DNA of 64,000 nt from Streptomyces sp. NBC_01314 (GTDB taxonomy: Bacteria; Actinomycetota; Actinomycetes; Streptomycetales; Streptomycetaceae). Shown piece by piece: positions 1-64,000 of the stretch (position 1 is the first letter of the stretch; each line of letters starts with the position of its first letter). The translations under genes and the position numbers were made by a program. Location of the stretch: NCBI RefSeq assembly GCF_041435215.1, contig NZ_CP108394.1:7998001-8062000 (forward strand). The letters are read 5' to 3'. The notes under the pieces are model-generated. The model was not told the origin of the DNA and did no database searches. It was given only the letters and a program-made list of their open reading frames with translations.

Positions 1-299
1 GCCCGAACCTCGATCTCCGCCACCTGCTGAAACCAGGCCGGAAGTTGACTGCGCATCACCAGCACCGCCAGCCGGGACAGCAGCCCGCCCGTCTCCAGCG
101 CCACATCCACCCGCTCGCTGAACTCCAGCGTCGGGCATTTTCTCGCGGTTTCGATCTGTCCCACCAGCGACGCGGTGTACCCGAGGATGTCCCCCAACTG
201 CTTCTGCGTCAGGCTCGCGGCCTCGCGGCAGCGCCGCAACTCGTAGCCGTAGTAGTCCAGTGGTGAGGCGCCGGGGTCGAGGGTGTGGATCTGGGTCAC
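1..299 (-). CDS. XRE-family helix-turn-helix regulator (partial, 3' end outside window)
   Basis: The reverse strand reads from a GTG at 299 into a protein beginning VTQIHTLDPGASPLDYYG, followed by a classical helix-turn-helix (EAASLTQKQLGDILGYTASLVGQIE) and a region typical of the XRE/DUF5753 regulators abundant in Streptomyces. Only about 99 residues are visible; the C-terminal ligand-like part is off the left edge. It is divergent from the ATP-binding protein at 391, an arrangement common for WhiJ-like regulator clusters in Streptomyces. Its target cannot be told from the sequence. The start could lie a few codons away because no strong ribosome-binding site decides it. Confidence 0.8.
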   Translation of the reverse strand, partial: MTQIHTLDPGASPLDYYGYELRRCREAASLTQKQLGDILGYTASLVGQIETARKCPTLEFSERVDVALETGGLLSRLAVLVMRSQLPAWFQQVAEIEVR

Positions 300-390
300 G
301 TGCGGTCCCTCCGTCGAGCTTGAACCCACTCTTCAACAGGTTGTGTCCGATCTGTAGCTGAGAGTAGCCGCGTCGGGTCAGTCTTGGGGC

Positions 391-816
391 GTGAACGCAT
401 ACTTTCCCCCCTTCCTCCTGGGTGCCCCACCCGCCCAGTACCGGATCAGCCTCACCGTCGGTGAGCACTCGGCGCATCACATCCGCCATATCGTCCGCTC
501 GTATCTCGACGAGTGGGAGCTGCCGGAGCTGACCGACGCCGTCGAGCTGGGCGTGACGGAGCTGCTCGCCAACGTCGTACGGCATGTCCCGGACCGGCGG
601 TGCACGCTGCTGTTGCTGCGGGCGGCGGCCGGGGTGCGGGTGGAGGTGGGCGACGGGTCGGCTCAGCTCCCCGTCGTGCGGGACGACTTGCCGCCGGACT
701 CGGAACGCGGGCGCGGCCTCACACTGTTGGGCGCGGTGTCCGACAAGTGGGGGGTGGGGCCCAGGGGGGCCGGGGGCAAGACGGTGTGGTTCGAGTGCCG
801 GGGCGGCGCCGACTGA
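391..816 (+). CDS. ATP-binding protein, RsbW/anti-sigma-like HATPase
   Basis: A 141-residue single-domain protein of the HATPase_c_2 type. The N-box ELGVTELLANVVRH lies near residues 53-66, and the G-rich ATP-lid segment SERGRGLTLLGAVSD near residues 103-117. These are the signatures of the serine kinase/anti-sigma-factor fold that in actinobacteria pairs with XRE/DUF397 regulators. It starts at a GTG, is soluble and has no extra domains. It sits divergently from the partial XRE regulator, which suggests a regulator/ATPase pair, although no DUF397 gene is seen here. It is followed by a strong hairpin terminator. Confidence 0.85.
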   Translation: MNAYFPPFLLGAPPAQYRISLTVGEHSAHHIRHIVRSYLDEWELPELTDAVELGVTELLANVVRHVPDRRCTLLLLRAAAGVRVEVGDGSAQLPVVRDDLPPDSERGRGLTLLGAVSDKWGVGPRGAGGKTVWFECRGGAD

Positions 817-860
817 AGCGGTCGCCGTTCGCCGCGGCGGGAACGTGCCGTGCGGACGGC

Positions 861-897
861 GAAGGCGGTGGCCCCGGGGATCGGGGGCCGCCGCCTT
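861..897. terminator. Strong hairpin between convergent genes
   Basis: A GC-rich inverted repeat has 15-bp arms with one mismatch (GAAGGCGGTGGCCCC against GGGGGCCGCCGCCTTC) and a short loop. It lies between the end of the plus-strand ATPase gene (816) and the end of the minus-strand transglycosylase gene (975), so it can serve both transcripts. There is no long T-run, as is usual in Streptomyces. Confidence 0.7.
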
Positions 898-974
898 CGG
901 TCTGGGTCGGCTGTGCCGGTTGTTTCGTCCGTGTCAGCCGTGCAGCTCGCGCTGGTGGTGCGGGTCTTGCTGGA

Positions 975-1424
975 TCAGTACCAGTTGTTGGCCTGCCAGA
1001 AGTTCCACGCGCCACAGGGGCTGCCGTAGCGGTCCTTCATGTAGTCCACGCCCCACTTGATCTGCGTGGCGGCGTTGGTCTTCCAGTCGGAGCCCGCGGT
1101 GGACATCTTCGAGCCGGGCAGGGCCTGGACCAGGCCGTATGCGCCGGAGGACGAGTTCGTCGCCTTGATGTTCCAGTCGCTCTCGTGGTCGACGATGTTG
1201 GAGAAGCACTTGTACTGGGCCGAGTCCGCGATCATCTTCTTCGCCACAGCCTGCGCCTGAGTGGCCTCCGACGCGGCCTGGGCGGGCGCGGCGGCGAACA
1301 GGGCACCGGTGGCGGCAGCGGCCAGGGTGACACCGGCGAGGGCCTTCTTCGGGGAGGCGATGCGGCGGAGAACGGAGACGGTCACGGGGATCCTTTTCTT
1401 CGGGGACACGGCCGTCGCGGGCAT
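975..1424 (-). CDS. Secreted transglycosylase-SLT-like protein
   Basis: A 149-residue protein that should act on peptidoglycan outside the cell. ATG 1424 is preceded by a good GAAGG ribosome-binding site. Residues 1-50 form a long signal peptide (basic N-terminus, hydrophobic ALAGVTLAAAATGALFAAAP, Ala-X-Ala cleavage after AAPAQA). The mature part carries the lysozyme-like/SLT pattern: IVDHESDWNIKAT with the catalytic Glu, GAYGLVQALPGSKM, then AATQIKWGVDYMKDRYGSPCGAWNFW. This matches the small soluble lytic transglycosylase-like proteins of Streptomyces, which resemble resuscitation-promoting factors. An upstream in-frame extension to 1535 exists but lacks coding character. Confidence 0.88.
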   Translation of the reverse strand: MPATAVSPKKRIPVTVSVLRRIASPKKALAGVTLAAAATGALFAAAPAQAASEATQAQAVAKKMIADSAQYKCFSNIVDHESDWNIKATNSSSGAYGLVQALPGSKMSTAGSDWKTNAATQIKWGVDYMKDRYGSPCGAWNFWQANNWY

Positions 1425-1734
1425 GCCTTCACCACGTGCTGTGCGGTGGGGGCGTACGTCGGCGCCGAGGCCCGGGTGGGCTCGTCGGCGCCGTTGCGAC
1501 TCCTCCAGGGAAACAGCCGGAGCGGCCGTCCGCAATGACCCTTTTTGCTAGTTGTAGTCGTATTCGCGGTGAAGGTGCCCTCTGTGACGTGGCTCTCAAA
1601 GTGCTGGTCAGCGCGGGTAAGGGCGTGTGCACGTCACGTACTTCGATCTACGAGCCCGGTTCGTATGTGATGTGGGTCCTGTGTGGTGGTTCACGGCTCA
1701 TGTAACGGACGGTGAGTGGTGCGGTTCGTGTGGG
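1425..1734. other. Intergenic leader of the SLT gene
   Basis: About 310 bases without a gene, between the ECF transporter S gene stop and the SLT gene. It contains the hairpin at 1461-1492. Because cell-wall hydrolase genes in Streptomyces often have a cyclic-di-AMP (ydaO) riboswitch, I looked for its conserved core and did not see it. Otherwise nothing recognisable is present. Confidence 0.5.
1461..1492 (-). promoter_or_regulatory. Stable hairpin in the 5' leader of the SLT gene
   Basis: GGCGC and GCGCC arms (1461-1465 and 1488-1492) enclose a second CGAG/CTCG stem and a CCC/GGG stem around a GGGT loop, with a 3-base bulge. It would lie about 35-70 nt before the ATG in the messenger. A structural or regulatory role is inferred only from the folding potential. 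Confidence 0.4.
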
Positions 1735-2601
1735 TCATCGGGTGGGCGGGGTGAATGTGACCGCGCTCTCGAAGGCGGCCCTGCGGGTGGCCCGGCGCAG
1801 TGCCTTCAGGACCGGGGTACCGAGGGTGAGGGTCAGGGCGACGGTGACGACCGCGCGGCCCAGGTCCCAGCCGAGGGACGTGGCCAGGCAGTACGCGACG
1901 AAACGGGCGAGGTTCGCCGCCGGGGCCGCCGACTCGTCGAAGGCGATGTTCGAGGCGAGCGTGTCGATGAAGGGCCAGCCGTAGAGGTTCATGACCGTGC
2001 CGTAGGCGAAGGCGGCGACGAAGCCGTAGGCGGCGAGCAGGGCCAGCTCGGTACGGCCGCGCAGGCGGTGCGCGCCCGGCAGCAGTCCGGCGCCCATCGC
2101 GAACCATCCCATCGACAGCATCTGGAACGGCATCCACGGCCCCACACCGCCCGTGAGCAGCGCGGACGAGAACATCGTGACCGCGCCGAGGGTGAAGCCG
2201 AAGCCGGGGCCGAGGACGCGGCCGCTGAGGAGCATGAGGAAGAACATCGGCTCGATGCCGGCCGTCCCCGCTCCGATCGGCCGCAGCGCCGCCCCGGTCG
2301 CCGCGAGCACCCCGAGCATCGCCACCGCCTTCGCCCCCAGCCCGGCCTCGGAGAGCGTCGCGCCGACGACCCCGACCAGCAGCACCAGCAGCCCCGCGAA
2401 CAGCCAGGGCGCGTCCTTCGCGTGCGCGGTCACCTGCGAGCCGGGGTCCGCGAAGAAGGGCCAGCTGAAAGCCGCCGCACCGATGAGGCTGACGAGGACG
2501 AGGGCGGCGATGGTGCGGGGGGAGAGGGGGACGGGGCGGGGACGTGGGCGGCGGCGAGCGGGGGTGGGGGGTTCGGTGTCGGTGGGGGAGGAGCCGCTCA
2601 T
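1735..2601 (-). CDS. ECF transporter S (substrate-binding) component
   Basis: A 288-residue integral membrane protein that should bind the vitamin and confer specificity on the ECF transporter encoded upstream. After a proline-rich tail of about 35 residues come about six hydrophobic spans, for example TIAALVLVSLIGAAAFSWP, LFAGLLVLLVGVVGATLS and the segment GIEPMFFLMLLSGRVLGPGFGF, a layout typical of S components. ATG 2601 overlaps the TGA of the ATPase gene (ATGA), so translation is coupled. The cobalamin riboswitch at the head of the operon points to B12 or a corrinoid precursor as substrate (inference). It is the last gene of the operon. Confidence 0.85.
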   Translation of the reverse strand: MSGSSPTDTEPPTPARRRPRPRPVPLSPRTIAALVLVSLIGAAAFSWPFFADPGSQVTAHAKDAPWLFAGLLVLLVGVVGATLSEAGLGAKAVAMLGVLAATGAALRPIGAGTAGIEPMFFLMLLSGRVLGPGFGFTLGAVTMFSSALLTGGVGPWMPFQMLSMGWFAMGAGLLPGAHRLRGRTELALLAAYGFVAAFAYGTVMNLYGWPFIDTLASNIAFDESAAPAANLARFVAYCLATSLGWDLGRAVVTVALTLTLGTPVLKALRRATRRAAFESAVTFTPPTR

Positions 2602-4463
2602 GGCTGGCGCCCTTCCGCCTTGGCCCCGCCCTTTTCCTCCGGCTCGTCCCCGGCCTGCCCTTCCGCCTTGACTCCAGCCTGTTTTTCCAGCTCGGCCCCG
2701 CCCCGTTCCTCCGGCCCGGCCGCCCGCAGGGCGCGTCGTACCTGTGCTGCGGTCAGCCACTTCTGGGGTGCGAGGATCTTTGTGACCTGGGGGGCGAAGG
2801 AGGGGGAGCCGACGACGACCTCGGGGGTCGGGCCGTCGGCGACGATCTCGCCGTCGGCGAGGATCAGGACGCGGTGGGCCAGCTCGGCGGCCAGTTCCAC
2901 GTCGTGCGTGGCCAGGATGATGGCGTGGCCGTCGGCGGCGAGCCCGCGCAGGGTCGTGACCAGGCGGGACTTGGCCGCGTAGTCGAGGCCCCGGGTCGGC
3001 TCGTCGAGGAGGAGCAGCGGTGGGCGGGCCGTGAGGACGACCGCGAGCGCGAGGGCCAGCCGCTGCCCCTCCGACAGGTCACGGGGGTGAGTGTCGTCCC
3101 CGATCCCGGGCAGCAGCTCGGAGGCGAGCCTCCGGCACGTGCCCGGCTCGGCCCCCGCGTCCCGGTCCGCCGCCGCGCACTCCGCCGCGACGGTGTCGGT
3201 GTACAGGAGGTCGCGCGGCTCCTGCGGTACGAGCCCGACCCGGCGTACGAGATCCTTCGGCGCCGTGCGGTGTGGCGTCAGCCCGCCCACGCGCACCGAA
3301 CCGGCCGCCGGTTCCACCAGTCCGACCAGCGCGGAGAGGAGCGTGGATTTGCCGGCGCCGTTGCGGCCCATGAGAGCGATCGTCTCGCCGGGGGTGACGG
3401 TGAGGTCGATGTGGGTGAGGGCGTGGACGTGGCCGCGGTGGACATCGAGGGCCCTGACTGTCGCCGGTTCGGCGGGAGGTGAGGGGGTGGGAGGGGTGGA
3501 ATGTTTGCCGAGGAGGCGCCGGAGGAGGGGGGAGGGGCGGGCCGGGGGGAGCTCGGGGGCTTCTGTGCGTCGCGGGGTGCGGGTGGGTTGTGGTTGATCG
3601 GGCGGTTCCCCGCGCCCCTTTGGAGCGCGGGTGGTGTCCGGTGTTCGAGTCGCGAGGCGTTCCCGCAGTGGTCCCGCGCGGCGGCGGGCGTCCCGCACCG
3701 TCAGCGGCAGTGGGGACCAGCCCGCCAGCCGCCCGAGGTCCACCACCGGCGGATACACGGGAGAGACCGCCATGATCTCGGCCGGGGTGCCGAGGGTCAA
3801 CGGGGCACCGGGGGCCGGGAGGAGGGCGACCTGGTCGGCGTACTGGACGACGCGTTCCAGGCGGTGTTCGGCCATCAGGACGGTCGTGCCGAGGTCGTGG
3901 ACGAGTCGCTGGAGCACGGCCAGGACCTCCTCGGCGGCGGCCGGGTCCAGCGCCGAGGTCGGCTCGTCGAGGACGAGCACACGCGGGTGCGGGGTGAGGA
4001 CGGACCCGATGGCGACGCGCTGCTGCTGGCCGCCGGAGAGCGTGGCGATGGGACGGTCGCGGAGCCCGGCGAGCCCCAGCAGGTCGAGCGTCTCCTCCAC
4101 CCGGCGCCGCATGACGTCCGGAGCGAGCCCCAACGACTCCATCCCGTAGGCGAGTTCGTCCTCGACGGTGTCCGTCACGAAGTGCGACAGCGGGTCCTGC
4201 CCCACCGTGCCGACCACGTCGGCGAGTTCACGAGGCTTGTGCGTACGGGTGTCCCGCCCGGCCACCGTGACCCGGCCGCGCAGGGTGCCGCCGGTGAAGT
4301 GCGGCACGAGCCCGCTCACCGCCCCGAGCACCGTCGACTTGCCGACGCCCGACGGCCCGACGAGCAGCACGAGTTCACCCTCCGGGACCTCGAAGTCCAC
4401 GCCCTGGACGGTGGGTTCCGCCACTCCCTTGTACGTCACGGAGACATCCTCGAAGCGGATCAC
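2598..4463 (-). CDS. ECF transporter ATP-binding protein with two ABC domains
   Basis: A 621-residue cytoplasmic protein combining both ECF ATPases. The first half has Walker A GPSGVGKST, signature LSGGQQQR and Walker B VLVLDEPTSALD. The second has Walker A GRNGAGKST, a degenerate signature LSEGQRLALA and LLLLDEPTRGLD. GTG 4463 overlaps the TGA of the T-component gene (GTGA). This start is preferred over upstream in-frame ATGs because the protein begins VIRFEDVSVTYKG, where ABC domains start. The roughly 100-residue linker is rich in Pro/Arg and is partly encoded by a repetitive element at 3592-3620. The C-terminal tail has Glu/Lys/Gly repeats. It drives import through the S and T subunits. 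Confidence 0.93.
   Translation of the reverse strand: MIRFEDVSVTYKGVAEPTVQGVDFEVPEGELVLLVGPSGVGKSTVLGAVSGLVPHFTGGTLRGRVTVAGRDTRTHKPRELADVVGTVGQDPLSHFVTDTVEDELAYGMESLGLAPDVMRRRVEETLDLLGLAGLRDRPIATLSGGQQQRVAIGSVLTPHPRVLVLDEPTSALDPAAAEEVLAVLQRLVHDLGTTVLMAEHRLERVVQYADQVALLPAPGAPLTLGTPAEIMAVSPVYPPVVDLGRLAGWSPLPLTVRDARRRAGPLRERLATRTPDTTRAPKGRGEPPDQPQPTRTPRRTEAPELPPARPSPLLRRLLGKHSTPPTPSPPAEPATVRALDVHRGHVHALTHIDLTVTPGETIALMGRNGAGKSTLLSALVGLVEPAAGSVRVGGLTPHRTAPKDLVRRVGLVPQEPRDLLYTDTVAAECAAADRDAGAEPGTCRRLASELLPGIGDDTHPRDLSEGQRLALALAVVLTARPPLLLLDEPTRGLDYAAKSRLVTTLRGLAADGHAIILATHDVELAAELAHRVLILADGEIVADGPTPEVVVGSPSFAPQVTKILAPQKWLTAAQVRRALRAAGPEERGGAELEKQAGVKAEGQAGDEPEEKGGAKAEGRQP
3592..3620. repeat. REP-like element fragment inside the ECF ATPase linker
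   Basis: The reverse complement reads AAGGGGCGCGGGGAACC and continues with similarity to the arm at 25444-25472 (about six differences in 28 bases). It lies in frame in the linker between the two ABC domains, where it encodes a Lys-Gly-Arg-Gly-Glu-Pro-Pro segment. This suggests that the dispersed repeat has been domesticated as linker coding sequence. Confidence 0.5.
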
Positions 4464-5695
4464 GCGGGTTCCTTCGTCGGTGGGGCGGCGTTCGGCTGGG
4501 TGCGCGGCGGGGCGGGCCTCGACGAGGCGGGCTTCGGTGGGGCGGGCACCACGAACGCGGGGAGTAGGCCCAGCAGGATCGCGGCGGCCGGCCGGAGGGG
4601 GAGGTCCGGGGAGGTGAGGGGTACGACGGTGGGGTGCAGGGCGGCGGAGTCGTACGCGCCGAGGACGATCAGCAGCACGGCGACGGCGATGCCGGACCCG
4701 GCCACCAGCCACGCGCGCCCGCCCCACACGTCCGGCCGGTAGCGGGTGCGCGGCGAGCGACGGCCGCCCAGCCGCAGTCCGGTGAGCGCGGCGGCCAGCC
4801 CGGCGAGCAGCACGGGGAGGCCGTAGGTGCCGCCCTCGGCGGTCAGTACGCCGTACGTTCCCGCGCAGACGCCGAGCAGCCCGCCGAGGGTGAGCGCGGC
4901 GGTCGTACGGCGGACCGGGGCGGGGACCTGTGCGGTACGGCCGTAGCCGCGCGAGTCCATCGCGGCGGCGAGCGCGACCGATCGCTCCAACGCGCCCTCC
5001 AGCACGGGCAGTCCGACGTGCAGCAGCCCCCGTACGCCCCGGTCCGGCCGCCCTCGCAGCCGCCGCGCGGCCCGCAACCGCTGGACGTCCGCCACCAGAT
5101 GCGGTGCGAACGTCATCGCCACCACCACGGCGACGCCCGCCTCGTACAGGGCGCCGGGGAGCGACTTGAGCAGCCGCGCCGGGTTCGCGAGGGCGTTCGC
5201 GGCGCCGATGCAGATCAGCAGGGTGGCCAGCCGCAGCCCGTCATACAGCGCGAACAGAAACCCCTCCGCTGTGACCCGGCCACCGAGTCGGATCCCCTGT
5301 GACCAGTCGGGCAGTGGCACTTCGGGGAGCGTGAACAGGGTGTGCGTACCGGGGATGGGCGAGCCCAGCACGATCGCGAAGACCAGCCGAATGAGCAGTA
5401 CGGCGAGACCGAGCTTCACGAACGCGGTGTACGACCGGGCCCAGGGCGCGTCGGTCCGATGCGTGGCCACGACGTATCCGGCGACCGCGACGAGGAGGCA
5501 GAGGAGAAGGGGGTTGGTGGTACGGGACGCGGCAGTCGCGAGCCCGAGGGCCCAGACCCACCAGGCGAGGGGGTGCACGCCGAGCTCCCTGCTCCCCCTG
5601 ACCACCGGCAGTCGTGCCGCTGGGCCGGCTTCCCGCCCCGTCGTCTCGGCCGCGGGTAGTTGTGCCGGTCGGCTGAATTTCCGCCACCACCGCAT
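4460..5695 (-). CDS. ECF transporter T (energy-coupling transmembrane) component
   Basis: A 411-residue membrane protein with about eight hydrophobic spans. It carries the T-component signature ALAAAMDSRGYGR (Ala-Arg-Gly coupling motif), which contacts the ATPases, and the conserved cytoplasmic region DVQRLRAARRLRG. ATG 5695 is chosen over ATG 5728 because GGAGG lies 8 bases upstream and the previous gene stops at 5701. The C-terminus ends in a Pro/Ala-rich tail overlapping the ATPase start. The protein is longer than usual T subunits (about 260) because of extra C-terminal spans, a form seen in actinobacterial CbiQ-like proteins. It links substrate binding to ATP hydrolysis. Confidence 0.9.
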   Translation of the reverse strand: MRWWRKFSRPAQLPAAETTGREAGPAARLPVVRGSRELGVHPLAWWVWALGLATAASRTTNPLLLCLLVAVAGYVVATHRTDAPWARSYTAFVKLGLAVLLIRLVFAIVLGSPIPGTHTLFTLPEVPLPDWSQGIRLGGRVTAEGFLFALYDGLRLATLLICIGAANALANPARLLKSLPGALYEAGVAVVVAMTFAPHLVADVQRLRAARRLRGRPDRGVRGLLHVGLPVLEGALERSVALAAAMDSRGYGRTAQVPAPVRRTTAALTLGGLLGVCAGTYGVLTAEGGTYGLPVLLAGLAAALTGLRLGGRRSPRTRYRPDVWGGRAWLVAGSGIAVAVLLIVLGAYDSAALHPTVVPLTSPDLPLRPAAAILLGLLPAFVVPAPPKPASSRPAPPRTQPNAAPPTKEPA

Positions 5696-5700
5696 CCGCC

Positions 5701-6513
5701 CTACCTCCGACGCCGCCGCGCCTGCCACACCGCAGCGGCCCCCAGCACGGCGACCACTCCCACGCCCGCGAGCAGCCCGACGGACGGCCCGCCCCCTTCG
5801 TCGGAGGTGACAGCGCCAGCGGGCGGCGAACTCGGTTCGTCCGTGCGGGCGTCGCCGGTGGGATCGCCCCCGGCATCGGTATCGACATCGGCGCCGGTAT
5901 CGGCATCGGCATCGGCATCGGAGCCGACCGCCTCACCGCACCCCTTCCCCGGATAGTCGGCGATCGCGCAGAGCATCGCGTTCGTGTCGTACCGAAGCGG
6001 CTTCGCGACGGACGCCAACGCCTCGGCCGTACTCGCGTCGTCCGGAACGCGCGCACACGCCGTACGCGCCGTCGGCGGCGTCTCACCGGCCGGCGCGTCC
6101 GCCGCCGTACCGAAGTCGATGACCAGCGCGACCCGCTTCTCCCCACCCCGCGCGGCTGTTTCCCCACAGATCGCGGCGAAGTCGGCGGCCCCACGCGGCT
6201 GGGCCGCGTCCGCGGAGTCCCTGCTGACCGCGAACCGGAACCCCTGGACATCCCCGTCGGACGGCCGCGCGGTCGACGGTCCCTGCGTGGCATACGTCCA
6301 GGCCGAACCGTCCCGATCCCAGAACGACCAGTAGCGGTACGCCGAGGCATGAGCCTGCCCCACGCCCACGCTCCCCAGCAGGAGCAGGATGCCGCTCAGC
6401 AGCGGCAACACGCCACGCAGCCGGGGCCGGGGCAGAAGAGGCGAGGCCGACCACGACGAGCCCGTCGGCGCGGCAGTCGACCTGATCGCGGCGGCCCTCC
6501 GGCGGCCGATCAC
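5701..6513 (-). CDS. Secreted, membrane-anchored protein of the B12 operon (SCO2322-like)
   Basis: A 270-residue protein of unknown function. GTG 6513 overlaps the TGA of the preceding gene (GTGA). The N-terminus has a signal sequence (GVLPLLSGILLLLGSVGVGQAHA). A globular extracellular part follows (SAYRYWSFWDRDGSAWTYAT near residues 57-76). Then comes an Asp/Ala/Gly-rich low-complexity spacer, a single C-terminal membrane span (VGLLAGVGVVAVLGAAAVW) and an Arg-rich stop-transfer tail. The layout resembles a surface lipoprotein-like receptor displayed beside the prenyltransferase-fold protein. Its place between that gene and the transporter suggests a role in ligand capture or hand-over (inference). 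Confidence 0.8.
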   Translation of the reverse strand: MIGRRRAAAIRSTAAPTGSSWSASPLLPRPRLRGVLPLLSGILLLLGSVGVGQAHASAYRYWSFWDRDGSAWTYATQGPSTARPSDGDVQGFRFAVSRDSADAAQPRGAADFAAICGETAARGGEKRVALVIDFGTAADAPAGETPPTARTACARVPDDASTAEALASVAKPLRYDTNAMLCAIADYPGKGCGEAVGSDADADADTGADVDTDAGGDPTGDARTDEPSSPPAGAVTSDEGGGPSVGLLAGVGVVAVLGAAAVWQARRRRR

Positions 6514-7871
6514 GCCTCCCGCCGCTTCCTGCCGGCCCTCACCAGTACGAACCCGACGACGCCCCCGACAACGGCGAGCCCGAACCCGATCGCCCACCAC
6601 GCGCCAGCCCCGAGACCGGCGCCGTCCTCCTCCCCGGTGGCGGTCTCGTCGCTCGGTATGGAGGAGTAGTCGTCCACGTCGCGCGCCGGACCGGTCTCCT
6701 TCAGCTGGGCCACGAGGTCGGCGCCACCGAAGTCGCGCGGGTCGTCACCGGCGGCGTGCGCGGCGAAGACGAGCTGGGCGTACGCGGCGGGGCCGGCCTT
6801 GGCCGCCCAGACGCCGTAGTTCTTCTCCAGCCAGGCGAGCGGCTTCGCGGTCGCGCCCTTGTCCCCGGCGGCGGCGAGCGCGACGACCGCGTCGGCGGTG
6901 TTGCCGTGGTCGGGCTGATCCTCCGCACCCGCGAGGGCGGACGTCAGAAAACCGTCGGCGGCGAGGGCGCCGGCCAGGTAGTCGGCCCCGTTGTGGGCCA
7001 GATCCTCCGGCGAGTCACCCGAAACGCACTCCCCGACGGAATCCCCTTGTTTCCCCGGCCCGTTCCCCGCCTCGGCGGCGAACCCCTTGCCCAGGCTGCC
7101 GAGTACGGCGGCGGCCGTGGCGTCGGCGTTCGCGGCGAGACCGCCCTTCTTGTCGGGCTGATAGGCGAAGGCGCCGCCGTCGTTCCCGCCGTCCTTCCCA
7201 CTCCCCTTGCCGTCCTTCTCCCCGTCCCCGCAGGGGATGGCGAGGGCGCGGAGGGCGTCATAGGGCGAGTTGCCGGCCTTCTTCTGCTTGTCGGGGGCGT
7301 CGCCCACGGCGGTCAGCGCGCCGATCACGACGGACGTCGAGTTCGCGTCGCTGGGCCCGCCGGCGGTGTAGCCCCAGCCGCCGTCCTTGTTCTGGTTGTC
7401 CTTCAGCCAGCGCACCGCCCGCCCCGTCTCGGCGTCCTGTCCTCCGACCGCGGCGAGCGCCTGGACCGCGGCGGCCGTGCTGTTGGTGTCGACCGTCGTC
7501 CTGGCATCGCACCGCGCGGTGGCGTCGGCCCGGTACGCCGCGAACGCCCCGCTCGCGCACTGCTGCCCGACGAGCCACCGCACGGCGCCGGCACCGGGCT
7601 TCTCCTCCACGGTGTCCAGCGCGAGCAGCGCGAGGGACTGCCGCCAGACACCGTCGTACGTGGGGTCGGTGGAGCCGTACAGGCCGGTGGGGATCGCCTG
7701 CGACGGCGAGGCGGAGGGAGCGGCGGATGCCACGGGAGACGCGTCGTCGGCGAGAGCGACCGGCGCGAAACCGCCACCGAATCCGCCACCGAATCCGCCA
7801 CCGAGTCCGGTGCCGAGCCCGGCTGTGACGGCCAGTACGGCGACTACCGCGGCGCTGCGGCGGACATTCAT
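6510..7871 (-). CDS. Secreted prenyltransferase-fold (intrinsic-factor-like) protein, first gene of B12 operon
   Basis: A 453-residue exported protein. ATG 7871 opens a signal peptide (RRSAAVVAVLAVTAGLGTGL). The body has repeated alpha-hairpin motifs of the squalene-cyclase/prenyltransferase toroid (NKDGGWGYTAGG, DANSTSVVIGAL, WLVGQQCASGAFA, GNTADAVVALAA). The C-terminus is a membrane span (WAIGFGLAVVGGVVGFVLV) plus basic tail. The same alpha/alpha toroid is the B12-binding domain of animal intrinsic factor and transcobalamin. A secreted version under a cobalamin riboswitch and next to an ECF importer is therefore best read as a corrinoid-binding surface protein rather than an enzyme (inference). 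Catalytic Asp-rich cyclase motifs are not seen. Confidence 0.85.
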   Translation of the reverse strand: MNVRRSAAVVAVLAVTAGLGTGLGGGFGGGFGGGFAPVALADDASPVASAAPSASPSQAIPTGLYGSTDPTYDGVWRQSLALLALDTVEEKPGAGAVRWLVGQQCASGAFAAYRADATARCDARTTVDTNSTAAAVQALAAVGGQDAETGRAVRWLKDNQNKDGGWGYTAGGPSDANSTSVVIGALTAVGDAPDKQKKAGNSPYDALRALAIPCGDGEKDGKGSGKDGGNDGGAFAYQPDKKGGLAANADATAAAVLGSLGKGFAAEAGNGPGKQGDSVGECVSGDSPEDLAHNGADYLAGALAADGFLTSALAGAEDQPDHGNTADAVVALAAAGDKGATAKPLAWLEKNYGVWAAKAGPAAYAQLVFAAHAAGDDPRDFGGADLVAQLKETGPARDVDDYSSIPSDETATGEEDGAGLGAGAWWAIGFGLAVVGGVVGFVLVRAGRKRREA

Positions 7872-7974
7872 GATCGGCGGCTGCCTCTCCCTGACGGGGA
7901 GCCGGGCGCACGGCGAAGCGCCGGGCGGCTCGGCTCCGTATTCCTCGACGGTGCCGTACACCGGCGGGCCGCCG

Positions 7975-8118
7975 GTGACGCGAGCCGGTCACGATTCCGT
8001 ACAGGGCAGTCCGACTTGCCTCCCCCTTGCCGGGGTCGGCTCACGGTTGCGGGTCAGCGCCGGATTTGCACCGGCTTCCCCCCGTACGGGTGTGATGACG
8101 ACCCGGTCACTCTACCTG
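7975..8118 (-). promoter_or_regulatory. Cobalamin riboswitch
   Basis: On the minus strand the B12-box region reads GGAAGCCGGTGCAAATCC, then GGCGCTGACCCGCAACCGTGA, the conserved core of AdoCbl riboswitches (8041-8085). It is followed by a variable GC stem (GACCCCGGCAAGGGGG) and the downstream GCAAGTCGGACTGCCC segment. It lies about 100 bases upstream of the ATG at 7871 and so controls the whole five-gene operon, expected to switch it off when cobalamin is plentiful. Outer boundaries are approximate. Confidence 0.93.
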
Positions 8119-8169
8119 CCGGTAGCCAAAAGCCTGAGGGCAGTTGGTGCGCCGGGATAGGTTCGGGCC

Positions 8170-9426
8170 ATGCGCACGGGGAGACTGCTGGGGTCCGGCC
8201 GCACGGCCGACGTGTACGAACTCCACACCGACGAAAGCGAGTCCGCGACGGCCGGGCCCGCCACCCTCGTCGCCCACAGCGAAGCCACCGCCCCCGACGG
8301 ACTCGACGACGGTGACGGAGCTGACGGACATACCGGACGCGGTGGGCGCCCCGGGCGCAACGGGCTTACCGGACCCGCCGCAGCCGACGGACACCACACG
8401 GTCGATGGGCCCAACGGCCATTTCGCGGCCGACGGAGCCGGCGGGAGCGGCCGAGGCGACGCGCTCGGTTGGGCCGAGGGGCCGTCCGGGGACGGCGGAC
8501 CTGGAAACCGTGACGCAGCCAGCGGCCCTGGTGGCCCCGGCGACCGTGGCGAAGTCGGCGGGCGCGGCGGCCGTCGCGGCCTCGGCGGCCGTGCCGCAAC
8601 CGGCCGAACCGGGAGCCCGGAAGGCGCCGTCGGTGCCTGGGTGTTGCGGCGCTACCGGGACGGCTGGGGTGACGCGGCCGCCGAGGCCGAGATCATGGAG
8701 CACGTACGGGCCCACGGGTACCCCGTCCCGCGCGTGCGCTCGGCGAGCCGTACGGAAATGGTGCTGGAGCGGCTGTCCGGCCCGACGATGCTGGAGGCCG
8801 TCGCCACCGGTCTGCTCGACCCGGCGCAGGTCGGCGCCACCCTGGCACGCCTCCTGCACTCCCTCCATGCCCTCCCGCCTCGCAACCAAGCGCTCTGCAC
8901 GCCCCGCGGCCAGGACATCTCCCCGCCCCGCGACCAAGACATCTCCCTGCCCGGCAGCCAAGACATCTCCCCGCCCCGCAGTCATACGCCCGGCCACTCC
9001 CTCAGCCCCACCGCCGCCGCGCCGCCCCCCACCCGCGGGGCGTCGTCCACAGCGCCCACACCCCGCGTCCTCCACCTGGACCTGCACCCCGAGAACGTCA
9101 TCCTCACGACCCACGGCCCCCGGGTCATCGACTGGAGCACTGCCGAGGAGGGGCCGCCCGGCCTCGACTGGGGTACGTCCGCAGTGATCCTCGCCCAAGT
9201 CGCCGTCGACACCGCCGACTTCCGTGCCGAGATGGCCCACGCCACACTCGTCTCCCTCCTCCTCGCCCAGCAGCCCGACGGCCCCTCCGCCCTGACGGAG
9301 GAGGGACTCGTCGAGGCGGGACGGCGCCGCGCGGCCAACCCGACGATGACCGCGCGCGAAGTGGAACTCGTGGGAGCCGCCGAGGAGTTGATCCGCTCCC
9401 TCATGCTTCCGGCGACGGTGGCCTGA
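8170..9426 (+). CDS. Aminoglycoside-phosphotransferase-fold kinase-like protein
   Basis: A 418-residue cytoplasmic protein. It opens with a kinase glycine loop (GRLLGSGRTADVYEL, residues 4-18), has a C-helix region AAAEAEIMEHVRAHGYPVPRV, and the APH catalytic loop HLDLHPENVI with the following VIDWSTAEEGPPGLDWG metal-binding motif. The family transfers phosphate to small molecules, but the substrate here is unknown. Two low-complexity insertions are unusual: a Gly/Asp-rich stretch of about 100 residues within the N-lobe (residues 40-155), and a 32-residue repeat insert encoded by four 24-bp units (8886-8981) just before the catalytic loop. ATG 8170 follows the riboswitch region divergently. 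Confidence 0.82.
   Translation: MRTGRLLGSGRTADVYELHTDESESATAGPATLVAHSEATAPDGLDDGDGADGHTGRGGRPGRNGLTGPAAADGHHTVDGPNGHFAADGAGGSGRGDALGWAEGPSGDGGPGNRDAASGPGGPGDRGEVGGRGGRRGLGGRAATGRTGSPEGAVGAWVLRRYRDGWGDAAAEAEIMEHVRAHGYPVPRVRSASRTEMVLERLSGPTMLEAVATGLLDPAQVGATLARLLHSLHALPPRNQALCTPRGQDISPPRDQDISLPGSQDISPPRSHTPGHSLSPTAAAPPPTRGASSTAPTPRVLHLDLHPENVILTTHGPRVIDWSTAEEGPPGLDWGTSAVILAQVAVDTADFRAEMAHATLVSLLLAQQPDGPSALTEEGLVEAGRRRAANPTMTAREVELVGAAEELIRSLMLPATVA
8886..8981 (+). repeat. Four 24-bp tandem units inside the phosphotransferase gene
   Basis: Units start at 8886, 8910, 8934 and 8958. The last three share CCAAGACATCTCC-type cores; the first is more diverged. Each encodes eight residues (pattern QDISPPRD), so copy number can change without a frameshift. 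The insert lies between the N-lobe and the catalytic loop. Confidence 0.8.
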
Positions 9427-9479
9427 GAGCACGGCCTGGTGAGGGCGCGGCGGCGGCCTCCAGCCTCGACGAAAGCCCC

Positions 9480-10508
9480 TCACACCGCCACATACGTCAC
9501 CGGATCGCTCCCCGTCACCGCCTCCGCCCGCCCCAGCTTCACCAGTCGCCGCAGATGCGCCTCCGCCTCGGAGACCGCGATGTTGCGGGAGCCGAAGGGG
9601 ATCTGGGGCCAGGGGCGGTTCCACTCCATGCGTTCGGCGAGTTGCCAGGGGGTGAGGGGAGAGGCGAGGAGGGCGAGCAGGCCGGTGAGCCGGGACTCGT
9701 GGTGGGCCAGCAACTCCCGTACGCGGGCGGCGGAGTCGGTGAACGCGTACTGGTGGGCGGGCAGGACCTCGGCGGCGCCGAGGCGCCCGACGCGTTCCAG
9801 GGAGTCGAGGTAGTCGCCGAGGGGATCGGTGACGGTGTCGTCGTCCGGGTCCTCGTACAGGCCGATGTGCGGGCTGATCTCGGGGAGGAGATGGTCGCCG
9901 GAGAACAGGCGGCCGTGGCCGGGGAGCCGGGAGGGATGCTCCTCCTCCAGATGGAGGCAGACGTGGCCGGGCGTGTGGCCCGGCGTCCAGATCGCGCGGA
10001 CGCGGCGGCCGGGGAGGTCGAGGAGTTCCCCGGGGACGATCTCGCGGTCGGGGAGCGCGGGGGAGAAACCGGGCAGGGCGCGGGGGCGGCGCGGGCTGCG
10101 CAGTGGGGCGAGGTGTTCCTCGGGTGCGCCCGCGGCCGTGAGTTTGTCCGTCATGTACGTGAACCAGCGGTCGGGGCCGGTCCCGCGCGTGCGCCGTACG
10201 ATCGCAGTGTCCGCCGCGTGCATCGCGATCCACGCCCCGGACGCCTCGCGCACCGCCCCCGACAGCCCGTGGTGGTCGGGGTGGTGGTGCGTGATCACGA
10301 CCCCGTGGATCTCCGCGACCGACGTACCGCAGGCCGTCAGACCCGCGGCGAGCGTGTCCCACGACGCCGGGTCGTCCCAGCCGGTGTCGACGAGGACCGG
10401 CCCGCGGTCGGTGTCGACGACGTACACGAGGGTGTGGCCGAGCGGGTTGTCCGGGATGGGGACCTCGACGGACCGTACGCCTCCGCCGTGATCGTGCACG
10501 TGTGTCAT
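9480..10508 (-). CDS. Metallo-beta-lactamase-fold hydrolase
   Basis: A 342-residue soluble hydrolase. It carries the MBL metal motif THHHPDHHG (H-X-H-X-D-H) and the further ligands GHTPGHVCLHLEEE and SGDHLLPE, followed by a C-terminal winged-helix-like region as in LACTB2-type and related thioesterase-like MBL proteins. ATG 10508 is chosen over 10550 because a GGGGGAG ribosome-binding site lies just upstream. It is convergent with the phosphotransferase and divergent from the aldehyde dehydrogenase. The intergenic region between them holds a KstR-type operator, so it may belong to the same acyl/steroid-related regulon. Substrate unknown. Confidence 0.87.
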   Translation of the reverse strand: MTHVHDHGGGVRSVEVPIPDNPLGHTLVYVVDTDRGPVLVDTGWDDPASWDTLAAGLTACGTSVAEIHGVVITHHHPDHHGLSGAVREASGAWIAMHAADTAIVRRTRGTGPDRWFTYMTDKLTAAGAPEEHLAPLRSPRRPRALPGFSPALPDREIVPGELLDLPGRRVRAIWTPGHTPGHVCLHLEEEHPSRLPGHGRLFSGDHLLPEISPHIGLYEDPDDDTVTDPLGDYLDSLERVGRLGAAEVLPAHQYAFTDSAARVRELLAHHESRLTGLLALLASPLTPWQLAERMEWNRPWPQIPFGSRNIAVSEAEAHLRRLVKLGRAEAVTGSDPVTYVAV

Positions 10509-10572
10509 GCGCTCCCCCTGTCGTCGATGCCCCGTTGATGACCCGATCACCGCGCGCTCCGGCCACTATAAC

Positions 10573-10586
10573 TAGAACGGGTTCCA
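10573..10586. promoter_or_regulatory. KstR-type operator (TAGAACGGGTTCCA)
   Basis: Exact match to the TNNAACNNGTTNNA palindrome recognised by KstR repressors. It sits 65 bases before the MBL hydrolase start and about 200 bases before the aldehyde dehydrogenase start, and could control either or both. The putative KstR gene is 3 kb away. Confidence 0.75.
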
Positions 10587-10679
10587 CCGGGAGTCCGGAT
10601 GATCCGGTGTGCAGTCCGTGGACTCCTCTCACTGGAACTGGTATCTGTTCCCTATCCCTCACGATCTGATGACTCGTCA

Positions 10680-10721
10680 GAATCTGAGTCTGGGTCGGAA
10701 TCTGAATCTGAATCTAAGTCT
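10680..10721. repeat. Hexamer tandem repeat in the aldehyde dehydrogenase leader
   Basis: Seven six-base units of the GAATCT type (variants GAGTCT, GGGTCG, AAGTCT) in the 5' region of the aldehyde dehydrogenase gene. The segment is less GC-rich than its surroundings. Confidence 0.65.
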
Positions 10722-10789
10722 GCGCACCTGCGGACTCGCGAACTTGGAACTTGCTGGAGAAGAGAACTGGCTCCGGGAGGCAGTCGGCC

Positions 10790-12283
10790 ATGACCGAACT
10801 CGTGGAACACGGACAGCTGTTCATCGGCGGGGAGTTGACCGACCCCCTGGGCACGGACGTCATCGAGGTGGTCTCGCCGCACACGGAGGAGGTCATCGGT
10901 CGCGTCCCGCACGCGTCGCGCGCGGACGTCGACCGGGCCGTGGCCGCCGCGCGCCACGCCTTCGACCACGGCCCCTGGCCACGTATGACCCTCGACGAAC
11001 GGATCGAGGTCGTCGCCCGCATCAAGGACGCCTTCGCCGTACGGCACGAGGAGTTCGCCCGGATCATCAGTTCCGAGAACGGCACCCCGTTCACCTCCAG
11101 CGTGATGGTGCAGGCGCTCGCCTCGATGCTGGTGTGGGACGCGGCGATCACGACGGCGCGCGGATTCACGTACGAGGAGCGGCGGGACGGCGTGCTCGGC
11201 AAGATCCTCGTCCGGCGCGAGCCGGTCGGCGTGGTCGCGGCGATCGTCCCCTGGAACGTCCCGCAGTTCACCGCCGCCGCGAAGCTCGCTCCCGCCCTCC
11301 TCTCGGGCTGCCCGGCGATCCTGAAGGTGTCGCCCGAAACCCCCCTGGACGCCTACCTGTTGGCGGAGATCGCCGCCGAGGCCGGCCTGCCCGAAGGTGT
11401 TCTCTCCATCCTTCCCGCCGACCGCGAGGTCAGCGAGTACCTGGTCGGGCACCCGGGCGTCGACAAGGTCTCCTTCACCGGCTCGGTCGCCGCCGGCAAA
11501 CGGGTCATGGAGGTCGCCGCCCGCAACCTCACCCGCGTCACCCTGGAGCTGGGCGGCAAGTCGGCGGCCGTGATCCTGCCGGACGCGGACGCGCAGACGG
11601 CCGTCAACGGCATCTCCCCCTTCGCCTGGATGATCAACGGGCAGGCCTGCGTCGCCCAGACCCGCATCCTGGTCCCGCGCAGCCGCTATGACGAGTTCGC
11701 CGAGGCCTTCGCGGCCTACGCCTCCGCGCTCAAGATCGGCGACCCCCTCGACCCCGCCACCGAACTCGGCCCCCTCGTCGCCGCCCGCCAGCAGCGCCGC
11801 AGCCTCGACTACATACGCATCGGCCAGGAGGAGGGTGCCAAGATCCTCACCGGTGGCGGCCGTCCGGCCGGCCTGGAACGCGGCTGGTACGTCGAGCCGA
11901 CCCTCTTCGGCGACGTCGACAACTCCATGCGCATCGCCCGCGAGGAGATCTTCGGCCCGGTGATCTGCCTCCTCCCGTACGGCGACGAGGCCGAGGCCGT
12001 ACGCATCGCCAACGACTCCGACTACGGCCTCAGCGGCAGCGTCTGGACCGCAGACGACGAACACGGCATCGACATCGCCCGCCAGGTCCGCACCGGCACC
12101 TACTCCGTCAACACCTTCAGCCTCGACATGCTCGGCCCCTTCGGCGGCTACAAGAACTCCGGCCTGGGACGGGAGTTCGGCCCCGAGGGCTACGGCGAGT
12201 ACCTGGAGCACAAGATGATCCATCTGCCGGCCGGGTACGAGCCGCCCACCGTCGTCACCGTTACCGTCGACGGAGAGGACTGA
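10790..12283 (+). CDS. NAD(P)-dependent aldehyde dehydrogenase
   Basis: A 497-residue enzyme oxidising an aldehyde to the acid. It shows the Rossmann and substrate motifs IVPWNVPQF, the catalytic Glu in LELGGKSAA, and the catalytic Cys287 in NGQACVAQTR. EIFGPVICL and the C-terminal GGYKNSGLGREFG complete the family pattern at full length. ATG 10790 has GGGAGG eight bases upstream. It lies downstream of a KstR-type operator and is followed after 6 bp by a ferredoxin gene, so the two are cotranscribed. In actinobacteria, similar ALDHs accompany P450-ferredoxin oxidation of sterol side chains or terpenoids. That role is inference here. Confidence 0.93.
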   Translation: MTELVEHGQLFIGGELTDPLGTDVIEVVSPHTEEVIGRVPHASRADVDRAVAAARHAFDHGPWPRMTLDERIEVVARIKDAFAVRHEEFARIISSENGTPFTSSVMVQALASMLVWDAAITTARGFTYEERRDGVLGKILVRREPVGVVAAIVPWNVPQFTAAAKLAPALLSGCPAILKVSPETPLDAYLLAEIAAEAGLPEGVLSILPADREVSEYLVGHPGVDKVSFTGSVAAGKRVMEVAARNLTRVTLELGGKSAAVILPDADAQTAVNGISPFAWMINGQACVAQTRILVPRSRYDEFAEAFAAYASALKIGDPLDPATELGPLVAARQQRRSLDYIRIGQEEGAKILTGGGRPAGLERGWYVEPTLFGDVDNSMRIAREEIFGPVICLLPYGDEAEAVRIANDSDYGLSGSVWTADDEHGIDIARQVRTGTYSVNTFSLDMLGPFGGYKNSGLGREFGPEGYGEYLEHKMIHLPAGYEPPTVVTVTVDGED

Positions 12284-12289
12284 CAGGGC

Positions 12290-12523
12290 ATGGGTGACCG
12301 CTGGCACGTGGAGGTCGACCGTTCCCTCTGTATCGGCTCCGCCCAGTGCACCCACCTCGCCCCGGAAGCCTTCCGCCTCGACTCCGCCATGCAGTCCCAC
12401 CCCGCCGCCCCCGACACCGATGCCAACGAACGCATCCTGAAGGCGGCGGAGGGCTGCCCGGTGGAGGCGATCACGATCGCCCTCCTGGGCAGCGGGGAGC
12501 CGGTGTTCCCGCCGGAGGACTAG
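12290..12523 (+). CDS. [3Fe-4S]-type ferredoxin
   Basis: A 77-residue electron carrier. Cysteines fall in the pattern Cys14-X5-Cys20 ... Cys56-Pro (LCIGSAQC and EGCPVEAI), with the second Cys of a 4Fe-4S motif missing, as in single 3Fe-4S ferredoxins that feed cytochrome P450s. It starts 6 bases after the aldehyde dehydrogenase stop in the same presumed KstR-controlled transcript. No P450 is in the window, so the partner must be elsewhere. Confidence 0.92.
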   Translation: MGDRWHVEVDRSLCIGSAQCTHLAPEAFRLDSAMQSHPAAPDTDANERILKAAEGCPVEAITIALLGSGEPVFPPED

Positions 12524-12578
12524 GAGGCCTACGCTCTGCGGTCGGTACAGGAACGATCGGGAAGTCGGGGCGGGAAGC

Positions 12579-13445
12579 GTGCGGAAGTCCGAGGCCATGG
12601 AGCTGATCAAGCAGGCGTACGTGGCCTGGGACGCCGAGGAGTGGCAGCGCGCCGCCGACCTCTACGAACAGGTGCTCGCCCATTTCCCGGACGAGAAGCC
12701 GAGCGCGGAGTGGTGGTACGACGCCGCGCTCGGCCACAAGTTCCTGCGCAACTGGGACAAGGCGTACGAGCTCGGCATCCAGGCCGCCGCCCGCGCACCG
12801 CGCGGCGAGGGCGACCCCGCGTACTGGAACCTCGGCATCGCCGCCACGATCCGCCGCGACTGGGCCACCGCCCGCGACGCCTGGACCGGCTTCGGCATCC
12901 AGCTGCCCGACGGCGAGGGCGAGATCGACGGCCGCTTCGGCCAGGCCTGCGTGCGCCTCGACACCGATGGCGCACGTGAGGTGGTGTGGATCGACCGGCT
13001 GTGCCCGACGCGCGGGCGCGTGATGAACGTGCCCGTGACCGGCGGCCGCCGCTACGGCGAGATCGTCCTCCACGACGGCCAGCCCAACGGCGAACGCGTC
13101 GTCGACGGCGCGACCTACCCCGTCTTCGACGAACTGCTCCTCTTCGAACCGTCCGACCTGCCCACGTTCCAGGTGACGGTCGCGGTCGGCGACCCCGCCG
13201 ACCTGGAAGCCCTCACCACCCTCTTCGCCGACCACGACTTCGCGGCGGAACCCGCCGGCAGCCTGACGACGCACTGCGCCTGCTGCAGCGAGGGCACCCT
13301 CCACAAGGAGCCCCGGCCGGCGCTCGCGGGCGCCCAGCGCGTGTCCCTGGCGGCCCCGGAGGACGAGGCTCGCGGGCTGCTCGACCGGTGGGCGGGCGAG
13401 AAGGCGATCGGGCGGAGCTGGAGCGGTCTGGAAGCCGCGGGTTAG
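12579..13445 (+). CDS. Tetratricopeptide-repeat protein of unknown function
   Basis: A 288-residue cytoplasmic protein. The N-terminal third has two or three TPR-like helical pairs (AAWDAEEWQRAADLYEQVLAHFP-type spacing and WWYDAALGHKFLRNWDKAYELG). The remainder is a beta-rich domain ending in a Cys cluster (LTTHCACCSEG). GTG 12579 is 55 bases after the ferredoxin stop. Proteins of this make-up are conserved in Streptomyces without a known function. The CACC motif may bind metal (inference). A short GC hairpin (CCCCTTGAGGGG at 13481-13492) follows and may end transcription. Confidence 0.75.
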   Translation: MRKSEAMELIKQAYVAWDAEEWQRAADLYEQVLAHFPDEKPSAEWWYDAALGHKFLRNWDKAYELGIQAAARAPRGEGDPAYWNLGIAATIRRDWATARDAWTGFGIQLPDGEGEIDGRFGQACVRLDTDGAREVVWIDRLCPTRGRVMNVPVTGGRRYGEIVLHDGQPNGERVVDGATYPVFDELLLFEPSDLPTFQVTVAVGDPADLEALTTLFADHDFAAEPAGSLTTHCACCSEGTLHKEPRPALAGAQRVSLAAPEDEARGLLDRWAGEKAIGRSWSGLEAAG

Positions 13446-13528
13446 CGCGTTCCGTCATTGTCGGAATTGCTCGAAAAAATCCCCTTGAGGGGGTTGTATT
13501 CCCGCGTGGGTGTTCTATCGTAGAAATC

Positions 13529-13718
13529 AGCCTACGAGACGAGTGAGGGAGCCGACCGCAGTAGCCGACAGTGGCGCGAGGTAGCAGATCCGCCGATGCC
13601 GACGTCGACGGTCGGGCTGAGAGGCCGGAAGGTCGCAGGACAGGGCCTGACGGTGACCCTCGGCACCTGAGCCGGACAAGCAGTACCGGCGCAGGGAACC
13701 CGTCTCGTAGGTCTTTTT
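13529..13718 (+). ncRNA. Structured small RNA with 11-bp closing stem and intrinsic terminator
   Basis: A promoter-like TTGTAT (13494-13499), 16-base spacer and TATCGT (13516-13521) precede the element. An 11-base segment CCTACGAGACG (13531-13541) is perfectly complementary to CGTCTCGTAGG (13701-13711), which is followed at once by C and six T residues. Between these arms, several further stems can form: 13550-13557 with 13610-13618, AGGCC/GGCCT at 13622-13648, GGTG/CACC, and GCCGG/CCGGC (13671-13690). The result is a multibranched RNA of about 190 nt closed by its own terminator. No convincing ORF lies inside. Its 3' half resembles parts of a TPP riboswitch (GGGCTGAGAGG, ACCTGA, CCGGCG-C-AGGGAA) but the loop is wrong and no plus-strand thiamine gene follows. 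Identity is open. Confidence 0.7.
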
Positions 13719-14356
13719 TATGCCCGCGTCCGCTGCTCCGGGGCCGTCAGGTCGATCAGGCGGCACACCGTCTCGATGTCGATCTTCACCTGGGCGATCG
13801 AGGCGCGGCCGGAGAGCCAGGTGATGAGGGCCGAGTGCCAGGTGTGTTCGATGACACGGACCGCCGACAGCTGCTCCGCGCTCGGGTTCTCCAGGCCCAT
13901 GGCGTCCAGGATGATCGCGGTCGTCTGGTGCGAGACCTGGTCGACCTCGGGGCTGACGCTGCGGTCGGCGAAGGTGAGCGCGCGGACCATGGCGTCGGCG
14001 AGGTGGGGCTCGCGCTGGAGGGCGCGGAAGGCGCGCATCAGGGTCTCGGCGACGCGCTCGGCCGCCGTCGTGCCGCTCGGGGGCTTCTTGCGGAGCGTGC
14101 CGTGCATGTGCTCCAGCTGGTCCTGCATGGTGGCGACCAGCAGATGAATCTTGGAGGGGAAGTAGCGGTAGAGCGTGCCGAGGGCGACCTGCGAGGACTC
14201 GGCGACCTCACGCATCTGCACGGCGTCGAAACCGCCCCGGCTGGCCAGCTGGGCGCTCGCGTGCAGGATGCGGCGCCGACGGGCCTCCTGTCGCTCCGTG
14301 AGGGGCGGTGAGTCCGGTCGCCCCGCGACGGCTTCCACCTTGACTTCCGCAGGCAT
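13718..14356 (-). CDS. kstR: TetR-family repressor, KstR-like
   Basis: A 212-residue DNA-binding repressor. The N-terminal helix-turn-helix (QMREVAESSQVALGTLYRYFPSKIHLLVATM, residues 47-77) closely resembles KstR, the repressor of cholesterol/sterol catabolism in actinobacteria; the C-terminal ligand domain contains FRALQREPHLADAMVRALTFAD. Three copies of the KstR operator pattern in this window (10573, 14506, 29136), one of them 150 bases upstream of this gene, support the assignment and suggest autoregulation. The likely effector is an acyl-CoA thioester (family knowledge). The stop codon overlaps the terminator U-run of the convergent small RNA. Confidence 0.85.
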   Translation of the reverse strand: MPAEVKVEAVAGRPDSPPLTERQEARRRRILHASAQLASRGGFDAVQMREVAESSQVALGTLYRYFPSKIHLLVATMQDQLEHMHGTLRKKPPSGTTAAERVAETLMRAFRALQREPHLADAMVRALTFADRSVSPEVDQVSHQTTAIILDAMGLENPSAEQLSAVRVIEHTWHSALITWLSGRASIAQVKIDIETVCRLIDLTAPEQRTRA

Positions 14357-14505
14357 GGGTCTCGTTCCGTGACAGTCGTGACGGTCGGTGAGGGTATGAG
14401 ATCAAATAGCATGCCAGGGCGCGGGCCGTGGCGTGAATCACCCGATCCACCCCTCACAGCGGTTCTACCAGCCGGTAGATTCAGAGCCTCTTGAACGATC
14501 AACTC

Positions 14506-14519
14506 TGAAACTTGTTCTA
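14506..14519. promoter_or_regulatory. KstR-type operator (TGAAACTTGTTCTA)
   Basis: Exact match to TNNAACNNGTTNNA between the kstR-like gene (minus, start 14356) and the glycosyltransferase operon (plus, start 14574). It is placed to repress both divergent transcripts. The surrounding 60 bases are AT-richer than the rest of the region. Confidence 0.8.
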
Positions 14520-14573
14520 GATTACCGTCTCGTCGTAATCTCACGGGAAATCGCAGTGAGAAGGGGGCCAGGA

Positions 14574-16070
14574 GTGACCGCTGAGGCCAGTCAGGCGGGG
14601 TCTCGGCATGACCTCGCTGCGGACGGCGAGCGACCGCTCAACATCGCGCTCCTCACCTATAAGGGGAACCCGTTCTGCGGGGGGCAGGGCGTCTACGTAC
14701 GGCACATCTCGCGAGAGCTGGCACGCCTCGGCCACCGGGTCGAGGTGATCGGTTCCCAGCCGTACCCCGTGCTCGACGAGGACACCGTGCCCGCCGACGG
14801 TCCGGGCGGGATCTCCCTCACCGAGCTGCCCAGCCTCGACCTCTACCGGCAGCCCGACCCCTTCCGCACCCCGAAGCGGGACGAGTACCGCGACTGGGTC
14901 GACGCCCTCGAAGTGGCGACGATGTGGACCGGCGGGTTCCCGGAGCCGTTGACCTTCTCGCTCCGCGCCCGCCGTCATCTGCGCGCCCGGCGCGGCGAGT
15001 TCGATGTCGTCCACGACAACCAGACGCTCGGGTACGGGCTGTTGGGCGATGTGGGCGCGCCCCTCGTCACCACCATCCACCACCCCATCACCGTGGACCG
15101 GCAGTTGGAGCTGGACGCGGCCGAGGGGTGGCAGCGGCGGATGTCCGTGCGCCGCTGGTACGCGTTCACGCGCATGCAGAAGCGGGTCGCACGGCGGCTG
15201 CCGTCAGTGCTCACCGTCTCCGGCACCTCCCGCCAGGAGATCGTCGACCACCTCGGCGTACGAGACGACCGTATGCACGTCGTGCACATCGGCGCCGACA
15301 CCGACCTCTTCTCGCCGAATCCGGCCGTGCCACAGGTACCGGGCCGGATCGTCACCACCTCAAGCGCGGACGTGCCGCTGAAGGGGCTCGTCTTCCTCGT
15401 CGAGGCGCTCGCCAAGGTGCGCGCCGAGCACCCCGCCGCCCATCTGGTCGTCGTCGGCAAGCGGCCCGCCGAGGGCCCGGTCGCCCAGGCCGTCGAGCGG
15501 TACGGCCTCGAAGGCGCCGTCGAGTTCGTCAAGGGCATATCGGACGCCGAGCTGGTCGACCTGGTCCGCTCGGCCGAGGTGGCCTGTGTCCCCTCGCTGT
15601 ACGAGGGGTTCTCGCTGCCCGCCGCCGAGGCCATGGCCACCGGTACGCCGCTGGTCGCCACCACCGGCGGGGCCATACCGGAGGTCGCCGGACCCGACGG
15701 CGAGACCTGCCTCGCGGTGCCCCCGGGCGACCCGGGCGCCCTGGCCGCCGGACTGAGCCGGCTCCTCGGCGACCCGGAACTCCGGCGGCGGCTCGGCCGC
15801 GCGGGACGCGAGCGGGTCCTCACCCGGTTCACCTGGGCCCGCGCCGCCGAGGGCACGGTCGCCCACTACCGCGAGGTGATCGCCCGCGCCGAGGGCCGTC
15901 CGGCGGGGGCCGCCGCGAGCGCCGTACCGGCGGCGGACCACACCGTCGAAGCCGCCGAACTCGTCGAAACCCACGAGGCTGTCGAAGCCCACAAGGCTGT
16001 CGAAGTCGTCGACGAAGCAGTCGAGACCAACCGCGAAAGCGCCAACCGCGAAAGCAGGGCCACGTGCTGA
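14574..16070 (+). CDS. GT4-family glycosyltransferase
   Basis: A 498-residue cytoplasmic glycosyltransferase. The N-terminal half has the acceptor-side motif LTYKGNPFCGGQGVYVRHIS; the C-terminal half has the donor-site E-X7-E pattern SLYEGFSLPAAEAMATG. GTG 14574, after GGCCAGGA, is preferred to an upstream in-frame GTG (14433) that would place the operator inside the gene. The last 50 residues are a low-complexity Glu/Ala/Val repeat tail absent from typical members. It is the first gene of a coupled three-gene operon; its TGA lies inside the next gene (GTG 16064). It sits just downstream of a KstR-type operator. Confidence 0.9.
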   Translation: MTAEASQAGSRHDLAADGERPLNIALLTYKGNPFCGGQGVYVRHISRELARLGHRVEVIGSQPYPVLDEDTVPADGPGGISLTELPSLDLYRQPDPFRTPKRDEYRDWVDALEVATMWTGGFPEPLTFSLRARRHLRARRGEFDVVHDNQTLGYGLLGDVGAPLVTTIHHPITVDRQLELDAAEGWQRRMSVRRWYAFTRMQKRVARRLPSVLTVSGTSRQEIVDHLGVRDDRMHVVHIGADTDLFSPNPAVPQVPGRIVTTSSADVPLKGLVFLVEALAKVRAEHPAAHLVVVGKRPAEGPVAQAVERYGLEGAVEFVKGISDAELVDLVRSAEVACVPSLYEGFSLPAAEAMATGTPLVATTGGAIPEVAGPDGETCLAVPPGDPGALAAGLSRLLGDPELRRRLGRAGRERVLTRFTWARAAEGTVAHYREVIARAEGRPAGAAASAVPAADHTVEAAELVETHEAVEAHKAVEVVDEAVETNRESANRESRATC

Positions 16071-16900
16071 CCGTCGATTTCTCCCGGTTCCCGCTCGCTC
16101 CGGGGGACCGGGTCCTGGATCTCGGCTGTGGAGCGGGCCGGCACGCCTTCGAGTGCTACCGGCGCGGCGCCCAGGTCGTGGCCCTCGACCAGAACGCCGA
16201 GGACATCCGCGAGGTCGCCAAGTGGTTCGCGGCGATGAAGGAGGCCGGGGAGGCCCCGGAAGGCGCCACCGCCACCGCCATGGAGGGCGACGCCCTCGCG
16301 CTGCCCTTCCCCGACGAGTCCTTCGACGTCGTCATCATCTCCGAGGTGATGGAGCACATCCCCGACGACAAGGGCGTACTCGCCGAGATGGTCCGGGTGC
16401 TGCGGCCCGGCGGCCGCATAGCCATCACCGTCCCGCGCTACGGCCCCGAGAAGGTCTGCTGGGCGCTCTCCGACGCCTACCACGAGGTCGAGGGCGGCCA
16501 CATCCGCATCTACAAGGCGGACGAACTCCTGGCCAAGATCCGTGAGGCGGGCCTCAAGCCGTACGGCACCCACCACGCGCACGCCCTGCACTCGCCGTAC
16601 TGGTGGCTGAAGTGCGCGTTCGGCGTCGACAACGACAAGGCGCTGCCCGTGCGGGCGTACCACAAGCTGCTGGTCTGGGACATCATGAAGAAGCCGCTGG
16701 CCACCCGGGTCGCCGAGGAGGCGCTGAACCCGCTCATCGGCAAGAGCTTCGTGGCGTACGCGACCAAGCCGCACCTTCCCCGGATCCCGGAGGAAGCCGG
16801 GATCCCAGAGGAAGCCGGAGCGTCCGAGAAGGCCGGGCCGTCCGAGAAGGCCGGGCCGTTCGAGGAAGCCGGAACCAAGGCCGGGGCGGACGCCAAGTGA
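16064..16900 (+). CDS. Class I SAM-dependent methyltransferase
   Basis: A 278-residue methyltransferase. Motif I is RVLDLGCGAGRHAFE (residues near 15-29), followed by VVALDQNAED, the acidic loop and SFDVVIISEVMEHIPDD, then VLRPGGRIAITVPRYGPE. A Trp-rich segment (HSPYWWLKCAFG) may bind substrate. GTG 16064 overlaps the glycosyltransferase stop. The C-terminus ends in a run of Glu-Lys/Ala-Gly repeats (EEAG, EKAG) encoded by short tandem DNA repeats. Operon context with a glycosyltransferase and a cyclase-fold protein suggests tailoring of a lipid or terpenoid (inference). Confidence 0.9.
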   Translation: MLTVDFSRFPLAPGDRVLDLGCGAGRHAFECYRRGAQVVALDQNAEDIREVAKWFAAMKEAGEAPEGATATAMEGDALALPFPDESFDVVIISEVMEHIPDDKGVLAEMVRVLRPGGRIAITVPRYGPEKVCWALSDAYHEVEGGHIRIYKADELLAKIREAGLKPYGTHHAHALHSPYWWLKCAFGVDNDKALPVRAYHKLLVWDIMKKPLATRVAEEALNPLIGKSFVAYATKPHLPRIPEEAGIPEEAGASEKAGPSEKAGPFEEAGTKAGADAK

Positions 16901-17976
16901 CGACGCCCCGGACAGAACACCTGGTCCTGCCCGGGGTCCTCACCGCAGAGGAGGCCGCCGCCACCGTGCGCGGCATCCTCGCGGTGCAGCGCGCGGACGG
17001 TGCCATCCCCTGGTTCCGCGGGCACCACCTCGACCCGTGGGACCACACCGAGGCGGCCATGGCCCTGGACGCGGCCGGCGAGCACGAGGCCGCCGAGCGC
17101 GCCTACGAATGGCTGCGCCGGCACCAGAACGGCGACGGCTCCTGGTACGCCGCGTACGCCGACGGGGACGCCGACGACGTCACCGACCGAGGCCGCGAGA
17201 CCAACTTCGTCGCGTACATAGCCGTCGGCGTCTGGCACCACTACCTGGCCACCGGCGACGACACCTTCCTCGACCGCATGTGGCCCGCCGTCTACGCGGC
17301 GATCGAATGCGTCCTGCGGCTGCAGCAGCCCGGCGGCCAGATCGGCTGGAAGCGTGAGGACGACGGCACACCGGTGAACGACGCGCTGCTGACGGGCAGT
17401 TCGTCGGTCCATCACGCGCTGCGCTGCGCTCTCGCCATCGCGGAACAGCGCGAAGAGCCGCAGCCGGACTGGGAGTTGGCGGTCGGCGCGCTCCGGCACG
17501 CGATACGCCGGCATCCCGAGCGGTTCCTCGACAAGGACCGCTACTCGATGGACTGGTACTACCCCGTGCTCGGCGGCGCGCTCACCGGCATCGAGGCCAA
17601 GTCCCGTGTCGAGGAAGGCTGGGACCGTTTCGTCGTGCCCGGCTTCGGCGTCCGCTGCGTGGTCCCCAACCCGTGGGTGACCGGCGGCGAGTCCGCCGAA
17701 CTCGCCCTGGCGCTCTGGGTGATGGGCGAGTCCGACCGCGCCCTCGACATCCTCCAGTCCATCCAGCACCTCCGCGACGCCGACTCCGGCCTGTACTGGA
17801 CGGGTTACGTCTACGAGGACCAGGCAGTCTGGCCCGAGGAGCTGACCTCCTGGACCGCCGGATCCCTGTTGCTTGCCGTGGCCGCGCTGGGCGGCGACGA
17901 GGCGACGTGTGCGGTCTTCGGCGGTGAGCGGTTGCCGCGCGGCTTGGACGACTTCGACGAATCGGAGTGCTGCTGA
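16897..17976 (+). CDS. Prenyltransferase/cyclase-fold protein
   Basis: A 359-residue cytoplasmic protein with alpha-toroid repeats: GILAVQRADGAIPWF, HTEAAMALDAAGEH, YEWLRRHQNGDGSWYAAYADG and LTSWTAGSLLLAV. It matches the squalene-hopene-cyclase/prenyltransferase repeat superfamily but is half-length and lacks a signal peptide, unlike the B12-operon paralogue at 6510. GTG 16897 overlaps the methyltransferase TGA (GTGA), so the three genes are translated together. The conserved trio glycosyltransferase-methyltransferase-cyclase-fold suggests one pathway on a shared substrate. No product can be named. Confidence 0.85.
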   Translation: MTTPRTEHLVLPGVLTAEEAAATVRGILAVQRADGAIPWFRGHHLDPWDHTEAAMALDAAGEHEAAERAYEWLRRHQNGDGSWYAAYADGDADDVTDRGRETNFVAYIAVGVWHHYLATGDDTFLDRMWPAVYAAIECVLRLQQPGGQIGWKREDDGTPVNDALLTGSSSVHHALRCALAIAEQREEPQPDWELAVGALRHAIRRHPERFLDKDRYSMDWYYPVLGGALTGIEAKSRVEEGWDRFVVPGFGVRCVVPNPWVTGGESAELALALWVMGESDRALDILQSIQHLRDADSGLYWTGYVYEDQAVWPEELTSWTAGSLLLAVAALGGDEATCAVFGGERLPRGLDDFDESECC

Positions 17977-18012
17977 GGGGCGTGTGCGGGTCCGGTGGGG
18001 CCGCACACACCC

Positions 18013-18069
18013 CTCAATGGCGGTGCATCCCCTCAACGGCGGTGCATCCGCTCAATGGCGGTGCATCCG
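18013..18069. repeat. Three 19-bp tandem repeats over the stop of the small membrane protein
   Basis: Units begin at 18013, 18032 and 18051 with the core CTCAATGGCGGTGCATCC (one T/C change). The third unit encodes the C-terminal Met-His-Arg-His and the stop codon of the minus-strand gene at 18052. The first two are extra copies downstream of it, probably from slippage. Confidence 0.85.
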
Positions 18070-18339
18070 GTTGGCGATCGCATGCCCCACGAACAGGTAG
18101 ACCACGGCCGCCAGGCCATAGCCGGCCACCACCCGCGCCCACTGCTCGTCGAAGGTGAACAGGTCGTGCGACCAGCCGGCGAGCCAGCGGGCCGCGTCAT
18201 GGATGAACTGCACGAAGTCGTTCGTGCCGTTCGCATCCAACAGGTACATCAGGATCCACAGGCCGAGGATGAAGGCCATGATGTCGGCGACGATGGCTAT
18301 GACCCGGCCGGCCTGGTTGGAGCCGCTGTATCGAGACAT
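18052..18339 (-). CDS. Small two-span membrane protein
   Basis: A 95-residue protein conserved in style among Streptomyces but of unknown function. Two hydrophobic segments are visible (VIAIVADIMAFILGLWILMYLL, residues 13-34, and VVAGYGLAAVVYLFVGHAIA, residues 69-88) separated by a soluble loop with Asp/Trp residues. Its 3' end carries the 19-bp tandem repeat. It lies between the cyclase-fold operon (convergent) and the LLM oxidoreductase, and shows no operon partner. Confidence 0.75.
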   Translation of the reverse strand: MSRYSGSNQAGRVIAIVADIMAFILGLWILMYLLDANGTNDFVQFIHDAARWLAGWSHDLFTFDEQWARVVAGYGLAAVVYLFVGHAIANRMHRH

Positions 18340-18403
18340 GCCGGACGGGTTGCCCTTTTGCCCCCGATGAAACCTCGGCCGTCCGTCGACGGCCCTCGCC
18401 GGA

Positions 18404-19414
18404 CTAGGAGTTGAGCTCCGCCAGTACCCGCAACGTGTGCGGATCAGGGGCGAGCACCAGCAGGTCCGTCACCGGCCCCTTCCGCCACAACTCCAGCCGC
18501 TCCGCGATCCGTTCGCGCGGCCCGACCAGCGAGATCTCGTCGGCGAAGGCGTCCGGCACGGCGAGTACGGCCTCCTCGCGCCGCCCGTCGAGAAAGAGCC
18601 GCTGGATGTGCCGGGCCTCTTCCGCGTACCCCATGCGGGCCATGAGATCGGCGTGGAAGTTGCGCTTGGCGTGCCCCATCCCGCCGATGTAGAAGCCCAG
18701 CATGGCCTTGACGGGCAGCAGCCCCTCGGTGACGTCGTCGCAGACCTTCGCCCGTGCCATGGGCGCGATGAGGAAGTCGTCGGGCACCTCGGTCAGCGAC
18801 GCCTCGTAGACGTCGGTCCGCGTCGGCGACCAGTACAACGGCAGCCAGCCGTCCGCGATCCGGGCCGTCTGCGCGATGTTCTTCGGCCCTTCGGCGCCGA
18901 GCAGGACGGGCAGATCCGCGCGGAGGGGGTGGGTGATGGACTTCAGCGCCCTGCCGATGCCGGTGCCGTCCGGGCCGTCGTACGGGAGGGGGTGGAAGCG
19001 CCCCGGCAGCTCGACGGGGGCCTCACGCCTGAGGACTTGGCGTACGACGTCGACGTACTCCCGGGTCGCGGTCAGCGGGGACCTCGGGAACGGGCGTCCG
19101 TACCAGCCCTCGACGACCTGCGGCCCGGAGAGCCCGAGCCCGAGGAGGGCGCGCCCGCCGGAGAGGTGGTCCAGGGTCAGCGCGTGCATCGCGGTCGTGG
19201 TGGGCGACCGGGCGGCCATCTGCGCAACGGCCGTGCCCAGCTTGATCCTTGAGGTGTGCGCGGCGATCCAGGTGAGCGGCGTGAAGGCGTCCGAGCCCCA
19301 GGACTCGGCGGTCCACACCGAGTCGTAGCCGAGCCGCTCCGCCTCCTGGGCGAGCGGGACGTGGTCCGCGGAGGGGCCGCGCCCCCAGTAACCGAGTGCC
19401 AGACCGAGCCGCAT
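18404..19414 (-). CDS. LLM-class F420-dependent oxidoreductase
   Basis: A 336-residue luciferase-like monooxygenase-fold enzyme using coenzyme F420. It begins MRLGLALGYWGRGPSADHV and has AEAERLGYDSVWTAESWG-type, SRIKLGTAVAQMAARSPTTTAMHA and LGLGLSGPQVVEGWYG motifs, matching the mycobacterial TIGR03559-like subgroup at full length. Many actinobacterial relatives work in lipid or sterol metabolism, which would fit the KstR neighbourhood. No operator is seen directly upstream. ATG 19414 follows GGAGGC. Confidence 0.9.
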   Translation of the reverse strand: MRLGLALGYWGRGPSADHVPLAQEAERLGYDSVWTAESWGSDAFTPLTWIAAHTSRIKLGTAVAQMAARSPTTTAMHALTLDHLSGGRALLGLGLSGPQVVEGWYGRPFPRSPLTATREYVDVVRQVLRREAPVELPGRFHPLPYDGPDGTGIGRALKSITHPLRADLPVLLGAEGPKNIAQTARIADGWLPLYWSPTRTDVYEASLTEVPDDFLIAPMARAKVCDDVTEGLLPVKAMLGFYIGGMGHAKRNFHADLMARMGYAEEARHIQRLFLDGRREEAVLAVPDAFADEISLVGPRERIAERLELWRKGPVTDLLVLAPDPHTLRVLAELNS

Positions 19415-19471
19415 ACGCCTGCCTCCTGACGGTGTGTCAGCTGTTCGGGCGGGAGGCGACTGTACGACAAC

Positions 19472-19499
19472 GGCCCCCCGCTCGGAAGAGCGAGGGGCC
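19472..19499 (-). terminator. Hairpin downstream of the DUF5336 gene
   Basis: GGCCCC-CGCTC and GAGCG-AGGGGCC arms around a short loop, lying on the downstream side of the gene ending at 19588 and upstream of the LLM gene. It has no strong U-run. It would end the transcript before the LLM promoter. Confidence 0.65.
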
Positions 19500-19529
19500 G
19501 GTCGTAGAGCTCTGTGTGGATCTGTACCG

Positions 19530-19579
19530 CTTCTTATGACTTCTTATGGCTTCGTATGACTTCGTGCGGCTCCGTGCGG
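19530..19579. repeat. Five tandem decamers
   Basis: Five consecutive 10-bp units: CTTCTTATGA, CTTCTTATGG, CTTCGTATGA, CTTCGTGCGG, CTCCGTGCGG. They lie in the 3' untranslated region of the DUF5336 gene. The gradual AT-to-GC drift across units suggests an AT-rich repeat being eroded. Confidence 0.85.
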
Positions 19580-19587
19580 AGAGGTGA

Positions 19588-20448
19588 TCAGCCGCGCTGG
19601 ATGCCGCTGGTGTCCTGCAGGACGCCACGGCGGCCGTCCTGAGTCTGGGCCACCAGGTTGGGGCCGCGCTGCTCGACCGCCAGGTACCAGGTGCCCGGCG
19701 CCAGTTCGGCGATGGCCGACTGCGAACCGTCCTCGGCGAACAGTGGACGGGCCACCGGCACCGCGAACCAGAACGGCGAGAAGTCACCGGCCGGCGGCTG
19801 CGGGGCCGCCGCCTGCTGCTGCGGAGCGCCACCGAACGGCGCGCCCGGACCCGGCTGACCCGGACCCGGCTGACCGGGTCCCGGCTGACCGGGCTGCGGC
19901 TGACCCGCACCGAAGGGCGCCGGCGCACCGGCACCCGGGTAGCCGTAACCACCGGGCGGCTGGGCGCCGTACGGCAGCGGGGCGGCCGGACGCGGGGCGC
20001 CGACCAGGGCGGCCTTGAGGGCGGGGACGAGGGGGGTGGCGACGGCCGCGGCGGCCAGGAGCAGGGCGGCGATCAGGCCGAGGATGAGGCCGGCGCCGGA
20101 GTCGGGCTCGGAGCCGCCGAAGCTGCCGAAGAGGTCCTCCATCGCTCCGAACGGGTCGATGATCGACCAGAACGAGGTCCAGGCGGCGAAGATCGTCAGA
20201 GCCACCCCGAGCTGTCCCAGGTCGAGACCGACGACCTTGGGCGGCTGCGGCAGCGCACGGGCGAGGACGATCAGCACCGCACCGATGATGCCGCCGACGT
20301 ACATGCTCATCACCAAGCCGAGGTTGTCCCAGGCATTGGGGATGTCGTCGCCGGAGCCGTCGAACGTGTCGAGGAACGACGCGATGAACAGCAATACCGC
20401 TGCTCCGATCACGACGCCGTCGCCTCTGGTGAGGGAGCGGATATTCAC
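19588..20448 (-). CDS. DUF5336-type membrane protein
   Basis: A 286-residue protein. Four hydrophobic spans lie in the first 155 residues (VVIGAAVLLFIASFLDTF, LVMSMYVGGIIGAVLIVLA, LGVALTIFAAWTSFWSII, GLILGLIAALLLAAAAVATP). A Pro/Gly/Gln-rich repeat linker follows (units of GQPGP), then a C-terminal cytoplasmic or extracytoplasmic domain (FSPFWFAVPVARPLF). This build matches actinobacterial DUF5336 proteins (34-kDa-antigen-like), whose function is unknown. ATG 20448 has AGGACC upstream. Confidence 0.85.
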   Translation of the reverse strand: MNIRSLTRGDGVVIGAAVLLFIASFLDTFDGSGDDIPNAWDNLGLVMSMYVGGIIGAVLIVLARALPQPPKVVGLDLGQLGVALTIFAAWTSFWSIIDPFGAMEDLFGSFGGSEPDSGAGLILGLIAALLLAAAAVATPLVPALKAALVGAPRPAAPLPYGAQPPGGYGYPGAGAPAPFGAGQPQPGQPGPGQPGPGQPGPGAPFGGAPQQQAAAPQPPAGDFSPFWFAVPVARPLFAEDGSQSAIAELAPGTWYLAVEQRGPNLVAQTQDGRRGVLQDTSGIQRG

Positions 20449-20587
20449 TTCAGGTCCTTCGTCAGTCGTCTCGTCATCGGTGGAGGCGTCGCCGTCACCA
20501 TGTCGCCGTCAGGCCGTGGTGGGATGCGCGGGGGTGGCCCCTCATCGTAAGGACGACCATATCGTCCGACCGACTTGGGTGTCCGCC

Positions 20588-20607
20588 GTGATCATCTCGA
20601 TGATCAC
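20588..20607. repeat. Perfect 8-bp palindrome (GTGATCAT-CTCG-ATGATCAC)
   Basis: Arms at 20588-20595 and 20600-20607 around CTCG. It lies 140 bases upstream of the DUF5336 start, just beyond the end of the amidase remnant. It could be a transcription-factor site. Confidence 0.45.
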
Positions 20608-20617
20608 GACCCGCCCG

Positions 20618-20770
20618 CTACCCTCGCAGAAAACTCACGATTTCCTCAGAGTTCCCCCGCGCCGCTTTCTGCCGCCAGGCACCGCTGGTCAACGGTGCCT
20701 GGTCATGGATATCGCGCTTCGTGGCGCGCACGACGAACACGGCGGGAACCGTTGACAGATTGAGACCGCC
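20618..20770 (-). pseudogene. Decayed duplicate of the amidase C-terminus
   Basis: The minus strand encodes GGLNLSTVPAVFVV ... RDIHDQ-PLTSGAWRQKAARG ... SEEIVSFL then stop (20618). This aligns residue by residue with the C-terminal 50 residues of the intact amidase at 20831 (GGLNLSTVPKVFIECGN, LTSGAWRQKAAQG, SDGIASFLEN). An in-frame stop lies directly upstream, there is no start, and the catalytic Glu of VFIECGN is replaced (VFVVRAT). It is a tail-to-tail-adjacent partial tandem duplication that has lost function. Confidence 0.88.
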
Positions 20771-20830
20771 CGCACTTCATTCCGTGGTACTTCGGGTTAG
20801 CGGCCTGAGTTCCGCGAAGGGGAGAGTTGT

Positions 20831-21826
20831 TCAATTTTCGAGGAAGCTCGCGATGCCGTCGGAGATTCCCTGGGCCGCTTTCTGGCGCCAGGCTCCGCTG
20901 GTGAGCTGGGCCGCGTCCTTGCTGTCACGCATGTTGCCGCACTCGATGAACACCTTCGGGACGGTGGAGAGGTTGAGGCCGCCGAGGTCGGTGCGGGTGA
21001 CCATGCCGGTGCCGTCGCCGACGTAGTTGGAGGGGGCGCTGCCGGTGGCGCGGACGAAGAAGCCGGTGATGCGCTCGCCGAGGTCGCGGGAGGGGGCGAC
21101 GATGGGCCGGGTGTCGGCGGCGCCCTCGTTCACCGAACCCGGCAGGATCACATGGAAGCCGCGGTTGCCGGCGCCGGAGCCGTCCGCGTGGATCGACACC
21201 ACCGCGTCCGCCTTCGCCTCGTTGCCGATCCGTGCCCGCTCGTCGATGCACGGACCCCAGGCCCGACCGCCGTCCTGTGTGAACTTCACCGTGGCGCCCT
21301 CCTGTTCGAGGAGCGTCCGCAGCCGCCGGGAGACGTCCAGCGTGAACTTGGCTTCCGTGTAGCCGTCGTTGGTCGTCGTCCCCGTGGTGTCGCATTCCTT
21401 CGCGTTCGTCCCGATGTTCACCTTGCGGTTGATCTCGGTCGTGTGCTGGAAGTTGCCGGGGTTGTGACCCGGGTCGATGACGACGACCTTGCCCTTGAGG
21501 GGGCCGGTGGCGGCGGGCGCGGAGGAGGAACCGGAGGGGCTCGCCTTCTCGCCGTCCGCACCGTCCTTCGCGTCCTTGCCGTCGTCGGAGGCGGTCGGCC
21601 CGCCGGACGGGTCGGGGGAGGTCGGCGGAGTGGTCGCCGACCGGGTCTGCGGGCCCGCCACGCCGCCCGACCCACCGTCCCCGCCCCCGGAGTCCCCGAC
21701 GGCCTGCCAGACCCCCCATCCGGCCACCGCCCCCACCACGACCGCGGCCACCGCCACGGTCATCGGACGGCGAAGCGCGGAACGGCGGGGCTGGGGCGGA
21801 TCGAAGTCCGGGCCTACGTACGACAC
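20831..21826 (-). CDS. Membrane-anchored N-acetylmuramoyl-L-alanine amidase (Amidase_3)
   Basis: A 331-residue peptidoglycan hydrolase cleaving the bond between muramic acid and L-alanine. GTG 21826 starts VSYVGPDFDPPQP. One membrane span follows (MTVAVAAVVVGAVAGWGVW, residues about 24-42), then a Ser/Thr/Pro/Asp-rich spacer, then the Amidase_3 domain from KVVVIDPGHNPGN. Zn ligands and catalytic residues are visible: His in DPGHN, Glu in TTEINRK, His in SIHADG and the catalytic Glu in VFIECGN. The domain faces outside. Upstream starts in the same frame lack support. A degenerate copy of its 3' end follows. Confidence 0.9.
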   Translation of the reverse strand: MSYVGPDFDPPQPRRSALRRPMTVAVAAVVVGAVAGWGVWQAVGDSGGGDGGSGGVAGPQTRSATTPPTSPDPSGGPTASDDGKDAKDGADGEKASPSGSSSAPAATGPLKGKVVVIDPGHNPGNFQHTTEINRKVNIGTNAKECDTTGTTTNDGYTEAKFTLDVSRRLRTLLEQEGATVKFTQDGGRAWGPCIDERARIGNEAKADAVVSIHADGSGAGNRGFHVILPGSVNEGAADTRPIVAPSRDLGERITGFFVRATGSAPSNYVGDGTGMVTRTDLGGLNLSTVPKVFIECGNMRDSKDAAQLTSGAWRQKAAQGISDGIASFLEN

Positions 21827-22352
21827 GCCTGCCACCTTACGGGTCGGGCCCCGGACGGACAGCCGCCCCCGCTCCGCGTGGCAGCTGATGCCACGCTCCG
21901 GAGGCGTGTGGCCGTCCTCGCCCGTGTCCCGGCTGCGTCCCCACCCGCGTTCCCGCTCGGAGCCTCGCCCCGGGCTCCGCTCGTCGGCCCGCCACCAGCC
22001 CCCTGCTCCGGGAGAGCCCCCTGAAGGCCCGTCGTCGCCGCGGCTCGCGCATACGGCAACGGCATACGAAGGCATCCCCGCCCCGCCCGTTCTCCCATCG
22101 AGCCGACCGACCGATCGACCGGCCGTCGCCCCCGTGATCGTCGTCTGGCGGCCGTCGTCCGCCTGCCCGTCCGGTACACGGGCAGGCGGACGACGGCCGC
22201 CGGGGGGCGAGGGGTGCGAGGTCGGCGGGCAGGGCGCTGACCAGCGGTAGGCGTAGGGGCTGTCGCGGGATAAAGTCGTCCGGTTACGTCTGGTTGTGGG
22301 GGCGGGGCTTCGTCGCGCGGTCGGTGAGCTCCGGTGGGAGGGCCGTTAGCGC
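21827..22352. other. 526-base divergent intergenic region
   Basis: Between the amidase (minus) and the Mrr-TerD gene (plus). It contains a GCGTGGCA/TGCCACGC hairpin (21876-21896), the 23-bp perfect inverted repeat at 22148-22200, and no ORF with convincing coding character. Promoters for both flanking genes should be here, but none is clear by eye. Confidence 0.5.
22148..22200. repeat. Perfect 23-bp inverted repeat
   Basis: Arms 22148-22170 and 22178-22200 are exactly complementary (start GCGGCCGTCGTCC, end GGACGACGGCCGC) around the 7-base loop CCGGTAC. It is stable enough to be a terminator, but it sits between two divergent genes with no obvious transcript to end. Confidence 0.85.
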
Positions 22353-24488
22353 ATGAGTCGTCGCTCCAACGGGTTGGCCGGGATCTGGGCCGAGGCACAA
22401 CGCCAGCAGCAGCGTCAGTCGGAGGAGCAGGCCCGGCAGCAGCGTGAGTACGAGCGCCAACAGCGCGCGTATCAGCGGGAGGTGGCGCGCAGCCAGCGGG
22501 AGCAGCAGGCGGCGTACCGGCAGCAGCGCGAGGCGGAGGCGCGGCGGCGTACGGAGGAACTGGACGCGCAGGTCCAGGCCCTGGAAGGGCTGTTGGCCGC
22601 AGGCTGCCGGGCCCCGGCGTTCAGGGCCGCGTCCCTCACCCGCACCGAGCGGCTGGAGCCGTTCTCGCCGGGTCCGCTCGCCCGGCCGGTGCCCATGCCG
22701 GACCCCAACCACTACCAGGCGCAGGGTGGTTGGACCGCGCAGCGGCGGGCGGCGGCAGAGGCCGAGGCGCGCGCCCGGTTCGAGCACGACTGGCACGCGG
22801 CGCAGGCCGCCGATGCACAGCGGCAGAGTCAACTGGCCCAGTACCAACGCCAGTACGAGCAGTGGGCGGAGGGGCAGCGGGCGGAGATCCGGCGGCACAA
22901 CGCCGGGCTCGCGCAGATGGCGACGGCACTGCGCGACGGCGACCCGGAAGCCGCCGTCGACTACTTCTCCGCCGCCCTCTACGCCTCGCCCGCCTGGCCC
23001 GACGGCTTCCCCCGGGGCGTCTCGGCCGCCTACGACTCGGCGGCACGGCAACTGGTCCTGGACTGGGAGCTGCCCAGGTACGACACCGTCCCCGAGGCGA
23101 AGACCGTCGTCTACATGCCGAGCGTCGACCAGGACAAGGAGCGCCCGCGCCCGGTCACCCAGCGGCGGGCCCTCTACCGGGACGTCCTCGCACAGTGCAC
23201 CCTCCTGGTGCTCCACGACCTCTTCTCCGCCGACGAGTTCGGCGCGCTGGAATCGGTGGTCCTGAACGGCTTCGTGGACGACCACGATCCGGCGACCGGC
23301 TGCCGCGCCCAGATCTTCCTGACGACCGTCTCGGTGCCCCGGTCGGTCTTCGCCGGCCTGCACCTGGAACAGGTGAGCGCCGTGGACTGCCTGACGGACG
23401 GGCTCCGGGGCCAGCTGTCCGCCCGGCCGGACCAGCGCACCCCCGTCCGCCCCGGGCGCAGGCCCGACGACGTGGGCAACGGCGTCGTCACCCACGGCGG
23501 CGAGGACGAGCCCGACCTGCTGGAGATGGACCCCCTGGCCTTCGAGTCACTGGTCGCCGAACTCTTCCGGGCCATGGGCATGCAGGCCGTCACGACCCAG
23601 CGCTCGGGCGACGGCGGGGTGGACGTCGACGCCCTGGACCCGGCCCCGATCCGCGGCGGCAAGATCGTCGTGCAGGTCAAGCGCTACCGCAACACCGTCC
23701 CGCCGACGGCCGTCCGTGACCTCTACGGCACGGTCCAGGACGCCGGCGCCAACAAGGGCGTCCTGGTGACGACGTCCAAGTTCGGACCGGGCTCCCACAC
23801 CTTCGCCAACGGCAAGCCGCTGGAGCTGGTCTCGGGCCGCGAACTCGTCGACCTGCTCCACCGGCACGGTCTCCGGGGGCGCCTGGGGACGGGCGAGCGC
23901 CCCGCTGCCGCTCCAGCTCCCGTGTCCTCGACCGACCCCACCGTGGTGCTGCCCGCCCAGTGGACCTCGGCGGACGCCTCGTCCGTGGCGGACCCGGCCA
24001 CGGACGACCACAGCGTGCTCGGCATGTACTGGACCGGCGGTGTCGCCCTGGACGTCTGCGCGCTCGTCTGCCGCGGCGACCGGGTCCTCAGCGACGACCA
24101 CTTCGTGTTCTACAACAACCTCCGCACCCCCGACGGCACGGTCCGCGCCGTCCCGCCGACCGCACCCGACAAGGCCGCGATCCAGGTCTCCTTCGACGGA
24201 CTGCCGGCGGAGGCCGACCGCCTCGTCCTCGTGGCGGCGATCGACCCGGCCGTGAACCCCGACGCCGACCTCTCCGGCTTCACCGACGCCGGCATCCGCC
24301 TCCTGGACCCCTCCCGAGCCGAACAGGGCCGCCTGGACGTCTCCGACGGCCGCGCCGACGAGACGGCCCTCACCCTCGGCTCCTTCCGCCGCCGCGCCAA
24401 CGGCGACTGGGACTTCGTCGTCGGCGGCAAGGGGTACCGGGGCGGCCTGGAGGAACTGGTCCAGGACCACGGCATAGAGGTGGCGTAG
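22353..24488 (+). CDS. Coiled-coil / Mrr-type endonuclease / TerD fusion protein
   Basis: A 711-residue cytoplasmic protein. Residues 1-75 and 125-190 are Gln/Arg/Glu-rich coiled coil. A middle region of unknown fold (about 200-370) follows. At about 390-500 lies an Mrr-like restriction-endonuclease domain (DPLAFESLVAELFRAMG, GDGGVDVDA, VVQVKRYR, giving D-X-n-QXK, and AVRDLYGTVQ). The last 180 residues are a TerD domain (ALVCRGDRVLSDDHFVFYNN, AIQVSFDGLP), a Ca-binding fold of tellurite/stress clusters. The combination suggests a modified-DNA or phage-sensing nuclease tied to Ter-type sensing (inference). ATG 22353 follows GGGAGG at a longish 13-base spacing. Confidence 0.86.
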   Translation: MSRRSNGLAGIWAEAQRQQQRQSEEQARQQREYERQQRAYQREVARSQREQQAAYRQQREAEARRRTEELDAQVQALEGLLAAGCRAPAFRAASLTRTERLEPFSPGPLARPVPMPDPNHYQAQGGWTAQRRAAAEAEARARFEHDWHAAQAADAQRQSQLAQYQRQYEQWAEGQRAEIRRHNAGLAQMATALRDGDPEAAVDYFSAALYASPAWPDGFPRGVSAAYDSAARQLVLDWELPRYDTVPEAKTVVYMPSVDQDKERPRPVTQRRALYRDVLAQCTLLVLHDLFSADEFGALESVVLNGFVDDHDPATGCRAQIFLTTVSVPRSVFAGLHLEQVSAVDCLTDGLRGQLSARPDQRTPVRPGRRPDDVGNGVVTHGGEDEPDLLEMDPLAFESLVAELFRAMGMQAVTTQRSGDGGVDVDALDPAPIRGGKIVVQVKRYRNTVPPTAVRDLYGTVQDAGANKGVLVTTSKFGPGSHTFANGKPLELVSGRELVDLLHRHGLRGRLGTGERPAAAPAPVSSTDPTVVLPAQWTSADASSVADPATDDHSVLGMYWTGGVALDVCALVCRGDRVLSDDHFVFYNNLRTPDGTVRAVPPTAPDKAAIQVSFDGLPAEADRLVLVAAIDPAVNPDADLSGFTDAGIRLLDPSRAEQGRLDVSDGRADETALTLGSFRRRANGDWDFVVGGKGYRGGLEELVQDHGIEVA

Positions 24489-24548
24489 GTGGCGCAGGTG
24501 GCGCAGCTCCAGGTATGCGGGACCGCTCGGGTATCGGGGTGGTGCGGG

Positions 24549-25238
24549 TCAGATTCCCGTCCCGGTGCGCCGCAGCACCCGCAGGGAGTCCGTCGCCGAC
24601 ACCTCCGTGAAGGCGCCGGAGGCGAGGGCACGGAGGTAGACGCGGTACGGGGCCTGCCCGGTGAACTCGTCCTCGGGGTCCGGGAAGACGTCGTGGATGA
24701 TGAGGAGGCCGCCCGGGGCGACATGGGGCGCCCAGCCCTCGTAGTCGGCGGTGGCGTGCTCGTCGGTGTGGCCGCCGTCGACGAAGACGAGGCCGAGAGG
24801 GGTGCCCCAGAAGGCGGCGATCTGCGGGGAACGGCCGACGACCGCGACGACGTGGTCCTCCAGACCCGCCCGGTGGAGGGTACGGCGGAAGGTGGGGAGC
24901 GTGTCCATACGACCCACCTCGGGGTCGACGGTGGACTCGTCGTGGTAGTCCCAGCCCGGCTGCTGCTCCTCGCTGCCCCGGTGATGGTCGACCGTGATCG
25001 CCGTGACCCCCGCCTCACGGGCAGCGTCGGCCAGCAGGATCGTCGACCGCCCGCAGTACGTCCCCACCTCCAGCAACGGCAGCCCCAGCCGCCCGGCCTC
25101 CACCGCCGCCGCGTACAGCGCCAGCCCCTCACCCACCGGCATGAACCCCTTGGCCGACTCGAAGGCACCGAGAATCTCCGCCTTGGGTGCGGGAGTGGGC
25201 GTGACCAGGTTCGGGTTGGGGTTGGGGGCCGCGGACAT
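24549..25238 (-). CDS. Class I SAM methyltransferase (Methyltransf_24 type)
   Basis: A 229-residue enzyme. Motif I is LLEVGTYCGRSTILLADAA, followed by AITVDHHRGSEEQ, a GLVFVDGGHTDEHATADYEGW segment and PGGLLIIHDVF. This is the arrangement of O-methyltransferase/CmcI-like Methyltransf_24 proteins. ATG 25238 with GGAGGACCCC upstream is preferred to ATG 25283. It is convergent with the Mrr-TerD gene. Substrate unknown. Confidence 0.88.
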   Translation of the reverse strand: MSAAPNPNPNLVTPTPAPKAEILGAFESAKGFMPVGEGLALYAAAVEAGRLGLPLLEVGTYCGRSTILLADAAREAGVTAITVDHHRGSEEQQPGWDYHDESTVDPEVGRMDTLPTFRRTLHRAGLEDHVVAVVGRSPQIAAFWGTPLGLVFVDGGHTDEHATADYEGWAPHVAPGGLLIIHDVFPDPEDEFTGQAPYRVYLRALASGAFTEVSATDSLRVLRRTGTGI

Positions 25239-25340
25239 GGGGTCCTCCGTGTCGTCGTACGCGCTGGCGCCCCATGCTGCCATGCGGTGATCGGCGGGAG
25301 GGTTCGGGGATTCGGTCGGATGGCGGGTGCGGGTGGGTGG

Positions 25341-25472
25341 GGGCTGGCCGCGCAGTTCCCCGCGCCCCTAAAGACCAGGCCCCTGCGGGCCTGAAAGGTA
25401 CGGCCCGCGCGCCGGAAAGCACGGGGCGCAGCCCCTGCTTTTCAGGGGCGCGGGGAACTGCGCGACCAGCCC
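25341..25472. repeat. Long inverted-repeat element (REP/MITE-like)
   Basis: Two 29-bp arms (25341-25369 and 25444-25472) are reverse complements with one mismatch, with cores AGTTCCCCGCGCCCCT and AGGGGCGCGGGGAACT. The 74-base middle contains further complementary GC blocks. Related arms occur at 32432-32458, 32523-32540 and, diverged, 3592-3620. Such sequences are dispersed in intergenic regions of Streptomyces genomes. No coding capacity. Confidence 0.85.
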
Positions 25473-25561
25473 CCACCGGACCTGCGGATAGGGGTCGAGG
25501 GCAGGTGCCACTCTCGGCGAGCGAGCGAGCGAGCGGGCGGGCGTCACGCCGTGCGCTCGGC

Positions 25562-27175
25562 CTAGCGGGTGACCGCTGCCCTGTCCTCCCTGGAGGCCGC
25601 GTCGGTCGCGTGGCCCCCTTCGGCCGCGTCGAGGCCGTCGGTCTCACCGGCCTTGTCGATCCCCTTGGTCCTCTCGATCCCCTCGATCCCCCTGGTCCCA
25701 TCGGCCCCGTCCTCGCTGCTCGCGCGGAGCGTCAGACCCTGCGCGGGGCGGCGGCTCGGGAGGAGGACGGCGAAGAGGAGGCCCACGGCGACCGCGGCCG
25801 CGGCGATGAGGAAGGAGACGCGGAAGCCGTGCATGGTCGGGATCGCGACACCGCCGACATGGTTCGCGGTGTTGGCCAGCACCATGCCGATGACGGCGCT
25901 CGACAAGGACGTACCGATGGAGCGCATGAGGGTGTTGAGTCCGGTGGCCGCGCCCGTCTCGGACGGGTCGACGGCGCCGATGATCAGCGCCGGGAGCGAG
26001 GAGTACGCGAGGCCGATACCCGCGCCCAGGACCACCGACACGACCACGGTCTGCCAGGCTGCGCTCATCAGGCCGAGCCCGGCGCCGTAGCCGACCGCGA
26101 TGATCAGCAGGCCCAGGATGAGGGTGCTCTTGGGGCCGTACTTGGCGGAGATCCGGGCGTAGACCGGCGCGGTGAACATCATCGTCAGGCCGAGCGGCGC
26201 CACGCACAGACCCGCGACGATCATGGACTGCCCGAGACCGTAGCCGGTGGAGGACGGCAGTTGGAGGAGCTGCGGCAGGACGAGGGAGACGACGTAGAAG
26301 GAGACGCCGACCATGATCGAGGCGAGGTTGGTGAGGAGGACCTCGCGGCGGGCGGTGGTGCGCAGGTCCACCAGCGGCGCGGGGATACGCAGCTCCAGGA
26401 CACCCCAGAGGAGCAGAACGAGGGCCGACGCGGCGAACAGGCCGAGCGTGGTCGCGGAGGTCCAGCCCCAGTCGCTGCCCTTGGTGATCGGCAGGAGGAA
26501 GAGGATGAGGCCCGCGGAGAGGCCGAGCGCGCCGAGATAGTCGAAGGTGCCCTGCGCGCGCGCCTTCGTCTCCGGTACGGCGACGAGGGTCAGCACGATG
26601 GAGAGGACACCGAGGCCGGCGGCACCGAAGAAGAGGACGTGCCAGTCGGTGTTCTGGGCGACCGCGGCGGCGAGCGGCAGCGCGAGTCCACCGCCGACGC
26701 CTATGGACGAGCTCATCAGGGCCATGGCGGAGCCGAGACGTTCGCGGGGCAGTTCGTCGCGCATCAGGCCGATGCCCAGCGGGATCGCGCCCATGGAGAA
26801 GCCCTGGAGGGTACGGCCGACGATCATCGGGAGGAGTGCGCTGGTGAAACCGCTGATCAGCGCGCCGACCACCATGACGGACAGGCTGACGAGCAGCATG
26901 CGGCGCTTGCCGTAGAGATCGCCGAGGCGGCCCATGATCGGGGTGGCCACGGCACCGGACAGCAGGGTGGAGGTCAGTACCCAGGTCGCGTTGCTGGGAG
27001 AAGTGTCCAGCAGCTGCGGGAGGTCCTTGATCACCGGGACCAGAAGGGTCTGCATCACCGCGACGACGATTCCCGCGAAGGCCAGCACCGGGACGATCGC
27101 TCCGGAGGCACGTGTGGCCCCTGCGGCTCCTGTGGTGGGCCGGTCGATCGGCGGCGGCGTGTGCGGTTGCGTCAT
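25562..27175 (-). CDS. MFS drug exporter, DHA2-type (14 TMS)
   Basis: A 537-residue proton-coupled exporter. It has the motif A region GRLGDLYGKRRMLL between spans 2 and 3, motif C-like GIGVGGGLALPLAAAV, and about 14 hydrophobic segments, matching the EmrB/QacA-type DHA2 family. The last 55 residues are a charged low-complexity tail (GIEGIERTKGIDKAGE). ATG 27175 follows GGAGG. No dedicated regulator is adjacent. It probably exports a hydrophobic compound or antibiotic; substrate unknown. Confidence 0.92.
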   Translation of the reverse strand: MTQPHTPPPIDRPTTGAAGATRASGAIVPVLAFAGIVVAVMQTLLVPVIKDLPQLLDTSPSNATWVLTSTLLSGAVATPIMGRLGDLYGKRRMLLVSLSVMVVGALISGFTSALLPMIVGRTLQGFSMGAIPLGIGLMRDELPRERLGSAMALMSSSIGVGGGLALPLAAAVAQNTDWHVLFFGAAGLGVLSIVLTLVAVPETKARAQGTFDYLGALGLSAGLILFLLPITKGSDWGWTSATTLGLFAASALVLLLWGVLELRIPAPLVDLRTTARREVLLTNLASIMVGVSFYVVSLVLPQLLQLPSSTGYGLGQSMIVAGLCVAPLGLTMMFTAPVYARISAKYGPKSTLILGLLIIAVGYGAGLGLMSAAWQTVVVSVVLGAGIGLAYSSLPALIIGAVDPSETGAATGLNTLMRSIGTSLSSAVIGMVLANTANHVGGVAIPTMHGFRVSFLIAAAAVAVGLLFAVLLPSRRPAQGLTLRASSEDGADGTRGIEGIERTKGIDKAGETDGLDAAEGGHATDAASREDRAAVTR

Positions 27176-27418
27176 GGTGCGGGCCTCCTGGCCGGGTCAA
27201 GGTAGCTGCCGTCTAAACCTCGTGCCCTGGGCAACTATTCCGTTGTTTCGAGCGACTAACGAAAACTTGACCCGCTCGTGAGGAAGTGACGGCACGTCAG
27301 GGCCGGAGGGCGGGACGAGGCCTCCGGGTGGGCCGTCAGGGGGGCCTGAAATCTTCTTGCGAGAGGAGGCAACGGATCCGCGCCCTCATGGACTGTTAGA
27401 AGCATCTAGGAGGTGCTC

Positions 27419-27967
27419 ATGGGGGATCGGAAGCAGGCGAGGGCTGCTCGGGACGAGGAGTTCCAGAGCTTCCTCGTCGGCCGCTGGCCACGGTTGATGC
27501 GTACGGCGTTTCTCCTCACGGGGCAGCGGCACGCTGCGGAGGACCTGGTGCAGACGACGCTGGAGCAGGTGTACGTGGCCTGGCGCCGAGTCGGTTCGAC
27601 GGACGACCCGGACACATATGTACGGCGCGTGATGATCAACGCCCACGCGCGCAAGCACCGTAGACGCCTCAAGGAGTTCCTGGCGCCCCGGAGCGACTCG
27701 GACCTCGTGCCCGAGCGGCCCGACAGTGGTGACCGCATCGCCCAGGCCGACGACCGCAGCGCCCTGCTGAAAGCCCTGGCCCAACTGCCGCCGCGCCAGC
27801 GCGAAGCCGTGGTCCTGCGGTACTGGGAGGACCTGAGCGAGAGCCGGACGGCGGAGGCGATGGGCTGTTCCGTGGGCGCGGTGAAGAGCAACGCGGCGAA
27901 GGGGATCGCGAAGCTCCGCGCCATACCGGGACTGGCCGAGATGGTGACACAGGGGGGCCGGAAATGA
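27419..27967 (+). CDS. SigE-family (SigE-like ECF) RNA polymerase sigma factor
   Basis: A 182-residue sigma factor. Region 2 spans about residues 10-80 (FQSFLVGRWPRLMRTAFLLTGQRHAAEDLVQTTLEQVYVAW). Region 4 spans about 110-165 (ALAQLPPRQREAVVLRYWEDLSESRTAEAMGCSVGAVKSNAAKGIAKLR). AGGAGG five bases before ATG 27419 decides the start over the in-frame GTG at 27413. It belongs to the group common in Streptomyces in which the following gene is a membrane protein acting as a likely regulator. The TGA of this gene overlaps the next ATG. Confidence 0.93.
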   Translation: MGDRKQARAARDEEFQSFLVGRWPRLMRTAFLLTGQRHAAEDLVQTTLEQVYVAWRRVGSTDDPDTYVRRVMINAHARKHRRRLKEFLAPRSDSDLVPERPDSGDRIAQADDRSALLKALAQLPPRQREAVVLRYWEDLSESRTAEAMGCSVGAVKSNAAKGIAKLRAIPGLAEMVTQGGRK

Positions 27968-28938
27968 GGGACGCGGACGACACGGCCGACGACATGAACG
28001 GTCCGAACCGCACGGACGGTGTGGGTGGCGTGGACGGGAAGGCGAACCAGCAGATGAAGCACGGCGACAGCGCATACGGCGACAGCGCGTACGGCGACCT
28101 CACGCGCCACGACCTCACGCACAGCACCCCGGTGGAGAGAGACATCGCCCTCCTGCTGGCGGACGCGGCCGACGGCGTAGAGGTCGGTATAGCCCCGTAC
28201 CAGGCGGTCGTACGGGGCGGCCGGCGCCGCAAGGCCCGCCGCTGGGCCGTCGCGGCTGCCGCGGCCGTGGTGATCGCGGGCACCACGGGGACGCTGGCCC
28301 TGGCCACGGTGACGGACGGGGACCGGGGACGGGTGGTCCCGGCGGCGTCGGCCCCGGTGCCGACGGACCGGGTGACGCCCGACGCCCGGGTCACGTACGA
28401 GCCGTCGCGGACCACCCTGGCCCAGGGGGAGGACAAGGGCACGGCCTGGCGAATGACGATCGACGTCTGGGACGCGCCGAAGGACAAGGCGACGGCCGAC
28501 GATCAGCTCGCCGCGATGGCTCTGTTCGGGGACTCGCCGGGGGGTGTGGACGGCGCCGCCGACCTCGTGGGCAAGAGCTGGCACTTCGTGCACCTGAGCA
28601 TGGGCGGTGAGCAGACGGGCGCGATGATCGACGGCGAGGCGGACGCCCTCTCGGGCACGGACCTGGAGGTCTACGCGACACCCTTCGGCACCGGCGACCG
28701 GGATGAGGACGATGCCCCCGAGCGCCTTGTCATCGGCCAGGTCGCCCCCACCGCTCAGGTAGTGCGTGTCACCTGGTCCGACAACACCTTCGTCGACGTC
28801 AAGCGCGACCGGGGCGATGACCCCCGGGCGGACCTGAGCAATCCCCGCATCGTCGAGGTGGAGGGCGCCCAGGCGAGCTGGTTCGTGGCGCTGGCGCCGG
28901 AGGGGGTGGGGTACCGGTCGGCGGAGGTGACGAGGTGA
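27964..28938 (+). CDS. Single-span membrane protein, probable regulator of the upstream sigma factor
   Basis: A 324-residue protein. The cytoplasmic N-terminus contains an amplified HGDSAYGDSAYGD repeat and a helical part (VERDIALLLADAADGVEVGIAPYQAVVRGGRRRKARR). One membrane span follows at about 93-112 (AVAAAAAVVIAGTTGTLALA), then an extracellular domain of about 200 residues of unknown fold. ATG 27964 overlaps the sigma gene stop (ATGA), so the two are made together. Position and topology suggest an anti-sigma or sensor role, although the typical ZAS zinc motif is absent. Confidence 0.82.
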   Translation: MRDADDTADDMNGPNRTDGVGGVDGKANQQMKHGDSAYGDSAYGDLTRHDLTHSTPVERDIALLLADAADGVEVGIAPYQAVVRGGRRRKARRWAVAAAAAVVIAGTTGTLALATVTDGDRGRVVPAASAPVPTDRVTPDARVTYEPSRTTLAQGEDKGTAWRMTIDVWDAPKDKATADDQLAAMALFGDSPGGVDGAADLVGKSWHFVHLSMGGEQTGAMIDGEADALSGTDLEVYATPFGTGDRDEDDAPERLVIGQVAPTAQVVRVTWSDNTFVDVKRDRGDDPRADLSNPRIVEVEGAQASWFVALAPEGVGYRSAEVTR

Positions 28939-29297
28939 ACGAAGTGGTGAAGTGACGGCGTGAGGAAGCGAGAGTGACGTGGTGGCGGGCGGGGCTGACC
29001 GGACGACCGGGCGCGGAAGGTCTGTGCCGCCCCTGTCACCCTGCCCTGCCCGGTCGGCGGAGCGACCCGTATCTGACGTACTGTCAGGAGCCTTCACAAG
29101 TGCACGTGGCTCGGCTATACAGAGGGTCGCCGGACTGGAACGCGTTCTAGGTGGGCGGGTTCCGGGTCGGCCGTGACGACCTCGGTGCGACCGCTGGTGC
29201 GGACGGTCGTACCGAGGTTTCTCAGCGCAAGCCACCCCCCACCCGTCACCCGCCTTCCCTCTTTCGCCTTCCGCCACGCATCGCACACAGGAGCCCC
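28939..29297. other. Promoter region of the MaoC-ADH-SDR operon
   Basis: 359 bases without a gene. It holds the KstR-type operator at 29136-29149. A possible -10 TACTGT-like segment lies near 29078, but no convincing sigma-70 promoter can be fixed by eye. In-frame upstream starts for the MaoC protein run through here and are rejected. Confidence 0.5.
29136..29149. promoter_or_regulatory. KstR-type operator (TGGAACGCGTTCTA)
   Basis: Exact match to TNNAACNNGTTNNA, with a fully symmetric core GAACGCGTTC. It lies 149 bases before the MaoC hydratase start and is the only strong palindrome in this promoter region. Confidence 0.8.
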
Positions 29298-30158
29298 ATG
29301 CCCATCGACGCAGCCAAGGCGCTCGCGGCCGAGCCCCGTTCCGCCGAGATCGCGTGGAGTCGTAAGGACGTCCTGCTCTACCACCTCGGTATCGGCGCCG
29401 GCATCCCCGCGACCGACCCCGACGAACTGCGCTACACGCTGGAGTCCCGGCTGCACGTCCTGCCGAGCTTCGCGACCGTCGCGGGCGCGGGATCACCGGA
29501 TGTGATCGGCGGCCTGAACGCACCTGGCGTCGACGTCGACCTCGCCAAGGTCCTGCACGGCGGTCAGCGCGTCGAGCTCCACCGGCCGATCCCGGTCGAG
29601 GGGCGGGCGACCGCGACCTCGCGGGTGGCGGCCGTGTACGACAAGGGCAAGGCGGCCGTCCTGGTCATGCGGACCGAAGTCACCGACGCCGAGGGCCCGT
29701 TGTGGGCGAACGAGGCGCAGATCTTCGTACGGGGAGAGGGCGGCTGGGGCGGTGAGCGCGGGCCGTCCGCCCGGCAGGAACCGCCGACGACCGCGCCCGA
29801 CAAGGAGGTCGAGCGGGCCGTCCGCGAGGACCAGGCGCTGCTCTACCGCCTCTCCGGTGACTGGAACCCGTTGCACGCCGACCCGGAGTTCGCCGGACGG
29901 GCCGGGTTCGACCGTCCGATCCTGCACGGGCTGTGCACCTACGGGATGACGCTGAAGGCCGTGGTGGACACGGTGCTCGGCGGGGACGTCGGCCGTGTCC
30001 GCTCGTACGGGACGCGCTTCGCGGGCGTCGTCTTCCCCGGCGAGACCCTCCGCATCCGGATGTGGCGGCCGGACGACCGGTCGGTGCGGGTGGCGGTCAC
30101 CGCCGTCGAGCGGGACGACGCGCCGGTACTGGCGGACACCCTCGTCGAGCACGAATGA
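29298..30158 (+). CDS. MaoC-family double-hotdog enoyl-CoA hydratase
   Basis: A 286-residue enzyme hydrating 2-enoyl-CoA to (R)-3-hydroxyacyl-CoA. The C-terminal hotdog carries the hydratase-2 motif LYRLSGDWNPLHADPEFA with catalytic Asp and His; the N-terminal hotdog is non-catalytic (YTLESRLHVLPSFATVAG). Length and sequence type resemble actinobacterial Hsd4B/ChsH-like and multifunctional-enzyme-2 hydratase domains used in sterol side-chain and fatty-acid oxidation. ATG 29298 follows ACAGGAG. First gene of a three-gene operon under a KstR-type operator, which supports a beta-oxidation role. Confidence 0.92.
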   Translation: MPIDAAKALAAEPRSAEIAWSRKDVLLYHLGIGAGIPATDPDELRYTLESRLHVLPSFATVAGAGSPDVIGGLNAPGVDVDLAKVLHGGQRVELHRPIPVEGRATATSRVAAVYDKGKAAVLVMRTEVTDAEGPLWANEAQIFVRGEGGWGGERGPSARQEPPTTAPDKEVERAVREDQALLYRLSGDWNPLHADPEFAGRAGFDRPILHGLCTYGMTLKAVVDTVLGGDVGRVRSYGTRFAGVVFPGETLRIRMWRPDDRSVRVAVTAVERDDAPVLADTLVEHE

Positions 30159-30300
30159 GCGGACGTACGGACCGTCGGACGAACCGCCACACGGGCCACC
30201 GCACGAGCCGCCGAGCGAACCACCGCACGAGCCACCGAACGCGCCGACGTACAAGTCACCGAACGAGCCGACGAAAGAGCAGCTCAGCACAACCGTAGGT
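30159..30300 (+). repeat. Degenerate Pro/Glu- or Arg/Thr-coding repeats between operon genes
   Basis: The spacer is filled by imperfect repeats of CACGAGCCACCGAACGC-like units of 12-18 bases. They leave two reading frames open (Arg/Thr/His-rich or Pro/Glu-rich). No start with a ribosome-binding site makes either frame a gene. It looks like slippage-derived filler. Confidence 0.55.
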
Positions 30301-30326
30301 CAGGTACTCCTGAGGGGAGCCGCACC

Positions 30327-31403
30327 ATGCGCGCAGCCGTACTGCACGAGATCGGCCAGGACAAGCTCGACGTGCTCGACGACGTCGAGGCGGTGGGCTT
30401 CGGGCCGGGACGGGTGAGGATCCGGGTGCGGGCCACGGGGCTGTGCCACTCGGACCTGTCCGCGATGGCCGGGGTGCTGCCGCAGCCCGGACCGTTCGTA
30501 CCGGGGCACGAGGGGGCCGGCGAGATAGTCGAGGTCGGGGAAGGCGTGAGCCACGTGAAGCCCGGTGACCGGGTCGTCGTGTGCTGGCTCCCGGCCTGCG
30601 GCATCTGTCCCGCCTGCAAGCGCGGTCAGACGCAGCTCTGCCTCGCCGGATTCCTCAACGCCGGTACGCCCAACTTCAGGCGTCCCGCCGGGGACGTCTT
30701 CGGCTTCGCGGGCACCGGTACCTTCGCCGAGGAGGTCGTCGTCGACGCCGGCTGCGCCGTGCCGATACCGGACGACGTGCCCTTCGACATCGCCGCCCTC
30801 ATCGGCTGCGGCGTCACCACCGGGCTCGGCGCGGCCCTCAACACCGCCGATGTGGAGGCCGGTTCGTCGGTCGCGGTCATCGGCTGCGGAGGCGTCGGCA
30901 TCTCGGCGATCCAGGGCGCCCGGCTCAAGGGCGCCGCCGAGATCGTCGCCGTCGACCCGGTGGCCTCGCGGCGCGAGGCGGCCCTCAAATTCGGTGCCAC
31001 CAAGGCGATCCCGCCGGAGGAGCTGGCCGACGCCAAGCAGTCGGTCACGGCCGGCGAGGGCTTCGACTACGTCTTCGAGGTCGTCGGCCGCTCGACCACC
31101 GCCCGCACCGCGTACGAGGCCACCCGGCGCGGCGGCACGCTCGTCGTGGTCGGCGCGGGCGCGCTGGACGACTTCCTCCAGCTCAGCATGTTCGAGCTGT
31201 TCTTCGACGAGAAGCGGATCCTGCCCTCCATGTACGGGGGCGGAGACGTCCTGCGCTCCTACGAGCGGGCCATCGCCCTCTGGCGGGCCGGCCGTATCGA
31301 CCTCGCGGGCCTGATCACCCACCGGGTGCCCCTCGCCGACATCAACGAGGCACTGGACCAGATGCGGACCGGGGTGGCGCTCCGGACCTGCATCGAGATC
31401 TGA
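30327..31403 (+). CDS. Zinc-dependent alcohol dehydrogenase
   Basis: A 358-residue medium-chain dehydrogenase. Catalytic zinc ligands are Cys40 (GLCHSDL) and His61-Glu62 (GHEGAGE). Structural zinc cysteines lie in WLPACGICPACKRGQTQLC. The NAD fold is VAVIGCGGVGISAIQGA. It belongs to the class III-like/NDMA-dependent group common in actinobacteria, which oxidise primary alcohols. ATG 30327 has GGGGAG upstream. It lies between the MaoC and SDR genes of the same operon and should act in the same oxidation pathway. Confidence 0.93.
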   Translation: MRAAVLHEIGQDKLDVLDDVEAVGFGPGRVRIRVRATGLCHSDLSAMAGVLPQPGPFVPGHEGAGEIVEVGEGVSHVKPGDRVVVCWLPACGICPACKRGQTQLCLAGFLNAGTPNFRRPAGDVFGFAGTGTFAEEVVVDAGCAVPIPDDVPFDIAALIGCGVTTGLGAALNTADVEAGSSVAVIGCGGVGISAIQGARLKGAAEIVAVDPVASRREAALKFGATKAIPPEELADAKQSVTAGEGFDYVFEVVGRSTTARTAYEATRRGGTLVVVGAGALDDFLQLSMFELFFDEKRILPSMYGGGDVLRSYERAIALWRAGRIDLAGLITHRVPLADINEALDQMRTGVALRTCIEI

Positions 31404-31438
31404 CCACCGCCCGGGGGCGAGAGGAGAGGGGTTCGGGA

Positions 31439-32413
31439 ATGGCACTGCCGCTCGAAGGACTGTCCGCGATCGTCACCGGCGCGGGGCGCGGGCTCGGCCG
31501 GGCCGAGGCGTTGGAGCTGGCCCGGCTGGGCGCGGCCGTGGTGGTCAACGACTACGGCCGGCCGGGTCGGGACGGTTCCGGTGAGGTGTCCACCGGGCCC
31601 GCCGAGGAGGTCGCGGCGTCGATCCGAGCGGCGGGCGGCCACGCGGTGGCGCACATCGGTGATGTGTCCGACCACGAACAGGCCCGGGAACTGGTGACGT
31701 TGGCGGTCGACCGGTTCGGCAAGCTGGACATCCTCGTCAACAACGCGGGCATCCTGCGCGACCGCATGGTCTTCTCCATGTCCGAGGACGAGTGGGACTC
31801 GGTCGTGCGGGTGCACCTCAAGGGGCACTTCAACACGATCCGGTTCGCCTCCGCCCACTGGCGTGCGCGGGCGAAGTCGGGCGAGGGCGGGGGCCTGGTC
31901 TACGGGCGCGTCGTGAACACCTCCTCCGAGGCCTTCCTCGCCGGCTCCGCCGGGCAGCCCAACTACGCCGCCGCGAAGGGCGGAATCGTCGGACTGACCA
32001 CCTCCACGGCGCTCGCGCTCGCCAAGTACGGCGTCACCGCGAACGTCATCTGCCCGCGCGCCCGCACCCGGATGACCGAGGACGTCTTCGCGGGCCTGCC
32101 GGGGGCGCCCGACGGCGACAGCGCCGGCCTCGACCCACTCGCCCCCGAGCATGTCGCCCCCCTCGTCGGCTACCTGGCCTCACCCGCCGCCGCACAGATC
32201 AACGGCCAGCTCTTCGTCGTCCACGGCGGCATGGTCGCGATCGTCGAACGGCCGCGTGTGCGGGCCAAGTTCGACACCAAGCAGGACGCGTTCACGTACG
32301 ACGAACTGGACGGCCTGCTCACGCCGCACTACGTCGACCGGCCGGCGGGGGAGACGTTCGCGGCGGCGGAGGTGCTGGGGCTGCGGCATGGTCGGGGGGC
32401 AGCGGAGGTATAG
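31439..32413 (+). CDS. Short-chain dehydrogenase, 3-hydroxyacyl-CoA dehydrogenase type
   Basis: A 324-residue SDR. The NAD motif TGAGRGLG is at residues 13-20, NNAGILRDRMVFSM follows, and the active site contains the Ser in VNTSSEAF and YAAAKGG. The NNAGILRDR form and the extended C-terminus match the 17-beta-HSD4/multifunctional enzyme type 2 dehydrogenases that pair with MaoC hydratases. With the hydratase two genes upstream it could carry out consecutive hydration and dehydrogenation steps. ATG 31439 has GAGGAGAGGGG before it. Last gene of the operon. Confidence 0.92.
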   Translation: MALPLEGLSAIVTGAGRGLGRAEALELARLGAAVVVNDYGRPGRDGSGEVSTGPAEEVAASIRAAGGHAVAHIGDVSDHEQARELVTLAVDRFGKLDILVNNAGILRDRMVFSMSEDEWDSVVRVHLKGHFNTIRFASAHWRARAKSGEGGGLVYGRVVNTSSEAFLAGSAGQPNYAAAKGGIVGLTTSTALALAKYGVTANVICPRARTRMTEDVFAGLPGAPDGDSAGLDPLAPEHVAPLVGYLASPAAAQINGQLFVVHGGMVAIVERPRVRAKFDTKQDAFTYDELDGLLTPHYVDRPAGETFAAAEVLGLRHGRGAAEV

Positions 32414-32431
32414 GCGGGACCCGGACCCGCA

Positions 32432-32540
32432 AGGGGCGCGGGAACTGCGCGACCAGCCACGAACGAGCCGCGGACGCGTCTGTCACGTCAGGTGGATCGG
32501 CGAGTGCGGCTGGTGGTGGGCCGGTCGCGGTTCCCCGCGC
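32432..32540. repeat. Second copy of the REP-like inverted repeat
   Basis: The right-type arm at 32432-32458 (AGGGGCGCGGGAACTGCGCG then ACCAGCC) matches 25444-25470 except for one missing G. A partial left-type arm (GTCGCGGTTCCCCGCGC) lies at 32523-32540. The middle is unrelated to the first copy. It sits directly after the SDR operon. Confidence 0.75.
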
Positions 32541-32579
32541 CGCGCCCGCCCCCTTACGGGGCCGTATCCGGAACGGGAC

Positions 32580-32608
32580 GGCCCCGCCCGTCGACGACGA
32601 GCGGGGCC
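32580..32608. terminator. Hairpin between convergent genes
   Basis: GGCCCCGC (32580-32587) and GCGGGGCC (32601-32608) form an 8-bp stem with a 13-base loop. It lies between the SDR operon (plus) and the small gene at 32693 (minus) and so can terminate both. Confidence 0.65.
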
Positions 32609-32692
32609 GGATGCCGCGGTGGTCGGTTCTGGCGTCGAATTGACGTTTCTCCAGAGGTGACCGGAGGCGACCGGAGGGGACTCTGTCGCCGT

Positions 32693-32857
32693 TCAGGCGG
32701 ACGTCGTCGACTCCGTGTGTTCGGCGGGCTTGCGGTGGCGCCCGCGAGGGTTCGTCTTCTCGGCTTCTTGGGCCGAGATCTGGCCCCGGTGTTTGCCGTG
32801 GCCGTCCGCCTCGTGTGGGTTGACCGTGGGCGGATGGACTGTGTGCACGTCGCTCAT
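32693..32857 (-). CDS. Small hydrophilic protein, 54 residues
   Basis: The minus strand from ATG 32857 encodes MSDVHTVHPPTVNPHE followed by a basic, His/Lys/Glu/Thr-rich chain without hydrophobic segments. A GGGGAA site precedes the start. The composition and length resemble small unassigned proteins conserved in Streptomyces. It may be disordered. The function is unknown; no partner is adjacent. Confidence 0.6.
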   Translation of the reverse strand: MSDVHTVHPPTVNPHEADGHGKHRGQISAQEAEKTNPRGRHRKPAEHTESTTSA

Positions 32858-32988
32858 TGGAAGTGTTCCCCGTCGAATGATCTTCTTTCCGGCGGATGAT
32901 TTTAACGGGGCACCCCGTGCGCCTCGAAGGCGCCCGAGGGCGTGTCGCCCGCGCCGCGCCCACTTCGCCCGCAGCCCGCACATCACGT

Positions 32989-34347
32989 TCACCCGACGGT
33001 CACCTCCTCGGGCACTCGCCCCTCCAGCGGAGCCTGCTGCAAGGGCACGGGCCGAGCGACAACAGGCGCGGACGGCTCCGCACCGGTCGCCCCCGCGCCG
33101 GATCCCGGTCCGGTAAATCCCGGTCCGGACGGCTCCGCACCCGACGCCGCACCCTCCCGGTGTGCCTCCTGCGACTCGTGGGCCCCCTGTGCCTCCTGTG
33201 CTTCCTGCGACTCCTCTGGCTCCTCCGGTTCCCAGGTCACCTCCACCCGAGCCACTCCGCACCGCACCGCCCCCGCCGTGTACGGCAGTTGCAGCACCCC
33301 CTCCCGGCTCCACAGCCCGGCCCCCGCCAACCAGCCCTCAGGAGCGGGCAGATGGGAGATCCGTCGTGCCGCCGGGCGCCAGACGCCGACCCAGCTGCCC
33401 CTGGGGCCGTCCAGACGCAGCGCGACCGCGCAGCTCTCGGGGGTCAGGATCTGGCCCGGCTGGATGGCGAACGGGGTGATGCGGTGGCCGTCGGGAACCC
33501 GCAGACACTCCGGGAAACGGACCGGGAGCGTACTGCCCAACACGCCCCAGCCGAGCCGGTCGTGACCGGGGGAGGGCGCGTCCGAACGGATCAGGAGCAG
33601 CCCGCTGTCGGGGTCGGCGAGCAGTACCCGGTCGTTGCTGCCGTCCGCGATCTGCAGCAGCGGTGAGATCGCGCCGCCCTGCTCCAGATCGACCACCACC
33701 GACTTCGTCCGGCCGCCCCATTCCTGGTCCAGAGCGAGCAGCCGGCCCGTCCCGTCCAGCCAGATCCCGCCCGAACACCGCCCCGGCACCTGCGCCAGCA
33801 ACTCCGGCCCGAACGCCCCGCCCGCCACCAGCCACACCGTCGTGGCGCTCCGGCCCAGGGCGAGGGCGTACGCCCGCTCCCCGCACGGCGCGGGCGGCAG
33901 CAGCCGCAACTCGGCCGCCGGATCGGCGCATTCCACGGCGCCGAGCGGGAGTTCGCCGGTGCCGGGACCGGTCGGGTAGAGGAGCGAGAACAGGTGCCGG
34001 TCGGCGGCCAGCCGGTGGATGAGGACCCGGCCGTCGGTCAGGGGGAGCACTTCCGTGCCGGGCTCCTCCGGCTGGTGGCCGGGCAGGGGTACGGCGTACG
34101 GCTCGGGGCCGTCCAGGGTCCAGCGCTCGGGGAACCAGGACTCGCCGTCGAGCGCGAGGCGCGCCGCGTACGTCCCGTCGGCGGTGATCACACACCCGGG
34201 CGACGGGGGCTCCTCGCTCCCGCCTTCGCCGCCGCCCTTGGTGTCGTTCCCGCCGCTTTCCGCGCCGGGTCTCTTCGCTTCGTTCTCCCGTCCCGTCTCG
34301 TTCCCGTGGCCCGTCGCGGGTGAGGGTGGTGGTGTACAGGCCGTCAT
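32989..34347 (-). CDS. Unknown protein with beta-propeller-like repeats
   Basis: A 452-residue protein. ATG 34347 has GGAGGTGATC upstream and is preferred to GTG 34422. The N-terminal 45 residues and C-terminal 75 residues are low complexity (EEPEESQEAQEAQGAHESQEAH). The core of about 330 residues has repeated beta-strand/Asp-Gly motifs (TADGTYAARLALDG, LTDGRVLIHRLAADRHLFSLLY, LDGTGRLLALDQEW, DSGLLLIRSD) that suggest a six- or seven-bladed propeller. No signal peptide is evident. It is divergent from the Nif3-like gene. Function unknown. Confidence 0.72.
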   Translation of the reverse strand: MTACTPPPSPATGHGNETGRENEAKRPGAESGGNDTKGGGEGGSEEPPSPGCVITADGTYAARLALDGESWFPERWTLDGPEPYAVPLPGHQPEEPGTEVLPLTDGRVLIHRLAADRHLFSLLYPTGPGTGELPLGAVECADPAAELRLLPPAPCGERAYALALGRSATTVWLVAGGAFGPELLAQVPGRCSGGIWLDGTGRLLALDQEWGGRTKSVVVDLEQGGAISPLLQIADGSNDRVLLADPDSGLLLIRSDAPSPGHDRLGWGVLGSTLPVRFPECLRVPDGHRITPFAIQPGQILTPESCAVALRLDGPRGSWVGVWRPAARRISHLPAPEGWLAGAGLWSREGVLQLPYTAGAVRCGVARVEVTWEPEEPEESQEAQEAQGAHESQEAHREGAASGAEPSGPGFTGPGSGAGATGAEPSAPVVARPVPLQQAPLEGRVPEEVTVG

Positions 34348-34542
34348 CGTTCGATCACCTCCGGCGACGAAGCTAGTTTTCGTCCACACAGACGTGGGAC
34401 AACCCGCACCCCCTTCACACATAAGGGTGCATGTCCCTCGATTCGTCTGAGGGAACGGCGATGGATGTGCTGGCCAGAGGGCGGATGGTCAAGTGACCCG
34501 CGGCCGGTCTGGGACGGGAGCAGTGCAGGTAGCCTTTGCTGC

Positions 34543-35487
34543 GTGCCCCGTCTGTCTGAAGTCATCGCCGCGCTCGACGCCCTCTGGCCGCCCGAGAGGG
34601 CCGAGGGGTGGGACGCGGTCGGCACGGTCTGCGGCGATCCGGACCAGGAGGTCACGCGGGTCCTGTTCGCCGTCGACCCGGTGCGGGAGATCGTCGAGGA
34701 AGCGGTGAAGCTGGGCGCCGACCTGCTGGTCACCCACCACCCGCTCTATCTGCGCGGTACGACGACGGTGGCGGCCTCCACCTTCAAGGGCCGCGTCGTG
34801 CACACCCTCATCAAGAACGACATCGCCCTGCACGTCGCCCACACCAACGCCGACACCGCCGACCCCGGGGTCAGCGACGCCCTCGCCGGCGCGCTGGACC
34901 TCAGGGTCGTACGCCCCCTCGTACCGGACCCCGCCGACCCCACCGGGCGGCGCGGTCTCGGCCGGGTCTGCGAGCTGGACCACCCGCTGACCGTTCGGGA
35001 GCTGGCCGCGCGGGCCGCCGAACGACTGCCCGCCACCGCGCAGGGCATTCGGATCGCCGGAGACCCCGAGGCGCTCGTCCGCACGGTCGCCGTCAGCGGC
35101 GGCTCCGGCGACAGCCTCTTCGACGACGTGCGCGCGGCCGGTGTCGACGCCTTCCTCACCGCGGACCTGCGCCACCACCCGGCCGCGGAGTTCATGGCGG
35201 CTGTCGCCCGCGCAACGGAAGGCACCCACGCGGGCACCCACACACCTCTCGCGTTGCTCGACGCGGCACACTGGGCCACCGAATGGCCCTGGTGCGAGCT
35301 GGCCGCCGCCCAGCTCGACGAGATCTCCGACCGGGAGGGATGGGACCTGCGCGTCCACGTCTCCAAGACGGTCACCGACCCCTGGACCGCCCACGCGGCG
35401 TCCTCCCACCCGTCGCCCGCCACCGCCCTTCCAACGAGCGCTTCGCGCACCCCTTCTTCTTCTGACCCACTGGGAGCCCCCAACTGA
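34543..35487 (+). CDS. Nif3-like dinuclear metal-centre protein
   Basis: A 314-residue member of the NIF3/YbgI family, hexameric dinuclear-metal proteins of uncertain enzymatic role (GTP cyclohydrolase I type 2 in older annotation). The metal-site motif LLVTHHPLYLRG, the NADTADPGVSDALA segment, and a C-terminal HWATEWPWCE with metal-binding His are present. GTG 34543 starts VPRLSEVIAALDALWPPE, where family members begin. The last 25 residues are a Ser/Pro/Thr tail overlapping the next gene. Nif3 next to a zinc-ribbon protein and RNase H is a conserved order in actinobacteria. Confidence 0.92.
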   Translation: MPRLSEVIAALDALWPPERAEGWDAVGTVCGDPDQEVTRVLFAVDPVREIVEEAVKLGADLLVTHHPLYLRGTTTVAASTFKGRVVHTLIKNDIALHVAHTNADTADPGVSDALAGALDLRVVRPLVPDPADPTGRRGLGRVCELDHPLTVRELAARAAERLPATAQGIRIAGDPEALVRTVAVSGGSGDSLFDDVRAAGVDAFLTADLRHHPAAEFMAAVARATEGTHAGTHTPLALLDAAHWATEWPWCELAAAQLDEISDREGWDLRVHVSKTVTDPWTAHAASSHPSPATALPTSASRTPSSSDPLGAPN

Positions 35488-36227
35488 ACGCCGCGCCCGC
35501 CGACCAGATCCGCCTCCTCGACGTCCAGGGTTTGGACGTACGCCTGCAGCAGCTCGCGCACAGGCGGAGGTCGCTGCCCGAGCACGCCGAGATCGAGTCG
35601 CTGACGAAGGACCACATCCAGCTGCGCGACCTGCTCGTGGCCGCGCAGACCGAGGAGAGCGACACCGCCCGCGAGCAGACCAAGGCCGAGCAGGACGTGG
35701 ACCAGGTGCGCCAGCGCGCCGTCCGCGACCAGCAGCGCCTGGACTCGGGTGCCGTCTCCTCCCCGAAGGACCTGGAGAACCTCCAGCGCGAGATCGTCTC
35801 CCTCGCCAAGCGGCAGGGCGACCTGGAGGACATCGTCCTGGAGGTCATGGAGCGCCGGGAGTCCACGCAGGAGCGGGTCGCCGAGCTGACCGAGCGGGTC
35901 GGCGCCGTCCAGGGGAAGGTCGACGACGCGACCGCGCGCCGGGACGCCGCCTTCGAGGAGATCGACGGTGAGGTGGCGAAGGTGACGAAGGAGCGCGAGG
36001 TCATCTCGGCCGCGGTCCCCGCGGACCTCCTCAAGCTCTACGACAAACTGCGCGACCAGCAGGGTGGCGTCGGCGCGGCCAGGCTGTACCAGCGCACCTG
36101 CCAGGGCTGCCGCCAGGAGCTGTCGATCACCGACTTCAACGAGATCCGCAAGGCCCCCGCCGACACGGTCGCCCGCTGCGAGAACTGCGGTCGCATCCTG
36201 GTCCGCACGTCCGAGTCGGGCCTCTAG
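35484..36227 (+). CDS. C4-type zinc-ribbon coiled-coil protein, probable CTG start
   Basis: A 247-residue protein. Two long antiparallel coiled-coil helices (residues 20-170) are followed by a zinc ribbon with CQGCRQEL and CENCGRIL (zf-RING_7 type). Related proteins are thought to bind RNA or act in cell-envelope/flagellar functions; the actinobacterial role is unknown. The likely start is CTG 35484, which overlaps the TGA of the Nif3 gene and has GGGAG seven bases upstream. No ATG or GTG lies near, and the sequence LNAAPADQIRLLDVQ looks like the genuine N-terminus. TTG 35532 is the alternative. Confidence 0.88.
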   Translation: MNAAPADQIRLLDVQGLDVRLQQLAHRRRSLPEHAEIESLTKDHIQLRDLLVAAQTEESDTAREQTKAEQDVDQVRQRAVRDQQRLDSGAVSSPKDLENLQREIVSLAKRQGDLEDIVLEVMERRESTQERVAELTERVGAVQGKVDDATARRDAAFEEIDGEVAKVTKEREVISAAVPADLLKLYDKLRDQQGGVGAARLYQRTCQGCRQELSITDFNEIRKAPADTVARCENCGRILVRTSESGL

Positions 36228-36243
36228 CGGCAGCGGCAGGCAG

Positions 36244-36327
36244 GTAGCAGCAGGCAGGTAGCAGTCAGTAGCAGGTGTCGGTAGCAGTCAGTAGCGGTTG
36301 CGGTAGCAGTCGGTAGCGGGCAGTAGG
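36244..36327. repeat. Degenerate 20-23-bp tandem repeats
   Basis: Units built on GGTAGCAGTCAGTAGC and shorter GGCAGGTAGCAG pieces repeat four to five times between the zinc-ribbon and RNase H genes. The short AGTAGC/GTAGCAG core recurs about ten times. No gene lies here. Confidence 0.75.
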
Positions 36328-36356
36328 CGCGGCAAGGGGAGTAAGGGGCTTCTGGC

Positions 36357-37628
36357 GTGCGGGAGTTCATCGTCGAGGCCGACGGCGGTTCCCGGGGCAA
36401 CCCGGGGCCCGCGGGCTACGGTTCCGTCGTCCTCGACGCGGTGACGGGCGAGACGCTGGTGGAGGCCGCCGAGTACATCGGGGTCGCCACGAACAACGTC
36501 GCCGAGTATCGCGGGCTCATCGCGGGTCTGAAGGCGGCGTACGAGCTGGACCCGGAGGCCTCCGTCCGGGTCCGCATGGACTCCAAGCTCGTCGTCGAGC
36601 AGCTGTCGGGCCGCTGGAAGATCAAACACCCCGGCATGAAGCCGCTGGCCGCCGAGGCCGCGCGCGTCTTCCCGCCCGGTCGCGTGACGTACGAGTGGAT
36701 GCCACGAGACCAGAACAAGCACGCCGACCGCCTCGCCAACGAGGCGATGGACGCGGGGAAGCGGGGCGAGCAGTGGTCGCCGTCCGCCTCCACGGCGGAC
36801 CTGGACACCCGTGCCACGCGGGCCGCCGCGGCTGCCGCGCCCGAACCGTCGGGCCCCCCGGGGGACGCGGCGGCGGGTGCGGCGAAGGCTCGTGCGGCGC
36901 TGGCGGGGGCGACGACTGCGGCAGGTACGAAGGAGGCCCGGGCGTCCACAACCGCCGCCGACCTGCGCGCCGCCAAGAACGTCGCCTCGGCCGCCCCCGA
37001 TCTCGGTACGCCGGCCACCTTCGTGCTGCTGCGCCACGGCGAGACCGCCCTCACCCCCCAGAAGCGGTTCTCGGGGAGCGGGGGTTCGGACCCGTCTCTC
37101 TCCGACGTCGGCCGGTATCAGGCGGAGCGGGTCGCTGCAGCGCTGGTGGCCCGGGGGACGATCCAGGAGGTCGTGTCGTCGCCGTTGGCCCGTTGCCGGG
37201 AGACGGCGGGGATCGTCGCGGCCCGGCTCGGGCTCGGGGTGACGGTCGAGGACGGGCTGCGGGAGACGGACTTCGGCGCGTGGGAGGGGCTGAGCTTCGG
37301 CGAGGTGCGGGAGCGGTACCCGGACGACATGAACGCCTGGCTGGCCTCCCCGGACGCCGAACCCACCGGCGGCGGCGAGAGCTTCGAGGCCGTGGCCCAC
37401 CGCGTCGCCGCCACCCGCGACGAACTGGTCGCGGCGCACCGGGGCCGTACCGTCCTGCTCGTCAGCCACGTCACGCCGATCAAGACCCTCGTACGCCTGG
37501 CCCTCGGCGCGCCCACGGAGTCCCTGTTCCGCATGGAACTCTCGGCGGCGTCACTGTCGGCCCTGGCCTATTACGCGGACGGCAACGCCACCCTCCGCCT
37601 CCTCAACGACACGTCACACCTGCGCTGA
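36357..37628 (+). CDS. Bifunctional RNase H / acid phosphatase
   Basis: A 423-residue two-domain protein. Residues 1-135 are type 1 RNase H (EADGGSRGNPGPAG with catalytic Asp9, NNVAEYRGL with catalytic Glu, RMDSKLVVEQ, QNKHADRLAN). About 75 residues of Ala/Gly-rich linker follow. Residues about 215-420 are a histidine-phosphatase domain (VLLRHGETALT, SSPLARCRETA, EGLSFGE, LLVSHVTPIK). The same fusion has been characterised in S. coelicolor (SCO2299), where the RNase H part removes RNA from RNA-DNA hybrids and the phosphatase part resembles cobalamin-pathway CobC. GTG 36357 lies 13 bases after AAGGGG. Confidence 0.95.
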   Translation: MREFIVEADGGSRGNPGPAGYGSVVLDAVTGETLVEAAEYIGVATNNVAEYRGLIAGLKAAYELDPEASVRVRMDSKLVVEQLSGRWKIKHPGMKPLAAEAARVFPPGRVTYEWMPRDQNKHADRLANEAMDAGKRGEQWSPSASTADLDTRATRAAAAAAPEPSGPPGDAAAGAAKARAALAGATTAAGTKEARASTTAADLRAAKNVASAAPDLGTPATFVLLRHGETALTPQKRFSGSGGSDPSLSDVGRYQAERVAAALVARGTIQEVVSSPLARCRETAGIVAARLGLGVTVEDGLRETDFGAWEGLSFGEVRERYPDDMNAWLASPDAEPTGGGESFEAVAHRVAATRDELVAAHRGRTVLLVSHVTPIKTLVRLALGAPTESLFRMELSAASLSALAYYADGNATLRLLNDTSHLR

Positions 37629-37664
37629 ACGGCTGAACGGCTGAACGGCTGAACGGCTGAACGG
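37625..37664 (+). repeat. Five perfect 8-bp tandem repeats overlapping the RNase H stop codon
   Basis: CTGAACGG is repeated five times from 37625 to 37664. The first copy contains the TGA stop of the RNase H/phosphatase gene, and each later copy repeats a TGA in rotating frames. It is a slippage-prone simple repeat. Confidence 0.92.
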
Positions 37665-37730
37665 TGGAGGGCGAAGGTCGCGAGCGCCGCTGGTGACGAA
37701 GTGGCCTGACGCCTCCGCGTACGGCAGCGG

Positions 37731-37767
37731 GCGGCCGCCCCGTGATCTCGCACCACGGGGTGGCCGC
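37731..37767. terminator. Hairpin between convergent RNase H and aldolase genes
   Basis: GCGGCC-CCCCGTG and CACGGGG-TGGCCGC arms pair with a single bulge around a loop ATCTCGCAC. It lies between the convergent genes at 37628 and 37812 and can serve both. Confidence 0.7.
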
Positions 37768-37811
37768 CTGCCGCCGTTGGTTCCCCGTTCCTGTGCTTGA
37801 GCGCTGCCGGC

Positions 37812-38456
37812 TCAGTGCTTGAGCGCCGCCGTCTCCCGGGCCAGCCCCTCGATCCGTCCCCAGTCCCGTGCGGCCACGGCATCGGCCGGCAGCATCCAAG
37901 TACCGCCCACGCAACCGACGTTGGGCAGGGCCAGATACTCCGGAGCGTTGGCCGCCCCGATCCCGCCGGTCGGGCAGAAGCGCGCCTGCGGCAGCGGCCC
38001 GGCGAGCGACTTCAGATACGCCGTACCGCCGGCCGCCTCCGCCGGGAAGAACTTCATCTCCCGCACCCCCCGCTCCAACAGCGTCACGACCTCCGACGCG
38101 GTCGACACCCCCGGCAGGAACGGCACCCCGGACGCCCGCATCGCGTCCAGCAGTACGTCCGTCCACCCCGGGCTGACCAGGAAGCGCCCGCCCGCCGCGA
38201 CGGCCTCCGCCACCTGCGCCGGGGTGATGACCGTGCCCACCCCGACCGCCACCGCCGGAACCTCCGCCGCGATCGCCCGTACGGCGTCGAGCGCGCCCGG
38301 CGTCCGCAGGGTCACCTCGATCGCCGGCAGCCCGCCCGCGACCAGCGCCCGCGCGAGCGGTACCGCGTCGACCGGGTCGTCGACGACGACCACCGGCAGC
38401 ACGGCCGCCAGACCGAGGACGGAGACGCGCGACGACGGGGGCGGCGATGAGGGCAT
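37812..38456 (-). CDS. eda: KDPG/KHG aldolase
   Basis: A 214-residue class I aldolase splitting 2-keto-3-deoxy-6-phosphogluconate (Entner-Doudoroff and uronate pathways) into pyruvate and glyceraldehyde-3-phosphate. The catalytic Glu region IEVTLRTPGAL, VGVGTVITPAQV, SPGWTDVLLDA and the Schiff-base lysine in EMKFFPAEAAGG are present, with FCPTGGIGAANAPEYLAL at the phosphate site. ATG 38456 has AGGATGA upstream; the in-frame extension to 38606 is repeat-rich and rejected. It is not next to other pathway genes. Confidence 0.93.
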   Translation of the reverse strand: MPSSPPPSSRVSVLGLAAVLPVVVVDDPVDAVPLARALVAGGLPAIEVTLRTPGALDAVRAIAAEVPAVAVGVGTVITPAQVAEAVAAGGRFLVSPGWTDVLLDAMRASGVPFLPGVSTASEVVTLLERGVREMKFFPAEAAGGTAYLKSLAGPLPQARFCPTGGIGAANAPEYLALPNVGCVGGTWMLPADAVAARDWGRIEGLARETAALKH

Positions 38457-38888
38457 GCCGTCATCCTGCCCGCGAGCCGCAGCATGCACAACGTACGTTG
38501 CGCATGCTGCAATGTGGGGGGGTGGGTGAAGGGGAGGTGGGGGACCCGGTGAGGTCGGCCCCGCCACCCGACCCTGGCCCGGCTCTGGCTCTGGCCCTGG
38601 CTTCACCCGTACCTGGCCCTGGCTCTGGCCCTAACCCCGCCCCCCTGGCCCTGGCTCTGGCCCTAACCCCGCCCCCCTGGCCATGGTTCTGGCCCCGGCT
38701 CCGGGCCGCGGGCTCCGGCCCCGCCCCCTGGCCCCGGCCCGAGCCTCGGGCTCCGGCCTTGGGCTACGACCTCGGCCTCGGGCTCCGGGCTCCGGCATCG
38801 TCCTCGTCCGCGGGCTCCGGCCTCTGGCTCCGACCCCGGCCCCGGGCTCCGACCCCGGGCCGCCGGCTCCGGCCTTGGGCCCCCGCCC
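38457..38888. other. Repeat-filled intergenic region, no gene
   Basis: 432 bases between the divergent-looking ends of the aldolase start and the YaaA stop. After about 110 bases that should hold the aldolase promoter, the rest is low-complexity DNA (38571-38880) with no credible ORF despite several open frames. Confidence 0.7.
38571..38880. repeat. Low-complexity hexamer repeat with a 32-bp perfect duplication
   Basis: About 310 bases made of CTGGCC/CTGGCT and CTCCGG/GCCCCG hexamers. A 32-bp unit starting CTGGCCCTGGCTCTGG at 38613 is repeated exactly at 38645. The first half is CTGG-type, the second CTCCGG-type. All open frames here are Pro/Ala/Gly dipeptide-like and not genes. Confidence 0.88.
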
Positions 38889-39677
38889 TCAGTGGACCTC
38901 GTTCACCAGCACATCCAGCGTCCATGCCTTCCCGGCCCTCGCCGGAGGCTCCACCTCCACCACGTACCCGAGGTCCCGCAGCGCCTCCACCAGCTCCGCC
39001 GGGCCCTTGGGCGCGATCCCGGCCGACAGCAGACTTCGTACGATGCGGCCCTTGGTCGCCTTGTTGAAGTGGCTGACGACCTTGCGGGTGGGTGCGTGCA
39101 GTACCCGTACGGTCGCGGTCCGCCCGGCCACCTCGCCCTTCGGCTTCCACGCGGCCGCGTACGCCGAGGACCGCAGGTCGAGGACGAGTCCGTCGCCGGC
39201 GGCCTCCGGGAGCGCCGACGCCATCGGCGTACGCCAGTGCGTGCCGAGCGCGCCGACGCCGGGCAGCTTGACGCCCATCGAGCAACGGTAGGAGGGGATA
39301 CGGTCCGTCACCCGGACCGCGCCCCACAGCCCGGAGAAGACCAGCAGCGAACGCGCCGCCCGCTGCTTGGCTGCGGTCTCCAGGGTGGCCAGGTCGAGGG
39401 AGTCGTACAACACCCCCGTGTAGACCTGCCCGGCCGGCCGCGTACCCGCCGTCAGCAGCTCCGCGTTCTTGGCGACCTCCCCGCGCAGCCCCTCACTCAG
39501 CCCGAGCACCTCACGCGCCTTGTCCTCGTCCCCGGCACACAACTCCACCAGCTCACCGATCACCGCCTCCCGCGCCCCGGTGAGCGCGGGCAGCGACAGC
39601 CCCTCCAGCTTCAACGGAGCGCCACTCGCGGAGGGGGCCTTGCCTTCGGAGGGGGGCAGCAGGACGAGCACGGGCAC
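38889..39677 (-). CDS. yaaA: YaaA-family peroxide stress protein
   Basis: A 262-residue protein of the YaaA/DUF328 family, which in E. coli lowers free iron and oxidative DNA damage and has a DNA-binding fold. The N-terminal LLPPSEGKAP signature, FSGLWGAVRVTDRIPSYRCSMG, and KVVSHFNKATKGRIVR near the C-terminus are diagnostic. GTG 39677 is the start. The 3' end borders the low-complexity repeat region. No regulator is adjacent. Confidence 0.92.
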   Translation of the reverse strand: MPVLVLLPPSEGKAPSASGAPLKLEGLSLPALTGAREAVIGELVELCAGDEDKAREVLGLSEGLRGEVAKNAELLTAGTRPAGQVYTGVLYDSLDLATLETAAKQRAARSLLVFSGLWGAVRVTDRIPSYRCSMGVKLPGVGALGTHWRTPMASALPEAAGDGLVLDLRSSAYAAAWKPKGEVAGRTATVRVLHAPTRKVVSHFNKATKGRIVRSLLSAGIAPKGPAELVEALRDLGYVVEVEPPARAGKAWTLDVLVNEVH

Positions 39678-39891
39678 TACTCCATGTTCTCGGGGGGTTT
39701 CGGGGCTCCGCAGAAGCGTACGACGTGGGGAGACGGGCGCCTGCCAGGGCCGGGCGGCGCGGAGGGGCGGGCTTTCGCCGGGCGCCCGTCGTGCAGGGGT
39801 GCACGGGTGTACCCCTGCACGGTGCAGGGAAGCCGGGTGGGGGCGGGACCGCCGGGGTGCCGTCCCGCGCGTCCCGCCCTACGCTCGACCC

Positions 39892-41364
39892 ATGCCCAGC
39901 CGCCATCTCCGCGTCAAGGGCGCCGCAGAGGCACCCCTGCGGGCGGCGCTGCGCGCGCTGCGCGGGGACCTCGGTGTCCCCGACGCCTTCCCCCTCCAGG
40001 TCCTCGTCGAGGCGGAGCACGCCGCGAAGTCACCGCGCCTCCCGTCGTACGACGCCACGGACATCCCCCTCTTCACCATCGACCCGCCCACCTCCACCGA
40101 CCTCGACCAGGCGATGCACCTGTCACGACGGCCGGGCACGGGCGCCGGCGGCTACCGCGTCCGGTACGCCATCGCCGACGTCGCCGCCTTCGTCACACCA
40201 GGCGGCGCAGTCGACGTCGAGGCCCACCGCCGGGTGACGACCCTCTACTTCCCCGACGGCAAGGTCCCCCTCCACCCCGCCTGCCTCTCCGAGGGCGCCG
40301 CCAGCCTCCTCCCGGCCCACACCTGCCCGGCGGTCCTGTGGACGCTGGACCTCGACGCGGACGGCCGCACCGAGACCGTCGACGTCCGCCGCGCCCTCGT
40401 CCGCAGCCGCGCCAAGCTGGACTACGCCGGCGTACAGAAACAGATCGACGCGGGCACCGCCGAGGAACCTGTCGGCCTCCTGAAGGAGATCGGGCACCTG
40501 CGCGAGCGCCTGGAAGTCGCCCGCGGCGGCATCTCCCTCAACATCCCCGAGCAGGAGATCACGGAGGACGGTGCCCCGGGCGATGGCACCGAGAGCTACG
40601 AGTTGACCTACCGCGCCCCCCTCCCCGCCGACGGCTGGAACGCCCAGATCTCCCTCCTCACCGGCATGGCCGCGGCCGAACTGATGCTCGCCCACGGCAC
40701 CGGCGTACTACGCACCCTCCCCGCCGCCCCGGACGGCGCGGTGGGCCGCCTTCGCCATACGGCCAAAGCCCTCCGCATCGACTGGCCGCACCACGTCTCG
40801 TACGCACAACTCGTCCGCTCCCTCGACCCGCGCGACCCCCGCCACGCCGCCTTCCTCCTGGAGTGCACGACCCTGCTCCGCGGCGCGCACTACACGCCCT
40901 TCCGCGACGGCCACCTCCCCGACATCACCACGCACTCCGCGGTCGCCGCCCCCTACGCCCACTGCACAGCCCCACTGCGCCGTCTCGTGGACCGCTACGC
41001 CTCGGAGATCTGCCTCGCGACGGCAGCCGACACCGTGACCCCCGACTGGGTCCTGGCGGCCTTCGACACCCTCCCGGACGAGATGACCGCCGGAACCCGG
41101 CTGGCCGGACGCGTGGAGCGCGAGTGCGTGGACATCATCGAGGCGGCGCTGCTCAGGGACCGGGTGGGGGAAGTCTTCGAGGGGTGTGTGGTGGACGTGG
41201 AGGAGGACCAACCCAGCGCTGGAACCGTGCAGTTGGAGTCCCCGGCGGTCATCGGCCGCGTGGTGGAGACCACCGGCGGCCGGCTGCCGCTGGGGGAGCG
41301 GCTGCGGGTACGGCTCACGCAGGCCGAACCGGGAGTGGCGAAGGTACGGTTCGTTCCGGCGTGA
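39892..41364 (+). CDS. RNB-domain ribonuclease (RNase II/R-like)
   Basis: A 490-residue 3'-5' exoribonuclease-like protein. The RNB catalytic motif TIDPPTSTDLDQAM (residues about 62-75) carries the metal-binding Asp residues. YAIADVAAFV, LYFPDGKVPLHP and HSAVAAPYAHCTAPLRRLVDRY follow, the last being the conserved RNB C-terminal block. It lacks the N-terminal cold-shock domains and a clear S1 domain of RNase II/R, so it is the short actinobacterial form. ATG 39892 is chosen because the protein begins MPSRHLRVKG there. Its 3' end overlaps the convergent gene at 41315 by 50 bp. Confidence 0.92.
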   Translation: MPSRHLRVKGAAEAPLRAALRALRGDLGVPDAFPLQVLVEAEHAAKSPRLPSYDATDIPLFTIDPPTSTDLDQAMHLSRRPGTGAGGYRVRYAIADVAAFVTPGGAVDVEAHRRVTTLYFPDGKVPLHPACLSEGAASLLPAHTCPAVLWTLDLDADGRTETVDVRRALVRSRAKLDYAGVQKQIDAGTAEEPVGLLKEIGHLRERLEVARGGISLNIPEQEITEDGAPGDGTESYELTYRAPLPADGWNAQISLLTGMAAAELMLAHGTGVLRTLPAAPDGAVGRLRHTAKALRIDWPHHVSYAQLVRSLDPRDPRHAAFLLECTTLLRGAHYTPFRDGHLPDITTHSAVAAPYAHCTAPLRRLVDRYASEICLATAADTVTPDWVLAAFDTLPDEMTAGTRLAGRVERECVDIIEAALLRDRVGEVFEGCVVDVEEDQPSAGTVQLESPAVIGRVVETTGGRLPLGERLRVRLTQAEPGVAKVRFVPA

Positions 41365-41971
41365 CCTCCGCCATGAACTCCCGCACGCACCCCACAAGTT
41401 GGTCGGACCGGTCGGCGTGGAAGCGCACCAGGCGCACTTCCCTGCGACGGCCGAAGAAGGTCAAGTACGCGACGGGTTGGGAGAGTTCGACAGTGATGGT
41501 GGTCTGTGACCCGACCTCCATGTCGAGTTCCCCGTCCCGCTTCTCATGCGTCGTACGCAACTCACGTCGCACCGACGCCACGACGGTGAGCGGCACACAC
41601 AGATCCACGGTGGCGAAGCGGCGCAGCCGCAGCGTCGTGCCGGTGAGGACGTGGGGGCGCGTCACGGAGGCCGCGTGGAGCCCGACGACGATGAGGAGCG
41701 TGTAGAGGTCGAGGACGAGGAAGACCTGGTGAACGAGTGGAAAGCCGTGCAGCAGGACGGCCATGGTCACGGTCTCGACGACACACACGAAGCCGAACCC
41801 GAACATCATGGCCCCCTGCCCGCGCGCGTACCCGAACGCCCGCCCGCCGCTCCCGACCCCATGCGGCCGCCGCGCCACCCAGCGCAACAGACCGGCCAGT
41901 AGCAGGAGTTCATGACGCACCAGGGAGTGGGCGATCCTGTAGGTACTCCCCATCATCCCCATCATCCTCAT
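41315..41971 (-). CDS. Membrane protein coupled to a MerR regulator
   Basis: A 218-residue protein of unknown function. Two hydrophobic spans (GFGFVCVVETVTMAVLLHGFPL and VFLVLDLYTLLIVVGLHAA) lie at about residues 57-100. A soluble C-terminal domain follows (TVDLCVPLTVVASVRRELR ... TTITVELSQPVAYLTFFGRRREVRLVRFHAD), resembling PH-like/bPH domains of membrane proteins in build. ATG 41971 overlaps the TGA of the MerR gene, so it is the regulator's partner and probable target. The 3' end overlaps the RNB gene by 50 bp. Confidence 0.78.
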   Translation of the reverse strand: MRMMGMMGSTYRIAHSLVRHELLLLAGLLRWVARRPHGVGSGGRAFGYARGQGAMMFGFGFVCVVETVTMAVLLHGFPLVHQVFLVLDLYTLLIVVGLHAASVTRPHVLTGTTLRLRRFATVDLCVPLTVVASVRRELRTTHEKRDGELDMEVGSQTTITVELSQPVAYLTFFGRRREVRLVRFHADRSDQLVGCVREFMAEVTPERTVPSPLPVRPA

Positions 41972-42780
41972 GGGCGGTCCTCCATCAGTATCCGGAGCGT
42001 GCGGCGGATGGCCTCCGCCTGGGCCGGGGCGAAGTCGGCGTAGAAGGCGCGCAGGAAGCTGCCGGTGCTGGTGCCGTTGCCGCCATTGCCGCTGCTGCTG
42101 CCACCGCTGTCGAGGTCGGTGCCGATGTCGGTGCCCGGTGGGACCATCTCCGGCGGGATGAGCTCGGCGAGCACGCGGGCCGCCTCCGTCACGCGGGGGT
42201 CGTCGGGTTCGGCGTCGGCGAGCGCGTCGAGCAGCGCGTACGCCTCGTGTGCCCGCTCGACCGCGCCGGGGGCCGCCATCATGCTCTCCAGCCCGGCCAG
42301 CATCTCCGCCCGCGCCTCGGGCGTCGCGGTCGTCTCCAGAAGCGCGAACACCTCCCGGTCCTTGACCGCCATCGGGGACTGCGGCACGGGCCCGAACCTC
42401 CCGAAGAGGGCGGCGAGTTCGGGCGACACGGGCCCCTCGGCCGGCAGCCGCCCGGCACGCGCGTCCTCCATCAGGACACGCAACCGCCCCCGCCGCTCCC
42501 GGATCTCCGTCTCCTGCCGAGCCAGATCCTCGTCCAACTCCCCAAGCACCTCGACGAGTTCACGCCCGGCATCGTCCACGAGCACGTCCCGCACCTCGGC
42601 GAGCCCGAGCCCCAACTCCGTCAGCCGCCGAATCCGCGCCAACACGACGGCGTGCCGCAACGTGTAGTCCCGATACCCGTTGGCCCGCCGCTCCGGCTCC
42701 GGCAACAGCCCGAGGTGGTGGTAATGCCGCACGGCCCGCGGGGTGACCCCGACAGCCGCGGCCAGTTCTCCGATCCGCAT
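41968..42780 (-). CDS. MerR-family transcriptional regulator
   Basis: A 270-residue regulator. The N-terminal winged helix MRIGELAAAVGVTPRAVRHYHHLGLLPEPERRANGYRDY is a clear MerR DNA-binding domain, followed by the dimerisation coiled coil (VRDVLVDDAGRELVEVLGELDEDLARQETEI). The effector domain of about 150 residues is unlike BmrR/TipA and contains an Asn/Gly/Ser linker near residue 225. It is cotranscribed with the downstream membrane protein and preceded by a typical MerR operator at 42797-42817. Confidence 0.92.
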   Translation of the reverse strand: MRIGELAAAVGVTPRAVRHYHHLGLLPEPERRANGYRDYTLRHAVVLARIRRLTELGLGLAEVRDVLVDDAGRELVEVLGELDEDLARQETEIRERRGRLRVLMEDARAGRLPAEGPVSPELAALFGRFGPVPQSPMAVKDREVFALLETTATPEARAEMLAGLESMMAAPGAVERAHEAYALLDALADAEPDDPRVTEAARVLAELIPPEMVPPGTDIGTDLDSGGSSSGNGGNGTSTGSFLRAFYADFAPAQAEAIRRTLRILMEDRP

Positions 42781-42796
42781 ACGACCAGTAGAAACG

Positions 42797-42817
42797 TTGA
42801 CGCTGCGGCAGGGTCAA
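42797..42817. promoter_or_regulatory. MerR-type operator/promoter
   Basis: TTGACGCTGCGGCAGGGTCAA is a 21-bp dyad (TTGAC-N11-GTCAA) 17 bases upstream of the MerR start. On the minus strand it contains TTGACC, followed after 19 bases by TCTACT near the start codon. That is the over-long spacer characteristic of MerR-activated promoters, which suggests autoregulation. Confidence 0.7.
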
Positions 42818-42847
42818 GCGACGGGCCGGGGGACCGATGGTGACCGC

Positions 42848-42895
42848 GATCAGTCACCACGGTGATCAGTCACCACGGTGATCAGTCACCACGGT
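42848..42895. repeat. Three 16-bp tandem repeats, each a palindrome
   Basis: GATCAGTCACCACGGT occurs three times in a row (42848, 42864, 42880) with a fourth diverged copy after. Across each junction the repeat forms GGTGA-TCAG-TCACC, an inverted repeat. The array lies between the MerR gene and the Uma2 pseudogene and looks like a multi-site operator. Confidence 0.85.
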
Positions 42896-42993
42896 GATCA
42901 GGTGCCACGTTCGAGGGAACGGTCCCGATCTCATGGCCAGGAGATCAGCCGATGTCCCAGTCTGGCGAGCGACAGAGGACGGAGGGGTGTGAC

Positions 42994-43574
42994 ATGGCTG
43001 CCGTGGCCCGCAAGCCGCTCATGCAGGAGGAGGAAGTCCTGTTGGAGGGCTTCTTCGCCCTTGGCACCCCGGAGGGTCTCCGGGCAGAACTGATCGAGGG
43101 GGAGATCGTAGTGACAGCGCCGTCGGACGGGGACCACGAGGACTGCATCGGCCTGATCGTGAGCCAGGTGATGAAGCGGTCGCGGACCGAAATGCAGTTC
43201 TCCGGGAACAAGGGCTGCGGCTGGGGAAGGGGGACGGATGCCCGAACGACTACGTGATCCCGGACGGCACCTTCGCTGCCCAGGCACTGCGGCTCTACCG
43301 GGGCGCGGACCCCTGGATGCCTTGCCAAGGCGTGTCCATGGTTCTGGAAGTGACCTCCACCAGGCCCGAGCTCGACCGCGAGGTCAAGCGCCGCTGCTAC
43401 GCCCGCGCCGGGACCCCGTTGTATCTGCTCGTCGACCGCGACGCCTCCGCGGTGACACTCCTCAGCGATCCACGTCAGGGCGATTACCGTGAGCGCCACA
43501 CCGTCCCCTTCGGCAAGCCGATCGCCCTCCCCGAGCCCTTCGCCTTCGACCTGGACACGGCGGACTTTCTCTGA
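42994..43574 (+). pseudogene. Uma2-family endonuclease, frameshifted
   Basis: ATG 42994 with GGAGGGG upstream opens a Uma2 (DUF820, PD-(D/E)XK fold) protein: EGFFALGTPEGLRAELIEGEIV ... KRSRTEMQFSGNKG. The frame then runs to a premature stop (43257). The rest continues in another frame from LRLGKGDGCPNDYVIPDGTF through MVLEVTSTRPELDREVKRRCYARAG to FDLDTADFL (stop 43574). One base is missing near 43217 (AAGGGCTGCGG where AAGGGCCTGCGG would restore the frame). Together the pieces are full length (about 193 residues). Either a recent inactivation or a sequencing error. Confidence 0.88.
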
Positions 43575-43656
43575 GTACCGGGGGGCGTACGGCGGCGGTA
43601 TGAAAGCCGGACACCCAGGTGTTGCACCCTTACAGCCTTGGAAAGGGGTGCGCCAG

Positions 43657-44487
43657 GTGGGCGGCGGCGGACATGAACAGACCCGGTGGACCAGGGCCAC
43701 CCTCGGCCGCCCCGACCGCCCCCTCGACCTCCTGACCGCCCGCTTCGACCGCCACCGCTACGCCCCGCACACGCACGAGGAATTCAGCGTGGGCATCTGC
43801 GTGCTCGGCGCCTCGTGCATCGACTACCGGGGCGGCGCCCTCAGGGTGGCGGAGGGCGCGATAGTCGTCCTGGCCCCCGGCGAGGTCCACACCGGCGAGT
43901 CGGCCTACGGCACCTACGCCTACCGCGCCCTCTACCCGGCCCCCGCCCTCCTCACCGACGGCATCCTCGGCGGCACCCCGCACTTCCGGGACCCCCTCGT
44001 CCACGACCCCGAACTCGCCGCCGCCCTGCGCATCGCCCACACCGAGGTGAGCACCTGCCCCGACCCCCTGGAGGCAGAGTCCCGCCTCCCCTGGCTGCTC
44101 ACGGCCCTGGCCCGCCGTCACTCGACGTCCCGCGCAGCCTCCGACACCGTCCCCGGCGCCGACACGATCGCCCTCGCCGTACGCGACCGCCTGGCCGACG
44201 AACTCCTCGCCCCACCCTCCCTCGCCGACCTGGCCACCGACCTGGGCCTCTCCCGCTACCAACTCCTGCGAGCCTTCCGCACGACGATGGGCATGCCCCC
44301 GTACGCCTGGCTGGCCCAGCACCGGGTGAGCCGGGCCCGGGGCCTGCTGGAGGCCGGCGGGCGCCCGGTGGACGTCGCCGGACAGGTGGGCTTCGCCGAC
44401 CAGGCGCACATGACACGGTGGTTCCGGCGGGTGCTGGGAGTGACCCCGGCGGCGTACCGCAACAGCGTTCAAGACGTACGTCACTGA
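43657..44487 (+). CDS. AraC-family regulator with cupin-like sensor domain
   Basis: A 276-residue regulator. The N-terminal AraC-binding (cupin) domain runs to about residue 150 (HRYAPHTHEEFSVGICVLG, VAEGAIVVLAPGEVHTGE). The C-terminal double helix-turn-helix is LADLATDLGLSRYQLLRAFRTTMGMPPYAWLAQHRVSRARGLLE and VDVAGQVGFADQAHMTRWFRRVLGVTPAAYR. GTG 43657 is proposed because AAAGGGG lies just upstream; ATG 43600 in the same frame is possible but has no ribosome-binding site. It is followed after 19 bp by an EamA transporter gene, the likely target, as is typical for LysE/EamA-AraC pairs. Confidence 0.88.
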   Translation: MGGGGHEQTRWTRATLGRPDRPLDLLTARFDRHRYAPHTHEEFSVGICVLGASCIDYRGGALRVAEGAIVVLAPGEVHTGESAYGTYAYRALYPAPALLTDGILGGTPHFRDPLVHDPELAAALRIAHTEVSTCPDPLEAESRLPWLLTALARRHSTSRAASDTVPGADTIALAVRDRLADELLAPPSLADLATDLGLSRYQLLRAFRTTMGMPPYAWLAQHRVSRARGLLEAGGRPVDVAGQVGFADQAHMTRWFRRVLGVTPAAYRNSVQDVRH

Positions 44488-44506
44488 CCCGGCCGAGACT
44501 CACCCC

Positions 44507-45487
44507 ATGACTGCACGTGGCTGGTTCCTCTTCTCCCTGCTGGGAGTCCTCTGGGGCATCCCCTATCTGATGATCAAAGTGGCCGTGGACGAGGTCTCCC
44601 CGTCCATGGTCGTCTTCGTCCGCTGTGCCCTGGGCGCGGCGCTCCTGCTCCCCTTCGCGATCCGCCAAGGGGGACTGACCCGTGTGGTGAAAGATCACTG
44701 GCGTCCCATGCTCGCCTTCGCCGTGATCGAGGTCCTCGGCCCCTGGTGGACCCTGACCGACGCCGAACGCCACCTCTCCAGCTCCACGGCCGGCCTGCTC
44801 ATCGCGGGCGTCCCGATCGTGAGCGTGCTCCTGACCCGCTTCTTCGGAGACACGGAACGGCTGGGCGCCCGCCGTATGACCGGCCTGGCCCTGGGCCTCG
44901 GAGGCGTGGCGGTCCTGACCGTCCCGCACCTCACCGGCGGCAACGTCCTCTCCCTCACCGAGGTCCTCATCACGGTGATCGGCTACGCCATAGCCCCCCT
45001 GATCATGGCCCGCCACCTCAAGCAGGTCCCCACGCTCCAGCTGATAGCCCCGGTCCTGCTCCTCGCAGCCCTGGTCTACGCCCCCGCGGCAGCCCTCACC
45101 CGCCCGCCCACCCTCCCCTCGACCCCCGCCCTGATATCCCTCGCGGCCCTCGGAGTGATCTGCACGGCTCTGGCCTTCGTGGCGTTCCTGGAACTGATCC
45201 GCGAGGTAGGCCCGACACGGGCGACGGTCTTCACGTACGTCAACCCGGCGGTGGCGGTGGCGGCGGGCGCGCTCTTCCTGGACGAACGCCTCACCCCCGG
45301 AATCCTGGCGTCCTTCGCCCTGATCCTGGCGGGCTCGTTCCTGGCGACGGCCTCGGCGGCACCGACCCCTCCCTCTCGCCCGGTAACATGGTCGCCACGG
45401 CAGACGAGCCGGGCGGACGGCCGCGTGAAGGTCCTCACGGACCTTCCCGAGGAACGTCCGGGCTCCACAGGGCAGGGTGGTGGCTAA
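44507..45487 (+). CDS. EamA (DMT-superfamily) transporter, 3' end overlapping rnpB
   Basis: A 326-residue ten-span transporter of the drug/metabolite superfamily, probably exporting amino acids or metabolites. Two EamA repeats are visible (GWFLFSLLGVLWGIPYLMIKVAV start; VGPTRATVFTYVNPAVAVAAGALFLDERLTPG near the end). The natural end of the last span is near residue 285. The remaining 40 residues (WSPRQTSRADGRVKV onward) are encoded by the first 89 bases of the RNase P RNA gene, so the protein has no stop of its own before rnpB. It is cotranscribed with the upstream AraC regulator. Confidence 0.92.
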   Translation: MTARGWFLFSLLGVLWGIPYLMIKVAVDEVSPSMVVFVRCALGAALLLPFAIRQGGLTRVVKDHWRPMLAFAVIEVLGPWWTLTDAERHLSSSTAGLLIAGVPIVSVLLTRFFGDTERLGARRMTGLALGLGGVAVLTVPHLTGGNVLSLTEVLITVIGYAIAPLIMARHLKQVPTLQLIAPVLLLAALVYAPAAALTRPPTLPSTPALISLAALGVICTALAFVAFLELIREVGPTRATVFTYVNPAVAVAAGALFLDERLTPGILASFALILAGSFLATASAAPTPPSRPVTWSPRQTSRADGRVKVLTDLPEERPGSTGQGGG

Positions 45488-45819
45488 CGGCCACCCGGGG
45501 TGACCCGCGGGACAGTGCCACAGAAAACAGACCGCCGGGGACCTCGGTCCTCGGTAAGGGTGAAACGGTGGTGTAAGAGACCACCAGTGCCCAGGGTGAC
45601 CTGGGCAGCTAGGTAAACCCCACCCGGAGCAAGGTCAAAAGGGGCCGCCTCTTCGCAAGAAGGGCGACCCTGCGCGGACGTTCGAGGGCTGCCCGCCCAA
45701 GTCCGCGGGTAGACCGCACGAGGCCGGCGGCAACGCCGGCCCTAGATGGATGGCCGTCTCCCCGGCCGCCGCGAGGCGACCGGGCGACAGAACCCGGCGT
45801 ACAGCCCGACTCGTCTGCC
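45399..45819 (+). ncRNA. rnpB: RNase P RNA (type A)
   Basis: The catalytic RNA of RNase P, which matures tRNA 5' ends. The terminal helix P1 is formed by GGCAGACGAGCCGGGC (45399) and GCCCGACTCGTCTGCC (45804-45819). Conserved elements include GAGGAACGTCCGGGCTCCAC (45450), CCACAGAAAACAGACCGCC (45517), GGTAAGGGTGAAACGGTG (45552), GGTAAACCCCACCCGGAGCAAG and GGGTAGACCGCACGAGGCC, then AGATGGATGGCCGTC and ACAGAACCCGGCGTAC. A TAACAT -10 box at 45384-45389 lies within the EamA gene. Its 3' end serves as an attachment site. Confidence 0.97.
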
Positions 45820-45823
45820 GCCA
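45793..45823 (+). repeat. Attachment-site copy 1 (attL) at the rnpB 3' end
   Basis: The 26 bases 45793-45818 (starting CCCGGCGTACAG, ending CTCGTCTGC) are repeated exactly at 49200-49225. With one mismatch the match extends to 31 bases. It forms the 3' strand of the RNase P RNA terminal helix, so insertion here leaves the RNA gene intact, as tRNA and tmRNA attachment sites do. Confidence 0.8.
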
Positions 45824-45868
45824 GGGGCCCTATGGCCAGGGAAATTGCTGGTCAGGGGCCCTTTTTTC
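45823..45868 (+). terminator. rnpB terminator
   Basis: GGGCCC/GGGCCC arms with an inner TGGCCAG/CTGG stem around GGAAATTG, followed directly by six T residues. Good Rho-independent form just after the RNase P RNA. Confidence 0.75.
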
Positions 45869-45900
45869 GTTAGCCGAAGGGCTTTACCAGACCCTGGTCC

Positions 45901-45920
45901 GTACCGGTTCAAACCGGTAC
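45901..45920. repeat. 20-bp palindrome GTACCGGTTC/AAACCGGTAC
   Basis: Nine-base perfect arms with a 2-base centre, 80 bases inside the left end of the rnpB island. It could be a recombinase or regulator site. No gene lies at this spot. Confidence 0.6.
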
Positions 45921-45934
45921 ACGCGGCTGTGAAC

Positions 45935-45955
45935 GTAGCCACGAAGGTAGCCACC
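45935..45955. other. Possible integrase arm-type site, left end
   Basis: GTAGCCACGAAGGTAGCCAC contains two direct GTAGCCAC copies 13 bases apart. A similar 20-mer (17 of 20 identical) lies at 49128-49147 near the right attachment repeat. Paired direct repeats flanking the core are typical of tyrosine-recombinase arm sites; function inferred. Confidence 0.45.
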
Positions 45956-46103
45956 CATGCGGCCACTGCGGGCACTTGTCCTGATCAATGGGCTTGTCTT
46001 GGCCTTGTCGAGGTGCCCGTACACCGTCCGGCGCTGAGCGGGCAGCGCCAGCCCACCAAGATCATCGCTTGGCGGGCTGGCGTATCTGTGCCATGCCCCC
46101 GCT

Positions 46104-47009
46104 TCAGATGCAGATCACGATCTTTCCGCGTGTGCGTCCGCGCTCGGCGTGCGCGTGGGCGTCGGCGATCCGCTCCAGGGGGTAGCTCTGTTCGATACGG
46201 GGTGTGTAGCGGCCCTGCCGGCCCAGTTCCGCGGCTGCGGACAGGAGGGTGGAGTCGTTGTCCGCGTTGACCACATGCGTGCCCAGGCGCTGCCCGCCTG
46301 CGTGGTCGGCGACGGTCGCGACGCGCGTCGGGTCGCCCGTGATCGCGACGAGGTCGTCCAGGGATCCGGAGGCCGCGGTGTCGAGCGCGATGTCGACGCC
46401 GTGCGGAGTGAGGGCGGAGAGGCGCTGCTCGAGGCCGGGGCCGTAGGTGGTGGGAACGGCGCCGAGAGAGGTGAGGAACTCGTGGTTGCGTTCGCTGGCT
46501 GTCCCGATCACGGTGGCACCTTGTGCCACCGCGATCTCGACTGCCGCGCTGCCCACGCCTCCGGCGGCTCCCTCGACGAGAAGGGTGCGTCTCGCGAGGG
46601 AGCCGAGCGCGTTCAGGCCACGCATCGCGGTCACGGACGCGAGACCGGCGCCCGCGGCCTGCTCATCGTTCCACGTGTCGGGGGCGTGGGCCCAGGCCGA
46701 GAGGATGACCAGCTCTGCGGTTGCGCCGGTGACACCGCCCAGCCCGAAAACGCGGTCGCCGATGCTCACCCCCTGCACTCCGTCACCGATTTCGTCGACC
46801 ACGCCGGCGGCGTCGCGCCCTGGAATGGCGGGCAGCTCCAGGGGAATCAGCTGGTGCAGGGCGCCGGAGCGCAGCTTCCAGTCGATGGGATTGACGCTGG
46901 CCGCCGCGACCCGGACACGTATCTCGCCAAGTCCGGGGTGGGGCTCGGGGGCCTGCTCGATCACCAGGCTCTCCGCTCCGCCGTATTCATGGAAGCGGGC
47001 TGCACGCAT
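46104..47009 (-). CDS. NADPH:quinone reductase-like MDR oxidoreductase
   Basis: A 301-residue zinc-free medium-chain dehydrogenase/reductase. The N-terminus is MRAARFHEYGGAESLVIEQAP; PGRDAAGVVDEIGDGVQGVSIGDRVFG and the NADPH-binding LLVEGAAGGVGSAAVEIA follow. It lacks the Cys/His zinc ligands, as quinone reductases do. It is divergent from an HxlR-type regulator gene, a pairing known for QorA/QorR and YodB-regulated quinone detoxification. It lies inside the rnpB-flanked island. Confidence 0.92.
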   Translation of the reverse strand: MRAARFHEYGGAESLVIEQAPEPHPGLGEIRVRVAAASVNPIDWKLRSGALHQLIPLELPAIPGRDAAGVVDEIGDGVQGVSIGDRVFGLGGVTGATAELVILSAWAHAPDTWNDEQAAGAGLASVTAMRGLNALGSLARRTLLVEGAAGGVGSAAVEIAVAQGATVIGTASERNHEFLTSLGAVPTTYGPGLEQRLSALTPHGVDIALDTAASGSLDDLVAITGDPTRVATVADHAGGQRLGTHVVNADNDSTLLSAAAELGRQGRYTPRIEQSYPLERIADAHAHAERGRTRGKIVICI

Positions 47010-47031
47010 AATGTCCTGCCTTACCTTTATA

Positions 47032-47060
47032 GGTCGAAATGATGGTGTTCATTCGATACC
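47032..47060. promoter_or_regulatory. Putative HxlR operator
   Basis: GGTCGAAATG and CATTCGATACC form an imperfect inverted repeat around ATGGTGTT, 23-51 bases upstream of the quinone reductase ATG and overlapping its promoter area. It is the only dyad in the divergent region, so it is the likely binding site of the HxlR protein at 47294. Confidence 0.5.
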
Positions 47061-47293
47061 CGTTACTCTCAACCTGACGTCGACGTGAGGCGCAAATCGG
47101 CAAGCCGGCAGCCTTCCGGCCAGAGGAGCACGGGTACGGATCGGTGAGGTTGCCGAGCAGGCGGGCAGCCACCCGCCCCGAAAACCACGATCCTGCCCAA
47201 CGTCGGAATACTGCCCGTCGAGTCGATGCTCCGGAAGATATCCAGAAGGTCGGTCACCAACTGGATACCAAGACCGGAGACGGGAGACCCTCG

Positions 47294-47680
47294 ATGACGC
47301 AACAGCCACCGCTGCCACCCGACTTGTTCGACGAGCTGTGCCCGTCCTCGCTGCTGCCTTTCCGCTTCGGTGACAAATGGGCACCCCTGGTCCTCCGCTG
47401 TCTGGAAGACGGCCCGCGCAGATACTCCGAACTCCGCGTGCCACTGGGCCGCGTCACCCCGAAGGCGCTCACCCAGTCGCTCCGCGGCTTGGAGCGGAAC
47501 GGGTTCGTGTCACGCACGGTGCACGCCGACCCGAAACTGCGGGTGGAGTACGCGCTGACACCGCTGGGCCGCAGCACGCTGGAGCCGCTGGCCGCCGCGT
47601 GCCGATGGGCGACCGAGCACTGGGACGAGCTGCTCGACGCACGCGAGGGCGGCTCGGGCGGCTTCTCCTCCATCGGCTGA
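47294..47680 (+). CDS. HxlR-family regulator
   Basis: A 128-residue winged-helix regulator. FRFGDKWAPLVLRCLEDGPRRYSELRVPLGRVTPKALTQSLRGLERNGFVSR is the HxlR DNA-binding core. A Cys near residue 16 (DELCPSS) matches the redox-sensing Cys of YodB/QorR-like members. ATG 47294 has GGGAGA upstream. Divergent from the quinone reductase, it probably senses quinones or aldehydes and represses that gene (inference). Confidence 0.92.
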   Translation: MTQQPPLPPDLFDELCPSSLLPFRFGDKWAPLVLRCLEDGPRRYSELRVPLGRVTPKALTQSLRGLERNGFVSRTVHADPKLRVEYALTPLGRSTLEPLAAACRWATEHWDELLDAREGGSGGFSSIG

Positions 47681-47900
47681 CTCGAAACTGCGTTGGCGCG
47701 TGTCGCGCCGGATGAGCCGCACCTCTGTGTTGTACCGAGCGGGTTCTCCTCCCAGCGCGGCCTGACCCACGGCGGATTCCCCACCTGAAGATCACCCCCC
47801 ACTAGCCCCCGGAAAACATGCGCGGAGTGCAGCTCCTCGTGGCTGTTCCCAAGGGGCGCCGCCCTGTTCCGGGCTTCCTTGCCGGCCGGAGTGACGGGCG

Positions 47901-48470
47901 TCAACTCGTGGTGACCAGTTCGTCGAGCAGCCGCTCCAACAGATTGTTGTCACCGAGGAAGCTCTTCACCGAGGCGTCCTCGTTGCGTTGAGGGTCCATG
48001 CCCGACCAGTTCAGGGCGTATCCCGCGTCGGCGCTGAGTTGGACAAGGAACGCCCGCTGGGCACGGCCGTTGCCCTCGCGGAACGGGTGGAGGACGTTCA
48101 GGTCGCCGTACAACGTGGCCAGTTGGATGACGAATGCCTGCCGGTGGAGATTCTGCAGATGACCGGAGGAGGCGAGACGGCCGAAGATCTCTCCGGCGTA
48201 GGGCACCAGGTTTCTTGCCGGGCAGAACGGTGTGCGCTTGGCGATGTTAACGGTGCGTAACTCGCTTGCCCACGGATAGATGTCACCGAAGATCGCGGCA
48301 TGGAACGCTTGGAGATGGCTGAGGTCGTACGCGCCGGGTAGGGGGCGTTCGGCGAGCATGACGAGGCGCGCCCGGGTGATGTCCGCCTCCGCTGCCGCGA
48401 GCAGCTGATGGTCGGTGATGCCGAGCTTGTTGCGCAGCACGCCGTTGGGCATGGCGTACGGATCGTTCAC
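47901..48470 (-). CDS. fic: Fic-family toxin (AMP-transferase)
   Basis: A 189-residue Fic protein. The canonical active-site motif HPFREGNGRAQR (residues 128-139) contains the catalytic His and the phosphate-binding residues, and the beta-hairpin/flap region (KRTPFCPARNLVPYAGEIFGRL) precedes it. With the full motif it should AMPylate a target protein rather than phosphorylate it as Doc does. GTG 48470 overlaps the TGA of the antitoxin gene, so antitoxin is made first. Located in the rnpB-flanked island. Confidence 0.93.
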   Translation of the reverse strand: MNDPYAMPNGVLRNKLGITDHQLLAAAEADITRARLVMLAERPLPGAYDLSHLQAFHAAIFGDIYPWASELRTVNIAKRTPFCPARNLVPYAGEIFGRLASSGHLQNLHRQAFVIQLATLYGDLNVLHPFREGNGRAQRAFLVQLSADAGYALNWSGMDPQRNEDASVKSFLGDNNLLERLLDELVTTS

Positions 48471-48817
48471 CCGGCCCGCCGCTCCGAAGTCTGCTTGTGG
48501 CGGGCGATCGCGCGGGCGACAAGGGTGTCCGCGTCGAGGTCGCCCTTCACGTATGCCTCGGTGTCGCGGTCTGAGGCATTGGAGGCCTGGAGCCCCTCGG
48601 CCTCGATGGAGCCGGTGGCCGAGGCGACGGCCGCACGCCGTGCCGCTCGGCCGCTCAGCGCCTCGAAGGCCTCGACGGACAGGAGGACACCCTGGGGCTT
48701 GCGGTGGGCACCGATCAGGACCGGGTCAGCATCCGCGCCGGACTCCGACAGGTCGGTCAGGATCCGCGACAGTCTCGCGCGCGCGTCGCTGACGGTCACG
48801 ACCTCAGGAATCTCCAT
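48467..48817 (-). CDS. Phd-like antitoxin carrying a Fic-inhibitory motif
   Basis: A 116-residue antitoxin. The N-terminal half (EVVTVSDARARLSRILTDLSE ... PVLIGAHRKPQGVLLSVEAFEAL) is a Phd/YefM DNA-binding and dimerisation domain. Residues 70-75, SIEAEG, match the (S/T)xxxE(G/N) inhibitory helix that blocks Fic active sites with a Glu finger, as in VbhA. The protein thus joins a repressor and an inhibitor. It is upstream of and overlapping the fic gene. ATG 48817 is the start. Confidence 0.85.
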   Translation of the reverse strand: MEIPEVVTVSDARARLSRILTDLSESGADADPVLIGAHRKPQGVLLSVEAFEALSGRAARRAAVASATGSIEAEGLQASNASDRDTEAYVKGDLDADTLVARAIARHKQTSERRAG

Positions 48818-48884
48818 GCTGTCACCGTACCCATATAGAGGCTTGATTCTGTACAGATTCTAGTACGGATTCCGGTGAGCGTCC

Positions 48885-49090
48885 CGCCTCGGGCGGCCCT
48901 GGAGGGGGTATCCCCAACCCCGTCCCGGAGCCTGCCACCAACCGAGACTGCGAGGTTCTCGCCGATGTCGGCGGGGTTGAACCGGACCACCGGTACATCG
49001 CGCCGGTTGAGTTCGGTGATCACCATGTCGGCGGTGATGCCGCTCGCCTCGGTGGCCACCAGAACCCGCCTCTCCGAGAACGACGAAGCC
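48885..49090 (-). pseudogene. N-terminal remnant of an ATP-grasp (TgmB/MvdD-like) RiPP maturase
   Basis: The minus strand encodes RVLVATEASGITADMVITEL, then NRRDVPVVRFNPADIGENL and a GDTPSRAAR segment. This is the pre-ATP-grasp N-terminus typical of TgmB-like ribosomal-peptide maturases (about 320 residues). It breaks off after about 65 residues into unrelated sequence, and no companion precursor gene is seen. It ends 40 bases before the proposed right arm site of the island, so it is likely truncated by recombination. Confidence 0.7.
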
Positions 49091-49127
49091 CCCGTCCGGA
49101 CCGCTCCGGCGTGGGGCGCCTCCTTGC

Positions 49128-49147
49128 GTAGCCATCAAGGTGGCCAC
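49128..49147. other. Possible integrase arm-type site, right end
   Basis: GTAGCCATCAAGGTGGCCAC matches the left-end motif at 45935 in 17 of 20 positions and the same orientation, 52 bases before the right attachment repeat. A small GCAC/GTGC hairpin (49161-49176) lies between it and the repeat. Confidence 0.45.
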
Positions 49148-49199
49148 GGAAACGTTCTCCCTGCACGTTTGTGCAGGTCATAGCGTTGCGGTGATTCTC

Positions 49200-49230
49200 C
49201 CCGGCGTACAGCCCGACTCGTCTGCTGCCA
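49200..49230 (+). repeat. Attachment-site copy 2 (attR), partial rnpB 3' end
   Basis: Exact 26-base copy (49200-49225) of the RNase P RNA 3' end, extending to 31 bases with one mismatch. There is no upstream rnpB sequence here, so it is an isolated target-site duplication marking the right border of a 3.4-kb island. Confidence 0.8.
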
Positions 49231-49815
49231 CCTGCGGCTTGCTTGCTCTGGAAAGGGTCGCTGACCCGAGTCGGAGGCCCTTCCGGGCTTTCAAGGGCTT
49301 GCCGCGTCAGGCGGCGAAAAGCCCCTCGGACAGCACCGTGAACGCACTGAAAAGTCCCTGGCGCAGATGAGCGGGCAAGGCCTCTGACATGGCTGTTCGC
49401 GGCAGCCGTCAGAGCATGGAGCTGGTGGTGCTGGCGGTGGGGTTGGTCCTGGCTCGGCGGGATCACGCGGCCTCGGCGTTGGCCGTCGTACCCGTCCGCG
49501 AGGCTATTCCGCGCGAGCTGCGGTGAGCAGAAGTGCATCACGTGAAACTCTTTCAGCTGTCCGGTCAATGTCGCGATGAAGAGCCGCGGGCTGAGCACAC
49601 CGAGGCTTCCTGAACAGCGAGAAAATCGTTCCGTAGTTAACGCTTCACGCGTTGGTGCGCTGACCGTAGGATTCGCATCCAGGGGGATCAACGGGACTTG
49701 TGCGGCCACCAGGACAGTACGGACGTCTGTGGCCGCGCTTTGCGTTGGCGGCAGAGGGGACTACCGTCGACGCCGGTGTTCCGTTGGCCCAGAAGCGACA
49801 ACATCAGGGACCAGC
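49231..49815. other. Intergenic region between the island and the helicase cluster
   Basis: 585 bases without a supported gene. A 45-codon plus-strand ORF at 49389-49527 (MAVRGSRQSMELVVLAVG) has a plausible codon pattern but no recognisable relatives or ribosome-binding site. The last 250 bases are less GC-rich (ACTCTTTCAGCTG, TTCCGTAGTTAACG) and should hold the promoter of the 2255-residue helicase gene. Confidence 0.5.
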
Positions 49816-52800
49816 GTGACGAACTCGGGTGACTTCGGGGGCAGCCAGGAACTCGACCGCCTCAAGGCGATGCTTGAGAGCTGGCGCACCTCTCTGGTGG
49901 ACCTGAGCGGCCGCAACCGGCTGCTCAATTTCCGGCACACCAAGTCGGCGACACTGGAGATCTCGAACCCGTCCGCGCAGGAGCTCGTCGAACGCCTGGC
50001 CCGCGGCTGGGACTTCGCGCCGCTCCCGGACGAGGAGCCGGATGACGGCGAGGGTATGCGACCCGGCGATGTGGTCCTTGCGAAGAAGGGCGATCGCACC
50101 GACGGAATCGTCACCCAGAAGACCACCGCGCCTTCCCTTTCGCGTGCGTTGAACAGCCTGCGCGCCAAAGCGACGCAGGTCTTCAACGACTACGGCCTGT
50201 GGACCCTCAACCTCGGCGTCGGCATGCTCCGCTGGCGCGAGGACGGAGCTGAGACGGCCAGCGACGCCCCCCTGATCCTGATGCCGGTGGTCATCGAGCG
50301 CGCGCGCAACGGCCGGATCCGCCTCAGGGCGAGCGACGACGAGGAACCGCGCCTCAACCCGGCCCTGAAAGTGAAGCTGCAGCAATTCCACATCGACTGG
50401 ATGCCGGTCGCCGAGCAGGACCCTTCGGACCTGCAGGCGGTGCTCTCCGCCGCGGCTCGCGCGGTGGCGGGCAAGGCCGGATGGCAGATCTCCGACCGCG
50501 TGGTGCTCGCACTCTTCGCCTCCCACAAGGAGTCGATGTACCAGGATCTGCTCGACAACGAGGACCGGGTTCTCGGCAGCGACCTCGTACGGGCGATGGC
50601 GCTCGGCCCGAATTCCGGACTCGCCTCCGACCGTTTCGACTTCGAGGAGATCGAGCTCGACCGGATCGACGAACTGAGTCCGCCCGAGGACAGCCCGCTG
50701 GTGCTTGACGCCGACGCCTCGCAGCGGCAGGCCGTCGCCGCGGCCGTGGCCGGACAGTCGTTCGTCCTGGACGGCCCGCCCGGCACCGGCAAGAGCCAGA
50801 CGATCACGAACATGATCGCCGGCCTGATGCACGCGGGCCGCAGTGTGCTGTTTGTCAGTGAGAAGGCGGCGGCCCTCGACGTCGTCCTCGACCGGCTGAA
50901 GTCGGTCGGGCTCGACTCGTACGCCCTGGCCCTCCACAGCCACAACACCAGCCGCAAGGCGGTGGCCCAGGAGCTGGGACGGACGCTCGCGGAAGAGCCG
51001 CGCGCACCGCAACTGTCACAGCGGACCCTGGCCCAGGCCAGAGAACTGCGTCTCGCGCTCAGCGCCTACGCCGAAGCGATGAACGAGGTCCGCGACCCAC
51101 TGGGACGGACCCTGCACGACGTGCTCGGTCGGGTCGGCCGACTGTCCGAGGCGCCGGTGGCTTATCTGAGCCACAGTGACGACACCCCCACGGGGACAGG
51201 GGCGACGTTTCGCGCCGAGACGCTCAGTGACGAGGACCTGCGGCTGATCGTCGAAGCGACGAAAGTCATCTCCCACGCTTGGGAGGCGGTCGCTGACCCG
51301 TCGTTCCCCTGGCGTGACCTGCGAGCCGGCCTGGCGCATCCACGTCCTGTGCTGGAGCAGGCGCAGGCGGCGCGGGACGCGCTCACGACGGCGGTCGACC
51401 GGTACCGAGATCTTGCGCCTGGGGGAGTGCCTGTCACGGACCAGAGCGGAATCGACCGTCTGGTCGCGCTCCTGCGGCTGCTTGACGTGCGGAGTCCTGT
51501 GCCGGAAGCGTGGCTGACCACGGATGCCTTCGCCGATGAGGTGGACGACCGGGCCGACACGTTCCTGGCGGAACTGCGCAAGGTGCAGCGTACGAGCACT
51601 GCCGTCCGCGCGGCGGTGGGCGAGCGTTGGCAGGAGCTGTCCACCAGGCTGACGGCTGAGCCGGGGCAAGCCGAGAAGGCGCTCTCGGTGATGGCGCCGC
51701 GCGGCCTCGACCTCGCCGGACTCACGGAGGAGCGAGCGCGACAGCTCGCCGGGGAGTTCGGCGCGACCGCTGGTGTGCTGGAGCGGACCCTGCAGAGCCT
51801 CACCGGTGTCAGCCACCTCACCGGGCTCACGAATCCCGGCAGCCCGGAGGGATCACGTCATCTGTGTGACGTGATCGCCGTGGCCGGCACCGAACACCGC
51901 CCTCTCGAGCAGTGGCTGGTCCCTGACGGCCCCGCGCGGGCGGAGGAGGCGGCGGTCGGGGCCGCCGCCGACGCACTGAGTGACTTCTTCTCACGACGGG
52001 ACCAGGTACTCTCCGCCCAGGTCCTCGCCACGGACCACGCGGGCCCCGGGTGGTCCGAACTGCATCGGGAAGTGAGCGCCGAGCGACCGGCCAACGAGCA
52101 GGCCATCGCTGCACTGGAGCCGCCAGGCGCCGACATCGCGTCGCTGACCGGCCGCGAGGCCGCCGAGCTGGCCAAGCGGTTCGACACGCTCGCCGACGCG
52201 CTTGAGATGGCCGCCGAGCACGCCGACTCGGTGGCCGAGCGCCTCGGGTGTGACCGGCCGAAGGCTACTTCCGAGGCGGAGGGCCTGGCCACGCTGGTCG
52301 AGCTGGCCACAGCCTCGGACCGCACGCTCGAAGCATGGCTCGATCCCCGTGCACTTCCCGGTGTCCAGGCAGCCGTCGCGGAGATCTCCGCGGCCGCCCA
52401 AGACCTGGCTGCCGCGCAGGAGGCGGCGCGCGACACCTTCCTGCCCGAAGTCGTCTCCGCGCCCGAACTGCCCGGAGCGGTCCACCGGCTCCTGGAGGGT
52501 CGCCAGGGACTCGCCGGCATGCTGTCCAGCGGCATCCGGGCCGACCGGAAGCTCGTGGCCCGGCTGACACACGGCGGCTCGTGGCGCGGCGAGCTGTACG
52601 ACAAGCTGCCACTCGCCGACGCCTGGTGCGCCGCTCACCGGAAGCTGCGGTCGCTGGCCACGGCCCACGCCGAGCTGATCGGCCGCTATCGGGGCACGGC
52701 GTTGCCCGATGTTCCGGCACTGCGCAAGGCACTCGCGCACGCCGAAGCGGTCCACGCACTCGTGCCGGAAACCGTTGCCGACCCCTACCGCCGGAGTCTG

Positions 52801-55800
52801 CTCGCCACTCACCTGGCCGACGGCCGAGAGCCGCGACCCCCACTCGTCGAGCAGGGCACGGCGCTGCGCAGCGATCTCGCCACGTGGCGAAGGGATTTGG
52901 CCAGCCCGTCGTTGGCACCGCATGCGGCCGACCTCACCAAGCAGCCGCTCGGCGACGCCGCCCGCTGGCTGCGCGCCCACCTCGCCCCATTGCGACAGGC
53001 CGTCGCGCTGCTGGACACCGTGGCCTCGGTCGGTCGCCGGGACAGTGGCCCCGGTTCCGAGCACACGCTCGCCTCCGCGCGCACGGCGGTCACGGCTGCG
53101 CACGCGGCACAGAAGGAGACCGCCGCGTTCGCCGCTCAGGCCGTAACCGACCGCAGTCTTCTCGGCCCCTGGTACCGGGGCCTCGACACGCAGGCGGACG
53201 ACCTGCACGACGCCGCGCCCAACGGGGTGACGGGCTATGAGCCCGTGGGGCAGCTCCTGCGCCGCGGCCTTGACCTGACGCGACAGCAACCGGGCCCATA
53301 CACCTCGGAGCAGCAGCGCGAGTTGCTGGGCCGGTACGCCCCGGAAGGGCACCCCCACACCGAGGCCTTGCGGGCCGCCCTGGACTCCGCCGGGCTGATC
53401 GCCCGCCTCGTACCCGACACGCTCACGGAACCAGCGCGCCGGACCAGCCTCGTCGAGGTACTGGCCGACGGCCGGCCCGAACCGCGCGAACTCCTCGCGC
53501 AGACGGACCAGATCCGCCGTGACCTGGACCTCTGGCAGGAGTACACCGGGCAGCCCCACGTCGCGACGGTCGGCACAGCGCTCGCCGCCCGCCCCCTCGA
53601 ACGGGCGGCGAGCTGGCTCCGCGCGCACGTGGAGCCCTTCGAGGACGCCGCCGACCTCATCCGCTCAACCGCCCGCGTCATGGACGAGGAGACGGGCCTC
53701 ACCCTGTCGCGGGCCAGGGAAGCGGTGGCCGCCGTTGTTTCCGCCCGCGCCGCCGAGTCCTCTTTCGCGGAGAACGACGCCACGTACCGAAGCCTTCTCG
53801 GTTCCCTCTACCAGGGCACCGAGACAGACCGTGATGCGGTCCTGGATTCCCTGGACTGGGCTCAGAAGGTCCGTCGTACCGCACACGGCGGCCACTCCGC
53901 GCCCCTGCCCCGGGATGCGGCCCGGCTGATGCTGGCCGCGTCAGCCGACCCGTCCGTCGCGGCCCGCGCCGACGACTGGAGCGGTCAGCGCGAGGCACTC
54001 GCCGGTTACTTCGAGCCCGAGCGGGCTGAGGAGCTGCGACGCGAACTCGCCGAATCCCTCCCCGCGGCCCAGTCCATCCTGTCCCGCCTCGACCGCGACC
54101 CCTTCGGCCCGGAAGCGTGGACCAGCTGCGCCGACGCACTGACCCTGCTGCGCCGCTACCACCTCGACGGGTTGCCCGACCAGCTCGCACGCCGCGAGGT
54201 TTCCGCCGAGGACTTCCCAGCCGCGATGGAACGTGCGGTGCTCACCGCGTGGGTCGAGCACCAGCTCGCCACCGACGCGAGGCTGAAGCCGATGCGGGCC
54301 GTGGAGCGCGACCAGTTGGTGGAGCGCTTCCAGAGGGCGGACCAGGACCTGGTGGCGGCGGCCCACGCCGAGGTCATCGCCGCGTGCAACTCCCGCCGCC
54401 CTCGCCGGACATCTGTGGGCCAGGCCGCCGTGATCCGCCGTGAGTCCGAGAAACAGCGTCGTCACATGCCCGTACGCCACCTGCTGCAGCAGACCGGCGA
54501 CGTCGTACGGCTGGTCAAGCCCTGCTTCATGATGAGCCCGCTGACGGTCAGCCAGTTTCTGCCACCCGACTTCGAGTTCGACGTCGTCGTCTTCGACGAG
54601 GCATCCCAGGTGCTGCCCCAGGACGCGGTGAACTCCGTCTACCGGGGCAAGGCCCTCATCGTGGCGGGCGACCAGAAGCAGCTGCCGCCGACCTCGTTCT
54701 TCACCGCGACCGGGGACAGCGACGACGGCGACAATTGGGACGAGGACGCCACCGACGGCTTTGAGTCCATCCTCGACATGTGCAAGGCCAGCGGAGTCCT
54801 GCGCGGGCTGCCCCTGCGCTGGCACTACCGCAGTCGGCACGAGAACCTGATCGCCTTCAGCAACCACGACTTCTACGACAACTCCATGGTCACGTTCCCT
54901 GGCGCGCTGGAACAGGGACCGGACATCGGCGTGGAGTTCGTCAAGGCGGACGGCGTCTACGACCGCGGCGGGAGCAGCGACAACCCCCTTGAGGCCACGA
55001 AGGTGGCCCAGCGCGTCATCCACCACTTCGACACCCGCCCCGAGCACACCCTCGGCGTGGTCGCGCTGTCGAAGGCGCAGGCGGAGGCCATCGAGGAGGC
55101 GGTGCAGAAGGCGAGGGCGGCCCGCCCGGACCTCGACCACCACTTCACGGAAGGCCGGCTCGACGGTTTCTTCATCAAGAACCTCGAGACCGTCCAGGGC
55201 GACGAACGCGACGTCATCATCCTCTCCGTCGGCTACGGTCCCGACCACCGGGGCAAGCTGTTGTCGACGTTCGGCCCCATCAACAGAGAGGGCGGCTGGC
55301 GACGCCTCAACGTTGCCGTGACCCGCGCCCGGCGCCGCATGGAGGTCGTCGCCTCCTTCCACGGAGGCGATCTGCCGGACAGCGCCAACAAGAGCGTGCA
55401 GCACCTCAAGCGGTACCTGCAGTACGCCCAGCACGGTCCTGCGATCCTCCAGACAGAGGCCGCCGATCCGGACGCGGCGCCGGAGAGCCCCTTCGAAGAG
55501 GAGGTCATCGGCGTCCTGCGCGGCTGGGGATATGAGGTCCAGCCGCAGGTGGGGGTCGCCGGTTTCCGTATCGACATGGCGGTGCGGCACCCGGGCGCGC
55601 CCGGCACGTACGCGCTGGGCATCGAGTGCGACGGCGCCATGTATCACTCCTCGCGGGCGGCCCGGGACCGCGACCGGCTCAGGGAAGCGGTCCTGCGCGA
55701 CCTGGGCTGGAGGCTGCACCGAATCTGGGGCACGGACTGGTATCGGAACCGGCGGGATGCGATGGCGCGGCTGCGGGCCGCGGTGGAGCAGGCGTGTGCG

Positions 55801-56583
55801 GAGGATCCGCATGCGGTGCGAGTGGCGCCGCCCGTGGGCGTGGACCGCAGTGGTGGCGGCCTAGCCAACGGTGACAGTACGGCGGACGTCGTGGACGGCC
55901 CCCTGAGCGCGGGGGGCGGAGAACCTGTAGAAGTGGCCGGTGGTCCGGCAGTCCCGCGAGTGGAGTTCGTGACCGTCGACGCCGGCCCTGCACCCTGGAG
56001 CCGCCCCTACCAGGAGGTCGACCCTGACCTGTTGGCAGAGGTACGTGACAGGTCGAGCAGCCAGCGGGGCATGTGGGGCGCGGAGTTGCAGGACCCCGAA
56101 GCCCTCGATGTGGTGGCGGACGTGGCGCTGTGTGTGGTCGAGGTGGAAGGGCCCGTCGAGAAAGAGGTGATCTACACCCGGGTCCGTCTCGCGTGGGGCC
56201 TCGGACGAGCCGGCCAGGTGGTCCGCGACCGCATCGACCGGGCTCTTCGCCGCCTGCTCAGGCAAGGCAAGATCGTCCACATCGGTACGGCCTACGACAG
56301 GCCCGGCCACGAAACGGAGTTCGCCCGCACACCGACGGAGCGGTGCGCCCGACGAGTCGCGGAGGTCCCCGTGGCGGAGCGGCAGCTCGTGCTCAGAAAC
56401 GTGGTCGACGAAGGACCGGGCGTGCAGCGCGAGGACCTGCTGCGGGAGGCCGCTCGTTTCTTCGGATGGGCGCGACTCGGAGCCGATATCCGGGACGCGC
56501 TGACTGGCGACATCGACGCGTTGATCGCCGCCGGGGACTTGACCGAGTCGGGGGGCGGCCTGATGCCTGCGGAGGGTTCTTGA
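49816..56583 (+). CDS. Giant DUF4011 / SF1 helicase / Vsr-DUF559 nuclease / DUF3320 protein
   Basis: A 2255-residue protein. An N-terminal DUF4011 domain (LVDLSGRNRLLNFRHTKSATLEI) is followed by the first helicase block with Walker A GPPGTGKS (residues 320-327). An insertion of about 1200 residues of helical repeats lies between Walker A and Walker B (VVVFDEASQ, Asp1594-Glu1595). The later motifs are GDQKQLPPTSFF, LRWHYRSRHE, TVQGDERDVIILS and NVAVTRARRRMEV. A Vsr/DUF559-type nuclease (FRIDMAV, GIECDG, Asp1920/Glu1937) spans 1890-1990 and a DUF3320 region ends the protein. Proteins with this architecture occur in anti-phage defence islands. GTG 49816 is chosen because the conserved part starts there. 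Cytoplasmic, presumably DNA-acting. Confidence 0.9.
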   Translation: MTNSGDFGGSQELDRLKAMLESWRTSLVDLSGRNRLLNFRHTKSATLEISNPSAQELVERLARGWDFAPLPDEEPDDGEGMRPGDVVLAKKGDRTDGIVTQKTTAPSLSRALNSLRAKATQVFNDYGLWTLNLGVGMLRWREDGAETASDAPLILMPVVIERARNGRIRLRASDDEEPRLNPALKVKLQQFHIDWMPVAEQDPSDLQAVLSAAARAVAGKAGWQISDRVVLALFASHKESMYQDLLDNEDRVLGSDLVRAMALGPNSGLASDRFDFEEIELDRIDELSPPEDSPLVLDADASQRQAVAAAVAGQSFVLDGPPGTGKSQTITNMIAGLMHAGRSVLFVSEKAAALDVVLDRLKSVGLDSYALALHSHNTSRKAVAQELGRTLAEEPRAPQLSQRTLAQARELRLALSAYAEAMNEVRDPLGRTLHDVLGRVGRLSEAPVAYLSHSDDTPTGTGATFRAETLSDEDLRLIVEATKVISHAWEAVADPSFPWRDLRAGLAHPRPVLEQAQAARDALTTAVDRYRDLAPGGVPVTDQSGIDRLVALLRLLDVRSPVPEAWLTTDAFADEVDDRADTFLAELRKVQRTSTAVRAAVGERWQELSTRLTAEPGQAEKALSVMAPRGLDLAGLTEERARQLAGEFGATAGVLERTLQSLTGVSHLTGLTNPGSPEGSRHLCDVIAVAGTEHRPLEQWLVPDGPARAEEAAVGAAADALSDFFSRRDQVLSAQVLATDHAGPGWSELHREVSAERPANEQAIAALEPPGADIASLTGREAAELAKRFDTLADALEMAAEHADSVAERLGCDRPKATSEAEGLATLVELATASDRTLEAWLDPRALPGVQAAVAEISAAAQDLAAAQEAARDTFLPEVVSAPELPGAVHRLLEGRQGLAGMLSSGIRADRKLVARLTHGGSWRGELYDKLPLADAWCAAHRKLRSLATAHAELIGRYRGTALPDVPALRKALAHAEAVHALVPETVADPYRRSLLATHLADGREPRPPLVEQGTALRSDLATWRRDLASPSLAPHAADLTKQPLGDAARWLRAHLAPLRQAVALLDTVASVGRRDSGPGSEHTLASARTAVTAAHAAQKETAAFAAQAVTDRSLLGPWYRGLDTQADDLHDAAPNGVTGYEPVGQLLRRGLDLTRQQPGPYTSEQQRELLGRYAPEGHPHTEALRAALDSAGLIARLVPDTLTEPARRTSLVEVLADGRPEPRELLAQTDQIRRDLDLWQEYTGQPHVATVGTALAARPLERAASWLRAHVEPFEDAADLIRSTARVMDEETGLTLSRAREAVAAVVSARAAESSFAENDATYRSLLGSLYQGTETDRDAVLDSLDWAQKVRRTAHGGHSAPLPRDAARLMLAASADPSVAARADDWSGQREALAGYFEPERAEELRRELAESLPAAQSILSRLDRDPFGPEAWTSCADALTLLRRYHLDGLPDQLARREVSAEDFPAAMERAVLTAWVEHQLATDARLKPMRAVERDQLVERFQRADQDLVAAAHAEVIAACNSRRPRRTSVGQAAVIRRESEKQRRHMPVRHLLQQTGDVVRLVKPCFMMSPLTVSQFLPPDFEFDVVVFDEASQVLPQDAVNSVYRGKALIVAGDQKQLPPTSFFTATGDSDDGDNWDEDATDGFESILDMCKASGVLRGLPLRWHYRSRHENLIAFSNHDFYDNSMVTFPGALEQGPDIGVEFVKADGVYDRGGSSDNPLEATKVAQRVIHHFDTRPEHTLGVVALSKAQAEAIEEAVQKARAARPDLDHHFTEGRLDGFFIKNLETVQGDERDVIILSVGYGPDHRGKLLSTFGPINREGGWRRLNVAVTRARRRMEVVASFHGGDLPDSANKSVQHLKRYLQYAQHGPAILQTEAADPDAAPESPFEEEVIGVLRGWGYEVQPQVGVAGFRIDMAVRHPGAPGTYALGIECDGAMYHSSRAARDRDRLREAVLRDLGWRLHRIWGTDWYRNRRDAMARLRAAVEQACAEDPHAVRVAPPVGVDRSGGGLANGDSTADVVDGPLSAGGGEPVEVAGGPAVPRVEFVTVDAGPAPWSRPYQEVDPDLLAEVRDRSSSQRGMWGAELQDPEALDVVADVALCVVEVEGPVEKEVIYTRVRLAWGLGRAGQVVRDRIDRALRRLLRQGKIVHIGTAYDRPGHETEFARTPTERCARRVAEVPVAERQLVLRNVVDEGPGVQREDLLREAARFFGWARLGADIRDALTGDIDALIAAGDLTESGGGLMPAEGS

Positions 56584-56991
56584 TCCGCTGCGGTGGGCTC
56601 TCCTCATATCGCCCGGAGGGCCCGCTGGGCTGCCAGGATGGACAAGCGCCATCAATGGTTCGTTGACATGCGAGCGATCGAAGGTGGGACGCTCTCGTGG
56701 ACAAGGCGGTTGCTGAAGCCTTTGTGCTGACCCCGGACCCAGACCGCCGCGCACTGGCGCGGTCCTCGTCGTCGACCACGCAGAGCAGCGGCCGATGCCG
56801 GACGTCGGTAGGGGAGACCGGGTACGGCGTCCGCTGCCGTCACTGCGACCACCGGTACGACTGTCAGTACCGCCAGGTACCCTCAAACACATCGTCAACG
56901 CGGCCCGACGGGCTTCCGCTCCACCCCGGTGGAGCCTCGAAGGACATGCCCCCACCCGCACGAGTCTCTTCGTGCTGCCTGGGGGAAGTCC
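56584..56991. other. Intergenic region upstream of the DUF2075 gene
   Basis: 408 bases between two plus-strand defence-type genes. Open frames here have poor codon character. A stretch with lower GC (GACATGCGAGCGATCG, TTCGTTGAC) around 56650-56690 may hold the promoter. Nothing else recognised. Confidence 0.5.
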
Positions 56992-58878
56992 TTGCTGTTC
57001 CGCGCGTCCGCGAAAACGGTCGCCGTCATGGCACTCGACGGTTCGCTGTTTCTGCACCTCACCGACAAGTTCGTTCACATGCACGGCTATCGGCCCGGCG
57101 CCTCGGAGGTGCGTTCCTGGGAGCGCAGCATTCCCGTCCTGGCCGCCGCGCTCAACGACGCCGGCCTGGGCGACGTGGAGGTCATGCTGGAGTACGCGCT
57201 CCCGCTGAACAGCAAGCGCGCCGACGTGGTCCTCGCGGGTGTGCACCCGGTGACGGGAGAGCCGTCGTACGTCGTGGTGGAGCTGAAGCAGTGGAGCCAG
57301 GCGCTGCCCCACGAGGACGACCCCACCTTGTGTCATGTCGACGCCTATGCTCATCCGGTTCTGAACCCCATCGAGCAGGTCCGCCGTTACTGCGAATACC
57401 TCGTCAATTTCAACGGGGCGGTGGCGGAACACGGGCACCGGGTGGCGGGAGTGGCATTTCTGCACAACGCCACCGAATTCGGTGTGACCGGGCTGCGGGA
57501 GATCGAGCGTGACGGTCACGGACTGCTCTTCACAGCGGAACGCCGTGGCGCCTTCCTCGACCACCTACGTTCGAGGCTGAGCGACAAGCAGCCAGGGGCC
57601 GGGGCTGCGGACGAACTCAGCGCGGGCGCCACGGTGCCATCGAAGCAGCTCATGTCCGTGGCCGCTGAAGAGGTGCGCGAACGCACACAGTTCGTCCTCC
57701 TCGACGAGCAGCAGGTCGCGTACCGCATGGTGCTCAACGCGGTGGAGAAGGCCAAGCGCGCCGACCGCAAGGAGGTTGTCGTCGTCACGGGCGGTCCCGG
57801 CACCGGCAAGAGCGTCATTGCTCTCCAAGTGCTCGGCGAGCTCTACCGGCGCGGGGTGCCGGCGCTGCACGCCACCGGCTCGCAGTCGTTCACGAAGACG
57901 ATGAGGAAGGTCGCCGGAGCCCGCAAGCGGGAAGTCCAGGACCTGTTCAAGTACTTCAACAGCTTCATGACGGCAGAGAAGAACAGCCTGGGTGCCCTGA
58001 TCTGCGACGAGGCACACCGTATCCGGGAGACCTCGGCCAACCGCTACACGCGCGCCGCGCACCGCACCGGCCGGGCCCAGATCGACGAACTCATCGACGT
58101 CGCGTACGTGCCCGTCTTCTTCCTCGATGAGCACCAGGTCGTGCGCCCCGGAGAGATGGGCACCGTGGCGGAGATCAAGGCGGCAGCGGCGAAGCGGGGC
58201 ATCCCGTGCCAGGTCGTCCCGCTCGACAGCCAGTTCCGTTGCGGTGGCAGTGATGCCTACCTGCGTTGGGTGGTTCGCCTCCTCGGCCTGGAGCCGGGCG
58301 GGCCGGTCGTCTGGGAGCCCGATGACCGCATGCAGTTGCTGGTGGCCGACAGCCCGCAGGAGATGGAGGCCTTCCTCGAAGCCCGTCGATCCCAGGGCTA
58401 CGGTGCCCGTATGTCCGCAGGGTATTGCTGGCGCTGGTCCCCGGAACCCAAGCCCGGCGAGCCGCTCGCGCCAGACGTCGTCATCGGTGATTGGGCCCGC
58501 CCCTGGAACCTGCGCGGCGACCGCTCCGTCTCCGGCGCACCCCCGGCCGCACTCTGGGCCACCGACCCGGCGGGCTTCGGACAGGTCGGCTGCGTCTACA
58601 CCGCGCAGGGCTTCGAGTACGGCTGGTCCGGCGTCATCATCGGTCCCGACCTGGTCTGGCGCGGCGACCGCTGGATCACGGACCGCGCAGCTTCCAAGGA
58701 TCCGGTCTTCAAGAGGTCTACCCCGGACACGGACGTCGACCGCCTGATCCGCAACACCTACAAGGTCCTGCTGACCCGGGGCATGGTCGGCACGATCGTG
58801 TACTCGCCGGACGCGGAGACGCGGGAGAGACTGTGGGAGTTGGCGGGTGGAGTGGCACGGGAAGTCGTGCCGGTCTGA
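56992..58878 (+). CDS. PD-(D/E)XK nuclease fused to DUF2075 ATPase/helicase
   Basis: A 628-residue protein. Residues 60-105 show a nuclease core: RADVVLAG (Asp78) and VVVELKQW (Glu97, Lys99). The C-terminal DUF2075 motor has Walker A GGPGTGKS (267-274), Walker B LICDEAHR (339-342), VPVFFLDEHQVVRPGE, PLDSQFRC, YTAQGFEYGWSGVIIG and YKVLLTRGMVGTIVY, an SF1-like set. The start is likely TTG 56992, with GGGGGA upstream, because the family begins LLFRASAKTV; the in-frame ATG at 57029 is the alternative. Full length for the family. It follows the giant helicase in the same direction, and together they look like a defence cluster. Confidence 0.9.
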   Translation: MLFRASAKTVAVMALDGSLFLHLTDKFVHMHGYRPGASEVRSWERSIPVLAAALNDAGLGDVEVMLEYALPLNSKRADVVLAGVHPVTGEPSYVVVELKQWSQALPHEDDPTLCHVDAYAHPVLNPIEQVRRYCEYLVNFNGAVAEHGHRVAGVAFLHNATEFGVTGLREIERDGHGLLFTAERRGAFLDHLRSRLSDKQPGAGAADELSAGATVPSKQLMSVAAEEVRERTQFVLLDEQQVAYRMVLNAVEKAKRADRKEVVVVTGGPGTGKSVIALQVLGELYRRGVPALHATGSQSFTKTMRKVAGARKREVQDLFKYFNSFMTAEKNSLGALICDEAHRIRETSANRYTRAAHRTGRAQIDELIDVAYVPVFFLDEHQVVRPGEMGTVAEIKAAAAKRGIPCQVVPLDSQFRCGGSDAYLRWVVRLLGLEPGGPVVWEPDDRMQLLVADSPQEMEAFLEARRSQGYGARMSAGYCWRWSPEPKPGEPLAPDVVIGDWARPWNLRGDRSVSGAPPAALWATDPAGFGQVGCVYTAQGFEYGWSGVIIGPDLVWRGDRWITDRAASKDPVFKRSTPDTDVDRLIRNTYKVLLTRGMVGTIVYSPDAETRERLWELAGGVAREVVPV

Positions 58879-58896
58879 CGGACCGGTTGTGTGCGT

Positions 58897-59262
58897 TCAG
58901 ATGTCGTCAGAAGCCCAGCCGGGTGGATTCCGCTGGGCTTCACGCAGAAGGCGATCGACGTCGAAGCCGTGCTCGCTCAGCCGGTACCGAGCCGTGTCCA
59001 AGTGGCGCTCTTCGAAGAGATGTCGATACCACGGCAGGAGAACGAACGCCTCGACGCTCAGCTCAAGACGGCCGGCCTCCCACAGCCTGGTGAAGCCGTC
59101 CGAGGCGTTGCCGCCGCGCAGAAGCTGCTTGGCGGCCCCGACGCCGCCCAGCTCACCCAGCATCTGTACGAACCTCGTGGGGTTGTAGCCGATCTCGCGC
59201 TTGAGACGTTCGGCGCCGCTGCGCATGTCGCCGTGGAACCTGTTGTCTGCTTCGCTCGGCAT
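58897..59262 (-). CDS. Small conserved protein linked to defence genes
   Basis: A 121-residue soluble protein with the pattern IGYNPTRFVQMLGELGGVGAAKQLL ... GFTRLWEAGRLELSVEAFVL ... LFEERHLDTARYRLSEHGFDVD. I know this pattern as a widespread unassigned family that often stands next to restriction or other nuclease genes. It has no catalytic motif that I can see. It lies 58 bases downstream of the helicase-PLD gene on the same strand, so the two are probably cotranscribed, and converges with the DUF2075 gene. It may be an accessory or regulatory subunit (inference). Confidence 0.82.
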   Translation of the reverse strand: MPSEADNRFHGDMRSGAERLKREIGYNPTRFVQMLGELGGVGAAKQLLRGGNASDGFTRLWEAGRLELSVEAFVLLPWYRHLFEERHLDTARYRLSEHGFDVDRLLREAQRNPPGWASDDI

Positions 59263-59320
59263 CCGTCTCGCTCCCCTGACCTGGCACCTTTGTCGGGATG
59301 AAAGGTGCGGCGCGACCCTA

Positions 59321-62300
59321 CTACTCCTGCCGGGGAGGCAGCCATCGTGCTGCCTGCTCGCGGCTCACCTTGTTCGCATCGACGTACCAGGCACGGCGTT
59401 CGGGGTCCCAGCGTGCTTTGAGGCGCTTCTTCACCTCGTTGTTGTCCTCGAACGGGACGTCCAGGTACAGCCGGGCGGTTGGAGCGCTTTGTGGACCGCC
59501 GGGCTCTCGCAGCCGCGGATTCCAGGCGGACCTCTCCTTCCGCGCCCGCTCGATCACCTGCCCGACACGCTCACAAGCGACGGGATCGGTGAGACGCATC
59601 ATCAGGTCCGTCGGCCCAGTGTTCGCCAGCAGGTTCAGGGACCCGTGCCACAGGATCGTGCCGTCCAGGATCAGGACTTTCTCGTGCATGCGCTCCCGGA
59701 ACTCCACCACGCATCCGTACGATCGCAGTTCCTCGACCAGGCCCGAGACTCTGGATGCCGCAGCCTCCGTCGACTGCTCATCCGGGTCTCGTGTTGTCAC
59801 GGTCACCCGCACACCGTCCGCGACGCGCTTCGCGAGCGAGCTGCCCCAGGACCGCACGGGACGCGGGTCGAGGAACGGGGAGTAGAGCTCGATACTGCGC
59901 GTGGCCCGGTCGAGATCCCACCGCACCGCCTGCGGCACCTCGTCGGCAGGGAAGAATGCGGGCCGGGCCAGTTCCTCCTCCGACAGCACAGAGAGCTGCG
60001 CAGCGTCCCGGACGGGGATGAGCTGGTCCAGAGACAGCAGTTGGGCATGCGCCTCGAGATGATCGAGCATGCGTAGCGCCTCGCTGCCGATGCCGAGGTG
60101 TTCGCGAAGGTGCTCGACGTCCGCGAGGACCACCAGATGGTCCTGCGCCCTGCTGAGAGCGACGTTGAGTAGACGGCAAGTCTGGGAGGACAGACCGGTG
60201 CCTTGGTAGAAGTATCCGGGGTGCCGACCGGCCCCGGCTGTGGTGTCGAGGATGACGACCGGGCGCTGACTGCCCTGGAACCGGTGGATCGTGTCGACGA
60301 GCCCCTCGTAGGACTCGCCGAACCGGTGAGCGAGACTGCGCTGAAGTGCCTTTACCTGTGCCTTGTAGGGGGCGATCACCGCGAGCCGATCGGTGGCCCG
60401 TTCTCCGGCGGGAACGTCCTGCCACTTGCGGCCCGGCAGAACGCCCTCGTACTGCAGACCCCGTACGAGTTCGTGGACCGCTGCCTCGTGAACGGTGTTG
60501 GTCTGGTGGTCCCGTCCAGTGATGCGCTGCTTCGACGTGTCGATGAGAATCAACGGGGCGTCGACGAGCGGATTGAACGGCATGCGCGAGGAGTCCCCGC
60601 GGCCGGTCGACAGGGGAGCATCGGGGTAGGCGACGGTGTTCACCAGGTCGCAGATCGGGCTTCGCATCCGGTACTGCGTGTCGAGCGCGACGAGGCGGCT
60701 GTCCGGACGGACCGAGCCGGAGGCACCGACCAGACCTGCGGCGTGGAAGACGTCCCGCGCCGTCCACAACGCGGCGTGGTCCCGCTCGTCCGGCGTCGCC
60801 TTACGGTCACCGACTCCCTTGGTCACGGCCGGCAGCTGCCGGAAGTCACCGGCGACGACGACTCGCTTGCGCGCCAGGCCCGCCGCGTACCAGGCGGACG
60901 GCAGAGCGACCATCCCCGCCTCGTCGATGACGACGACGTCGACTCGGTCCAGCAGCTTCTTCGACTGCACGGCCTTGGCGACGGTGGTGCCGAGCACCCG
61001 GCACTTCGAGTGGACCGTGTCCTTGATTGCCCGTCGCTGTTGGTCAAGCCCGTCGATCTCCTGCTGCAACCGGTCGGCCTTGCTGACCAGGGCGGCCCGG
61101 TCGGGCACCCCCACCAGTCCGGTCTCAGCGTCGGCGAGGGTTTTTCGGATCCGTGTGAGATCCGCGGTGGCCCGGCGCAGAGCGCGATCGCCGGCGGCCA
61201 GGTTGGAGACAATCTGCTCCAACCTCGTGCGGGCGCCGGTGATGGCGGCCTGTGCGTGGTCGAGCTGTTTGCGCTTGCGCCCGCCGAAGATGCCGTCCGG
61301 ATCACCGATCTTGACCACTGTCCGGTTGTGCTCGGCGATCTCGGACCGCGCCCGCAGCTGCGCCGATATGGCCGCTTCCCGTGACGCTGTGGCGCTGTTG
61401 TGAGCCTTTTGCGCGTCGGTGAATTCGTTCCGCAGGGCGCGGGCCCTGTCATGGGCCGCTATGTGGGCTCGTGCCGCGCGCAGCGCCTCGGTGTGCTCCG
61501 TCAGTGCGGCGTCCAACTTCGCGGAGAGCCGTGCCGCGATCCGGTCCGGGTCGATCTGGTCCCCGTACGTATCGCGGAGCGAGGCGACGGCGATGTCCCC
61601 GGCCCGCTGTACGAGTCCTTCCTTGAAGGCGGACTCACCGGACAGCAGGTCGCAGACGCGCTCCAGTGCCTGATCGACCGCCACCTTCGTCGGGGCGAGG
61701 AACAGCACATTGAGCCCTTGCCGACAGGTGCCCTCGATGATGTGCCCGACGACGTCCGTCTTGCCGGTCCCGGGAGGCCCCCACAGGAAGGTGACTTCAC
61801 TGGCGAGAGCCCGCGCCACGGCCTGACGTTGTCCTGAATTGAGCTGCAGGGAAGCCCAGTTGGCCACCCACCGGGCCACCGAGCGCTCACTGTCGATCCG
61901 GGGTGTCCCCTGGCCAATCATCCATCCCGCGCTCTCCAGCCGCACCGGATGGTCCGGTTGCCCCACGGATTCCAGTCGCTCGACGAGAACCCGCAGGCCC
62001 GCCGTCTCGTCCTCCCGGATCTGCACGTTCGCCGGGGATACGCCGAGCGCGGCGGCCGTGGTGAGTCGCACCTTGCCCTCCGGTATCCGGGCGACCTCCG
62101 CCGATGCCCATTCGCCCGTCGACCGCGAGGCCCTGACCAGCACGTCCTTGCCGTCCAGCGCGGCCTGCCAGGTACGGCACTCGAAGAGGTACTCGTGCCG
62201 GCCGTCCCATGACGAGACCCGGCGTCCCTTCGAAAGGGACACCTTCACGCCGTCCTTGGCATCGTTGCGCAACTCGGCGGCGATCTCCAGCCGGACAGCG

Positions 62301-62347
62301 GTCAGCAGTTCATTGACCGGATGTGGACGCGTCGTTCCCTCTGCCAT
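59321..62347 (-). CDS. SF1 helicase / phospholipase-D nuclease / DUF5710 fusion
   Basis: A 1008-residue protein. ATG 62347 has GGGGGTGG upstream. An N-terminal OB-like part is followed by a UPF1/Dna2-type helicase with Walker A GPPGTGKT (190-197), a coiled-coil insertion, Walker B VVVIDEAG (Asp475), DFRQLPAV, LDTQYRMRSPI, TIHRFQGSQRPVVILD and LNVALSRAQDHLVVL. Next is a phospholipase-D-type nuclease with one HKD motif (His888, Lys890, Asp895, then GSLN), which would need to dimerise. The last 50 residues are DUF5710 (RLYLDVPFEDNNEVKKRLKARWDPERRAWYV), a small module often attached to nucleic-acid enzymes. Probable nucleic-acid-processing defence protein. Confidence 0.92.
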   Translation of the reverse strand: MAEGTTRPHPVNELLTAVRLEIAAELRNDAKDGVKVSLSKGRRVSSWDGRHEYLFECRTWQAALDGKDVLVRASRSTGEWASAEVARIPEGKVRLTTAAALGVSPANVQIREDETAGLRVLVERLESVGQPDHPVRLESAGWMIGQGTPRIDSERSVARWVANWASLQLNSGQRQAVARALASEVTFLWGPPGTGKTDVVGHIIEGTCRQGLNVLFLAPTKVAVDQALERVCDLLSGESAFKEGLVQRAGDIAVASLRDTYGDQIDPDRIAARLSAKLDAALTEHTEALRAARAHIAAHDRARALRNEFTDAQKAHNSATASREAAISAQLRARSEIAEHNRTVVKIGDPDGIFGGRKRKQLDHAQAAITGARTRLEQIVSNLAAGDRALRRATADLTRIRKTLADAETGLVGVPDRAALVSKADRLQQEIDGLDQQRRAIKDTVHSKCRVLGTTVAKAVQSKKLLDRVDVVVIDEAGMVALPSAWYAAGLARKRVVVAGDFRQLPAVTKGVGDRKATPDERDHAALWTARDVFHAAGLVGASGSVRPDSRLVALDTQYRMRSPICDLVNTVAYPDAPLSTGRGDSSRMPFNPLVDAPLILIDTSKQRITGRDHQTNTVHEAAVHELVRGLQYEGVLPGRKWQDVPAGERATDRLAVIAPYKAQVKALQRSLAHRFGESYEGLVDTIHRFQGSQRPVVILDTTAGAGRHPGYFYQGTGLSSQTCRLLNVALSRAQDHLVVLADVEHLREHLGIGSEALRMLDHLEAHAQLLSLDQLIPVRDAAQLSVLSEEELARPAFFPADEVPQAVRWDLDRATRSIELYSPFLDPRPVRSWGSSLAKRVADGVRVTVTTRDPDEQSTEAAASRVSGLVEELRSYGCVVEFRERMHEKVLILDGTILWHGSLNLLANTGPTDLMMRLTDPVACERVGQVIERARKERSAWNPRLREPGGPQSAPTARLYLDVPFEDNNEVKKRLKARWDPERRAWYVDANKVSREQAARWLPPRQE

Positions 62348-62646
62348 GGAACCACCCCCGAGGTGATCGGCCGAACGTCGATGTCGTGCGCGGAACGACG
62401 GGACCTTACGCATGGCATGTGATGTCGGGAATGGATCCGGCCAGCGGCACAATTTACCTTGCGGAGGAGCGCTCCTGTGCTGTGAATCGCTCTGCCGCGA
62501 ACTGAGCGACCGGCGCTGGTGGGACACTTCGAGGCGGGGCTCTTGAGCACGGCTGGCGGCACCACGGTTGAGCTCACCGGCAGTGCGGACCCCTCGGAGC
62601 TGCGGAACGAGTGGTCCCTGACAGATACGTATGCCGAAGTGCGGCG
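62348..62646. promoter_or_regulatory. Divergent promoter region
   Basis: 299 bases between the helicase-PLD gene (minus) and the large unknown gene (plus). The stretch around 62385-62460 is less GC-rich (TCGTGCGCGGAACGACG, CAATTTACCTTGCGG) and should contain both promoters. No clear operator palindrome was found. Confidence 0.45.
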
Positions 62647-64000
62647 ATGTCCCATAACATCCATGCCATCGCCCGCCACAGGGCGCATACATGGAGCAGG
62701 TGGGGGGCCACCCAATTGGCTGTCGATTTCGATGACGAACCCGATCTCGAAGAACTACGTCGCCGAGAAATGGCGCAGCGTGCACGAAGGCGTCTGGCTC
62801 GGGAACGAGGTGAGATCCCCGTACTGAGTGCGCGGTTCAGGAAGATTTCCTCTTCTTCTGAGAACGACGCGACGCCCTCACCGCAGTCCGAGCCGGTCAC
62901 GCTGTCGGCACGCGCCGACCAGGCACTGAGGCGCATAGCGGAAGAGGCGGGCGACCCGGATTCTTTCGTGGAGGTGCTGGCGCGGGCCGGAGCGGAGGAA
63001 GATCCCCATGCTGTGGTCGTGGAGGCCGTTCGTGAGCATCTTCTGAACTGCTCTCCTCTGGTGGCGCTGCGCCATCTCGTCGAACTGACCCATGGCGGAC
63101 TGCCCATGCTCGCCGATGACGAGCTCTCCCGAGGTGAAGCCCTGCTGGCGGAGCGGCTTCCGGCTCCTTCCGCGTCGCCCCTTCACCCGGACGCGTGGCA
63201 GATACATGTGGAGGCTGTGGAAGCGTCCGGCCGGGGTGTGCTTTCGGGCGAGGCATGGCATCGGCTGGCCGGGACGCTGCCGTTGCCGGTGGTCGACGAT
63301 CTCATCGATGCCGGAACCTTGGACCGGCGAGTCCTTCCGGCGCTGCGAGGGCTGGAGGATCGCGAGGCTTATCTCGTCGCGCGACTGGAGCCCGAGGACT
63401 TGACCGAGGCCGAGCTGTCGGTGCTGGGGTGGCAGGACGAAGCGAGAAGAAGGGCCCTCCACAGAGGAGAGGCGATTGACGCGCTCGACGGTTGCCACGA
63501 CCGATGGAGCCTGCGCTCGGCGCTGCTCGGCGGAGAGACCGCCGGACTCGATTCTGTCACCAACACGCTGGCGCCCGGGCAGAGCCTTCCGTCGGCTCTC
63601 GCGCAGTTCCTGCACTCTCTGCAGTCGATCCGGCGAGGTGGCGCCGTGGACCGAGAACTGGGCAACGACCGCGGCCTGTTTGCTGTACTGGAGGACTGGC
63701 TGCCCGCAGGTCGTCTCGTTGCCGGGCGTGCGGCATTCCACTACTGGGCGGGCACAAGGCGTCTCTACCGGCTGCTGGACGAGCTCCACTGGGCCATGGC
63801 CGTCGAGCCGGAGACGGTTCCGGACACACTGCGGGGAGTTGTGCAACAGGCAAGTGCCCTGCGCAACGAGCAGGGAGGGGCGACCGCAGGGCGTGCGGAT
63901 CGGGAAGCGCGCGTGGTACTTGCCTACGTGTACTTCCTGACAGCCCGCCCAGGCGAGCGAGACCGGCTCGATCACGCCGTCGGGCTGTTGGAGGAGCTGA
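62647..64000 (+). CDS. Large unknown protein, runs off the right edge
   Basis: From ATG 62647 an uninterrupted frame of at least 451 codons continues past the window end. It begins MSHNIHAIARHRAHTWSRW, then GATQLAVDFDDEPDLEELRRREMAQRARR, a short Ser/Glu-rich linker, and a long predicted alpha-helical region (ADQALRRIAEEAGDPDSFVEVLARAG, AVREHLLNCSPLVALRHLVELTHGG, LPALRGLEDREAYLVARLEPEDL). Third codon positions are strongly G/C, as in real genes here, while the minus-strand open frames over the same bases are not. No known domain is recognised. It is divergent from the helicase-PLD gene and may be part of the same system. Confidence 0.8.
   Translation, partial: MSHNIHAIARHRAHTWSRWGATQLAVDFDDEPDLEELRRREMAQRARRRLARERGEIPVLSARFRKISSSSENDATPSPQSEPVTLSARADQALRRIAEEAGDPDSFVEVLARAGAEEDPHAVVVEAVREHLLNCSPLVALRHLVELTHGGLPMLADDELSRGEALLAERLPAPSASPLHPDAWQIHVEAVEASGRGVLSGEAWHRLAGTLPLPVVDDLIDAGTLDRRVLPALRGLEDREAYLVARLEPEDLTEAELSVLGWQDEARRRALHRGEAIDALDGCHDRWSLRSALLGGETAGLDSVTNTLAPGQSLPSALAQFLHSLQSIRRGGAVDRELGNDRGLFAVLEDWLPAGRLVAGRAAFHYWAGTRRLYRLLDELHWAMAVEPETVPDTLRGVVQQASALRNEQGGATAGRADREARVVLAYVYFLTARPGERDRLDHAVGLLEEL

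Follow-up and report, generated by a model that had tools for sequence, protein, structure and literature searches.

Nuclease-helicase genes and an Hsp70 cassette probably flanking a Type 2 BREX (Pgl) locus in Streptomyces

Described systems and the gene content of the locus

On the basis of excerpts of the cited papers, the pglWX and pglYZ genes of Streptomyces coelicolor form two operons 6 kb apart (PMC4365076), auxiliary or backup nucleases, including GmrSD and PD-(D/E)XK types, are found beside BREX cores (PMC12839542), and Hsp70-bearing conflict systems include the CoCoNuTs (PMC11090510) and GTPase-centred systems with HSP70, GrpE and DnaJ (PMC7159879). Here, we have analyzed 64,000 nucleotides of Streptomyces sp. 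NBC_01314 (the window, from whose first nucleotide all positions are counted) together with the sequence beyond its end, where the locus runs on through PglW, PglX, PglY, PglZ, BrxD and BrxHI. We give a probability of roughly 0.7 to the reading that the window genes form the left-hand side of a Type 2 BREX (Pgl) locus for phage defence, all functions discussed below being predicted ones. The genes listed in an earlier note on the window proved to be real, but rather than a system of their own they appeared to be a set flanking Pgl. The features are as follows.

49816-56583, + strand: P0001, DUF4011-SF1 helicase (AAA_11/AAA_12)-MTES_1575 nuclease-DUF3320 protein, ~2255 aa (Pfam)
56929-58878, + strand: P0002, PD-(D/E)XK-like N-terminus (ELK motif) and SLFN-g3/DUF2075 helicase, 649 aa (PF09848, 306 bits)
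~58850 to the region upstream of PglW: variable slot, edges at 58847-58955 and 67599-67689, the latter past the window end (DNA comparison with six loci, gene maps)
58897-59262, - strand: P0003, conserved 121-aa protein, in the slot (relatives)
59321-62347, - strand: P0004, SF1 helicase-PLD nuclease-DUF5710 protein, 1009 aa by the chosen start, in the slot (Pfam)
62611 to the ORF end at 64476 (past the window end), + strand: P0005, first gene of the Hsp70 cassette, start uncertain (ORF, relatives)
64500-65252, past the window end: P0006, GrpE-like (hhalign)
65249-67306, past the window end: P0007, Hsp70 (PF00012, 207 bits)
67785-72554, past the window end: PglW (PADLOC, 1547 bits)
72551-76174, past the window end: PglX (PADLOC, 1683 bits)
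97760-101641, past the window end: PglY (BrxC) (PADLOC, 1463 bits)
101638-104568, past the window end: PglZ (PADLOC, 886 bits; PF08665 above cut-off)
109762-111111, past the window end: BrxD (PADLOC, 687 bits)
111108-113309, past the window end: BrxHI (PADLOC, 1066 bits)

PglW consists of a NERD nuclease and kinases, and PglX is a methyltransferase. By gene content (PglW with PglX, PglY with PglZ, BrxD with BrxHI), the core is that of Type 2 BREX (Pgl), of which BrxD and BrxHI are further components. As in S. coelicolor, PglW/PglX and PglY/PglZ occur in two separate runs, whereas the gap between them is ~21.6 kb here (PMC4365076, in part) and the locus carries extra DUF4011, DUF2075, SF1-PLD and Hsp70-cassette genes on its left. 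Nuclease add-ons that flank a core are a published concept, and Pgl and auxiliary BREX nucleases are both already in print; the main text of that source does not contain DUF2075, DUF4011, Hsp70 or DUF5710 (PMC12839542).

The three motor-nuclease architectures that had been read from the window sequence were all confirmed, the DUF4011 giant and the SF1-PLD-DUF5710 protein by Pfam and P0002 by its ELK nuclease motif and SLFN-g3/DUF2075 domain. Of their active-site residues, described earlier as visible, Walker A and nuclease motifs were retained in aligned relatives: D, ELK and Walker A of P0002 in 23/23 rows (paralogues counted in), and HEK of P0004 in 7/7 rows, with GSLN in six of the seven and GSKN in L096. 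The claim of three different nuclease folds was reduced to two, since the PD-(D/E)XK superfamily includes the ELK domain as well as MTES_1575.

The longest ORF of P0001 begins at 49576, and 49816 is the start given by the earlier note. P0001 matched PADLOC PDC-S37 and scored 1167 bits against NCBIfam ProA and 807 bits against Hhe, under the curated cut-offs of 1500 and 2000, respectively; judged by these family models only, it has helicase-nuclease parts in common with both single-gene defences. In two Pgl loci, L097 and L101, P0001 has relatives with 66% and 87% identity. The Mokosh type II protein MkoC is an SF1 helicase with a C-terminal PLD, and P0004, which has the same two parts by Pfam, gave a partial match to the PADLOC MkoC model (139 bits over three stretches), a family model without a curated cut-off. 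The small P0003 was conserved as claimed, being present in 6 of 199 genomes of the genus, its own included (5 of the 198 others), with 453 database relatives at E <= 0.001 and relatives in 12 plasmid records; no match was found in Pfam, PADLOC, NCBIfam or PDB, and its structure model had a mean pLDDT of 58.

Linkage to PglX and the slot beside PglW

Of the 53 P0002 loci in the 199 genomes (own locus included), 20 had PglX no more than 30 kb away, against 0.27 expected for assumed genomes of 8.5 Mb. By genome, PglX went with DUF2075 (p = 8e-8), and its association was not significant for DUF5710 (0.14), DUF4011 (0.58) or the P0005 gene (1). For these counts, P0002 rows below 49% identity, mostly a 40% paralogue, were dropped and 53 kept; 54 of 60 PglX rows were kept (three dropped as weak and three more as fragments), as were 35 PglZ rows after removal of those spanning the domain end alone, and one of two P0005 rows was dropped in each of two genomes. 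We rejected P0002 as an obligate part of Pgl: labelled Pgl genes were lacking at all of nine sampled loci from the 33 of the genus without PglX within 30 kb, and equally at 11 of 11 loci from outside the genus (with contigs under 9 kb in four cases).

The slot, whose near edge is formed by P0002, was delimited by DNA comparison and by genes called in the fetched loci with our own codon-usage caller instead of the annotation. Its contents vary across loci from none to a P0002 paralogue, the 121-residue gene, an SF1-PLD gene or a type IV-like gene. It is empty in L110, where the match to the window runs up to 58955 and, nine bases on, resumes at 67689. L103 carries a P0002 paralogue there, and L091 and L092 a P0002 paralogue with P0004, which adjoins PglW; the matching DNA pieces of these two loci stop short of P0002. 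The slot of L012 holds P0003 (the match extends through it to 59302) and a 64-column piece matching P0004; outside the slot, L012 also has 108 columns that match the end of P0001. L100 and L101 have a protein matching the PADLOC type IV restriction model, with an HNH domain in L100. These variants suggest that the slot beside PglW probably accepts genes that can replace one another, most of them for nucleases, ATP-driven or plain. The slot edges, like gene content, domains, motifs and recurrence, were directly established, and conservation, the P0002-PglX linkage and the random-stretch control described below place the pattern beyond chance.

Recurrence of the window genes as a set, which the earlier note had proposed as a check, was not found: among the 199 genomes, the DUF2075, 121-residue, helicase-PLD and P0005 genes occur all together only here, and as pairs DUF2075 with helicase-PLD in two other genomes, DUF2075 with the 121-residue gene in one and the 121-residue gene with the P0005 gene in one. 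In S. griseoluteus, relatives of P0003 and P0005 have neighbouring locus tags.

A plain defence island, in which independent genes have accumulated at a permissive site without cooperating and the slot is a landing place, is possible. P0002, the DUF4011 gene and P0004 are all found without Pgl, the combination in the window recurs in no other of the 199 genomes, and L012 retains pieces matching genes that it lacks. However, the 20 observed against 0.27 expected P0002-PglX neighbourhoods stand against it, as does the position of P0002 within the Pgl gene run of L229 and L232, between PglX and a 1296-1297-aa gene preceding PglZ. P0004, moreover, is divergent from a large gene in all six other full-length copies (PglW in two, a kinase-helicase in three, a weakly matched 2276-aa protein in one), five of 12 DUF5710 matches being left out as they lie in frames of 99-325 aa. 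Both options raised earlier hold in part. Stacked single-gene defences agree with the lack of PglX within 30 kb at 18 of 22 DUF4011 and 33 of 53 DUF2075 loci in the genus (some on short contigs) and with the 11 loci outside it at which no Pgl gene was labelled; a multi-part arrangement agrees with the DUF2075-PglX recurrence far above chance and with a slot by PglW in which nuclease genes change.

The Hsp70 cassette

The large gene that the earlier note placed at 62647 is real, but it opens a cassette that extends beyond the window; where exactly the gene starts is uncertain, given that a near-identical protein in the database starts elsewhere. The C-terminal segment of P0005 is J-like (hhalign score 27.3 against the J domain, with 13.3 as the best of 60 column shuffles; the row of L177, not a J domain, was left out). 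For full-length P0005 the hhalign probability drops to 27%, and to 6% with a thinner alignment; HPD is absent from the segment in 49/49 rows, no J domain was detected in Pfam or PDB, and the structure model (mean pLDDT 77.5) matched no solved fold at E <= 0.001. P0006 resembled GrpE by hhalign (41.5, probability 79%; best of 60 column shuffles 16.6), with no GrpE found in Pfam or PDB. P0007 is an Hsp70 whose glycine-rich nucleotide-binding motifs are invariant in 14 aligned rows. Its relatives often have an NYN RNase domain, all three motifs being present in 23/49 by a wider pattern and 22/49 by the first one (three rows partial, L160 interrupted by the contig end). This domain is degenerate in P0007 and four near relatives, one of which, L037, is still above the Pfam cut-off; for P0007 itself, NYN/Zc3h12a PF11977 was not reported at E <= 0.01 and the catalytic acidic residues were not found.

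P0005, P0006 and Hsp70 occur together at 13/13 other loci of the genus; at 50 cassette loci of named genomes, P0005 and Hsp70 were always present and P0006 was recognised in 43. A labelled defence gene (Druantia-IV-like, YprA/SNF2 or type I RM) lay no more than three genes away at 36 of the 50, compared with any labelled gene in 2/32 random stretches. Ten of the 50 loci were apparently among those fetched earlier and five of these supplied label proteins; without these five, the count was 31/45. The class sizes differ slightly, because classes were set by script in one count (18, 12, 6 and 14 with none, 50 loci) and by hand for the Hsp70 tree (18, 11, 7, 13 with none and one Pgl, 49 of the 50). 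A GTPase pair was present at 5/50 loci. PglX was near the cassette at one of 14 loci of the genus, that of this genome, so the tie between cassette and Pgl rests on one case. In the plasmid search, no relatives of P0005 were found, and for P0007 there were 232 records, none covering 80% of the protein, the ten listed resembling ordinary Hsp70s.

Hsp70 with partners within conflict loci is a likeness to CoCoNuTs and GTPase-centred systems, and the GTPase pair at some loci is a further likeness to the latter, whereas the cassette genes of the window come without a GTPase (PMC7159879, in part). The present cassette also differs from both in having Druantia-IV-like, YprA/SNF2, type I RM or Pgl neighbours and NYN fused to Hsp70; 'NYN' is absent from the main texts of PMC11090510 and PMC7159879. 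Genes for a YprA-like helicase, an SNF2-like helicase and a methyltransferase, as in ARMADA and other YprA-family systems, adjoin several Hsp70 cassettes (PMC12458937, in part); 'DnaK' and 'NYN' are absent from the main text of that source, with zero occurrences listed for Hsp70 and chaperone.

We tentatively suggest, as a quite possible reading, that this Hsp70 machine (J-like, GrpE-like and Hsp70 with or without NYN RNase) is a portable subunit common to Druantia-IV-like, YprA/SNF2, type I RM and, here, Pgl systems, which would keep giant helicases or kinases silent as long as there is no infection and contribute RNA cleavage as a last line of defence. It is also conceivable, if rather doubtful, that the cassette acts on its own in defence or stress, as a chaperone and RNase system with incidental neighbours, as the 14 loci with no labelled neighbour, the complete NYN motifs in nearly half of the relatives and the label changes on the Hsp70 tree (at least three for type I RM and at least four for YprA/SNF2, in a quick tree with a long-branch warning for L153, L163 and L129) would allow. 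Against such independence, all 18 Druantia-IV-like loci fall into a single Hsp70 group, which lacks the NYN domain and has DruE, P0005 and Hsp70 on one strand in 18/18, suggesting a fixed partnership there.

Possible mechanism and significance

That the window genes, contiguous here, make up one fixed new multi-part system was rejected as highly improbable, because the whole set is unique to this genome among the 199 and only subsets occur in L091, L092, L012 and L110. For the left flank of a Pgl locus, the Pgl core would sense and mark DNA, and the slot add-ons may serve as backup effectors against invading nucleic acid. P0005, P0006 and Hsp70 might be a dedicated chaperone machine that loads, silences or releases the very large neighbouring defence proteins, with an RNase (NYN) arm that would be added in many relatives and is degenerate in this copy.

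No paper joining PglW, PglX, Hsp70 and a helicase, or Hsp70, NYN and antiphage, was found in the literature searched, nor was either the variable slot or the portable chaperone cassette found described there. Pgl has been studied as a phage defence for a long time, with its mechanism still in dispute; if its flank is an interchangeable effector slot, its diversification would be testable via natural slot variants, the empty one included. A chaperone cassette beside several DNA-defence systems would be new if functional. If the adjoining systems need it, large restriction machines would have their own chaperones, and DNA defence would be tied to the state of protein folding and, for many of the relatives, to the cutting of RNA.

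The Pgl / Type 2 BREX locus to the right of the window

The window occupies positions 7,998,001-8,062,000 of an 11.33 Mb contig. ORF and domain analysis confirmed that the genes described in the earlier note are real (three motor-nuclease genes, one for a 121-residue protein and one near 62647), and sequence past the window end explained their layout: they are the left flank of a Pgl (phage growth limitation) / Type 2 BREX locus. To their right lie PglW and PglX, then ~21.6 kb further PglY and PglZ, followed by BrxD and BrxHI. The gap between pglWX and pglYZ is larger than in S. coelicolor, whose two pgl operons are 6 kb apart (PMC4365076). Two further genes were observed within the locus:

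L004:10608-15407 (-), window-frame 90608-95407: T7SS-signal/RHS protein whose C-terminal domain is Scabin-like, between pglWX and pglYZ
L005:7757-9574 (-): GmrSD-N type IV restriction-like gene, between PglZ and BrxD

A variable slot between P0002 and PglW

Comparison of the window with six loci from other genomes by blastn delimited a variable slot between P0002 (ELK nuclease plus SLFN-g3/DUF2075 helicase) and the region upstream of PglW. On the PglW side the match begins at window position 67599 in one locus and at 67669-67689 in five (coordinates above 64000 lie past the window end). On the P0002 side it stops at 58847-58955 in L100, L103 and L110, and in L012 it extends beyond the 121-residue protein P0003, to 59302. 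In L091 and L092 the blastn pieces end short of P0002, and gene order was taken from gene maps.

Content of the slot (P0004, SF1-PLD-DUF5710 protein)
L110: nothing; 9 bases separate the two matches
L103: one P0002 paralogue
L091, L092: P0002 paralogue and P0004
L012: P0003, plus a 64-column match to P0004
L100, L101: type IV-like protein
L226: two unlabelled genes next to a P0002 paralogue
Window: P0003, P0004 and the Hsp70 cassette

Short matches to P0004 and to the end of P0001 (the DUF4011-SF1 giant) were observed at L012:11978-12037 and 14569-14676; neither gene was found in that locus, and the pieces point to past loss. A DUF4011 gene adjoins P0002 in L101 and lies between PglW and PglX in L097, whose Pgl proteins are more distant (PglW 35%, PglX 49%).

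Of the 53 P0002 loci in 199 genus genomes, 20 (our own included) lay 30 kb or less from PglX, versus 0.27 expected; the other 33, and 18 of 22 DUF4011 loci, lay away from PglX. No significant association with PglX could be observed across these genomes for DUF5710, DUF4011 or P0005, the gene near 62647. A Pgl gene was found in none of nine genus P0002 loci sampled from the 33 away from PglX and none of 11 outside the genus, four of the latter on contigs shorter than 9 kb. Full-length P0004 relatives (frames >1000 aa) occurred in six other genus genomes, and each was divergently oriented to a large gene. This neighbour was PglW in L091 and L092 and a Ser/Thr-kinase helicase in L093-L095 (Pfam identified the kinase in L093; the other two gave 68% matches); in L096 it coded for a 2276-aa protein that matched only partially. 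P0003 relatives (34-40% identity; hits H2-H12) were seen in plasmid records of Rhizobium, Shinella, Acinetobacter and Vibrio.

The Hsp70 cassette and its neighbours

The cassette comprises P0005, P0006 and an Hsp70. By hhalign, P0006 resembled GrpE (79%, score 41.5; best of 60 shuffles 16.6; unrelated control profile 0.1%), and the C-terminal segment of P0005 resembled a J domain (71%, score 27.3 versus 13.3 for the best shuffle; 27% with the whole protein), with HPD absent from that segment. Because searches of Pfam and PDB revealed neither likeness, the names GrpE-like and J-like are leads from sequence comparison. The start of P0005 is uncertain (window 62611-62770), a near-identical database protein having a different one. 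The Hsp70 keeps its nucleotide-binding motifs. An NYN RNase domain exceeded the Pfam cut-off in all five Hsp70 relatives tested, and all three NYN motifs occurred in 23 of 49 relatives, with three others partial; the 18 Druantia-IV-like rows stop before this domain, and it is degenerate in the window copy as well as in four close relatives.

All three genes co-occurred at each of the 13 other loci in the genus. A named-genome scan gave 50 cassette loci, mainly in Streptomyces but also in Actinomadura, Nocardiopsis and Actinacidiphila, with P0005 and Hsp70 in all 50 and P0006 recognised in 43. Neighbours within three genes were Druantia-IV-like in 18, YprA/SNF2 in 12, type I RM in six and unlabelled in 14. 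Without the five loci whose contigs were a source of labels, 31 of 45 kept a labelled neighbour; among random 20-kb stretches, 2 of 32 contained a labelled gene, each time as a 33-36% match. In a quick tree of the Hsp70s, all 18 Druantia-IV-like rows formed one group, and the type I RM label changed at least three times and the YprA/SNF2 label at least four times. These changes indicate that the cassette was re-paired repeatedly. The window Hsp70 shared its group with four rows, three labelled type I RM and one YprA/SNF2, and among the 199 genomes only our own had the cassette near PglX.

Other arrangements were also observed. In L135, a Druantia-IV-like locus with the cassette precedes a P0002 relative (89%) and a paralogue (36%). 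Five loci (L156-L159, L161) have two GTPase genes after the cassette, recalling published GTPase-HSP70 systems. A P0003 relative lies close to the cassette in L014/L151, apparently one contig, and S. griseoluteus P0003 and P0005 relatives bear neighbouring locus tags.

Novelty and proposed roles

The literature already describes Pgl, auxiliary BREX nucleases and Hsp70-bearing conflict systems. Our literature search, which covered mostly open-access main texts, revealed no description of the P0002-PglW slot, nor of the cassette next to Druantia, type I RM or Pgl genes. In the inferred mechanism, PglW and PglX would act in sensing and marking, and PglZ and the helicases in restriction (published models differ). 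The slot genes may serve as backup effectors, and the cassette as a chaperone for its giant neighbour proteins, with an NYN RNase arm in many relatives though probably not in the window copy.
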